Source of the DNA: an uncultured Flavobacteriales bacterium
GTDB lineage: Bacteria > Bacteroidota > Bacteroidia > Flavobacteriales_F > PHOS-HE28
DNA: 36,275 nucleotides
Direction of reading: 5' to 3'
NCBI GenBank assembly: GCA_937873385.1
Contig: CALMYC010000323.1
Span: forward strand, 1-36,275
The first letter of the stretch is position 1. Each line of letters opens with the position of its first letter. Below are positions 1 through 36,275 of the stretch, piece after piece. The notes under the pieces are model-generated. The model worked only from the letters and a program-made list of their open reading frames with translations, was not told the origin of the DNA and did not search any database. The position numbers and the translations under genes were made by a program.

Positions 1-1287
1 AACGGCAATTGCCCTGACAGCCGGTGGTTGGTAGGCATTGGTACACAGGTGCCCAGCTACAAGTTGGTGGTTAAGCATGACTACGCAGACCAAGCTGTTT
101 CCGGTGGCGTGTATGTGGACTATACGGGCCAATCATCCAACTATGCCTATGGGCTTTTCAGTGATGTGAAGCCCCATGCCGGAAGCAGCCTTCAATATCC
201 AGTGGGTGTGCGCGGTAACGTAGTTGGAGTGGATGGCAGCGGCTATGGGCTTCAAGGCATAGTCCATGCAGGTGCATTGGACGGCACCACGGATTTGATC
301 CATGGTACCAGTGGTCAAGCGTGGGGGCCAACAAATGGTTCCGTGCTATCAATGTCCTGCGGTGCATACGGGGAATCTTTCGGCCAGGCAGGAGGGACCA
401 TCAGTGAATCATACGGACTTTGGGGGAAATCTTCAGGGTCAGGAATAGGAGAAAGTTATGGGGTTTATGCTTGGGGCAGGGATGGAAGCACCAATTACGG
501 GGTGTATGGCCGTGCCTCCAACGGTACCACCAACTGGGCTGGCTACTTTGTGGGAAACGTGAATTCCACCGGTACCGGATATTTCGTGAACGGCAGCTTA
601 GTTGCCAGTGATGCTCAATTCAAGACCAATGTCCAGCCTTTGGATGATCCCATGTCGGTAATCTCGCAGTTGCAGCCTCACCGGTATGAATACTTGGTTG
701 ATGCATACCCGCAGATGAATTTTCCTACAGGACAGCAGGTTGGGTTAGTGGCGCAGGAGGTGGAGACCGTGGTTCCAGCTTTGGTGCGGGATACCAGGGT
801 TGAAGCCACTACGGACAGCGCGGGCGTGGAGGTGACCCCCGTGGTTGAATACAAGGCAGTGAATTACGCGGGCTTCGTTCCTTACCTCATCGGTGCAATT
901 CAGCAGCAGCAACAACAGATCGCCACCATGCAGCAACAACTTGACCAATGCTGTGCCTCCAACCCCGGCATGGACCCTGGAGGCAACGGCGGCATGAAGA
1001 GCGTGCCGGCCACGGAAAACGTGCAGGAGCAACGCTTGACGATCCAGCCCAATCCCTTCACGGACCACACCACGCTGGGCTACTACGTGCCCGAGGCAGG
1101 CAAGGTGAGCCTTTCAATAAGCACCAGCGACGGCAAGCCCATGGGCACTCTGCGCGAGGAACAGGCGGAAGCCGGTGCATACACCTACGAGTGGAACACC
1201 AGCAAGCTGGCCTCAGGCACCTACTTCTGCACCTACCTGCTGGACGGGGCCGTGGTGGTGAAGCGGGCGGTGAAAGTGGCGCGGTAA
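1..1287 (+). CDS. Tail fibre (S74 chaperone) domain protein with T9SS sorting domain, 5' partial
   Basis: The frame is open to the left edge, so the start lies outside the window (a TTG at 28 is unlikely to be the real start); 428 residues are visible. The first 590 nt encode Gly/Tyr-rich repeats (YGVYG, YGLWG, WAGYF types) like the shaft of phage-tail-fibre-like surface proteins. From about 600 to 930 comes an intramolecular chaperone (peptidase S74) segment with the SDAQFK motif, in which the Ser-Asp and Lys are the expected autocleavage residues, and GLVAQEVE. A Gln-rich coiled coil (QQQQQQ near 900) follows. The last 250 nt form a T9SS type A sorting domain (IQPNPF, then a Lys/Arg-rich end). 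It is inferred to be exported through the outer membrane and attached to or released from the surface. Binding target unknown. Confidence 0.85.
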   Translation, partial: NGNCPDSRWLVGIGTQVPSYKLVVKHDYADQAVSGGVYVDYTGQSSNYAYGLFSDVKPHAGSSLQYPVGVRGNVVGVDGSGYGLQGIVHAGALDGTTDLIHGTSGQAWGPTNGSVLSMSCGAYGESFGQAGGTISESYGLWGKSSGSGIGESYGVYAWGRDGSTNYGVYGRASNGTTNWAGYFVGNVNSTGTGYFVNGSLVASDAQFKTNVQPLDDPMSVISQLQPHRYEYLVDAYPQMNFPTGQQVGLVAQEVETVVPALVRDTRVEATTDSAGVEVTPVVEYKAVNYAGFVPYLIGAIQQQQQQIATMQQQLDQCCASNPGMDPGGNGGMKSVPATENVQEQRLTIQPNPFTDHTTLGYYVPEAGKVSLSISTSDGKPMGTLREEQAEAGAYTYEWNTSKLASGTYFCTYLLDGAVVVKRAVKVAR

Positions 1288-1350
1288 GCAGCATGCAGTC
1301 CAGTTGCAGAGTCCCGAAGACGGTGACCCTGCACGGACATCGAAAGTCCA

Positions 1351-1389
1351 AACAAAGAAGGCCGACCGCGTTGGGCGGCCTTCTTTGTT
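1351..1389. terminator. Strong bidirectional hairpin terminator
   Basis: A perfect 14-bp stem (1351-1364 with 1376-1389) encloses an 11-nt loop. The arms read AACAAAGAAGGCCG and its complement, so each strand ends in a T-rich arm. It lies 63 nt after the stop of the tail-fibre-like gene and 85 nt beyond the stop of the convergent LptD gene, so it can serve both. Confidence 0.9.
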
Positions 1390-1424
1390 CCGCAAAGTTC
1401 AACATTGCAGTGGCATGCCCGACA

Positions 1425-1474
1425 ACGAACAACTTACAACTACGCCCCACGCCCCACGAACTACGCCCCACGCC
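1425..1474. repeat. Low-complexity ACGAACTACG / ACGCCCCACG repeat cluster
   Basis: A run of short degenerate units (ACGAAC, ACAACTACG, ACGCCCCACG, ACGAACTACG) fills the gap directly up to the LptD stop codon. The same vocabulary recurs at 7627-7727 (opposite orientation) and 8219-8300. It does not code for anything recognisable. Confidence 0.75.
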
Positions 1475-3985
1475 TCAATACAAAAGCTCATTCTTATTCC
1501 CAAACGGCCTCCGCAGCTCATACTTCAGGTCATGCAGCACGCTGGCCTTCACGTTGATGCGGAAGGTGAAGCTCTTGCGCACGCCAAGCGGGATCACGTT
1601 GGCATTGAACTCCCAGCAGTGCAGGTCCCAGTACAGGTTCAGCGAGGTGGGCGTCCATTCCTTGGCCTCCATGTCATAGCCGCTGCTGAAGCCGAGCTTC
1701 CAGTATTTGAGGATGTTGAGGTCGCCGCTGAAGAGCACGCTTTGGGTCTGCTGTTCGGTGTATTCGGCGGCACGGTAGGCCCGCGCCATGCTGTAGCTGT
1801 AGTTCACCCGCAGGTGCCAGGGGATGCTGAAGTTGATGCGGGCGCCTTTGCTCGGGTCGGCCTCGGCCACCACTTGGTCGTCGCTGTTGCCATGGCCGCT
1901 GGTGGATCTTCCGTAGCGTTTGCTCTGCAGCTCAAAGCCCACGGCCAGGTTGGCGTTGCGCAAATGGGCGAGGGAGCCGTCCACGGTACGCGTGGGCCGG
2001 TTGATGTTCCGCCCAAGGCTGTCGGTGGCATAGGGGTCCCAATTGCTGGCCAGGTTGACGTCCAGGAAGTTCAGCAAGCGGGTGCGGGCGGCCATGCTCA
2101 CGGGCGACCAGCGCAGGGAATCCTTGAGCAGGTCGTAGTTGGCGTTGATGCTGAGGTTGTCCAACAGCTTCAACTTGGTGAACTGCGCGTCGCCCTTGGC
2201 ATCCGGTGTTTTCGATCGCACCTTGGCCTCCACGCTCTGCACCAGGCCCAGCGAAACCAAGCCGCTGGCGTTGGGCGATGGCTGGCCGTAGATGCCGATG
2301 TCCAACGGGGAATAGCTGCCGTAGCTGCCGCCGGAGCCGTACGGCCCGAAGATGCGCGTGTCGTTGCCGGGCAGGAAGGTGAGCGCTGCGGAAGGCGTGA
2401 TGACGTGGCGGATGGCCTGCAGGCGACCGGAGCGGAAGGCATACATGCCGTAGAACTTGCTAGTGGCCGTGGCCCCCACGCTCCAATCGAACACATTGCG
2501 CAGGCCGGGCACGGTATCTGCGACCACGGTGCCCGTTCCCGCGTCGTACCGCTTGCGCAGGCCGTCGAAATACGTGCGGTCGGTGATGTTGACCTGGGGG
2601 TTCAGGGTGAAGGCGCGCGTTTTGATGGAGGTGCTTACCGCGCCGGTGTGCCGCACGCCATTGCGCATGCGGTCCATCAGGTTCGGGAGGTTTTCAATGG
2701 AGATCTGGTCCTCGGTGGTGCTGAGGCGATTGTCAAAGATGCTGCTCCATGTAACGCCCACCTGGTCGTACCACTTGGGTTTTCCTGTGTTTTGCCCATG
2801 GAGCCAGGTGCCGGGGAAAAAGCGCTGGACATTGAAGTTCACCGAGGGCAGGGTGACATCGAACGTGCGGTTGATGGTGTTCTGGCTGTGTCGTGCGGCC
2901 ACGCTGAGACTGTAGGGTTTGCCCGGCCAGAGGTGGCTCCAGTTCACGTTGCTCTGGAACGTATTGCTGAGGTAGTCCTGGGTGGTGCTGTTGAAATTGT
3001 TGGTGAAATTTTGGCTGGAGCCCACGTTCACGCTCGCGTTGAAGCGGTCCGTGAGGCTGGCCTTGGGGTCCATCAGGTGGTTCCAGCGGATGAAGAAGGT
3101 GCGCTGCTCACTGAAGTCGGGGTATTCGCGTATGCTGTTCAACTTGTCACTGTATTGCAGGTCCATGGACCCGCTGAACCGGTAGCGTTGCTTGTAGCGG
3201 GTGATGGAGCGCAGCCCCCAGCTGCCCCGGCTATAAATGTCGGCGGTGAGCTGTTCATCGAAATTGTCGCTGATGGGCAGGTAATAGCCGCCATTGAGCA
3301 GGAAGATGCCGAACTGGTCCGAGCTGCCCCAGGTGGGGATCAAGATCCCTGCTGCCCCGCGATCCTTGTGATTGGGGAAGAAGCCGAAGGGCACGGCCAG
3401 TGGAGTGGGCACGTTGCCGATCTTCATCACGGCCGGGCCCATCACCACTTTATCGTCCGGGATCACCATCATTTTGCTGACGGCGAAGCGGTAGTGCGGA
3501 TGGGGCCGGTCGCAGGTGGTGAGGCTTCCCCCGCGGCTGTGGATCTCGCCGTTGGCGTGGCGCTTGCTGAGGTGCGCCAGGGCGTACAGTTGTGACTCTG
3601 TGGTCCGCACTTCCCGGATGATGCCCTCCTTGGTCTTGAAGTTGTAGCGGATGCTGTCCGCCTCCACCTTTTGGCCGCCTTGTGTGAAAACAGGGGATCC
3701 CGCCGGGGAACCCGTGCTGTCCAACGTGCCGAAGGCTTGCACTTCCTCCCGCCCCAGGTCCAGCCTGATCCGGTCTGCCGTGAGTTCCACATCCTGGTAT
3801 TTCACCGTGGCGGCGCCAAAGAGGTACACGGTTTGCTTGGCCATGTCGTACCGCATGCTGTCCCGTGCCCCGTATTTCACCTCACTTTGCAAGCGCTGGG
3901 CTGCCAGGGTGCCTGCGGTGGTTACTGACAGCAGCGTGATGAAAATAGCCCGGAGCGCGGCCCGGTGCCGGAAACATGCGTCCAT
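1475..3985 (-). CDS. lptD: LPS assembly outer-membrane protein LptD (OstA-like)
   Basis: An 836-residue product, the usual size for Bacteroidota LptD. LptD receives lipopolysaccharide from the Lpt bridge and inserts it into the outer leaflet. The chosen ATG (3983-3985) gives a clear signal peptide ending near residue 30 (LSVTTAGTLAAQ); the open frame continues upstream to 4348 but would run into the divergent amidase. After the signal come an OstA-like beta-jellyroll (ADRIRLDLG, VEADSIRYNF, about residues 40-130), the TTCDRPHPHY segment typical of LptD, and a long C-terminal beta-barrel of alternating aromatic strands. It is divergent from the amidase at 4116 with a 130-nt gap; no convincing promoter was found there. 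No LptE or LptA gene lies in the window. Confidence 0.9.
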   Translation of the reverse strand: MDACFRHRAALRAIFITLLSVTTAGTLAAQRLQSEVKYGARDSMRYDMAKQTVYLFGAATVKYQDVELTADRIRLDLGREEVQAFGTLDSTGSPAGSPVFTQGGQKVEADSIRYNFKTKEGIIREVRTTESQLYALAHLSKRHANGEIHSRGGSLTTCDRPHPHYRFAVSKMMVIPDDKVVMGPAVMKIGNVPTPLAVPFGFFPNHKDRGAAGILIPTWGSSDQFGIFLLNGGYYLPISDNFDEQLTADIYSRGSWGLRSITRYKQRYRFSGSMDLQYSDKLNSIREYPDFSEQRTFFIRWNHLMDPKASLTDRFNASVNVGSSQNFTNNFNSTTQDYLSNTFQSNVNWSHLWPGKPYSLSVAARHSQNTINRTFDVTLPSVNFNVQRFFPGTWLHGQNTGKPKWYDQVGVTWSSIFDNRLSTTEDQISIENLPNLMDRMRNGVRHTGAVSTSIKTRAFTLNPQVNITDRTYFDGLRKRYDAGTGTVVADTVPGLRNVFDWSVGATATSKFYGMYAFRSGRLQAIRHVITPSAALTFLPGNDTRIFGPYGSGGSYGSYSPLDIGIYGQPSPNASGLVSLGLVQSVEAKVRSKTPDAKGDAQFTKLKLLDNLSINANYDLLKDSLRWSPVSMAARTRLLNFLDVNLASNWDPYATDSLGRNINRPTRTVDGSLAHLRNANLAVGFELQSKRYGRSTSGHGNSDDQVVAEADPSKGARINFSIPWHLRVNYSYSMARAYRAAEYTEQQTQSVLFSGDLNILKYWKLGFSSGYDMEAKEWTPTSLNLYWDLHCWEFNANVIPLGVRKSFTFRINVKASVLHDLKYELRRPFGNKNELLY

Positions 3986-4115
3986 ACCTTCGCCGCGAGG
4001 GGCATTTTGCCCTGTTCCAGGAAAGGGAATGCGGTATCCACGGGACTTCATGGGGTGCGCCAGCACGGCCGCCGCGCCGAAAGTAGCGGTTGGAAAGGGC
4101 GCGTACAGGAAAGTC

Positions 4116-5264
4116 ATGCGGAGGACTTGCGGCGGCTGGTGGCTGACTGCGGGGTTCCTGCTGGTGTTCGCGGCAACCGCCATGCCGCAAAATTCGGGCA
4201 AGGAAGCCAATCGCGTGGGCGTGATCGTGCTGGATGCCGGCCATGGTGGCAAGGATCCCGGGAACATGGGCACAAAGCGGTACAAGACCACGGAAAAGGA
4301 CGTGGCACTCGCCATCACCTTGCTGGTGGGCAAGTACATCAATGACAACCTGCCGGACGTAAAGGTGATCTATACCCGTGAAGATGACCGTTTCATTGAA
4401 CTGATGGAGCGTGACAACATCGCCAACAAGGCCAAGGCCGACGTGTTCCTCAGTATCCACTGCAACGCCAACAAGAGCACCGACCCGCCTGGCTGCGAGA
4501 CCTACGTAATGGGCCTGCACAAGACCGAGGCCAACATGCGCGTGGCCATGAAGGAGAACGAATCGATCCTGCTGGAGGCGGACCATGCGCTGAAGTACGA
4601 TGGCTACGACCCGAAGGACCCGGAAAGCATGATCGCATTAAGCCTGCGGCAGAATGCATACCTCGACCACAGCCTGTTGCTGAGCTCCCTGATCCAGGCC
4701 CAGTTCAAGGACCGCGTGGGGCGCGTGGACCGGGGCGTGAAGCAGGCCGGTTTTCTGGTGATCAGCTACACCACCATGCCCGCCGCATTGATCGAACTGG
4801 GCTTTTTGACCAATGCCGAGGAGGAGGACTTCCTGCAGAGCGCCAAAGGCCAGGAATACATGGCCTCGGCCATCTATCGGGCATTCAAGGAGTACAAGGA
4901 CCGGATCGAGCACAAGGATGTGAACTTCTCCGAGCTGGAGGCGAAGGGCAAAACCCCGGCCAAGGACAGTACTGTGGCAAGCGGTGCCGACAAGGCCGGC
5001 GAAGTGCGGTTCAAGGTGCAGATCGTCACCAGCAGCAAGCGCATACCCACGGACTCGCCGAAGTTCAAGGGACTTGACGTGGAAGAGGCACAGGCAGGAG
5101 ACTTGTGGAAGTACAGCGTGGGTTCCGAACCCGGTCTTGACGGTGCGCGCAAGGTGCAGGACCTGTGCAAGAGCAAGGGCTTTGAAGGTTCGTTCATCAC
5201 CGCCTGGCAGGGTGGAAAGCGCATCGATCTGCAGCAAGCCGTTACTTTGGTCCGCGACCGCTAA
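4116..5264 (+). CDS. N-acetylmuramoyl-L-alanine amidase (Amidase_3)
   Basis: A 382-residue periplasmic zinc amidase that cleaves the lactyl-peptide bond of peptidoglycan. The N-terminus has a hydrophobic export signal (residues 8-22). The Amidase_3 domain follows: zinc ligands His43 (LDAGHGG), Glu60 (KTTEKD) and His115 (SIHCNA), and catalytic Glu227 (ALIELGFLTN) are all present, so it should be active. The C-terminal 85 residues resemble a SPOR-like fold (VQIVTSSK, then an LWKYSVG region), which would bind denuded glycan. The frame is open upstream to 3651 but that part only shadows lptD; the ATG at 4116 is preceded by AGGAAAG. It is followed after 12 nt by the MCE gene, a gene pair common in Bacteroidota. 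Confidence 0.92.
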   Translation: MRRTCGGWWLTAGFLLVFAATAMPQNSGKEANRVGVIVLDAGHGGKDPGNMGTKRYKTTEKDVALAITLLVGKYINDNLPDVKVIYTREDDRFIELMERDNIANKAKADVFLSIHCNANKSTDPPGCETYVMGLHKTEANMRVAMKENESILLEADHALKYDGYDPKDPESMIALSLRQNAYLDHSLLLSSLIQAQFKDRVGRVDRGVKQAGFLVISYTTMPAALIELGFLTNAEEEDFLQSAKGQEYMASAIYRAFKEYKDRIEHKDVNFSELEAKGKTPAKDSTVASGADKAGEVRFKVQIVTSSKRIPTDSPKFKGLDVEEAQAGDLWKYSVGSEPGLDGARKVQDLCKSKGFEGSFITAWQGGKRIDLQQAVTLVRDR

Positions 5265-5276
5265 CACCCACCGACC

Positions 5277-6293
5277 GTGCCCAAGATCAAACGCCAGTAC
5301 TCCATCGCGCTCATGGCGCTGGGCGGCATCGCGCTGCTCATCTTCGGGCTCAACTACCTCAAGGGCCTCGACCTGCTTGCCGGCCGCAACACATACGTGG
5401 CGGTCTACGACGACATTTCCGGGGTGAACGACGCCACGCCCGTGCTCTTTCACGGCTACCATGTGGGGCAGGTGGTGAGCTCGGAAATGATGCCCAATGG
5501 TTCAGGGCGCATTGCCGTCACCTTCCAGATCAACGAACGCGGGCTGAAGCTCACCAAGGACACCCATGCGGACATTTTCAGCGCGGACCTCTTTTCCCGG
5601 GCCGTGCGCATCACCTTGGGGGCGGGGGTGCCTGCCGAGCGCGGTGACACCTTGATCGGCGGTGCCGAAATGAGCCTCACCGAATCAGTGGGTTCGCAGA
5701 TCGACCCCCTCAAGCGCAAGGCGGAGGCCATGATCGCAGGCGTCGATTCAGTGCTCACCGCCCTGCAAACGGTGCTCAACCCGAATGCCAGAAGGGACAT
5801 CGATGCCAGCTTCACCAACCTGCGCTCCACCCTGGAGAACATCAGCTCCACCACCGCCAAGCTCGATGGGCTGATCGCCAAGGAAAGCCTGCAGATCAGC
5901 AGCATTTTGGGGAACGTGGACCAAGTCACCGCCAACCTGGCCGCCAACAACGACCACCTTACCCACATCTTCGCCAACATGGACAGTGCCACGGCCGCAT
6001 TGGCCAATGGCCGGTTGGAACGCATGATGGCCGACATGGAGGCGACCTCCAAGGAACTCAAGGAGCTGATGGCCGGCCTGAAAAGGGGAGAAGGCACCCT
6101 GGGCAAATTGATGACCGACGACAGCCTCTATGTCAACCTGAACGCGGCCACGCACCAGATGGACCTGCTCATGGAGGACCTGCGCCTCAATCCGCACCGC
6201 TACCTCAGCATCTTCGGGCGCAAGGACAAACTTCCCAAGCTCAGCAACTCGGACATTGAGCGCATCCGCCAGGCCTACCCGCCCAAGCCATGA
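5277..6293 (+). CDS. MlaD/MCE family lipid-transport protein
   Basis: 338 residues. The likely start is GTG at 5277, 12 nt after the amidase stop. An N-terminal transmembrane anchor (residues 9-26, ALMALGGIALLIFGLNYL) is followed by one MCE domain (about 38-115: YVAVYDDISGVNDATPV, GYHVGQV, ITLGAG). A long helical C-terminal region has the amphipathic pattern seen in MlaD proteins that form a periplasmic needle or ring. MCE proteins carry phospholipids between the two membranes; the ABC permease and ATPase partners are not in this window. The stop overlaps the next ATG (ATGA at 6290), which suggests translational coupling to the Fe-S gene. Confidence 0.9.
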   Translation: MPKIKRQYSIALMALGGIALLIFGLNYLKGLDLLAGRNTYVAVYDDISGVNDATPVLFHGYHVGQVVSSEMMPNGSGRIAVTFQINERGLKLTKDTHADIFSADLFSRAVRITLGAGVPAERGDTLIGGAEMSLTESVGSQIDPLKRKAEAMIAGVDSVLTALQTVLNPNARRDIDASFTNLRSTLENISSTTAKLDGLIAKESLQISSILGNVDQVTANLAANNDHLTHIFANMDSATAALANGRLERMMADMEATSKELKELMAGLKRGEGTLGKLMTDDSLYVNLNAATHQMDLLMEDLRLNPHRYLSIFGRKDKLPKLSNSDIERIRQAYPPKP

Positions 6294-7615
6294 GCATCAG
6301 TTCCGTTATTTTCCTGCTGGCCTTCGCGATCGCCGTCTGGTGGTTCACACGCAATGTGGGGCGCATCCGCCGCAACATCCTGCTGGGCCGCGATGAGCAG
6401 ATCAACGACCGAAAGGGCGAGCGCTGGGCGCTGATGACGAAGGTGGCCCTGGGCCAGAGCAAGATGGTGGTAAAGCCCATTGCAGGGCTGCTGCACATCA
6501 TGGTGTACGCCGGCTTCGTCATCATCAACATCGAGGTGCTGGAGATCATCATCGACGGCCTCTTCGGCACCCACCGCGTGTTCAGCTTCCTCGGCGGCTT
6601 CTATGGCTTCCTCATCGGCAGCTTCGAGGTGTTGGCCCTGCTCACCTGGCTGGCCTGCGCCATCTTCCTCATCCGCCGCTTCGTGCTTCGCATCAAGCGT
6701 TTTTGGATGCGCGAGATGACCCTGTGGCCCCGCACCGATGCGGGCCTCATCCTCACCTTCGAGATCTTGCTGATGACCGCCTTCCTGCTGATGAATGCGG
6801 CGGACCACACCCTGCAACGCATGGGCGTAGGGCACTACTTGGAAGCCGGTTCCTTTCCGGTGAGCTCCGTGTTGGCGGGTTGGCTCGGCTTCGGGGACTT
6901 CGATGCCTCTACACTCATCGGCATCGAGCGCACCAGCTGGTGGTTCCACATCATCGGTATCCTTGCGTTCCTCAACTACCTGCCCTACAGCAAGCACTTC
7001 CACATCCTGCTGGCCTTCCCCAACGTATGGTACAGCAAGCTGAAGCCGAAGACGGAGATGAGCGCGATGCCCCGGATCACCGCCGAAGTCAGGAGCATGC
7101 TCGATCCCTCCCTTCCGCCCCCGGCACCTCCTGCGGAACCGGCGAACGGCATGCCTCCCGAGCACTTCGGAGCGAAGGATGTGTTCGACCTGACGTGGAA
7201 GAGCCTCATGGACGCATACACCTGCACCGAGTGCGGGCGTTGCACCAGCGTGTGCCCGGCCAACCTCACGGGCAAGCTGCTCAGTCCGCGCAAGATCATC
7301 ATGGACACCCGCGACCGCTTGGAGGAAGTGGGAAAAGTGATTGATGTGAAAGGCAAGTGGGAGGACGACGGCAAGGACCTCTTCAGCCGCATCAGCGAGG
7401 AGGAGCTGTGGGCTTGCACCACCTGCAACGCTTGCACGCAAGCCTGTCCGGTGAACATCGACCCCGTGGAGATCATCACCGGCATGCGCCGCTTCCTGGT
7501 GATGGAGCAGAGCAAACCCAGCCCTTCCTTGAACGCCATGTTCACCACCATTGAGAACAATGGGGCGGCGTGGGCTTTCGGGCCGGACAAGCGGATGGAT
7601 TGGGTGAAGGAATGA
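6290..7615 (+). CDS. Membrane (Fe-S)-binding protein, HdrD/NarI-like N-terminal half
   Basis: 441 residues. About five transmembrane helices occupy residues 2-235, with His residues placed as possible haem ligands (for example His69, and the WWFHIIG and KHFHIL segments), similar to the nitrate reductase gamma or HdrE type. The C-terminal soluble part carries two 4Fe-4S motifs: CTECGRCTSVCP from about residue 312 and CTTCNACTQACP from about residue 376. It probably passes electrons between a quinone pool and a soluble partner. The natural partner is the CCG-domain protein at 8309; the two are normally neighbours but here a four-helix-bundle gene sits between. It overlaps the MCE gene by 4 nt. 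The substrate cannot be told from the sequence. Confidence 0.87.
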   Translation: MSISSVIFLLAFAIAVWWFTRNVGRIRRNILLGRDEQINDRKGERWALMTKVALGQSKMVVKPIAGLLHIMVYAGFVIINIEVLEIIIDGLFGTHRVFSFLGGFYGFLIGSFEVLALLTWLACAIFLIRRFVLRIKRFWMREMTLWPRTDAGLILTFEILLMTAFLLMNAADHTLQRMGVGHYLEAGSFPVSSVLAGWLGFGDFDASTLIGIERTSWWFHIIGILAFLNYLPYSKHFHILLAFPNVWYSKLKPKTEMSAMPRITAEVRSMLDPSLPPPAPPAEPANGMPPEHFGAKDVFDLTWKSLMDAYTCTECGRCTSVCPANLTGKLLSPRKIIMDTRDRLEEVGKVIDVKGKWEDDGKDLFSRISEEELWACTTCNACTQACPVNIDPVEIITGMRRFLVMEQSKPSPSLNAMFTTIENNGAAWAFGPDKRMDWVKE

Positions 7616-7626
7616 GGGGGGGGATC

Positions 7627-7727
7627 GTAGGTTGTAGTTCGTAGTTGTTAGGAAGAACAAGCGCGAGGACAATAAGCATCACATCCCACAGGGAGTTCGC
7701 AGATGTTAGTTCGTAGTTGTTAGGGAG
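7627..7727. repeat. Left inverted copy of the ACGAACTACG repeat
   Basis: Two stretches (7627-7651 and 7696-7727) contain GTAGTTCGTAGTTGTTAGG-like sequence, the reverse complement of the units found to the right of the four-helix-bundle gene at 8219-8300. They lie directly upstream of that gene. Confidence 0.75.
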
Positions 7728-7738
7728 ATCGGGGAAAC

Positions 7739-8212
7739 ATGGTAGGTGGGAAGCAACAAGATGGCCTTCGGACGTTCACGGAGCTGAAGGCTTGGCAGAA
7801 GGCAAGGGCCCTGCGCAAGGCGATATCCACTTTGGCCAAGGCATTTCCGGCGGAAGAGAAGTTCCGGCTCGCAGATCAGATCATCCGTTCCAGCCGTGGC
7901 CCAAGCGCCAACATTGCCGAAGGCTACGGACGATTCCATGAAAAGGACAATGCACATTTTTGCCGCATGGCAAGTGGATCATTGAATGAAACAATGGACC
8001 ATCTGACCGTGGCATACGATGAGCGCTACATCTCTGCTGAAGTTTTTAAGGAACACTGGGGCTTGGCAGAGGAGACCCTGCGTTTACTGCATGGGTATAT
8101 CCGCTATTTGCGGATGCCTGATCGATCCAGTAGTTCCGTATCCGACCCTGCAGAGCAATATGGAACAGGAGCCGAGGGGGATATCTTCACAGATCCTCCA
8201 TCCGATTTGTGA
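7739..8212 (+). CDS. Four-helix bundle protein (23S rRNA intervening-sequence protein family)
   Basis: 157 residues. The motifs ELKAWQKARALRKAI, ADQIIRSSRGPSANIAEGYGR and LNETMDHLTVA are diagnostic of the four-helix-bundle family first known from 23S rRNA intervening sequences and related to the Avd accessory protein of diversity-generating retroelements. No reverse transcriptase or rRNA is nearby. Biochemical role is unknown; related proteins are basic and may bind nucleic acid. The last 30 residues (Ser/Asp-rich) are longer than usual. The gene separates the two Fe-S subunits and is bracketed by inverted low-complexity repeats, which suggests it arrived as a discrete insertion. Confidence 0.85.
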   Translation: MVGGKQQDGLRTFTELKAWQKARALRKAISTLAKAFPAEEKFRLADQIIRSSRGPSANIAEGYGRFHEKDNAHFCRMASGSLNETMDHLTVAYDERYISAEVFKEHWGLAEETLRLLHGYIRYLRMPDRSSSSVSDPAEQYGTGAEGDIFTDPPSDL

Positions 8213-8218
8213 ACCGTG

Positions 8219-8300
8219 CCTACGAACTACGAACTACGACCACGCCCTACGCCCTACGCCCTACTAAGAACGAACCACGCCCTACGAACCCCGAACCACC
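8219..8300. repeat. Right copy of the ACGAACTACG / ACGCCCTACG repeat
   Basis: Tandem degenerate units (ACGAACTACGAACTACG, then CACGCCCTACGCCCTACG and ACGAACC variants) fill the gap between the four-helix-bundle stop and the ATG at 8309. They lie in inverted orientation to 7627-7727 and resemble 1425-1474. Confidence 0.8.
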
Positions 8301-8308
8301 GAACAAGG

Positions 8309-9100
8309 ATGAGCGAAGCACTGAAAGTCCCCACCATGGCCGAGTTCGCCGCAACAGGTGAAGTCCCGGAAGTCCTCTTCTGGGTCGGCTGCATGGGCTC
8401 CTTCGACGATCGGGCGCGCAAGATCACCAAAGCGTTCGTGCGCATCCTGAACAAGGCCAACGTGAAGTTTGCGGTGCTGGGGCAGGAGGAAAGCTGTACC
8501 GGCGATCCGGCGCGGCGCGCAGGCAATGAGTTCCTCTTCCAGATGCAGGCGTTGCAGAACATCACCGTGCTGAACGGCTATGGCGTGCAGCGGATCGTGT
8601 CGGCGTGCCCGCACTGCTTCAATACCCTCAAGAACGAATACCCCGCGCTGGGCGGCCAGTACGAGGTGATGCACCACACCCAGTTCATCAACGCGCTGAT
8701 CAAGGAAGGGCGCATCAAGGTGGAAGGCGGGTCATTCCAGGGCAAGCGCATCACCTTCCACGATCCCTGTTACCTCGGCCGTGGCAATGGCGATTACGAG
8801 GCCCCGCGCGAGGTGCTGCTGAAATTGGATGCCGCGCTGGTGGAGATGAAGCGCAGCAAGGAGAAGGGCCTCTGCTGCGGCGCCGGCGGCGCACAGATGT
8901 GGAAGGAGGCCGAGAAGGGCGACAAGGAAGTGAACGTGGAACGCACCGAGGAGGCCGTGGGCACGGGCGCCAAGATCATTGCGGCAGGCTGCCCCTTCTG
9001 CAACACCATGCTCACCGATGGCGTGAAGGCCGTGGGAAGCGAAGGCCAGGTGGTGGTGAAGGATATTGCCGAACTGATCGCGGAGGCGGGGGAATTGTGA
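8309..9100 (+). CDS. (Fe-S)-binding protein with two CCG domains (HdrB/GlpC-like)
   Basis: 263 residues from ATG 8309. The frame is open back to 8216, but that extension is only translated repeat. Two cysteine-rich CCG modules are visible: the first with VGCMGSFDD, ESCTGDPARR and SACPHCFNTL, the second with HDPCYLGR, LCCGAGG and AGCPFCNTML. In heterodisulfide reductase B/D and in glycolate or lactate oxidase subunits such modules hold non-cubane Fe-S clusters that handle thiol or disulfide chemistry. It probably works with the membrane Fe-S protein at 6290 as a two-part redox complex of unknown substrate. It is the last plus-strand gene of the cluster. The 78-nt gap to the convergent YjbR-like gene shows no clean terminator. 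Confidence 0.88.
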   Translation: MSEALKVPTMAEFAATGEVPEVLFWVGCMGSFDDRARKITKAFVRILNKANVKFAVLGQEESCTGDPARRAGNEFLFQMQALQNITVLNGYGVQRIVSACPHCFNTLKNEYPALGGQYEVMHHTQFINALIKEGRIKVEGGSFQGKRITFHDPCYLGRGNGDYEAPREVLLKLDAALVEMKRSKEKGLCCGAGGAQMWKEAEKGDKEVNVERTEEAVGTGAKIIAAGCPFCNTMLTDGVKAVGSEGQVVVKDIAELIAEAGEL

Positions 9101-9178
9101 GCGACCACCATTGGTTCCCCGGGGGGGCTCGCCGGAAACATCCATAAAGAGAAGCGGACCCTGAGGCCGCGGACGGCC

Positions 9179-9511
9179 CTACTTCAACGCCGTTGCGTTT
9201 CCGATCGCCAGTTCAAGGCCCTTTCGGAAAACAGCTTCACTCGCCTCGCTCAACTCCACGAAGGTCGCGCCCTTTTCGCCCCATTTGTTCGGCACGGGAA
9301 AGTAAACCTGCGGATGATGCGCGTTCAGTTCCGTTTGCTGTTCGGTGGATAGCATGAAAACGGCCCGCTGGTCTTCCACCCAAAGCGTCATGAATATTTT
9401 GGAAGGCTTTCCCTTCGGCCCGGGCACGCGGTAGGCACCCTTGCCGAAGTGGTCGTGCTCGGTGGCCCCGGGCAGCGCCATGGCCAGTTTGCGTGCTGTA
9501 AAGACGTCCAT
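9179..9511 (-). CDS. MmcQ/YjbR family protein
   Basis: 110 residues. The compact MmcQ/YjbR fold is recognised from the N-terminal ARKLAMALPGATEHDHFGKGAYRV-type region (given here as its key pieces LPGATE, HFGK and YRV), FMTLWVED and a C-terminal helix starting near ELSEASEAVF. Family members are called DNA-binding by similarity, but a molecular role is not established. The ATG at 9509-9511 is preferred; a TTG at 9526 would overlap the stop of the upstream protease gene. It starts 11 nt after that stop, so it is probably co-transcribed with it. Confidence 0.8.
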   Translation of the reverse strand: MDVFTARKLAMALPGATEHDHFGKGAYRVPGPKGKPSKIFMTLWVEDQRAVFMLSTEQQTELNAHHPQVYFPVPNKWGEKGATFVELSEASEAVFRKGLELAIGNATALK

Positions 9512-9522
9512 TCGCGGATGCG

Positions 9523-12500
9523 TCAATTCCCCAGCAACGTCTTCACCGCCGTGCCGAGCTGCTGGTCCACGCCATTGCTGAACAAGGCGGGATCATTCAC
9601 CTGCCGCACATCGGGCTCCAGCTCCTGGTTCTCCAGGTACTTGCCGCTGTTGTCCACCATGCCCACCTGCGGAATGCCGAAGATCACGCCGTTCTGCAGG
9701 GTCTCCCACCACACGGCGGTGCCGGTGCCGGGCACGGGCATGCCCACCAGCTTGCCGATGCCGAGGGCCTTGTAGGTGAAGGGGAACATGTGTGCATCGC
9801 TATAGTTGCACTCGTTCATCAGCACCACGCTGGGCCGGCTCCACTTGAACATGGGCTCGGTGCCGAGGTCCTGTCCGCGTGGCTCGATGTGCATGTACAC
9901 GTGCCCGCTGAGGAAGGTGGCGAGGTCGTCGTGCAGCCAGCCGCCTCCGTTGTAGCGGGTGTCCACGATCAGGCCTTCCTTGTCGTGGTACTTGCCCAGC
10001 ACGTCGGCATAGACGGTCTTGAAGCTCTCCACGTTCATGCCGCGCACGTGCACATACCCGACTTTGCCGTTGCTGAGGCTGTCCACGGTGTGGCGGTTGC
10101 GTTCCACCCAGCGGTGGTACAGCAGCTCGTTCTCAGCACCCCGGTCAATGGGCTTCACGGTCTCTTCCCAGCGGGCCTTGGTCTTTGGGTCATACAGGGA
10201 GAGCAGGGTGTTGTCGCCGGCCTTCCGGTTCAGCAGTGAGGAGGGATCTTCCTTGGAGGTGATGGCACGCCCATCGATCTTCTCGATCACCACGCCCGCC
10301 TTGATCTTCGAACCGGCCTTCACCACGGGCGAGCGGTCCATCACTTCGGCGATGGTAAGGCCCGGGGCGGTGTCGTTGGCATAGAACAGGCCCAGGCCGG
10401 CGGTGGCGTCACCGATGCCTTCACCGCTGTTGCCACGGTAGCGCCCCCCGGTGTGCGAGGCATTCAATTCGCCGAGCATCTCGCCCAGGAGGTCCGCGAA
10501 ATCATGGTCGTTGCTGATGTAGGGGAGGTAGGTGAGGTATTCCTGCTTGTAATGGTCCCAGTCCACGCCTTGCAGGTCGGTGCGGTAGAACTTCTTCACC
10601 ACCTGGCGCCAGACATGCTCAAAGAGGTAGTTGCGCTCAGCGGTCTCGTTCAGGGTCATTTCGCCGTTGATGCCCACGTTCTTCACTTCGCCCTTGTCGA
10701 GGTCCACGGTGGAGATGCCGCCGTTGTTGAGCAGGTAGAGGGTCTTGCCTTCCTTGTCCATCTCCAGGCTGCCGGGGTTTTCAGCGCCCATCTTGGCCAG
10801 GATCTTCGTTTCCTTGGTGCGCAGGTCGGTCTGCCACAGGTCGAAGCCCTTTTCAAATTCCGCGAGGAAGTACAGCTTCTGTCCGTCCTTGGCAAGCAGT
10901 GCATCGGCGAGGTCCGCGGAGTTCACCGTGAGGCGCACCTTGCGGTCCTCAATGCCGTCCAGCTCGAATTTCAGCGGGGCAACCGTGGTGTCCTTGACTT
11001 CCTTCTTGTCCTTTTTCCCTGTTTTGGCGGTCGCTTCCTTGCCATCCTTGCCTCCTTTCTCTTCCTTCCTCCGGTCCTTCAGCAGCTCATATTCCTCCTT
11101 GTTCAGGTTGAACGTGTCCAGGGCCGCCTGCGTGAAGAACATGGCGTACACGTCCTGTTGCCCGCCCCAGCTGGCCTGGCTCTTGTAGCCGTCGCGGCTG
11201 CTGAACCAGATCATGGCCTGGCCGTCCAGCGCCCATTTGGGATGGCCGCCGCCGTAACCGCTCTTGGTGAGATTCACCACCGGCCGGTCGCCGGTGGCGG
11301 ACACCAGCCCGCATTGTTCGATCCACTGCTTGTCCTGCAGGAACTGCACCAGCAGCCATTTGCTGTCCGGGCTCCAGGAGAAGTACTGGTCCCCGTCGCT
11401 GTAACTGTAGTTCTTGTCCGCGGGCAGTACGGTGCGGCTCTTCTTGGTGGCCAGGTTGTACACCTTCACGGCGGTGCGTTCCTCCAGATAGGCCACCTCT
11501 TTTCCATCCGGGCTCCACACGGGCTGGAACTCCTCGGCGGGCGTGGCGATCAGCGGCTCTTCCTTCAGCACCGTGGCATTGAAGAACTGGTTTTCCTCCT
11601 TGCGCACCAGCGAGGTGGTGTAGATGTTCCAGCTGCCGTTGCGCTCGCCGGCGTAGATGATGCTGCGGCCGTCCGGGCTGAAGCTGGCTGAGCGTTCCTG
11701 CTCCGGCGTGTTGGTGATGCGGCGCGTGGTGCCCTCCTTCACCGAGGTGACGAAGACCTCGCCGCGCTTCACGAACACCACTTCCTTGCCATTGGGCGAG
11801 GGCGACATTTCCGTGGCCCCGCCCTTCACCGGCTCGGTGCGCTCGGCCACATGCCGGCTGTCCACGGCGGTGGTCACCATCAAGGGTTGCGGCTGCCCGC
11901 CATCGCGCAGGGTGTAGATCAGGCCGCGGAAGGCGAAGCAGAGCAGGCCGTCGTTGCTGATGGAGAGGTAGCGCACGGGGTCCTTGTCGAAGGCGGTGAC
12001 CGCGGTGGGTGTTCCGCCCGTGGCGGGCAATTTGAAGATGTTGAACGAACCGCTCTGCTCATTCAGGAAATAAAGGGTGCGCCCGTCGCGGCCAAACACC
12101 GGCTCGCGGTTCTCCCCGGCGAAACTGCTGAGCTTGGTGTACTGCTTGCTGCCCAGGTCGTAGCTCCAATTGTCGCGCGTCACCGACCACGTGTGGGGTT
12201 TGCGGAACCCGTCCTCATACCCTTTTACGTCCGTGTAGGCCAGTTGGCGGCCATCGGGGGAGTAGCGGGCGTTGAGCGCGGTGGTGGTCAGGATGCGCAG
12301 CGCCTCGCCGCCACCCACGGGCACCCTGTACAACTGGGGGAAGATGCCCGAGGGGAATTGCCGGTCGTCCGTGCTGCTGATGCGGTAACTGGAGAAGAGC
12401 ACGCCCTTGTCGTCCGGCGTGAAATCGCTGGGCACATCGCCCGCACTGTTCTCGGTGAGCCGTGTGGCCGGCCCACCCGTGGCAGGCATGATGAACACGT

Positions 12501-12764
12501 CGTTGTTGCCGTGGCGGTCGCTCGCGAAGGCGATCCACTTCCCGTCATGCGACCACACAGGTGAGCTTTCATAGGCATCGCTGGTGGTGAGCAGCGTGGC
12601 ATTTCCACCGTTGGCATCCACAGGTCGCCCTGGTAGCTGAAGACGATGGTCTTGCCATCGGGGGAAATGGCTGGATAGCGCAGCCAGCGTGCCTCGGTTT
12701 GTGCCATGGTGAAGAACGGAAGCAGGGTGGCTGCAATCGCCAAGGGCTTGACGGAAATTTTCAT
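9523..12764 (-). CDS. Tricorn-type S41 protease, frameshifted at codon 49
   Basis: The main open frame (1032 residues from GTG 12621) contains the beta-propeller blades of a tricorn protease (SPVWSHDGKWIAF, ASFSPDGRSIIY), a Lys-rich linker, the C1 helical domain, a PDZ domain (VVIEKIDGRAI) and the C2 catalytic core with VDTRYNGGG and NECNYSDAH, whose Ser (9799-9801) is the expected nucleophile. The signal peptide lies in another frame: ATG 12764 starts MKISVKPLAIAATLLPFF, then AISPDGKTIVFSYQGDLW up to codon 49 (12618-12620), after which homology continues one frame over as DANGGNATLL. Together they give about 1080 residues, the normal size. A loss of 1, 4 or 7 nt explains it; 7 nt would restore the usual two extra residues after GDLW. 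Without repair the protease body would lack its export signal. Confidence 0.85.
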
Positions 12765-12802
12765 GGTGTGGATGGTGCTTGGCCCCCGGTGGCTTGTTGG
12801 CT

Positions 12803-12810
12803 CAAATCTA
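12803..12810 (-). promoter_or_regulatory. -7 box TAGATTTG for the tricorn protease gene
   Basis: On the minus strand TAGATTTG matches the Bacteroidota -7 consensus TAnnTTTG exactly and would give a leader of about 30 nt before ATG 12764. No perfect -33 TTG was found; a TTC lies 23 nt upstream. Confidence 0.5.
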
Positions 12811-12836
12811 TGCGCCGTGATGGGTGGACCGGTGAA

Positions 12837-12864
12837 TTGTGATGGGTGGTTATGCCGAACTTTG
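12837..12864 (+). promoter_or_regulatory. Promoter TTG-N17-GAACTTTG before 12869
   Basis: TTG at 12837-12839 and GAACTTTG at 12857-12864 are separated by 17 nt, close to the Bacteroidota -33/-7 spacing. The -7 box differs from TAnnTTTG only at its first base. It ends 4 nt before ATG 12869, which would make the transcript leaderless. Confidence 0.45.
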
Positions 12865-12868
12865 TGCC

Positions 12869-13363
12869 ATGGAAGCAATCCTATCCCCCGCGTTGTCCAC
12901 CATGCCTGCGGAAGCCCGGGTATGGATCTACAAGAGCGCAACCCCGTTCACTCCGGCCCAATTGACCGTGCTCATGGAGGAAGGCAAGGAATTCACCGGC
13001 TCATGGACTTCACACGGCGCCGCAGTGGTCGCCGCGTTCGAGGTGATCGGGAGCCACTTTGTGGTACTGGCCGCCGACTTGCGTGACGTGGTGATCTGCG
13101 GCGGGGCCATCGATGGCAGCGTGCAGTTCATCAAGAAGCTGGAAGCCCGCCTTGGTCTTGCGCTTACCGACCGCATGGTGGTGCTCTACCGGGAGGATGG
13201 TGCGGTCAAGTCTTGCCGGGCCACCGAGGTTGAAGCTTTACTGAAGTCCGGTGAACTGACCGCGGATACGGAGGTCTTCGATGACCTCGTTGCCACCAAG
13301 GCCGATCTGGACGCCCGTTTCCGCACGCCGCTGCGGAACACCTGGTTGGCGCGGTACCTCTGA
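12869..13363 (+). CDS. Bacteroidota-specific small protein usually mislabelled 'ABC transporter ATPase'
   Basis: 164 residues. The pattern RVWIYKS, then FTGSWTSHG, HFVVLAADL, GGAIDGSVQFIKKLE, DRMVVLYRED and the C-terminal NTWLARYL follow a small Bacteroidota family that databases often call 'ABC transporter ATPase'. There is no Walker A or ABC signature, so that name is unsupported; function is unknown. Family members usually have about eight to ten residues before the P-x-x-x-R-V-W segment, which favours ATG 12869 over the internal ATG at 12902. It is divergent from the tricorn protease. In related genomes this gene often sits close to the Fe-S/MCE cluster seen here at 5277-9100 (from memory). 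Confidence 0.75.
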   Translation: MEAILSPALSTMPAEARVWIYKSATPFTPAQLTVLMEEGKEFTGSWTSHGAAVVAAFEVIGSHFVVLAADLRDVVICGGAIDGSVQFIKKLEARLGLALTDRMVVLYREDGAVKSCRATEVEALLKSGELTADTEVFDDLVATKADLDARFRTPLRNTWLARYL

Positions 13364-13450
13364 GCCCCCGAGGTTTCCAACGTTGCGTTGTTGGCGAATG
13401 GCCGGAAACGTTCGCCTCATTGCGCGCCGCTGGTGCGCAACTTCGCCGCT

Positions 13451-13858
13451 ATGCGGGAACGAATGGGGCAGTTGTGGCACCTGATACCGGCGGGCACCGG
13501 CGATATCATCGTGCTGCTCATCCAGCTGCTGGTCGCCCTGGCGTTGATCGGTTGGGCGTACAACCGGGGCTTCCGCGCCATGGAGCGCGGACCCATTGTG
13601 CGCTTGCCGTTGTTGACGGTGGCTTTCGGCTTGGCTTTGTTCGTGCGCAATGTGCATTCCGAGTTGTGGCAAACGTTGGTGGTGGCCGCAGCGGTGATCA
13701 TTGCGGGCTTTTTTGGAAGGAATGATGGCGGGCGCGGCATCGGCGTGCCCATGATGCTTATCGCAACCTTGCTGGGCCTGGGTTATGTGCTCAGCGCGTC
13801 CATCCTTGCACTGGTGGCCTTCCTGGTCTACTTCCTCAGCCCCGTATCCAAGCGATGA
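13451..13858 (+). CDS. Small integral membrane protein, function unknown
   Basis: 135 residues from ATG 13451 (the frame opens at 13388). About four hydrophobic helices are visible: IIVLLIQLLVALALIGWAY, LPLLTVAFGLALFV, LVVAAAVIIAGFF and MMLIATLLGLGYVL with a final ALVAFLVYFL. It ends in a short basic tail (SPVSKR). No family is recognised. It precedes the beta-helix gene by 19 nt, so the two are probably co-transcribed. Confidence 0.65.
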   Translation: MRERMGQLWHLIPAGTGDIIVLLIQLLVALALIGWAYNRGFRAMERGPIVRLPLLTVAFGLALFVRNVHSELWQTLVVAAAVIIAGFFGRNDGGRGIGVPMMLIATLLGLGYVLSASILALVAFLVYFLSPVSKR

Positions 13859-13877
13859 CCAGCAGGCAGGAAGACCG

Positions 13878-15899
13878 ATGAGGAAAGGCAAGCGGACAAG
13901 GCCCACCGTGCAATCCTGGCTCTTCGCCCTGGCCATGCCGGCCGTTGGCCTGTTCATGCTGTTTTCACTGATGCCCTATTCCCGCATGGTGAAGCCTTGG
14001 CCATGCGGCATCGTGCAGGCTGAGGTGATGGCCTACCAGGAACTGTTCGACCGCCGGCCAGGGCAGCATGTGAAGGGCCAAGCTGAGCAGTTCACCATCC
14101 TGGAGGCAGGGACCGGTGGGAAAGTGGTCTTGTCCGCGGGGGCGGATACGGCTACGGCCACCATCAGTCCGCTGGAGGCGAACGGAGGAACTGAAGCGGG
14201 TTTCATCCTTGATTTCCTTGCCGGCAAACCGTTCCGGGGCATGGGCAGCATGGTGCTGGTGCCGGCGGGCCTGCATTCGCTGGATGTGCTCTATGCCCAT
14301 GCGGTCGCGGATTCCCTGCCGATATTGGCACCCAAGGTCGAATTGGTGCTGTTGGTCCTGAACGGTGGGAAGCCGGTGCCGTACTTGGCCCAGGAACAGA
14401 TCACGCCGGGCTACTTGCTTCTGCACAGTGAGGTGGCCACGGAGTTGTTGGGCACGAAGGACCTGGGCGCACAAGGAAACAACACAGGGCCCGCCGCAAT
14501 TGACTCATCGGAGGCGGCGCGAAGGCAGCAAGTGCGCGGGGACCGGTTCGACACGGCAGCTACGGCTGCATTGGGAGTGCTGGCCTGTGCGGAACAACGC
14601 CCGGACCTGTTGCATGGGTCTGCCGGGGCATTGTACGACCGCATCACCGCGAGGGTGGAACCGATGTACCGCATGCGCGTGGAGAACCGCATGGACAGTA
14701 TGGTCAATGGAATTGGCGAGGGCTTCAAGCAAGCGCTATCAGACAGCGGAACAGAGCAGCGCATCCTCCGGTCGGCTGGCAGAATGCACGCGGACAGCGC
14801 AGCATGGGCAGCACGCTTTCTGGCCATCGATTCAGCCGCAGTGCCCGTATTGGCACAGGGCCGCAACATCGGCCTGGTCCAGGCCGAAGTGGACCATCGG
14901 CGTGCTGCATTCATGCAGCGGCTATTCGATCCGCAGCCTGAACGCTTCATCGGCAGGCCTGTGCACAACCCAACCCCCTCCGATGTCATTTTGGATCCCT
15001 GGCTTGCACAGTTCCGCACCCAAAAGGACACGCTCCGGTTCATCCGCGGCAAGTACAGCATCGACCACGACCTGGTGATCCCCAACGGCATGGCCGTGGT
15101 GCTGGAGAAGGGAACCCGCTGGTTCATGGCGCCGGGCGTGAGTGTGTTGATCCATGGCGAACTGCACATGCGTGGCACGGACTTGAACCCGGTCTTCATC
15201 CGTCCGCAAGGCGATGCGGCCTATGGTTCCATTGCGGTGAACGGTGACGGGGCCACGCGCGTGCGCATCCGGGGGCTGCGCATGAGCGGCGGCAGCGAAA
15301 TGCGTGCGGACGGCATCCCCTACGCCGGCATGCTCAGTTTCCACCGGGCCGATGTGCGCATGGAGCACTGCTCGATCGAGGGATCGCACGGGAAGGCGTC
15401 GGTGAGCCTGCGGCGCTGCAGCTTGGCCATGGATGATTGCACCATTTCCAACGCGGACCTTGCGGCCGTTGATGGATCGGAGGTCAAAGGGACCGTGGAG
15501 CGCTCGGCCTTTGCCAATTCGGCGGCGGGCATGTCCCTGCAGGCTGCACACCTGTTGGTGCGCGGCTGTTCATTTGCCGGCCTTCGCTCCACCGCATTGA
15601 GCGTGGGCCGCACCGGCAGAGTACTGGTCTCGGCATGCAGCTTCAAGGGCAACGGCACGGCCCTGGTGGCCACGGATGGTTCCGAAGTCCACGTGGACGG
15701 TAGTGATTTCGTGGGGAATGCCAAGGTGTTTGTGCTGCACCGCGACAGCCCCGTGCTTGGTGGCGCCACAATGGCTCTTTACACCAACAGTTTCACGGGC
15801 AATGCAACGGAGCGCGAAGTGGATGCCGCGAGCAAGGTGGTGCCGGGCGCTGCGGTGCCTGCGGAAGTTCTGCAGGAGTTTTCCGTGGCCAAGCGTTGA
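13878..15899 (+). CDS. Membrane-anchored right-handed beta-helix protein
   Basis: 673 residues from ATG 13878, 19 nt after the membrane-protein gene and preceded by AGGCAGGAAG. Residues about 14-35 (LFALAMPAVGLFMLFSLM) form a signal anchor. The middle is a helical region of unrecognised family (about 40-370). From about 385 on there are short beta-strand repeats with regularly spaced Cys, Ser and Asp (CSIEGSHG, CTISNADL, SAFANSAAG, CSFAGLRS, CSFKGNG, SDFVGNAK) that mark a parallel beta-helix of the pectate-lyase-like superfamily. No enzymatic active site could be assigned. An envelope-facing role is inferred from the anchor. The stop lies 15 nt before the end of the convergent DUF2461 gene. 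Confidence 0.7.
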   Translation: MRKGKRTRPTVQSWLFALAMPAVGLFMLFSLMPYSRMVKPWPCGIVQAEVMAYQELFDRRPGQHVKGQAEQFTILEAGTGGKVVLSAGADTATATISPLEANGGTEAGFILDFLAGKPFRGMGSMVLVPAGLHSLDVLYAHAVADSLPILAPKVELVLLVLNGGKPVPYLAQEQITPGYLLLHSEVATELLGTKDLGAQGNNTGPAAIDSSEAARRQQVRGDRFDTAATAALGVLACAEQRPDLLHGSAGALYDRITARVEPMYRMRVENRMDSMVNGIGEGFKQALSDSGTEQRILRSAGRMHADSAAWAARFLAIDSAAVPVLAQGRNIGLVQAEVDHRRAAFMQRLFDPQPERFIGRPVHNPTPSDVILDPWLAQFRTQKDTLRFIRGKYSIDHDLVIPNGMAVVLEKGTRWFMAPGVSVLIHGELHMRGTDLNPVFIRPQGDAAYGSIAVNGDGATRVRIRGLRMSGGSEMRADGIPYAGMLSFHRADVRMEHCSIEGSHGKASVSLRRCSLAMDDCTISNADLAAVDGSEVKGTVERSAFANSAAGMSLQAAHLLVRGCSFAGLRSTALSVGRTGRVLVSACSFKGNGTALVATDGSEVHVDGSDFVGNAKVFVLHRDSPVLGGATMALYTNSFTGNATEREVDAASKVVPGAAVPAEVLQEFSVAKR

Positions 15900-15914
15900 C
15901 TGCGCCAGGGTTGT

Positions 15915-16616
15915 TCAGGCAAGTGGATCGCCGTTGCCGTCGGTGGTGAGCACCGCGCTCATGTGGTCCATCCACGGCCGGATGGCCTGGTAGCTTTTGT
16001 TCACCTCTTTGAGGAACCCGGTGGCGAGCACTTCCTGGTCCGTAAAGCTTTGCCGAAAAATGAATTGCGTGCGGCGCAACAGGTCGAGGGCCTCATGCTC
16101 TTTCGGGAATCCACGTGGCGCGGTCTTGAGCTGGTGCCCCTCCAGCCCGCCCCAGGTCTTGCGCAGTGCGGCGGCCTGCAGCAGCTTTCGCCAGGTGCCG
16201 TGGTCGTACAGGATGATCATCCGGATGCGCCGCAGGTCCTCCGCCTCCGGGCCATAAAAGCCGCAGGCAATGAAGGACCCGCCCGGCTGGATGTGGAAGT
16301 AATAGCCGCCGCGCAAGTCAGGTTTCACGCGGTCCATGCGGCCGGCGAAGCGGGGCTTGAACGGCGGCCGGTCCTTGTGGAAGCGCTGGTCCGTGTAGAT
16401 GCGCAGCAGGGCTTCCTTGGCATCGGCAGTGGCGATCCGGTCATGGCCGTTCATGCCGGCGATCAGTGCATCGGTGAATGCGCGCATGTTGGCCAGGGCC
16501 GTTTCATACTGGGCCCGGTGGGCTTGGAACCATTCGCGTTCGTTGTGCTTGGCAAGGGACGAGAGGAATGCAAGTGTAGCGGGCTGAACGGTGGTTGTGG
16601 CGATCGGCATGTCCAT
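15915..16616 (-). CDS. DUF2461 domain-containing protein
   Basis: 233 residues from ATG 16614-16616 (another ATG lies at 16608-16610). The N-terminus TLAFLSSLAKHNEREWFQAHR, read here as FLSSLAKHN and EWFQAHR, together with IYTDQRFHKDRPPFKP, YYFHIQPGGSFIACGFY and a C-terminal DLLRRTQF-type segment, is diagnostic of DUF2461 (TIGR02453), a widespread family without a known activity. Length is normal. A TACTTTCG box ends 3 nt before the ATG, suggesting a leaderless transcript. It is divergent from the PhnA-like gene. Confidence 0.88.
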   Translation of the reverse strand: MDMPIATTTVQPATLAFLSSLAKHNEREWFQAHRAQYETALANMRAFTDALIAGMNGHDRIATADAKEALLRIYTDQRFHKDRPPFKPRFAGRMDRVKPDLRGGYYFHIQPGGSFIACGFYGPEAEDLRRIRMIILYDHGTWRKLLQAAALRKTWGGLEGHQLKTAPRGFPKEHEALDLLRRTQFIFRQSFTDQEVLATGFLKEVNKSYQAIRPWMDHMSAVLTTDGNGDPLA

Positions 16617-16619
16617 CGG

Positions 16620-16627
16620 CGAAAGTA
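16620..16627 (-). promoter_or_regulatory. -7-like box TACTTTCG directly before DUF2461
   Basis: Seven of eight positions match TAnnTTTG; only CCG separates it from the ATG. The same arrangement occurs before the genes starting at 19723, 20537 and 21547. Confidence 0.45.
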
Positions 16628-16662
16628 GGCTCAAGCCGCATCTGTTCCACCGAAGGAAAGGG

Positions 16663-16670
16663 TAGCTTCG
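16663..16670 (+). promoter_or_regulatory. -7-like box TAGCTTCG before the PhnA-like gene
   Basis: Seven of eight positions match TAnnTTTG. It would give a leader of about 15 nt before ATG 16691. No clear -33 element. Confidence 0.35.
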
Positions 16671-16690
16671 CAAACTGATAAAGCCTGTTC

Positions 16691-17029
16691 ATGCCCACCA
16701 CGCCCCCATGCCCTGAATGCCGTTCCACAATGACCTACCCCACAGGCCAAAGCCAAATGTGCGCTGAATGCGGCCATGAATGGAACCCCGATGAAGCGGC
16801 TGTCGAGGAGGCGGGCCTTGTGGTGAAGGACGCCAACGGCAATGTGCTCAAGGACGGGGATGATGTGGTGATGATCAAGGACCTTGCCGTGAAAGGTGCG
16901 CCCAAGGCGTTGAAGGCCGGCACCAAGGTGCGGAACATCAAGTTGGTGGAAGGCGGCCACAACATCGATTGCCGAATCGAAGGCTTCGGCGCCATGGCGC
17001 TCAAGAGCGAGTTCGTGAAAAAGGCCTGA
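16691..17029 (+). CDS. yjdM: PhnA/YjdM family zinc-ribbon protein
   Basis: 112 residues, the same length as E. coli YjdM. An N-terminal zinc ribbon with two Cys pairs (CPECRSTM and CAECGHEW) is followed by the conserved [16 protein letters not shown]-type (here MIKDLAVKG), [12 protein letters not shown] and GGHNIDCRI segments. The family was named after alkylphosphonate utilisation, but it is not phosphonoacetate hydrolase and its function is uncertain. It stands alone between a divergent DUF2461 gene and a convergent lipoprotein gene whose stop is only 5 nt away. Confidence 0.9.
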
Positions 17030-17034
17030 ACGGT

Positions 17035-18252
17035 TCAGGGCTTCGTGGGCACCTGGCGCCATTGGTCCACCCGATGTCCGTCCAGATTCGGATCGTACAT
17101 CACATCATCGGTGCCGATGTAGCGGCCGTCATTGTTCATCCAGTATTGGCCGTGCCCGCTTTGGACCTTCACGGCTTCGCCCGTGTAGGGGTTGATCGCG
17201 TCCTGCTCACCACGGATCCCGTTGATCGTGGCATTCTGCTGATGGTCCATGCTGTTCATGCGGTCCCGGTATGAACCCATGCTGGCGTCATTGATGGCGT
17301 CCCAAGTTTCCCGGTGCGTACGTTGTTGGGCATCGAAGGCGGCTTGGTTGGCCTGCATGCGCTGGTTGTGTGCCGCCCAGCTCTGTCCAGCCTTCTGCTG
17401 TTCACTTTGCGCATAGGCCGCGAAGTATTGCGGGTTGTACCGCAGGCTGGCATTGGCGGCGAGCAAGGCGGTCTTCTCCTGATCAAACCGTGCTGCCGGC
17501 GCATCCAGCCGTGTGAAGTAATAGTTCCAGTTGGCCATGCCGGGTGTTTCCATCATGGACCAATGCATCACCAAGGCCATGCGCTGGTCGCCCTTGCGCC
17601 ACGTGCTGATGTTGGCCTTGCAGGTGTTGCGCCGCTGGCCGGTGCTGTACAGGCCGTCCATGCCGGGCTGTGCCGCGAGGGCCACCTTCGGTGCGTCACT
17701 GCTGCCTTCCAGCTCATATCCTTGGTTGCGCAACTGGGGGACGATATCCTCCTACAGTACGTGTTCCGGCATCATCACTTGGCGCACCTTGCCACCGTTC
17801 TGCTGGTATAGTTGCGCCATTTGGCTGTTGGGCGTGATGAAGGACTGCAGGTTCACGTCCTTCACCTTCAGGCCCGGTTCGTCCACGTACCAGGATCCGC
17901 TGGCGTTGGTCTTCACGTTCCAACGGGCGGGCACCTGCAGCTGGGCCATGGCGATCCCCGCGAAGCTGCTCGGGATGGTGATGGTGCGCAGGCCGCCCTG
18001 TTCCTGCACCGGCTCTTGCGATGCAACCGGCGCAATGTGTTGTGGGCCTTCGTGCTGCACCTCGCGGGCATTCAGGTCTTGGGGTGGTCGGGAACCTTGT
18101 TCAGCATAGGTTTTCCCGGTGATGGCCGCCACTTGGGCTTGCAGGGCGCTCATGTCGGATTCAGCAGCGGCTTTCCCTTCGGGTGTTTCGCTTTGGCCGC
18201 AGGCAAACAAAGTCAAAGTACCGACTATGGAAAGGAACACGGAAGAATTCAT
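17035..18252 (-). pseudogene. Lipoprotein gene interrupted by an in-frame TAG codon
   Basis: From ATG 18250-18252 a lipoprotein signal (SIVGTLTLFACGQSE, Cys at the lipobox) leads into a region with LQVPARWNVKTN and ITPNSQMAQLYQQNG, which stops at TAG 17752-17754. The same frame then continues for 238 codons without another stop: EDIVPQLRNQGYELEG, a Gln/Arg-rich helix and a C-terminal GQYWMNNDGRYIGTDD motif. Both halves read as one 405-residue protein, so one C-to-T change (CAG to TAG) would explain the break. Either the gene is decayed, the base is wrong, or the stop is read through. It is last in a minus-strand run after the VOC gene (72 nt apart). No function assigned. Confidence 0.7.
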
Positions 18253-18323
18253 GGCCGTTGGGTGCTTTCCCCTCCATCGGGGTCGAACCGGAATGTGAAC
18301 GGCCGCCTTTCGGTACGGGTGCT

Positions 18324-18677
18324 TCACACCTCTTGGCCGAAGGTCAACAGGTTGTTGTCCGGGTCCAGCACGGCGAATTCTCGTTGGCCCCAGGAACGGT
18401 TGCCCAGGTCGCCGTTCGGGTGGACGGCCGCTCCGCGATCAACCACCCAGCGGTAGAGCCCATCGATGTCCACCGTGCGGAGGTAGACCTGCCCGTAGGT
18501 GAGCCTGGGGTCGAGCGATTCGTAGAGGAAGAAGTGGAGTTCAATGCCGTCGCGTGACAGCATGAGGTAGTGGGGCACGTCCGTTCCGTATTCGGCAAAG
18601 CCCAACCGTTCCACGTAATAGGCCCGTGTGGTGGCCTTGTTCCGCATCGGCAACTTTGGGCAAACGGCGGTGAACAT
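18324..18677 (-). CDS. VOC family protein (glyoxalase/bleomycin-resistance fold)
   Basis: 117 residues from ATG 18677. It is recognised as one VOC unit by KATTRAYYVERLGFAEYG, read as AYYVERLGF, ELHFFLYES, YLRTVDIDGLY and the end motif FAVLDPDNNLLTFGQ. Family members bind a metal and act on varied small molecules or bind drugs; the substrate cannot be predicted. It starts 16 nt after the stop of the YdeI-like gene, so it probably belongs to one transcript DUF1801 - YdeI - VOC - lipoprotein. Confidence 0.85.
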   Translation of the reverse strand: MFTAVCPKLPMRNKATTRAYYVERLGFAEYGTDVPHYLMLSRDGIELHFFLYESLDPRLTYGQVYLRTVDIDGLYRWVVDRGAAVHPNGDLGNRSWGQREFAVLDPDNNLLTFGQEV

Positions 18678-18693
18678 GGCCACGAAGATCGTC

Positions 18694-19272
18694 TCAGTCG
18701 TCCAATCCCAAACCTTCCAGGATCCGGTCCACGTTCTTCTCTATCCGCGCCTCGCGCGTCTTGACCTGCTTGGCGGAGGAAAAGTGCAGCAGGTAGCCAC
18801 GCTGCCTTCCCGGCGTCAAGGCATTGAATGCCTTCTTCAGTTCAGGCATCTGCTTCAGCGCTTGCTTGAACTCCTCCGGCATGTCGAACTCGGCGGTCTT
18901 CTTCATCGGCACCTGCTTGCCGCTTTTCTCCACCTCAATGGCCTGCTGGATGTAGTTGCGAAGAACCGGTGCCAGCTTTGTGATCTCCTTCACGTTCTTG
19001 AACCGGACCTGCCTGCCCGACTGCACGTCCTTTGTCTGCTGGACCAGGATGTGGTGGTCGTCCTTCAGCAGCACGCCCTTGTGGAAAAGCACCGCGCAGT
19101 AGTCCTTGAAACCGTGGATCAGAAAAACGTTCTTGCCGTTCAGCGTATAGCAGGGGTGGCCCCATTTCAGTTCCTCAGTGAGGCCGCTATCCAAGGCGAT
19201 CTCACGCAATTCCGCGAATGCTTCCTTCCATGGGAGGTCCTTGTTGAAGAACCAATCAACCTTGGGATTCAT
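18694..19272 (-). CDS. YdeI/OmpD-associated family protein with DUF1801 N-terminus
   Basis: 192 residues from ATG 19272. The N-terminal two thirds is a DUF1801-like domain (LKWGHPCYTLNGKNVFLI, FKDYCAVLFHKG). The C-terminus is the bacteriocin-protection YdeI/OmdA segment (MPEEFKQALKQMPELKKAF, TPGRQRGYLLHFSSAKQ, REARIEK). Function is poorly known. It begins 28 nt after the neighbouring DUF1801 gene, with which it shares a fold, and precedes VOC by 16 nt. Confidence 0.87.
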   Translation of the reverse strand: MNPKVDWFFNKDLPWKEAFAELREIALDSGLTEELKWGHPCYTLNGKNVFLIHGFKDYCAVLFHKGVLLKDDHHILVQQTKDVQSGRQVRFKNVKEITKLAPVLRNYIQQAIEVEKSGKQVPMKKTAEFDMPEEFKQALKQMPELKKAFNALTPGRQRGYLLHFSSAKQVKTREARIEKNVDRILEGLGLDD

Positions 19273-19300
19273 TGAATGCAGTGGCTGGTGTTCCTGAGGT

Positions 19301-19723
19301 TCACATCCTTTCTCCCGGCAACTTCGCGGCATGCTTCACCCACGCGGTGATCTGCTTCTTGTCGATCTTGTCGTTTTCACGGATATGCAGGTAGCGGACC
19401 TTCTTCTGCATACTGGTCTCCGGCGGAAGCGGATCCAGTAGTGCACCTTGGAAAAAGGCCACCTTCACGTACTTGGTGGTCATGTGGAAGCCCACGAAAT
19501 AGCCGTTGCCTTCCTGGCCATACATCGGCGTGTTCCACTTCACGGCCTTTTGCACCTTGGGCACAGCCCGGGTGATCAACGCATCCAGTTCAATGGCTAC
19601 GGCCTGTTTCCAATCCGGAATTGCCTGTATATAGGTTTGAACGGTAGCATCGCCGTAGCCTTTGGCAATCTGCGGATTGCCGCCGGTAAGAAGTTTCACA
19701 GGCTTGGATGTTGCGGTGGCCAT
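19301..19723 (-). CDS. DUF1801 domain-containing protein
   Basis: 140 residues from ATG 19721-19723. Typical DUF1801 features are QTYIQAIPDWKQAVAIELDAL (key pieces YIQAIPDWK and ELDAL), VQKAVKWNTPMYG, YFVGFHMTTKYVKVAFFQG and the C-terminal YLHIRENDKID. Structures of this family are compact; no activity is established. TACTTTTG, a full match to the Bacteroidota -7 box, ends 4 nt before the ATG. It is the first gene of a four-gene minus-strand run. Confidence 0.85.
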   Translation of the reverse strand: MATATSKPVKLLTGGNPQIAKGYGDATVQTYIQAIPDWKQAVAIELDALITRAVPKVQKAVKWNTPMYGQEGNGYFVGFHMTTKYVKVAFFQGALLDPLPPETSMQKKVRYLHIRENDKIDKKQITAWVKHAAKLPGERM

Positions 19724-19727
19724 GTTC

Positions 19728-19735
19728 CAAAAGTA
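19728..19735 (-). promoter_or_regulatory. -7 box TACTTTTG directly before DUF1801
   Basis: A perfect match to TAnnTTTG, with GAAC between it and the ATG. A TTG lies 15 nt upstream on the same strand, a little short for a -33 element. Confidence 0.5.
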
Positions 19736-19771
19736 AAACGGCAGGCTGCACAACGTGAATGCGGGCTGCGG

Positions 19772-19819
19772 AATGGACCCGAATGGACGCGGCTGGATCC
19801 GCGTCCATTCGGGTCCATT
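19772..19819. repeat. Perfect 21-bp inverted repeat
   Basis: Arms 19772-19792 and 19799-19819 are exact reverse complements around a 6-nt loop (CTGGAT). Each arm holds two copies of AATGGAC. There is no U tract. It lies between the DUF1801 promoter and the first carboxylase-end remnant and could act as a terminator or protein-binding site. Confidence 0.85.
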
Positions 19820-19849
19820 TGTGCCCACTGGAAGTGCGTGTGGGTTTCT

Positions 19850-20023
19850 TCACGTTTGCAACTCCCCCATATTGAACACCTTCTCCGCCGGAGCCTGCTG
19901 TGCCGCCTCGATGCCCATTGAGATCCAAGTCCGCGTCTCCAGCGGATCGATGATCGCATCGAGCCAAAGCCTTGCTGCCGCGTAGTACGGGCTGTTCGTC
20001 TCCTCGTACTTGCTGCGGATCAT
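19850..20023 (-). pseudogene. Detached 3' end of an acyl-CoA carboxylase beta gene (copy 1)
   Basis: Fifty-seven in-frame codons and a TGA, starting with an ATG that overlaps the toxin stop (ATGA). Apart from that Met, the product aligns end to end with the C-terminus of the carboxyltransferase at 23240 (RSKYEETNSPYYAAARLWLD against RSKYEETISPYYAAARLWLD). I count 5 amino-acid changes in 56 residues against about 17 silent codon changes. So it comes from a diverged functional gene, not a recent local copy. Alone it cannot be an enzyme. Confidence 0.8.
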
Positions 20024-20349
20024 TTGCGGCGTTTCGGTTGCCAGGAATTTGGAGAGACACGCCCATACGGGAATCTGCGTCTGCCGTGGAAGACGACGAG
20101 GATCTGCGTCCGTTCATCGCTTTCGAGGAAGTAGATCACGCGGTAGTTGCCGACGATGACTTCGCGGAACGCATCGAGTTCGATCTCCGGTACCATGCGA
20201 CCACCACGCGGGAAGGTCTCAATGAGGTCAGCAGCGTTGATGATCCGCCGTACCTGGCCATGGGCATACCGCTCCGAGTCTTTCGCGATGTAGGCGTGTA
20301 TGTGTTCAATGTCACGGATCGCACGCGCCGAGAAGATCACTTCAGCCAT
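20020..20349 (-). CDS. ParE/RelE-type toxin of a type II toxin-antitoxin system
   Basis: 109 residues. Recognised by the N-terminal VIFSARAIRDIEHIHAYIA, the FPRGGRMVPE loop, REVIVGNYRVIYFLE and the C-terminal ILVVFHGRRRFP strand, the standard RelE/ParE fold. ParE members poison gyrase and RelE members cut mRNA on the ribosome; the sequence does not decide which applies here. The start overlaps the antitoxin gene by 13 nt, the usual translational coupling. Its stop overlaps the ATG of the carboxylase remnant. Confidence 0.88.
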   Translation of the reverse strand: MAEVIFSARAIRDIEHIHAYIAKDSERYAHGQVRRIINAADLIETFPRGGRMVPEIELDAFREVIVGNYRVIYFLESDERTQILVVFHGRRRFPYGRVSPNSWQPKRRK

Positions 20350-20537
20350 TTGGCGAAGTGCTTCTTCGCTTCGGCGAGCGTCATGGTGCGTCCGGCCTTC
20401 ACATCGGCCAGGCCCTCCTCAATGGCGCTAAGCAGCATCATGCGGTCCACCACGTCATCCACGCTGAACTTGTCCGGCATGTTGCGGATGGACTTCAGAA
20501 CTGTCTTCTTGTCGAGGAGGTCGGTTTGCTTGGCCAT
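20337..20537 (-). CDS. Type II antitoxin partner
   Basis: 66 residues, acidic at the C-terminal half (SAIEEGLADVKAGRTMTLAEAKKHFAKWL), matching the common 'addiction module' antitoxin pattern in which a C-terminal helix with LAEAKKHF wraps the toxin. The N-terminus (DKKTVLKSIRNMPDKFSVDD) has no clear DNA-binding domain. It is first in the pair. A TACTTTCG box ends 4 nt before the ATG, so the message may be leaderless. Confidence 0.82.
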   Translation of the reverse strand: MAKQTDLLDKKTVLKSIRNMPDKFSVDDVVDRMMLLSAIEEGLADVKAGRTMTLAEAKKHFAKWLK

Positions 20538-20541
20538 GGAA

Positions 20542-20549
20542 CGAAAGTA
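20542..20549 (-). promoter_or_regulatory. -7-like box TACTTTCG before the antitoxin
   Basis: Seven of eight positions match TAnnTTTG; TTCC separates it from the ATG at 20537. Confidence 0.45.
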
Positions 20550-20555
20550 ATATGC

Positions 20556-20624
20556 TCAGGACTGAAGTACGCCGATATTGAACTCTCGCGTCGTCGGTGC
20601 CTGGCTTGCCGCTTCGATCCCCAT
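20556..20624 (-). pseudogene. Detached 3' end of an acyl-CoA carboxylase beta gene (copy 2)
   Basis: Twenty-two in-frame codons plus TGA encode GIEAASQAPTTREFNIGVLQS after an ATG, against GIEAAQQAPAERVFNMGVLQT at the end of the intact gene; seven of 22 residues differ. It lies 18 nt upstream of the antitoxin start, in the same orientation as copy 1 and the intact gene. Confidence 0.75.
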
Positions 20625-20658
20625 TAGTCGAACATCCAGATGAAGTAGATGACAATCT

Positions 20659-20707
20659 CGCCCGCGTTTGCAACGCGGGCGTCCAATACAGGTCGTTTGC
20701 GACGACC
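20659..20707. repeat. REP hairpin pair (copy A)
   Basis: CGCCCGCG-TTTGCAA-CGCGGGCG (20659-20681), an 8-bp stem, is followed by GGTCGT-TTGCG-ACGACC (20691-20707), a 6-bp stem. The same pair recurs at 20945-20993. Confidence 0.88.
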
Positions 20708-20709
20708 AT

Positions 20710-20937
20710 TCACCAATTCATATCAATGTTCACCAGCCCTTTCATCCCTGCATAGCTCCCGGCTGAGCTCAACAAATAGTGTTCAGGCTCGGCCACCAGC
20801 CCTGCTGCCACCGGGTTCATGTGGAGGTAGTTGAAGCGTTGCTCCCATTTTGCCGGTGTATCCAGCAGGACAGCGTAATTGCCGTCTTCCCAGAACTTGA
20901 ATTCGGAAACGCGCTTGATCTGTGAAGCGCGGTAGGC
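20710..20937 (-). pseudogene. 3' fragment of the REP-associated transposase gene
   Basis: The last 75 codons of the gene at 20996-21547, in frame to its TGA, without the HxH half. It retains the NYLHMNPV motif with the candidate catalytic Tyr. One visible change is GNYAV for GNHAV. Created by the tandem duplication; not functional as a nuclease. Confidence 0.85.
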
Positions 20938-20944
20938 ACAGTCT

Positions 20945-20993
20945 CGCCCGCGTTTGCAACGCGGGCGTCCAATACAGGTCGTTTGCGACGACC
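20945..20993. repeat. REP hairpin pair (copy B), next to the transposase stop
   Basis: An exact second copy of the two hairpins (20945-20967 and 20977-20993), ending just past the transposase stop codon (20996-20998). Confidence 0.88.
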
Positions 20994-20995
20994 AT

Positions 20996-21547
20996 TCACC
21001 AATTCATATCAATGTTCACCAGCCCTTTCATCCCTGCATAGCTCCCGGCTGAGCTCAACAAATAGTGTTCAGGCTCGGCCACCAGCCCTGCTGCCACCGG
21101 GTTCATGTGGAGGTAGTTGAAGCGTTGCTCCCATTTTGCCGGTGTATCCAGCAGGACTGCATGATTCCCGTCTTCCCAGAACTTGAATTCGGAAACGCGC
21201 TTGATCTGTGAAGCGCGGTAGGCGAATTGCCGAAGCATCCAATCCCTTCGGCTTTCCGGTTCGTCCTGGATCTGCTGTACGATGGCTTTGGACGTGAATT
21301 TCTTGAGGTCACGCAGAATGGCGCTGATGTCATGCGCCGGCGCTGCGCGTGCGATCAGGTGGGCATGGTTGCTCATGATCACCCACGCATACAGGATCAA
21401 GCCTTTGTTGGAAATGCAGTAGTTGAGCGAATCACAGAGTGTATAGGCATGTTCCTTGTGCGTAAACACATCGATCCAATCCACAACAGTGAGGGTGAGG
21501 AAATAGGTCCCTTCCTTATCTGCAAGGCTGTACCGGTCACTGGACAT
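20996..21547 (-). CDS. REP-associated tyrosine transposase (RAYT, Y1/IS200-like)
   Basis: 183 residues. A single-strand DNA nuclease of the HUH-Y1 type: the HUH motif is His61-Ala-His63 (MSNHAHLI) and the candidate nucleophile is Tyr145 in NYLHMNPVAAGLV, aligned with the DYIYINPV tyrosine of E. coli TnpA-REP. FWEDGNHAV is also typical. RAYTs recognise and cut REP hairpins; here inverted copies of one hairpin lie downstream (20945-20967) and upstream (21606-21628) of the gene, so gene and substrate are present together. TAGTTTCG ends 4 nt before the ATG. A tandem duplication has copied its 3' end. Confidence 0.9.
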   Translation of the reverse strand: MSSDRYSLADKEGTYFLTLTVVDWIDVFTHKEHAYTLCDSLNYCISNKGLILYAWVIMSNHAHLIARAAPAHDISAILRDLKKFTSKAIVQQIQDEPESRRDWMLRQFAYRASQIKRVSEFKFWEDGNHAVLLDTPAKWEQRFNYLHMNPVAAGLVAEPEHYLLSSAGSYAGMKGLVNIDMNW

Positions 21548-21551
21548 GAGG

Positions 21552-21559
21552 CGAAACTA
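21552..21559 (-). promoter_or_regulatory. -7-like box TAGTTTCG before the RAYT gene
   Basis: Seven of eight positions match TAnnTTTG; CCTC separates it from ATG 21547. A TTG lies 14 nt upstream on the same strand, inside the hairpin region. Confidence 0.4.
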
Positions 21560-21579
21560 CCGATTGGCGGGTTCAAGGT

Positions 21580-21628
21580 GCGCGCTGCAAGCGCGCCTGG
21601 ATCATCGCCCGCGTTGCAAACGCGGGCG
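21580..21628. repeat. Inverted REP hairpin upstream of the RAYT gene
   Basis: GCGCGC-TGCAA-GCGCGC (21580-21596) is followed by CGCCCGCG-TTGCAAA-CGCGGGCG (21606-21628). The second is the exact reverse complement of the REP hairpin at 20659 and 20945. The stretch from 21629 to 21777 holds further imperfect hairpins (ACCGGTTCTACCGGT near 21744) but no gene. Confidence 0.88.
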
Positions 21629-21777
21629 AGTGGGGTTCAATCGGGGAACATCAGGGCCGCAGGGTCGTCGTCATCGCTTCGCAAAGCCTCGCGAGCACGA
21701 CAGAATCTGCGGAGGTTTGGACAACCCCGCCAATTGGGGGGAGGACCGGTTCTACCGGTGACGATCGCAAGGGACAG

Positions 21778-23040
21778 TCAATCTTTGTCCAACGTAACGG
21801 GTCTCAAATACCCGCCAATACCGATCGAGAAGAACAAGGTCGATCCTTGCGGCCCGATGTTCGGACCATAGCCCATGGGCGCAAAGCCAGCGCGGAATCG
21901 CAGCAACCAGTAGGCCTCTTCCTGTCTGGTCCATAGTGTCCGCTGGGCCTCTTGGTTCTTGGACGGTTTGAGGAAGTCGAGCTTGAGGTCGTACATGAGT
22001 TCGACGGTGGGCTGTGCGAACGATGCCGTTTCGATCCTCTCATCCTTGTTCTCCTCATAAGCGATCCGCATGGATAAAAGCCCGATGGAGGGAACGAGTC
22101 GGCCGGTCCGATCGTCGAACATGACCACGCCAACAGCCCCGCCGTAGGAAGGGCCTGACACATCCTTGCTGCCTTGCCACACGGCCGTGTCGACCAACAA
22201 GTCGGTCTTCAGTTTCGAATCCAAGTTCATGCCCGTGAAGCGGAACATCCATCGTTGATAGGTCACATCAAGGTTGACCCCGAAGTTGCTCGAATTCATG
22301 AAATGCTTGTTCAGGCCGCCAAGCATCAGGTTGGGGCCACCAAGGAACGCGCAGCCGATCCCGATCCGAGAGGGTTTGAATTGACGACGAATGTTCGACT
22401 TGATGACAGGAGCATATCGATAGGCAGGATCGGCATCCAACAGGGCGTTCGATCTGCGGTTGATGTCCTCTTGGTTGAAGATGGTGTCGATCGGGAAATT
22501 GTAAAGCGAGTTGATCGTTGCCATCCAGTACAAAGAGAGGAACTCTCGATCTTGGGAATTGATCGTGCTGCCTTGGAGGGATCCCAGCACCGCCTTTGAC
22601 CGCACGAGCCAAAAGTCACGCAGGCCGTTTGTCAGAGATGGACTCGTGTACCAACTTGGGAGAATGTGGATCTCGCCTTTGTACTTGGAGTAGGGCCTTC
22701 GGTCACGGCTTCGATAGAAGTGCTGGCGATCGTCGATGTCGCTCAATATTGAGGTGAAATCCGAAGTGCTGTAGTTGAGAAGCGTCCGTTCTTGGTCATC
22801 AAGCAAGGGAACGGTGTCCGGACGCTGGCCTTGGGTGATCACGATGAGGGCCGATCTCCAATACGAAATGGAATCCCGGTCATTGGCGATCAACGCACGT
22901 TCGAGGGAGAGCTTGGACTCACGGATCGCTTGCTTGTACGCAGGTACGTCCGGCACTAGGATCACCGGTGACTGCGCCTTGCTTCCTACAGAGCAGAGCA
23001 CCAAGATCAGGAAGTGAAGTGTTCTTCTGGACTGGCTCAT
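21778..23040 (-). CDS. Orphan secreted protein, possible outer-membrane barrel C-terminus
   Basis: 420 residues from ATG 23040, with a signal peptide (LHFLILVLCSVGSKAQ). No family is recognised. The first half is helical and Arg/Asp-rich. From about residue 230 there are alternating strands with Gly and aromatic residues (RIGIGCAFLGGPNLML, YQRWMFRFTGMNL, GGAVGVVMFDD, STLFFSIGIGGYLRP) that resemble a small outer-membrane barrel. Base composition is visibly lower in GC than the flanking genes, a sign of separate origin. It lies in the block between the intact carboxylase gene and its second detached 3' end, together with the RAYT element. Confidence 0.6.
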   Translation of the reverse strand: MSQSRRTLHFLILVLCSVGSKAQSPVILVPDVPAYKQAIRESKLSLERALIANDRDSISYWRSALIVITQGQRPDTVPLLDDQERTLLNYSTSDFTSILSDIDDRQHFYRSRDRRPYSKYKGEIHILPSWYTSPSLTNGLRDFWLVRSKAVLGSLQGSTINSQDREFLSLYWMATINSLYNFPIDTIFNQEDINRRSNALLDADPAYRYAPVIKSNIRRQFKPSRIGIGCAFLGGPNLMLGGLNKHFMNSSNFGVNLDVTYQRWMFRFTGMNLDSKLKTDLLVDTAVWQGSKDVSGPSYGGAVGVVMFDDRTGRLVPSIGLLSMRIAYEENKDERIETASFAQPTVELMYDLKLDFLKPSKNQEAQRTLWTRQEEAYWLLRFRAGFAPMGYGPNIGPQGSTLFFSIGIGGYLRPVTLDKD

Positions 23041-23106
23041 GTCTCGATCGCAATGCCAATGTACTGGTCACCATGGTTGGATCTGCATTCCGCGTTAGGG
23101 ACAGAA

Positions 23107-23235
23107 GCGGAAAGCCCGCAGCGAGGAACGAGCGAGGACTTGCAGCGGATGGCCCGACGGCGCTGCATTTGAGCGCCGGAACGCCCAAACAACCTATGTC
23201 TGCAACACCCCCATTGCTTCGCTCCGCTCGCAATG
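23107..23235. repeat. Composite intergenic repeat
   Basis: Between two minus-strand genes lie a direct repeat GCGGAAAGCCCG (23107-23118) and GCGGATGGCCCG (23145-23156), a hairpin GGCGCT-GCATTTG-AGCGCC (23159-23177), and an element with ends CATTGC/GCAATG (23212-23235) holding TTCGCTCCGCTC, of the CATTGCGAGC...GCAATG type scattered in many bacterial genomes. It ends 4 nt before the carboxylase stop codon. Confidence 0.7.
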
Positions 23236-23239
23236 ACAG

Positions 23240-24889
23240 TCAGGTCTGAAGAACCCCCATATTGAACACCCTCTCCGCCGGTGCCTGCTGTGCAGCCTCA
23301 ATCCCCAAACTCACCCAAGTCCGTGTTTCCAACGGGTCGATGATCGCATCCAGCCACAGCCGTGCCGCCGCGTAGTACGGGCTGATGGTCTCCTCGTACT
23401 TGCTGCGGATCTTGTTCAGCAGTTCGGCCTCCTTCTCCGGGGTGATCGTCACCCCGGCCCCCGAGCCGGGGTCGCCTTTGGCCTTCAGCCCCGCCACTTC
23501 GATCTGCAGCATCACCTTGCTGGCCTGCTCGCCGCCCATCACGGCCACCTGCGCGCTGGGCCAGCCCACGATCAGGCGCGGGTCGTAGGCCTTGCCGCAC
23601 ATGGCGTAGTTGCCAGCGCCGTAACTGTTGCCGATGATGATGGTGAACTTGGGCACCACGCTGTTGGCCACTGCGTTCACCATTTTCGCGCCATCCTTGA
23701 TGATGCCGCCCTGTTCGCTGCGGCTGCCCACCATGAAGCCGGTGACGTCCTGCAGGAACACCAGCGGTATGTTCTTCTGGTTGCAGTTGGCGATGAAGCG
23801 CGTGGCCTTGTCGGCGCTGTCGCTGTAGATCACGCCGCCGAACTGCATCTCGCCCTTCTTGCTCTTCACCACTTTGCGCTGGTTGGCCACGATGCCCACG
23901 GCCCAGCCGTCGATGCGGGCGTAGGCGGTGAGGATGCTCTGGCCGTAGCCCTGTTTGTACTCGGTGAAGTCGCTGTCGTCCACCAAGCGCGCGACTACCT
24001 CGCGCATGTCGTAGGGCTTGGCACGGTCGGTGGGGATCAGCCCGTACAGTTCCTTGGGATCGGCCTTGGGTGCTTGTGACTTCTCGCGGCTGAAGCCGGC
24101 GTCCTTCGGCTTGCCGAGCTTGTCCATGATGGCGCGGATCTTCTTCAGGCAATCCGCATCGTCCTTGCACTTGTAGTCGGTAACGCCGCTGATCTCGCTG
24201 TGCGTCGTGGCGCCGCCGAGGGTTTCGTTGTCAATGTCCTCGCCGATGGCGGCTTTTACCAGATAGCTGCCCGCGAGGAAGATGCTGCCGGTCTTCTCCA
24301 CGATCAGCGCCTCGTCGCTCATGATGGGCAGGTAGGCGCCACCCGCCACGCAGCTGCCCATGATGGCGGCGATCTGGGTGATGCCCATGGAGCTCATCAC
24401 GGCGTTGTTGCGAAAAATGCGGCCGAAGTGCTCCTTGTCGGGGAAGATCTCGTCCTGCATGGGCAGGAATACGCCGGCGCTATCGACCAGATAAATGATC
24501 GGCAGCCGGTTCTCGATCGCGATCTCCTGCGCGCGCAGGTTCTTCTTGCCCGTCATGGGGAACCAGGCACCGGCCTTCACGGTGGCGTCGTTGGCCACCA
24601 CCATGCATTGGCGCTTGCTCACGTAACCGATCAACACCACCACGCCCGCGCTGGGCGCACCGCCATATTCCTTGTACATGCCTTCAGCGGCGAAGGCGCC
24701 GATCTCGATGCGCGGTGACCCCTTGTCCAGCAGGGCGTCGATGCGCTCGCGGGCGGTCATCTTGCCTTTGGCCTTGTGCTTGGCAATGTGCTTTTCGCCG
24801 CCACCTTGGTGGACCTTGTTCAGGCGCTTGTGCAGCTCGGAAACGGCGAGCTTGTTGTGGTCTTCGTTCTTGTTGAAGTCGAGGTCCAT
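23240..24889 (-). CDS. Acyl-CoA carboxylase beta subunit (carboxyltransferase), methylcrotonyl-CoA type
   Basis: 549 residues, full length. It transfers CO2 from carboxybiotin to an acyl-CoA. The N half has KMTARERIDALLD, the VVANDATVKAGAWFP segment and MGSCVAGGAYLPIMSDE (oxyanion-hole region); the C half has FLQDVTGFMVG, GNSYGAGNYAMCGKAYDPR and VMGGEQASKVM. Overall pattern and size are closest to 3-methylcrotonyl-CoA carboxylase beta, but propionyl- or another acyl-CoA as substrate is possible. No biotin-carboxylase alpha partner is in the window. Its last 57 and 22 codons recur, diverged, at 19850-20023 and 20556-20624. The 189 nt upstream contain GATCGGAT-type repeats but no recognisable promoter. 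Confidence 0.92.
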   Translation of the reverse strand: MDLDFNKNEDHNKLAVSELHKRLNKVHQGGGEKHIAKHKAKGKMTARERIDALLDKGSPRIEIGAFAAEGMYKEYGGAPSAGVVVLIGYVSKRQCMVVANDATVKAGAWFPMTGKKNLRAQEIAIENRLPIIYLVDSAGVFLPMQDEIFPDKEHFGRIFRNNAVMSSMGITQIAAIMGSCVAGGAYLPIMSDEALIVEKTGSIFLAGSYLVKAAIGEDIDNETLGGATTHSEISGVTDYKCKDDADCLKKIRAIMDKLGKPKDAGFSREKSQAPKADPKELYGLIPTDRAKPYDMREVVARLVDDSDFTEYKQGYGQSILTAYARIDGWAVGIVANQRKVVKSKKGEMQFGGVIYSDSADKATRFIANCNQKNIPLVFLQDVTGFMVGSRSEQGGIIKDGAKMVNAVANSVVPKFTIIIGNSYGAGNYAMCGKAYDPRLIVGWPSAQVAVMGGEQASKVMLQIEVAGLKAKGDPGSGAGVTITPEKEAELLNKIRSKYEETISPYYAAARLWLDAIIDPLETRTWVSLGIEAAQQAPAERVFNMGVLQT

Positions 24890-25078
24890 GTTCGGTCAGA
24901 TGATCGGATGATCAAGTGGGTGGATGCTGGTCTGTCCACGTGATCGGATATGGCGCGAAGATCGGGCATGGCGTTCGATCATCCCCTCCGCACCGGCCAG
25001 GGAAGGGTGTGGGCGGGAACCCGGTACATGAAGTTTGGCCCACGAAGTGTGCGGGTATGGGCCGCTGGCGCCCGCAGC

Positions 25079-25453
25079 TCAGTTCCGTAGAGCCTGGAGC
25101 ACGATGATGGCCGCGCCCAGCCCGATCTCCAGCCACATCATGGACTTGTGGTAGGTGCCCGGCGATCCCACTTTGGCGATGGACCATGCCCGGCCAAGGC
25201 CTGCGAAGGCCACGACCAGGCCGAGGAAGTAGAGCAGCGTGCTGTGCAGCCCGATGGTGGCCACCACCCAGATGAGCAAAAAGCCCATCGCGAAATAGAT
25301 GCCGCTGGTAAAGCGGAAGAGATTGTCCAACTCCACCGCCGGGGGGTGGTCTTTGGGTAAAAAGGCCATCGCACCTTTGCTCAGCAGGTTGAAGCCGCCC
25401 AGCAGGCAAATGGTGGCAACAAGGCCAAGGATGATCTGCAGTGCAATTGTCAT
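25079..25453 (-). CDS. DUF4345 membrane protein
   Basis: 124 residues with four hydrophobic helices (ALQIILGLVATICLLGGFNL, GIYFAMGFLLIWVVATI, LLYFLGLVVAFAGLGRAWS, MMWLEIGLGAAIIVLQAL). The LDNLFRFTSGIYFAMG segment and overall length fit DUF4345, an uncharacterised inner-membrane family. It begins 49 nt after the cold-shock-domain gene and may be on the same transcript. Confidence 0.8.
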   Translation of the reverse strand: MTIALQIILGLVATICLLGGFNLLSKGAMAFLPKDHPPAVELDNLFRFTSGIYFAMGFLLIWVVATIGLHSTLLYFLGLVVAFAGLGRAWSIAKVGSPGTYHKSMMWLEIGLGAAIIVLQALRN

Positions 25454-25502
25454 TCAACCAAGTCTGCAGCGTTTCCTGCGGGAGTTCCGGGAAAACTGGC
25501 GC

Positions 25503-25937
25503 TTATGCCTTGCGCACGCGGACAGCGTTCATCCCCTTGGGGCCTCTTTCCAGTTCATAGGTCACCTTGTCCCCCTCGCGGACTTCCTCCAACATGCCGC
25601 TGATGTGAACGAAATAGCGGTCACGCCCACCATCCTCATTGATGAAGCCGAAACCCTTTTGCACATCAAAGAAATCAATCCGTCCCTTGTGCACGGGGTC
25701 TACATATTCCTCTTCGCGCCGGGGAATGCCGAGCACGATCTCGGATGCGTCGATCTCCACCCGCTTCGTCGGGTCCGGAGGCGTATCGGTGAGCATTCCG
25801 TTCTCGTCCACATAGGCCATCATGGAGTCCATGCCGCCGGAGCCGGAGGTTGCTTTACGCTCTTCCTTCTTGCGTTGCTTCTCCAGCCTTTTCTGCTGTT
25901 TTTTCTTTTCCTTTTCTCTTTTTTCAAATGTTGCCAT
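25503..25937 (-). CDS. Cold-shock-domain protein with lysine-rich N-terminus
   Basis: 144 residues from ATG 25937. The first 28 residues are a run of Lys/Arg/Glu (EKREKEKKKQQKRLEKQRKK), probably a helical nucleic-acid-binding tail. A linker with MAYVDENGMLTDTPPDP follows. The C-terminal cold-shock domain (about 85-144) shows GRIDFFDVQKGFGFINEDGG (RNP1-like) and YFVHISGML (RNP2-like), then VTYELERGPKGMNAVRV. This domain order is common in Bacteroidota. It likely binds RNA or single-stranded DNA. A possible -7 box lies 60 nt upstream, leaving a leader of about 55 nt. Confidence 0.88.
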   Translation of the reverse strand: MATFEKREKEKKKQQKRLEKQRKKEERKATSGSGGMDSMMAYVDENGMLTDTPPDPTKRVEIDASEIVLGIPRREEEYVDPVHKGRIDFFDVQKGFGFINEDGGRDRYFVHISGMLEEVREGDKVTYELERGPKGMNAVRVRKA

Positions 25938-25997
25938 GTGCATTCCTGCCGGGTTGGGCCACCGTTGATTGCAATAACGGTGGTGTGGACAGGTTCG

Positions 25998-26005
25998 CGA
26001 AGATA
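25998..26005 (-). promoter_or_regulatory. -7-like box TATCTTCG upstream of the cold-shock-domain gene
   Basis: Seven of eight positions match TAnnTTTG; it would leave a leader of about 55 nt, longer than for other genes here. No clear -33 element. Confidence 0.3.
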
Positions 26006-26127
26006 CGCACGGGGAAGGTGGGTTCCATGGTTCCGTACTGGTCCGTCCGTCCAGGGGCCGCGTTTCCCCGCACGGGGGTGCTCCTGAATTTACAGGCATC
26101 GCCGGGGATCCCGGCTTGGTCATCAAC

Positions 26128-26159
26128 GATGAAAGCCCCCGGGAACAGGGGCTTTCATC
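26128..26159 (-). terminator. Hairpin terminator after the 174-bp-repeat T9SS gene
   Basis: GATGAAAGCCCC (26128-26139) pairs perfectly with GGGGCTTTCATC (26148-26159) around an 8-nt loop, 28 nt beyond the T9SS gene stop. Confidence 0.8.
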
Positions 26160-26186
26160 CTTGTGGCCATGAATGACGCCGGGGGC

Positions 26187-28741
26187 CTACCGGACGATGT
26201 TCAATCGTTTTACGAGCCTGGTGCCGTTCGCGGTGATGTTCACGGTGTACATGCCTGCGGCAAGATCACCGGGCAATTGCAGTGTCGTGCTGAAGCGGTC
26301 CCCGTTGTTGGCGAAGGCATGCGCCCACACCTGTTCGCCGTTCAGGCCCACAACGTCCACACTGATGTACTGTTGTCCGTCCCCAAGGCCGCCCAGGTCA
26401 AGGCGCACTTGCCCATCGCGCACGGGGTTCGGCCACAGGGTGGCCTCACAGGCAGCGGTCTGCACCATGCTGGCGAAGTTTTCCGGATTGTTGATGGTGA
26501 TGGTGCAGCTGCTGGGGCAGAAACCACTGTACACGCCTCCCAGTTTCACGTTGATCTCCACGTTGTACGTGGAACCGTTCATCAGGGGCGGGGCGACATT
26601 GTTGTTCCAAGTGAGTTGCAGGATGTAGGTGCCGCGCACGAAAGTTTGGTCATACCCCTCACTGATGTTGAAGATCCGGAACTGGTATTCGGAAGCTCCC
26701 GGCACCGGTGTGGCGTAAATGAAGCTGTTGTTGGTAACCGGGTTGAACGTCCGCGTTTCATTGCAGCTATGTCCGTATGCAGGGGCTTCGATCAATCCGC
26801 TGCACGGCACCGTGGGCGCAAGGCCTGTCTCACAGCCGCTTCCCCAGTGCGCACCGGCCATTGGCCCTGCCACGTTTGTGCGCACCCTGGCGAAGTAGTG
26901 CACACCGGGTACAAGCGGGTTGCTCACCATGTCCCAGAAGTGCACGTAATTGGTGGTGCGAACGATGCGGCGGATGAAGCCCGCATCCGGGTCGCTGAAC
27001 TCGAACTGGTATTGCGTGGCACCGGTCACCTTGTTGGAGTACACCTTGTTGCCGGGCAGGTTGTTGAAGATGCCGCATTCGTTGGCTGCGATATTTGCCG
27101 TGCCCAAGGGCAGGCTGAAGCTGTGTGCGGTTCCGTAGCCTGGGCTGGCCGGGCTTGCAGCGGGTGATTGGCTGCCGCTTGCAAAGGCGTCGCGCAGGAT
27201 CAATTTGCCCGTGGTCGTTCGCAGTTCCCAGCCACCGTTGGTGATGCCGTCCCCAAAGCTGTCCAACAATTTGAACCCATAAAAGGCATTGCTTGGAAAG
27301 GCCTCAAGGCACACCGTGGCGGAGTTCACGGCATTGGCCACGGTGGGCGCTCCTGAAGCAAGGAGCGACAGGCTGCCGTCACGGATCTCCCAGCTCAACT
27401 GGCCGGGGTTTGCATCAGCGGTGACGTTCACCACCACTTGGTTGCCGCAGCCCAGTTTCACCACCCAGGCATCGCCACCGCCATGGTTGCCCGTCACATC
27501 GCCATTGTTGGATGCGGCACTGCCCGCCACTGCGTAATAACCATCACTGGTCAGGTCCAACGCGTAGATCCCGTCAGCTGCAGTTCCCCCCATGCACTTT
27601 TGCCATTGCACCGCACCCGTGCTGCCCAGGTTCACCAACCAGGCATCATCGTTCCCGTGGTTGCCGGCCACATCACCATCGTTGGACTTGGTGGTGCCCG
27701 AGAGGGCATACCCGCCTCCTGACAGTTGCCGGATGTAGTACGCGGCATCATTGGCGGTGCCGCCGAGGCATTTTTGCCAGGTCAGATTGCCGGTGTTGTC
27801 GAGCTTTACCACCCAGGCATCCTGCGCCCCGTGCTTGCCGCTCACATCCCCATTGTTGGAAGCGGTTATCCCGGCCATGACATATCCGCCGTCGGAGGTT
27901 TGTTCCGCTGAATAGGCAAAATCGGAGGCCGTGCCTCCCAGGCATTTTTGCCACTGGAGTGCACCGGTGTTGTCCAACTTCACCATCCATGCCTCATCGC
28001 TGCCGTGGTTGCCGCTCACGTTCCCGTCGTTGATTGGGTATTGGCGGCAACGATGCACCCGCCGTCGGTGGTCTGCCGGATCGAATAGCCGTAGTCGGCC
28101 ACCGTACCCCCGATGCACTTCTGCCATTGTATGGTGCCGGTGTTTCCCAGCTTGACCACCCAGCCGTCGTAGGTGCCGTGGTTGCCGCTTACGCCCCCGT
28201 TCGTGGACCCCGTGTAGCCGGTCACCACATAACCGCCATCACTGGTCTGCACAACGGAGTAGAGTTCATCGTACCCCGAACCGCCGAGGCACTTCTGCCA
28301 CTGGATCGTTCCCGTGTTGTCCAGCTTCGCCAGCCAGCCATCGCGCGAGCCATGGTACCCGCTCACGTCGCCGTTGTTGGAGCCGGTGTAGCCCGCAACG
28401 ATGTATCCGCCGTCGGCCGTTTGGCGCACGTCGTAACCCCTGTCATCCCCCGTGCCGCCCAATGCTTTCTGCCATTGCACAGCACCGGAGGACCCCAGCT
28501 TTACCAGCCAAACATCCTGCAGGCCGTGGTTCCCGCTTGCATCGCCGTTGTTGGATGATGTGGTGCCGGCCACCACATAGCCGCCATCCGAGGTCTGCCG
28601 CACGGCGTTGGCGTTATCGGCAGCTGTGCCGCCAAGGCTTTTCTGCCATTGGATGCGCGGTTGGCCTTGCATGACCGGAACCAAGGAAAGTGCAATGGCC
28701 ATGCTGGCCATGCGGAACGCGGATGAATGTGTGCGTGTCAT
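26187..28741 (-). pseudogene. T9SS repeat protein, frameshifted by a 1-nt loss at about 28032
   Basis: ATG 28739-28741 starts a signal peptide (MASMAIALSLVPVMQGQ). Seven units of 58 residues follow, each with the pattern QWQKxLGG, QTxDGGYxVAG, SNNGDVSGNHG and DxWxVKL, probably beta-propeller blades. The frame shifts within unit 4: one frame ends ANTQSTTGT-stop, the other continues NDGNVSGNHGS; restoring one C (TCAAC to TCCAAC) rejoins them as QSNDGNVSG. After the repeats come a DANPGQLSWEI domain, a region with VYSNKVTGATQYQFEFSDPD, and a T9SS type A sorting domain (LWPNPVRDGQVRLDLG). The intact protein would have about 850 residues. Likely secreted by type IX secretion; no activity assigned. 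Confidence 0.82.
27430..28655 (-). repeat. Seven tandem 174-bp coding repeats
   Basis: The WQK marker (TTCTGCCA/TTTTGCCA on the plus strand) occurs at 28641, 28467, 28293, 28119, 27946, 27772 and 27598. All spacings are 174 nt except 28119 to 27946, which is 173 nt and is the unit that carries the frameshift. Confidence 0.92.
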
Positions 28742-28788
28742 TGGTCGGGTGGGTTTGTGGCCGATGCCGGAAGATGCTGATTGTAATG

Positions 28789-28796
28789 CAAAACTA
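28789..28796 (-). promoter_or_regulatory. -7 box TAGTTTTG for the T9SS repeat gene
   Basis: A perfect TAnnTTTG match on the minus strand, giving a leader of about 42 nt before ATG 28741. No perfect -33 TTG. Confidence 0.5.
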
Positions 28797-28942
28797 TTCA
28801 CCCGGACCGAAACGCCATTGCGGGATACAGCCGAATTTGTCAACGTTGGAAGGGGAGCGGGAATACCTGTTCACAAAAGGATAACACCATCGGGACCAGG
28901 CTTGTCCACGGCCCGTTTCCAGGGGTTGGGGCGAAACAATGA

Positions 28943-28966
28943 AAGCCCCCCGATATCGGGGGGCTT
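28943..28966 (-). terminator. Palindromic terminator after the 29028 T9SS gene
   Basis: AAGCCCCCCGAT followed by its exact reverse complement ATCGGGGGGCTT, a 24-nt perfect palindrome 61 nt beyond the stop codon. Like 26128-26159, it has GAAAGCCCC at its left edge. Confidence 0.75.
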
Positions 28967-29027
28967 GCACAAGGACTTCAAGTTTTCTTCAGGGCCGCCC
29001 AATGCGGTGCCCTGCTGCCGAAGGGGC

Positions 29028-32000
29028 TTACTTCATGACGCTCAACCGCTGCACGGTCTTCACGCCGTTCACCGTGATGTTCACCATGTACACGCCGCTG
29101 GCGATGCCGGAAGGCAGTTGCAGGATGGTGGTGAAGCGATCGCCGCTGTTGCCGTACGTTTTGGCAAACGCCTGCTTCCCGTAGATGTCCTGCACATCAA
29201 CCGTGATCTGCTGCTGCGCATCCTTCAGGTTGCCGATGTTCAGGTTCACCTGTCCGTCGCGCACCGGGTTGGGCCACAGGGTGGCTTCCCCGAACGAGGT
29301 CTGCGCCATCCGGCCTCCCAGCACGGGCCCGGTGTTGTCGATGGTGATGGTGCAGGTGTTGCCGCAGAAGCCGCTGTACACCCCGTTCACCTTCACGTTC
29401 ACCTGCACATCGTAGGTGGACTGGTTCATCAGGGGCGGAGCCACGGTGCCGGTCCACTTCAGTTGCAGGATGTACGTGCTGCGCGTGAAGGTCTGGTCGT
29501 AGCCCTCGCCGGTGTTGAAGATGCGGAACTGGTACTCGGTGGCGCCCACCACGGGCTTCGCGTAGATGAAGCTGTTGTTGGTGTTGAAGCTGCGCGTTTC
29601 GTTGCAGCTGTGCCCGTAGGCCGGTGCCGCGATCAGCTGCGAGCAACTGACCACCTGCGCCACGCCCAGGCCCATCTCGCAGCCGCTGCCCCAGTGGGCG
29701 CTGGCCACGGGGCCCGCCACGTTGCTGCGCACGCGGGCGAAGTACTTCACGCCCGGGGTGAGCGGGTTGCTCACCATTTGGCTGAAGATCACATAGTTCG
29801 TGCTCACGGCGATGCGGCGGATGAAGCCCGCGTCAGGGTCGCTGAACTCGAACTGGTACTGGGTGGCCCCGGTGACCTTGTTGCTGTACACCTTGTTGCC
29901 GAGCGCGTTGTTGAAGATGCCGCACTCGGTGGGGGCGATGTTGGCCGGGCCCGGTGGCAGGCAGAAGCTGTGGCTGCTGCCGTAGCCGGGCGAGGCAGGG
30001 ATGAAGGAAGGCGAGCTGTATCCTGTTGCAAAATCATCGCCCAGCAGCAACTTGCCGTCCGTGGTGCGCAATTGCCAGTTGCCCACCCCGCTGAGCCCAT
30101 CGCCATAGCTGTCGTAGAGGTGGAAGCCGTAACAGGCGCTTACCGGGGCATTCCCGATGCAGACCGTTTCGGTGACCAATGTGTTGTCCTGGCCGGTGTA
30201 CGGTCCGCCCGTGGCAATTGAAACGTTGTTCTCATCCAGCACTTCCCACGAGGTTTGTCCGCCGTTGGCATCGGTGTGGATCGCCACAACGAAAGAGTTG
30301 CCGGCGCAGGCCAAGGTGGTCACGGACATGGTGTTGGAATTTTCCGAGGTGCACAATGCGCCTTCCGCACGCACCCGGTAGTAGTAGGTGGTGCCGGTGT
30401 TCAATCCCGTCACGTTCCCGGAGGTGCCTGCAACAGCCAGGTCCTCATAGCCGGGCACAAAGCTGGGCGTGAACTGCTGGTCCCTTGTGAAGGTGAGGTT
30501 GTCAATGACCGGCCGTGCGGCGGTATTGTTCTCCACGCGGATCTTCACGGCCCCGGTGATGGGGGTGAACGTTTGGTTGAAAACGGATGCGGTGGCGGAA
30601 TAGGCGATGGTGCCAATGGTGGTGCTCGTGCTGAACCCGGTGCCGGAAAGCACTTTTACCGTAAGTACGCCACCACTGCCTGAGAACACTTGAAGAACAT
30701 CGAATTGGATTGCCTTCAGGCCACCGGTGATGACATCGGACTCCAGGTATGCACCGGCTTCGTTTTTCAGGCAGATGGCATCATCCCCCGGGTTCACGAA
30801 CTGGTCCGTGCGTGTTTTGTATGCGGTCCAGTCAATGCCGTCAACACCGGTCCAGCTGCGCGTGAGGTACTGGCCGGGGTTGCCGCCACCCACGCTTGTA
30901 AACGTTTCCGTGACCGGCGTGCCGGGCATGAAGCTGCCGAAGGTGGCGCTGGTGCTTACGTCCAAACGGTACCCAAGGGCACCGGGCACGGCATCCCAGT
31001 TGGCGGTGAACCCGCTTTGCTGGATGCCGGATGCCGCTGTTGCCACGGGAGAACCGATGACATCGGTCGTGAAGGTGGCCTCAGTGCCATATGCCGTGCC
31101 GCCGCTGTTGGTGCCGTATGCGACAAAGTAGTAGGCAGTGCATGCGTTGAGGCCGGTCAGCACGCTGGAGAAGCTCCCGCTGTTTTCGTTGGTGCTGGGC
31201 ACCTGTGTGCCGGTTCCGGGCGTGAAGTTCTGCGTGGTGCTGTACTCAATGCCGTAAGCGGTCTCAGCGGAACACCCGATCGCGTCGATGGTGCCTGCCG
31301 CCTCGGCCTGGTCCATGCCGATGTTGGATGATCCGCCCGTGCTCAAGGAAGCCATGGTGTTGACCCCGCTGCCCGTGACGGCGGCGTCAATGGAGGGGGC
31401 GCCACCTCCGCCCACAGGGATGTTGCCGCCGTATGATTGCTCAAGAACGGGATTGAACTTCACCCAAATTTCCTGCGTGAAGGAGCCTCCGGGTTGGCTG
31501 ATCGCCAATGAGGCGGCATACGTTCCCGGTTCCGCCGTGCTGAACGTGAATCCGTCCAAGGGTCCCACCGTCACGTCCGCCGCGGTGAGGTTGATCCCGT
31601 TGACAGTAAAGGACTGCGCTGCACTTTCGGCGTTCAGGCAAACATCGCCAAAATCGTTCAGGCTGGTGGCCCAGAGCGCAGGGTTGATGCCTGCCAAGGT
31701 CGTGGTGGTGACTACATTGCTGTTTTCCCCGGTAGAACACCCGCCGGTGGAGCGCACGCGGTAGTAATAGGTGGTCAACGGGCTAAGCCCCGATACCAGT
31801 TGCGAAGTGCCGGCCACGGCAAGGTCTTCATAGCCGGGCACAAAATCCGGGGTTCCGCTGGCGTAGTCCACGCTGAAGTCATCGAAGGACAAATTGCCAC
31901 TGACCTTCGTGTAGGTGAACCGGAACTGTACAAAGCCGTCGTTCTGGTTCAACGCGTACGTCTGGGTGCCCACTGCGTTGTTGGCGATGCCTGTGAGTGA

Positions 32001-33350
32001 CCCGATGGTCACCCAGCTGCTTCCGTTGTACCCCTCGGTCAACAACGTACTTGCACTGCCGCCAGTGGCTTGGCCCTTGTACCAGAAGCTTACACTGGTG
32101 GCCGGCCCAGGGTAGGTGGCACTGGTGAGCTGGTCAGTCGAATTGTCAAATTTCAAACTGGGCAAGGAAATGCCGTAATTGCCCGAAGTTGTGTAATCTG
32201 TGCCCAAGCCCGATTGCGTCCAACCCGCGGAAAGAAGATTCCTGCCACCATCGAACCCATCCTGCACCGTGACCGGTGTGAATGTGCCGAACGTCGCACT
32301 GGTGCTGACATCGAGGAAGTAGCCCGTGGCCCCGTTCACGCTGTTCCAATTTGCGGTGAACCCGTTTTCAGAAATGACGGAAGCCGCCACGGCCACTGGA
32401 TCAGCAGGCGTTTCATTGTCCTGCACGGTCAGGGAGTAGCTGCCGTTCGTGCCAATGGAAGGGGTGCCTTGTCCTCCATTGATGTTCTGGAGTGAAAAGG
32501 TGAGCGCTTCGTCCCCGTCACACGCTGCGTTGTCCGTGATCGAAATGCTCACGGTCTGGTCTGCGCTGGTGTTGGCGGGGAAAGTGACCGTCACTGTGCT
32601 GAATCCGTTGATGCGTGCGGCGTTTCCACTGGTCAAAACCACATCCACCGTTGTGGCAACAGTGGTACTGGGGTTTGTAATGGACACGTTGAAGAAAGCG
32701 GACCCGGCATTCTCCGCCACGGCGCTGCTTGCCGTGGTAAAGTCCACTGAAGTGCTGGCCACCACCGGATCACCCGTGAGCGTGATGTCATCCAAGCGCG
32801 GGTTGTTGGAAGTCGTGGTGGACGTCTGTGTCCAGCGCAGGCGCAAGTTGGAGGTTGCCGGAATGGTGCCCCCCGTGATGGTGATGAGCCTCCATCCGGT
32901 AGTTCCGCTACCTGTAGGCTGCGCAGGAAAGGTGAGCGGTGAATAGGTCACTCCGTCCGTGCTGTATTCCACCACCAGTTCCGTAAGGTTGGAGGCTGTG
33001 AGGGCCTTATTGGCACCAAAGCTGAGGGCAAGGTTGCTGTATCCAGTGGTGGAAATTCCGGCTATCTCGAACCAGGCGCTGCCGCTATTGCTGAAGAACA
33101 CGTTCCTCGATCCGGAAGCCCCGCTGTAGCCCGAAGAAGCCAAAGTAGTGCGTGTATCCGCCGTACCAGCATAGGTGAGGGTGCCGCTATTTTCAAAGGT
33201 GTTCAAAGCAATGGAGGTCGTACCACTGGTGGCAGTTCCCATGTTTTCAGTGAATACCACGGCAGCATTCACCGTTGGGGTCAACAACAACGGCAAGGCG
33301 GCGGGAAGCCAGGCGCGGAAGTGCATGGAACGTAGCAAGTGTTTCATCAT
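29028..33350 (-). CDS. Large T9SS-secreted multidomain protein (Calx-beta, Fn3)
   Basis: 1440 residues from ATG 33350, with a signal peptide (AWLPAALPLLLTPTVNA). Domains in order: an N-terminal LamG/carbohydrate-binding-like beta domain (about 40-190), a Calx-beta domain (SSAVAENAGSAFFNVSI to YSLTVQDNE), a first fibronectin III-like domain (SENGFTANWNSV), a lectin-like beta segment, a second Fn3 (QQSGFTANWDAV), another beta-sandwich, then the same ~400-residue C-terminal module found in the neighbouring gene at 26187 (VYSNKVTGATQYQFEFSDPD). It ends with a T9SS type A sorting domain (LWPNPVRDGQVNLNIG). Probably a cell-surface or secreted adhesin or matrix protein; no catalytic motif was seen. 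Confidence 0.85.
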   Translation of the reverse strand: MMKHLLRSMHFRAWLPAALPLLLTPTVNAAVVFTENMGTATSGTTSIALNTFENSGTLTYAGTADTRTTLASSGYSGASGSRNVFFSNSGSAWFEIAGISTTGYSNLALSFGANKALTASNLTELVVEYSTDGVTYSPLTFPAQPTGSGTTGWRLITITGGTIPATSNLRLRWTQTSTTTSNNPRLDDITLTGDPVVASTSVDFTTASSAVAENAGSAFFNVSITNPSTTVATTVDVVLTSGNAARINGFSTVTVTFPANTSADQTVSISITDNAACDGDEALTFSLQNINGGQGTPSIGTNGSYSLTVQDNETPADPVAVAASVISENGFTANWNSVNGATGYFLDVSTSATFGTFTPVTVQDGFDGGRNLLSAGWTQSGLGTDYTTSGNYGISLPSLKFDNSTDQLTSATYPGPATSVSFWYKGQATGGSASTLLTEGYNGSSWVTIGSLTGIANNAVGTQTYALNQNDGFVQFRFTYTKVSGNLSFDDFSVDYASGTPDFVPGYEDLAVAGTSQLVSGLSPLTTYYYRVRSTGGCSTGENSNVVTTTTLAGINPALWATSLNDFGDVCLNAESAAQSFTVNGINLTAADVTVGPLDGFTFSTAEPGTYAASLAISQPGGSFTQEIWVKFNPVLEQSYGGNIPVGGGGAPSIDAAVTGSGVNTMASLSTGGSSNIGMDQAEAAGTIDAIGCSAETAYGIEYSTTQNFTPGTGTQVPSTNENSGSFSSVLTGLNACTAYYFVAYGTNSGGTAYGTEATFTTDVIGSPVATAASGIQQSGFTANWDAVPGALGYRLDVSTSATFGSFMPGTPVTETFTSVGGGNPGQYLTRSWTGVDGIDWTAYKTRTDQFVNPGDDAICLKNEAGAYLESDVITGGLKAIQFDVLQVFSGSGGVLTVKVLSGTGFSTSTTIGTIAYSATASVFNQTFTPITGAVKIRVENNTAARPVIDNLTFTRDQQFTPSFVPGYEDLAVAGTSGNVTGLNTGTTYYYRVRAEGALCTSENSNTMSVTTLACAGNSFVVAIHTDANGGQTSWEVLDENNVSIATGGPYTGQDNTLVTETVCIGNAPVSACYGFHLYDSYGDGLSGVGNWQLRTTDGKLLLGDDFATGYSSPSFIPASPGYGSSHSFCLPPGPANIAPTECGIFNNALGNKVYSNKVTGATQYQFEFSDPDAGFIRRIAVSTNYVIFSQMVSNPLTPGVKYFARVRSNVAGPVASAHWGSGCEMGLGVAQVVSCSQLIAAPAYGHSCNETRSFNTNNSFIYAKPVVGATEYQFRIFNTGEGYDQTFTRSTYILQLKWTGTVAPPLMNQSTYDVQVNVKVNGVYSGFCGNTCTITIDNTGPVLGGRMAQTSFGEATLWPNPVRDGQVNLNIGNLKDAQQQITVDVQDIYGKQAFAKTYGNSGDRFTTILQLPSGIASGVYMVNITVNGVKTVQRLSVMK

Positions 33351-33436
33351 TGGGGAGGGTTTTGGTTGAAATGCTTTCAATTACTGCTGATCGGCAACCG
33401 CTGCCCGGACGGACATGCGGAACCAGGCGGCACTTG

Positions 33437-33444
33437 CGAAATTA
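33437..33444 (-). promoter_or_regulatory. Possible -7 box TAATTTCG for the 33350 gene
   Basis: Seven of eight positions match TAnnTTTG. It would leave a leader of about 80 nt. No -33 element was seen. Confidence 0.25.
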
Positions 33445-33485
33445 GCCCACGCGCCCGGCGAAGCCATGTGTTGTGGAAAAGTGAA

Positions 33486-36275
33486 CTATTCCTTAACAAA
33501 CCGGACGTGTAGGGGCGGTTGCCCATTGCTTTCGCTAATGCGGAGGATATATACTCCATCGGCAAGGCCTCTGATGCCAATTTGTTGCACCTGGTGGACC
33601 ACCAGCTGCCTTTTGCCGGAGAGATCCAGGATCTCGGCATCAACGGGCTTTCCTGCCGGGGCATCCAGGAAAAGCACCGTGCGGGCCGGGTTCGGGAAGA
33701 CACGGACGGCATCCGCGCGCGCATTTTCCGCAATGCCTATGGTGCTGATCACCTCGATCGAATAATCCTCCGCCTGGCCTTGCGCGTAGACACCGCAGGG
33801 ATCCTCGGCATAGTTGTTCGCATTGAGCACAACCCGCATGTGGAAGAGGCCGGGCACGGCTGCCTGGGGTATGACGATGCCAACCACAGCCGGCGTGACG
33901 CAGGCAGAACCTCCGATCGTACCTGCGTTCACTGCGGTTTCATACACGCCGTTGCCGTCCCAATCAAAGAACGCGGAAACATAGCCGGTACCTCCGCCGG
34001 TGTTGCCGTTTACGGCAAGCGTGTAGGCATGGCCTTGGTACACCGTGGCGGTGAAACCGCTGAAATCCTCCAGCCCGGGGCTGCTGTTCAGCGTACCGCT
34101 GGAGAGGTGGTCCAGGTCGGCAAAAGAAACACGGCAAATGGGCTGCACCATGGCGGTGAACGCAATGTCCGTGCAGTAGCAGTTTGCAGGTGGGGCCGCG
34201 GCCACATGGAGCGGCGTGCTGTACGCCGCACCGGCGGCATCACAGGTCACTTGCGCGCGGAACCAAGTGTCCGCCTCCAATGACGTGCCGAAGGACGCTT
34301 CATTGCTGTTGCCCGGCTCATCCAGCCAGGTGGTGCCGTCCGTGCTGCTCTGCCATTGATAGCTGATGCCAGTTTCAAGCTGGACGTTTGCAATGCCCAC
34401 CGTGAAGGGGATGCCCGGGCAAATGGATGCCGGTCCGGTGGTGTTGCCGGGCTCCGGCAAGGCAGTGCACGCAGCGGGCACTTGGACGTTCACCAGGTAG
34501 TCTTCACCTTGGCCGGAAACATAGCTGCCGCACGGGTCTATGGGGACCTGAAAGTCGCCCAGGACCACGCGCATGCGCGAAAGCCCGGGCAGTGCCGAGG
34601 CGGGCACGGCCACAAGGGTGCTCAAGGCGGTGGTGCAGGCTTCATCGGTGATGCTGCCCAAGGGTACTATGGTTTCAAACACGCCGTCCTGGTCCCAATC
34701 GAAGAAGGCGGCAACCTGCGAGGTGGTGATGTCCGAATAGCCGTGAACGGAGAGCGGATAGTTGAAACCGGCGGTTACCTGCGCCGGTGGCAGGTTGGTG
34801 AAATCCTCCAACGCGGGCAAATTGCCGGGCGCGCCGTTGCTGTTGTGGTCGATGCCGGCAAAACCAACGTGACAAATGGGTTGGACCTGGTAGGTATAGT
34901 TGAGCGTTGTGCAGTAGCAGTCCACGGGCGGATTGATGCCAACGAGCAATGGACTGCTGGCGGCCGTTCCCATTGCGGTGCAACTCACCTGTGCCCGGTA
35001 CCAGGTGGGGCTGGCCTGCACCGCGATGTAAGTGGCCTGGTCGCCGGTGCCGGGCGCATTTGCCCAACTGATGCCATCGCTGGAAGTCTCCCACTGGAAG
35101 CTGATGCCCGGTTGCGAGGACGGATTTTGGATACCCAAATTGAACGGCACGTCCGGGCAGCTGCTTGCAGGCCCTGTGGTGGCGCCGGGGGCGGGAAGTG
35201 CATCACAGGGCTGCGGCACGGCCACGTTCACCAAATAGTCTTCGGCTTGCCCGTAACTGTACGGGGCGCAAGGGTCGGTGGGCGTGATTCCTGCATTTTT
35301 CACCACCCGCATCCGGGACAAACCCGCCATTGCGGCTGGCGGAACCGTGACCACGCCAATGGCGCTGTCCCCGCAATTGCTGTTGGTGATCGCGGTCAGG
35401 TTGACGGCGGCCTCGAATATGCCGTCGTGGTCCCAGTCGAAGAAAACGGCGACCTGGTCCGTGAAATTTCCGTTGGTATTGCCGGTCACGGAAACAGGGT
35501 AGGATGAACCCGCAACCACCTGCGCCGGGTCCAAGGCCGTGAAATCCTCCAGCGCAGGGGATCCGCCCGCTGCACCTGGGCTGTCATGGTTGATGCCCGC
35601 GAACGTCAGGTTGCAGACCGGTTCCACTTGGCCCGTGAAATCCACGCTTTGGCAATAGCATTCCGTGTACGGGTTGGTGGTGACCAAGAGCGGCGTGCTG
35701 AATGCCGGGCCAACGGCCGAACAGGTGACCTGCACCCTGTACCAAGTGTCGGAAGCCTGGGCAAGTGTGAAAGTCTGCGAAGTGCTGTTGCCCGTGGCGT
35801 TTTCCCAGTTGGCCCCGTACATGGAGGATTGCCATTGGTAGGTAATGCCCGATTCCGCCGTGTTGTTTTCAAAGCCCAATGTGAACGTCATTCCCGGGCA
35901 AATACTTGCCGGGCCGGTGGTTGCCCCCGGTACCGGTAGCGCATTGCACGGGGTCGGCTCTTCCGAAAAAAGTTGCACTTGGGCCATGGAGTAGTCCGGG
36001 CCCTGACTGGCCGAGGGAGGGGACACGGGATCAGGGTTGGAGAAGTCACTTGCATAGAGCAGGCCCCGCGCACCGCCCGGTATGAAGGAGGCCCATTCCG
36101 CGGTGCAGCTTGCACCTCCGGAGTTCTCATCCACGGCGATCAAGATGTTGTCACTGCCGTTCCAAGTGAACGGAGCGGCCAATGCCAGGTCCATCCATTC
36201 ACCGGCCACCGGTGAAACGGTGCCTGAAAACACCTGTTGCAGCTGCCCGAAAGGCACCCAGTCCGTGGTGCTGGT
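33486..36275 (-). CDS. GEVED-domain T9SS surface protein, 5' partial
   Basis: 929 residues are visible and the frame runs off the right edge. The protein is built of three tandem blocks of about 245 residues. Each has an Ig-like part (TTGPASICPG, then ITYQWQSS) and a GEVED domain (FFDWDHDGIFEAAV-type, then GLSRMRVV and GQAEDYLVNV). Such blocks are common in Bacteroidota adhesins and secreted peptidases. The visible N-terminal part resembles a beta-sandwich with NILIAVDENSGG. The end is a T9SS type A sorting domain (VRVFPNPARTVLFLDAPAG, then GLADGVYILRI). An enzymatic domain could lie outside the window. Confidence 0.87.
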   Translation of the reverse strand, partial: TSTTDWVPFGQLQQVFSGTVSPVAGEWMDLALAAPFTWNGSDNILIAVDENSGGASCTAEWASFIPGGARGLLYASDFSNPDPVSPPSASQGPDYSMAQVQLFSEEPTPCNALPVPGATTGPASICPGMTFTLGFENNTAESGITYQWQSSMYGANWENATGNSTSQTFTLAQASDTWYRVQVTCSAVGPAFSTPLLVTTNPYTECYCQSVDFTGQVEPVCNLTFAGINHDSPGAAGGSPALEDFTALDPAQVVAGSSYPVSVTGNTNGNFTDQVAVFFDWDHDGIFEAAVNLTAITNSNCGDSAIGVVTVPPAAMAGLSRMRVVKNAGITPTDPCAPYSYGQAEDYLVNVAVPQPCDALPAPGATTGPASSCPDVPFNLGIQNPSSQPGISFQWETSSDGISWANAPGTGDQATYIAVQASPTWYRAQVSCTAMGTAASSPLLVGINPPVDCYCTTLNYTYQVQPICHVGFAGIDHNSNGAPGNLPALEDFTNLPPAQVTAGFNYPLSVHGYSDITTSQVAAFFDWDQDGVFETIVPLGSITDEACTTALSTLVAVPASALPGLSRMRVVLGDFQVPIDPCGSYVSGQGEDYLVNVQVPAACTALPEPGNTTGPASICPGIPFTVGIANVQLETGISYQWQSSTDGTTWLDEPGNSNEASFGTSLEADTWFRAQVTCDAAGAAYSTPLHVAAAPPANCYCTDIAFTAMVQPICRVSFADLDHLSSGTLNSSPGLEDFSGFTATVYQGHAYTLAVNGNTGGGTGYVSAFFDWDGNGVYETAVNAGTIGGSACVTPAVVGIVIPQAAVPGLFHMRVVLNANNYAEDPCGVYAQGQAEDYSIEVISTIGIAENARADAVRVFPNPARTVLFLDAPAGKPVDAEILDLSGKRQLVVHQVQQIGIRGLADGVYILRISESNGQPPLHVRFVKE

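Follow-up and report, generated by a model that had tools for sequence, protein, structure and literature searches.

A four-helix-bundle gene between inverted 7-nt arrays probably belongs to a widespread class of bacterial hairpin elements

The window analyzed here, a 36,275-nucleotide stretch of DNA from an uncultured Flavobacteriales bacterium, carries a gene for a four-helix-bundle (4HB) protein that lies between inverted tandem arrays of 7-nt units and splits a pair of Fe-S genes (Table 1). We consider it probable that positions 7625–8304 hold a member of a widespread class of small hairpin elements, in which a 4HB gene is set between inverted short tandem arrays, nearly always of 7-nt units with a locus-specific word, and of which the intervening sequences (IVSs) of rRNA genes are the copies that reside in rRNA. 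Comparison across loci shows that, in several phyla, most 4HB genes have inverted arms of period 7, and that one and the same site can be filled, hold a solo hairpin, or be gene-free. It further shows that related 4HB proteins at different operon sites can be accompanied by a single heptamer, that arms match one another better within a locus than between orthologues, and that the dN/dS of the gene is low.

Table 1. Features of the 4HB unit and the two host genes that it separates in the window
Feature	Positions	Strand	Content or basis
Upstream host gene, membrane protein with two 4Fe-4S clusters (HdrC/GlpC/SdhB-like)	6290..7615	+	Pfam Fer4 families; NCBIfam matches weak
Left arm, first block	7625..7652	+	~4 degenerate 7-nt units: TCGTAGG TTGTAGT TCGTAGT TGTTAGG
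Left arm, second block (AGTTCGCAGATGTTAGTTCGTAGTTGTTAGG)	7694..7724	+	GTAGTTC-like 7-mers
4HB gene, 157 aa, PF05635 23S_rRNA_IVP / TIGR02436	7739..8212	+	Profile matches
Right arm, ~12 degenerate 7-nt units (CTACGAA, CTACGCC, CCACGCC...)	8219..8304	+	Inverse of left arm
Downstream host gene, CCG cysteine-rich domain protein (PF02754; TfrB/GlpC C-terminal-like)	8309..9100	+	Pfam, NCBIfam

A first-pass annotation, made from the sequence alone, had described a 4HB gene between inverted repeats that separates two Fe-S genes, and this observation was confirmed. The encoded protein scores 101.7 bits against PF05635 (curated cut-off 33.8) and 99 bits against TIGR02436 (cut-off 24), making it a member of both families. 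Its fold is of the S23/Avd type, which forms oligomers and binds nucleic acids. Orthologues at the same Fe-S site in relatives are 54–76% identical to it, and XCC0516 (PDB 2gsc) is the only solved structure detectable for it by sequence. In the left arm, copies of the repeat are found at ~7634–7652 (GTAGTTCGTAGTTGTTAGG) and 7707–7724 (TAGTTCGTAGTTGTTAGG); the right arm begins with CCTACGAACTACGAACTACG at 8219–8238 and continues in degenerate CTACGCC/CCACGAA units to ~8304. Both arms have a period of 7, with the words GTAGTTC on the left and CTACGAA on the right, and they pair as inverted repeats in two stretches, one of 23 nt (87%) and one of 28 nt (82%). Allowing up to 3 mismatches, CTACGAACTACGAACTACG occurs three times in the window, always at the 4HB unit, and never in 100 shuffles; its presence there is therefore no chance event. 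The predicted RNA fold of the unit closes on the arms (z = -3.6).

Beyond the window, the first-pass annotation had expected other 4HB genes of the same genome to carry the same repeats. They do not: the genome has four PF05635 genes, the window copy included, and the other three lack CTACGAA. A copy between sdhA- and sdhB-like genes is instead flanked by inverted GGTGATT arrays, another by inverted AGTCTTC/AGTCTGG arrays, and the third, which follows an hsdS-like gene, by inverted GCACAAT/GCACAGG arrays. All four 4HB genes thus sit inside inverted 7-nt arrays with four different words. A repeat sequence common to all 4HB genes is thereby rejected and, as each gene has its own heptamer, what they have in common is period and symmetry. 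CTACGAA arrays also occur at 13 other contig sites that hold no 4HB gene, many of them short-loop hairpins at gene ends. The annotation had stated that repeats equally common at gene ends without the gene, combined with 4HB genes elsewhere lacking them, would count against its reading; taken literally this is what the genome contains, yet all three of those genes have inverted heptamers of their own. What survives of its interpretation is a unit bounded by inverted repeats and a link to rRNA, while the idea of one repeat sequence for all 4HB genes falls. In the window itself, a one-armed ACGCCCC/AACTACG-type heptamer array is present at a gene end (1438–1474), with no 4HB gene. By eye, a solo CTACGAA-type hairpin of this genome (L022) occupies the same site as a 4HB gene with GGGCAGT arms in the relative G018 (L087).

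We surveyed 45 genomes of the genus, extracting both 300-nt flanks of the 90 4HB genes that were usable and calling a flank periodic when a 35-nt window held at least 20 matches at a given lag. Lag 7 was found upstream of 63% and downstream of 56% of these genes, as against 3–10% for lags 4–6, 8, 10, 11, and 13 and 12–20% for lag 9; lag 14 was also high, as a multiple of 7. Counting either flank, lag 7 was present at 66/90 4HB genes, 0/29 ParE genes, which served as a negative control, and 1/28 GxxExxY genes (Fisher p = 1.8e-13 for 4HB versus ParE), counts that are not independent because the loci are related. Inverted similarity between the two flanks exceeded the 99% point of shuffles at 67/90 4HB, 0/29 ParE, and 25/28 GxxExxY genes; this shuffle null supplemented a mismatched-partner null, which is conservative because loci have heptamers in common. 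About a quarter of the 4HB loci in the genus have no clear period-7 flank. Arms with a period of 6, 8, or 9 were seen in a minority of 4HB genes (L342, L338, L345, L043, and L093). Heptamer hairpins are not found everywhere, as a 795-kb sample of the complete relative G002 has only about 12 period-7 arrays, roughly half of them at its 4HB genes.

The 4HB gene itself had been proposed as possible cargo of a small non-autonomous element, but it is apparently conserved. Median dN/dS, calculated site by site, ranges from 0.02 to 0.24, values that are only approximate because dS is near saturation. At the sites where it resides, the gene thus appears to be under purifying selection and no mere cargo in decay, and it may serve either the element or the host. 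Copies with a broken frame do exist (L389 and L398). By a crude ORF-based judgement, the 4HB gene lies on the strand of both neighbors in 45/93 cases and ParE in 15/30, so we rejected a strong sense-orientation bias of 4HB genes in operons, and sense transcription of the gene is not generally required.

The junction between the two Fe-S genes records a history of long residence and frequent loss. The downstream CCG-domain gene was found in 40/45 relatives. The first-pass annotation held that the two genes normally adjoin and proposed looking for relatives whose site lacks the unit. Such relatives exist: in G044, G019, and G011 the genes overlap or abut at TGATG/ATGA at the sequence level, and in G015 the computed gap is 4 nt. 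Normal adjacency is too strong a term, however, as in many other relatives the genes are 38–172 nt apart. Among 32 relatives compared at this site, the 4HB gene is present in 9 and missing from 23; a two-armed hairpin without the gene is present in G017, G024, and G004, and G025, G023, and G010 have arrays in which a single arm is clear. Apart from those with overlapping or abutting genes, the other relatives have other short palindromes or another small ORF. In the host-gene tree G017 is nested among 4HB-bearing genomes, and its solo hairpin is thus most simply explained by gene loss. The 4HB proteins of the Fe-S site form one clade (9 tips, support 0.97), plus one locus at a contig end. The gene has been inherited there as one clade, so any movement is rare. 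Collectively, these patterns suggest long residence of the 4HB gene with frequent loss, and possibly repeated gain. The heptamer at this site varies by species (GTAGTTC, AACTAAC, GACAACT). Filled and gene-free sites are too divergent for exact alignment, and the ATG and TGA that the host genes require mimic a target duplication. The same junction also holds short GTCGACCC palindromes in eight loci (L187, L189, L190, L192, L195, L202, L204, and L210) and gives the appearance of a hotspot for palindromic repeats of several kinds. Another small ORF, with the motif LIDIDGTICED or similar, is found in this junction with or without the 4HB gene (L208, L209, L203, and L055).

Evidence for movement comes from related 4HB genes at different sites. 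4HB proteins 65–78% identical to one another, with one TGAGATT-type heptamer, occupy four sites in Sphingobacteriaceae and a relative: between sdhA and sdhB, between 3-hydroxyacyl-CoA dehydrogenase and thiolase genes, between thiolase and acyl-CoA dehydrogenase genes, and upstream of an aspartokinase-like gene. Across pairs of loci at different sites, arm similarity correlates with protein identity (Mantel r = 0.20, p <= 0.002), a correlation possibly inflated by residual undetected same-site pairs, and it climbs with protein identity only above ~40–50%. This trend and the single heptamer at four sites may reflect co-movement of gene and arms or a protein that recognizes its heptamer; the data fit both. 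Within a locus, the arms match each other better than they match those of orthologues (43/61 above the cross-orthologue median, p = 9e-4; 8/8 at the Fe-S site), indicating that the two arms change in concert.

Period-7 arms extend well beyond the genus. A scan of public genomes, built from three close 4HB sequences, yielded 80 named loci, mostly from Bacteroidota and also from Ignavibacteria, Geobacter, Vreelandella, Nitrospirae, and Atribacteria. Lag 7 was present in 62/74 usable loci of this set (L213–L290); the shuffle test was weaker there, with 30/74 above its inflated threshold. In six non-Bacteroidota genomes searched whole, most 4HB genes are flanked by arms, sometimes of period 6, 8, or 9, and a gammaproteobacterial sample had lag 7 in 27/29 loci and inverted flanks in 26/29. 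One gammaproteobacterial 4HB copy (L389) lies within a 23S rRNA gene that matches the Rfam LSU model end to end; its arms are TCTTCTG heptamers, its frame is broken, and we read its insertion point as the helix-45 region of 23S rRNA. Rfam searches of 20 gammaproteobacterial loci returned tRNAs only, the 23S copy being L389. In Coxiella, the IVS carries GACAGAT heptamers at the RNase III cut site (PMC4990558). Given the arms of L389 and of Coxiella, rRNA IVSs are built like the window unit, bearing out the link to 23S rRNA insertions made in the first-pass annotation, and the known IVSs appear to be a special case of a broader class. By eye, the 4HB sites L224 and L215 resemble L035 in how the upstream gene ends and the downstream gene starts, a likeness across Ignavibacteriae and Bacteroidota suggesting that the same insertion site recurs between phyla.

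A further line of evidence came from a heptamer already described. Xanthomonas genomes hold many GGGAATC arrays, with ~70 convergent inverted pairs per genome (PMC4692102). When gammaproteobacterial genomes were searched for this word, one had GGGAATC hairpins and, as predicted, GGGAATC arms enclose the only 4HB gene it has, a frame-broken copy placed between an accB-like and an accC-like gene; at least one other GGGAATC copy in that genome is a solo hairpin. Neither 4HB nor S23 genes turned up in a word search of two heptamer-repeat papers (PMC4692102 and PMC4679880), and in the open-access literature we found no paper tying 4HB genes to intergenic heptamer hairpins.

Several known systems resemble the unit in part. 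Among them are the 23S and 16S rRNA IVSs with an S23p/IVP ORF known from Coxiella, Leptospira, and CPR bacteria (PMC4990558, PMC11270868). Like the window unit, these place a PF05635 ORF inside long inverted repeats, with tandem GACAGAT in the Coxiella stem, and the terminal inverted repeats of the window unit likewise give a long stem around it in the predicted fold. In contrast, the window unit lies between two protein genes, as do nearly all copies described here, and its arm sequence is locus-specific. Published intergenic heptamers (GGGAATC in Xanthomonas and GGGGA(T/C)T in Nostoc, PMC4692102; TAACTGA in Beggiatoaceae, PMC4679880) are also 7-nt tandem arrays between genes, with inverted pairs in Xanthomonas; the difference is that here GGGAATC forms the arms of one genome's only 4HB gene. 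REP/RAYT systems similarly combine many intergenic palindromes per genome with one related gene that has the same flanking palindrome, but 4HB units have no Y1 transposase, their 4HB protein has no known catalytic residues, and their arms are tandem 7-mers with no conserved sequence. The RAYT-like Y1 gene of the window (20996–21547) is flanked by other palindromes (GCCCGCGTTTGCAACGCGGGC), and membership in REP/RAYT or a link to this gene was rejected. Part of that gene, with its GCCCGCGTTTGCAACGCGGGC palindromes, is covered by a 286-bp near-perfect tandem duplication (20652–21223). An inverted-repeat transposon or MITE whose copies have terminal repeats in common was rejected as well, the four copies having four heptamers. 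Avd, a protein of diversity-generating retroelements, has a related four-helix-bundle fold. No reverse transcriptase was found at the window 4HB locus, and the only match to one in the genome is on another contig (C67), so the unit was not assigned to these retroelements.

If the unit is indeed a hairpin element, it would occasionally move whole to gene junctions. Its arms would form a long stem in transcripts that RNase III may cut, as published for rRNA IVSs, which are excised with no rejoining of the transcript (PMC4990558), and such cutting could make insertion inside an operon tolerable. The 4HB protein may act on the heptamer hairpin, slippage together with copying of one arm from the other would keep the arms matched, and loss of the gene would leave solo hairpins. 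Reverse transcriptases, a conceivable mover of the unit, are present in 6/45 genomes of the genus and absent from 39/45; a resident one is therefore unlikely to be required, and maintenance driven by reverse transcription was rejected. Counted against the element are this scarcity of reverse transcriptases, the 4HB loci with no clear period-7 flank or with another period, the inheritance of the gene as a single clade at the Fe-S site, the weak orientation bias, and the lack of a transposase and of a proven target duplication.

The same observations could be read in other ways. A resident regulatory module, in which heptamer hairpin and 4HB protein regulate the host operon through mRNA stability or differential subunit expression and rarely or never move, would account for the repeated position between partner genes of metabolic operons (sdhA and sdhB, the Fe-S pair, fad genes, accB and accC, and hydantoinase-like and preT-like genes), for the apparent purifying selection, and for long residence at a site. 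We nevertheless hold it to be unlikely, as 23/32 relatives lack the gene at the Fe-S site, the heptamer changes freely between close relatives, and the host operons share little. Less likely again is the remnant of an ordinary DNA transposon with terminal inverted repeats, moved in trans by a resident transposase such as Y1/RAYT with the 4HB gene as passenger. Inverted arms, solo copies, and movement between sites would all be expected of it, and the window does contain a Y1 gene, but that gene has its own, different palindromes rather than heptamers, the arms of different copies have only their period in common, and a passenger gene should decay whereas the 4HB gene appears conserved.

Finally, low-complexity expansion might give rise to intergenic 7-nt hairpins independently at any place, with 4HB genes landing or surviving there by chance. 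Gene-free heptamer hairpins are indeed common, as at the 13 CTACGAA sites and in about half of the G002 arrays. Yet the scarcity of arrays in the G002 sample, set against the flanking of most 4HB genes, the absence of lag 7 at ParE genes of the same genomes, and the different period (9) of GxxExxY inverted arms make this reading highly improbable.

The GxxExxY genes offer a comparison in their own right. In the same genus, these genes (PF13366, L121–L150) have inverted flanking arrays with a period of ~9 (CACAGAGGC, CAGATGACG, and GCCAAGACG); a period near 9 was present at 12/28 GxxExxY and 3/29 ParE genes (p = 0.007). At a site between hydantoinase-like and dihydropyrimidine-dehydrogenase-like genes, names taken from reading the translated gene ends, a 4HB gene with heptamer arms is found in G007, G004, and G025 (L035, L039, and L042). 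In G030 and G041 (L129 and L131) this site has a GxxExxY gene with other arms. A bolder and tentative possibility, which we do not favor outright, is that the protein sets the period: 4HB proteins would bind 7-nt hairpins and take part in writing or keeping them, and GxxExxY, a PD-(D/E)XK protein, would do so for ~9-nt ones, with protein and word co-evolving in a self-propagating family whose rRNA members are the known IVSs. If true, such a family of repeat hairpins would account for the so far unexplained surplus of heptamer repeats in bacterial genomes, and the contrast between period 7 and period ~9 gives a sharp handle on mechanism.

More generally, the hairpin-element reading joins three loose ends: the function of the 4HB/S23 protein, the origin of rRNA IVSs, and the unexplained over-representation of heptamer repeats in bacteria. 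If it is right, an overlooked class of elements resides in many genomes, often within operons of central metabolism, and what the 4HB protein does would become directly testable through its binding to its own heptamer hairpin.
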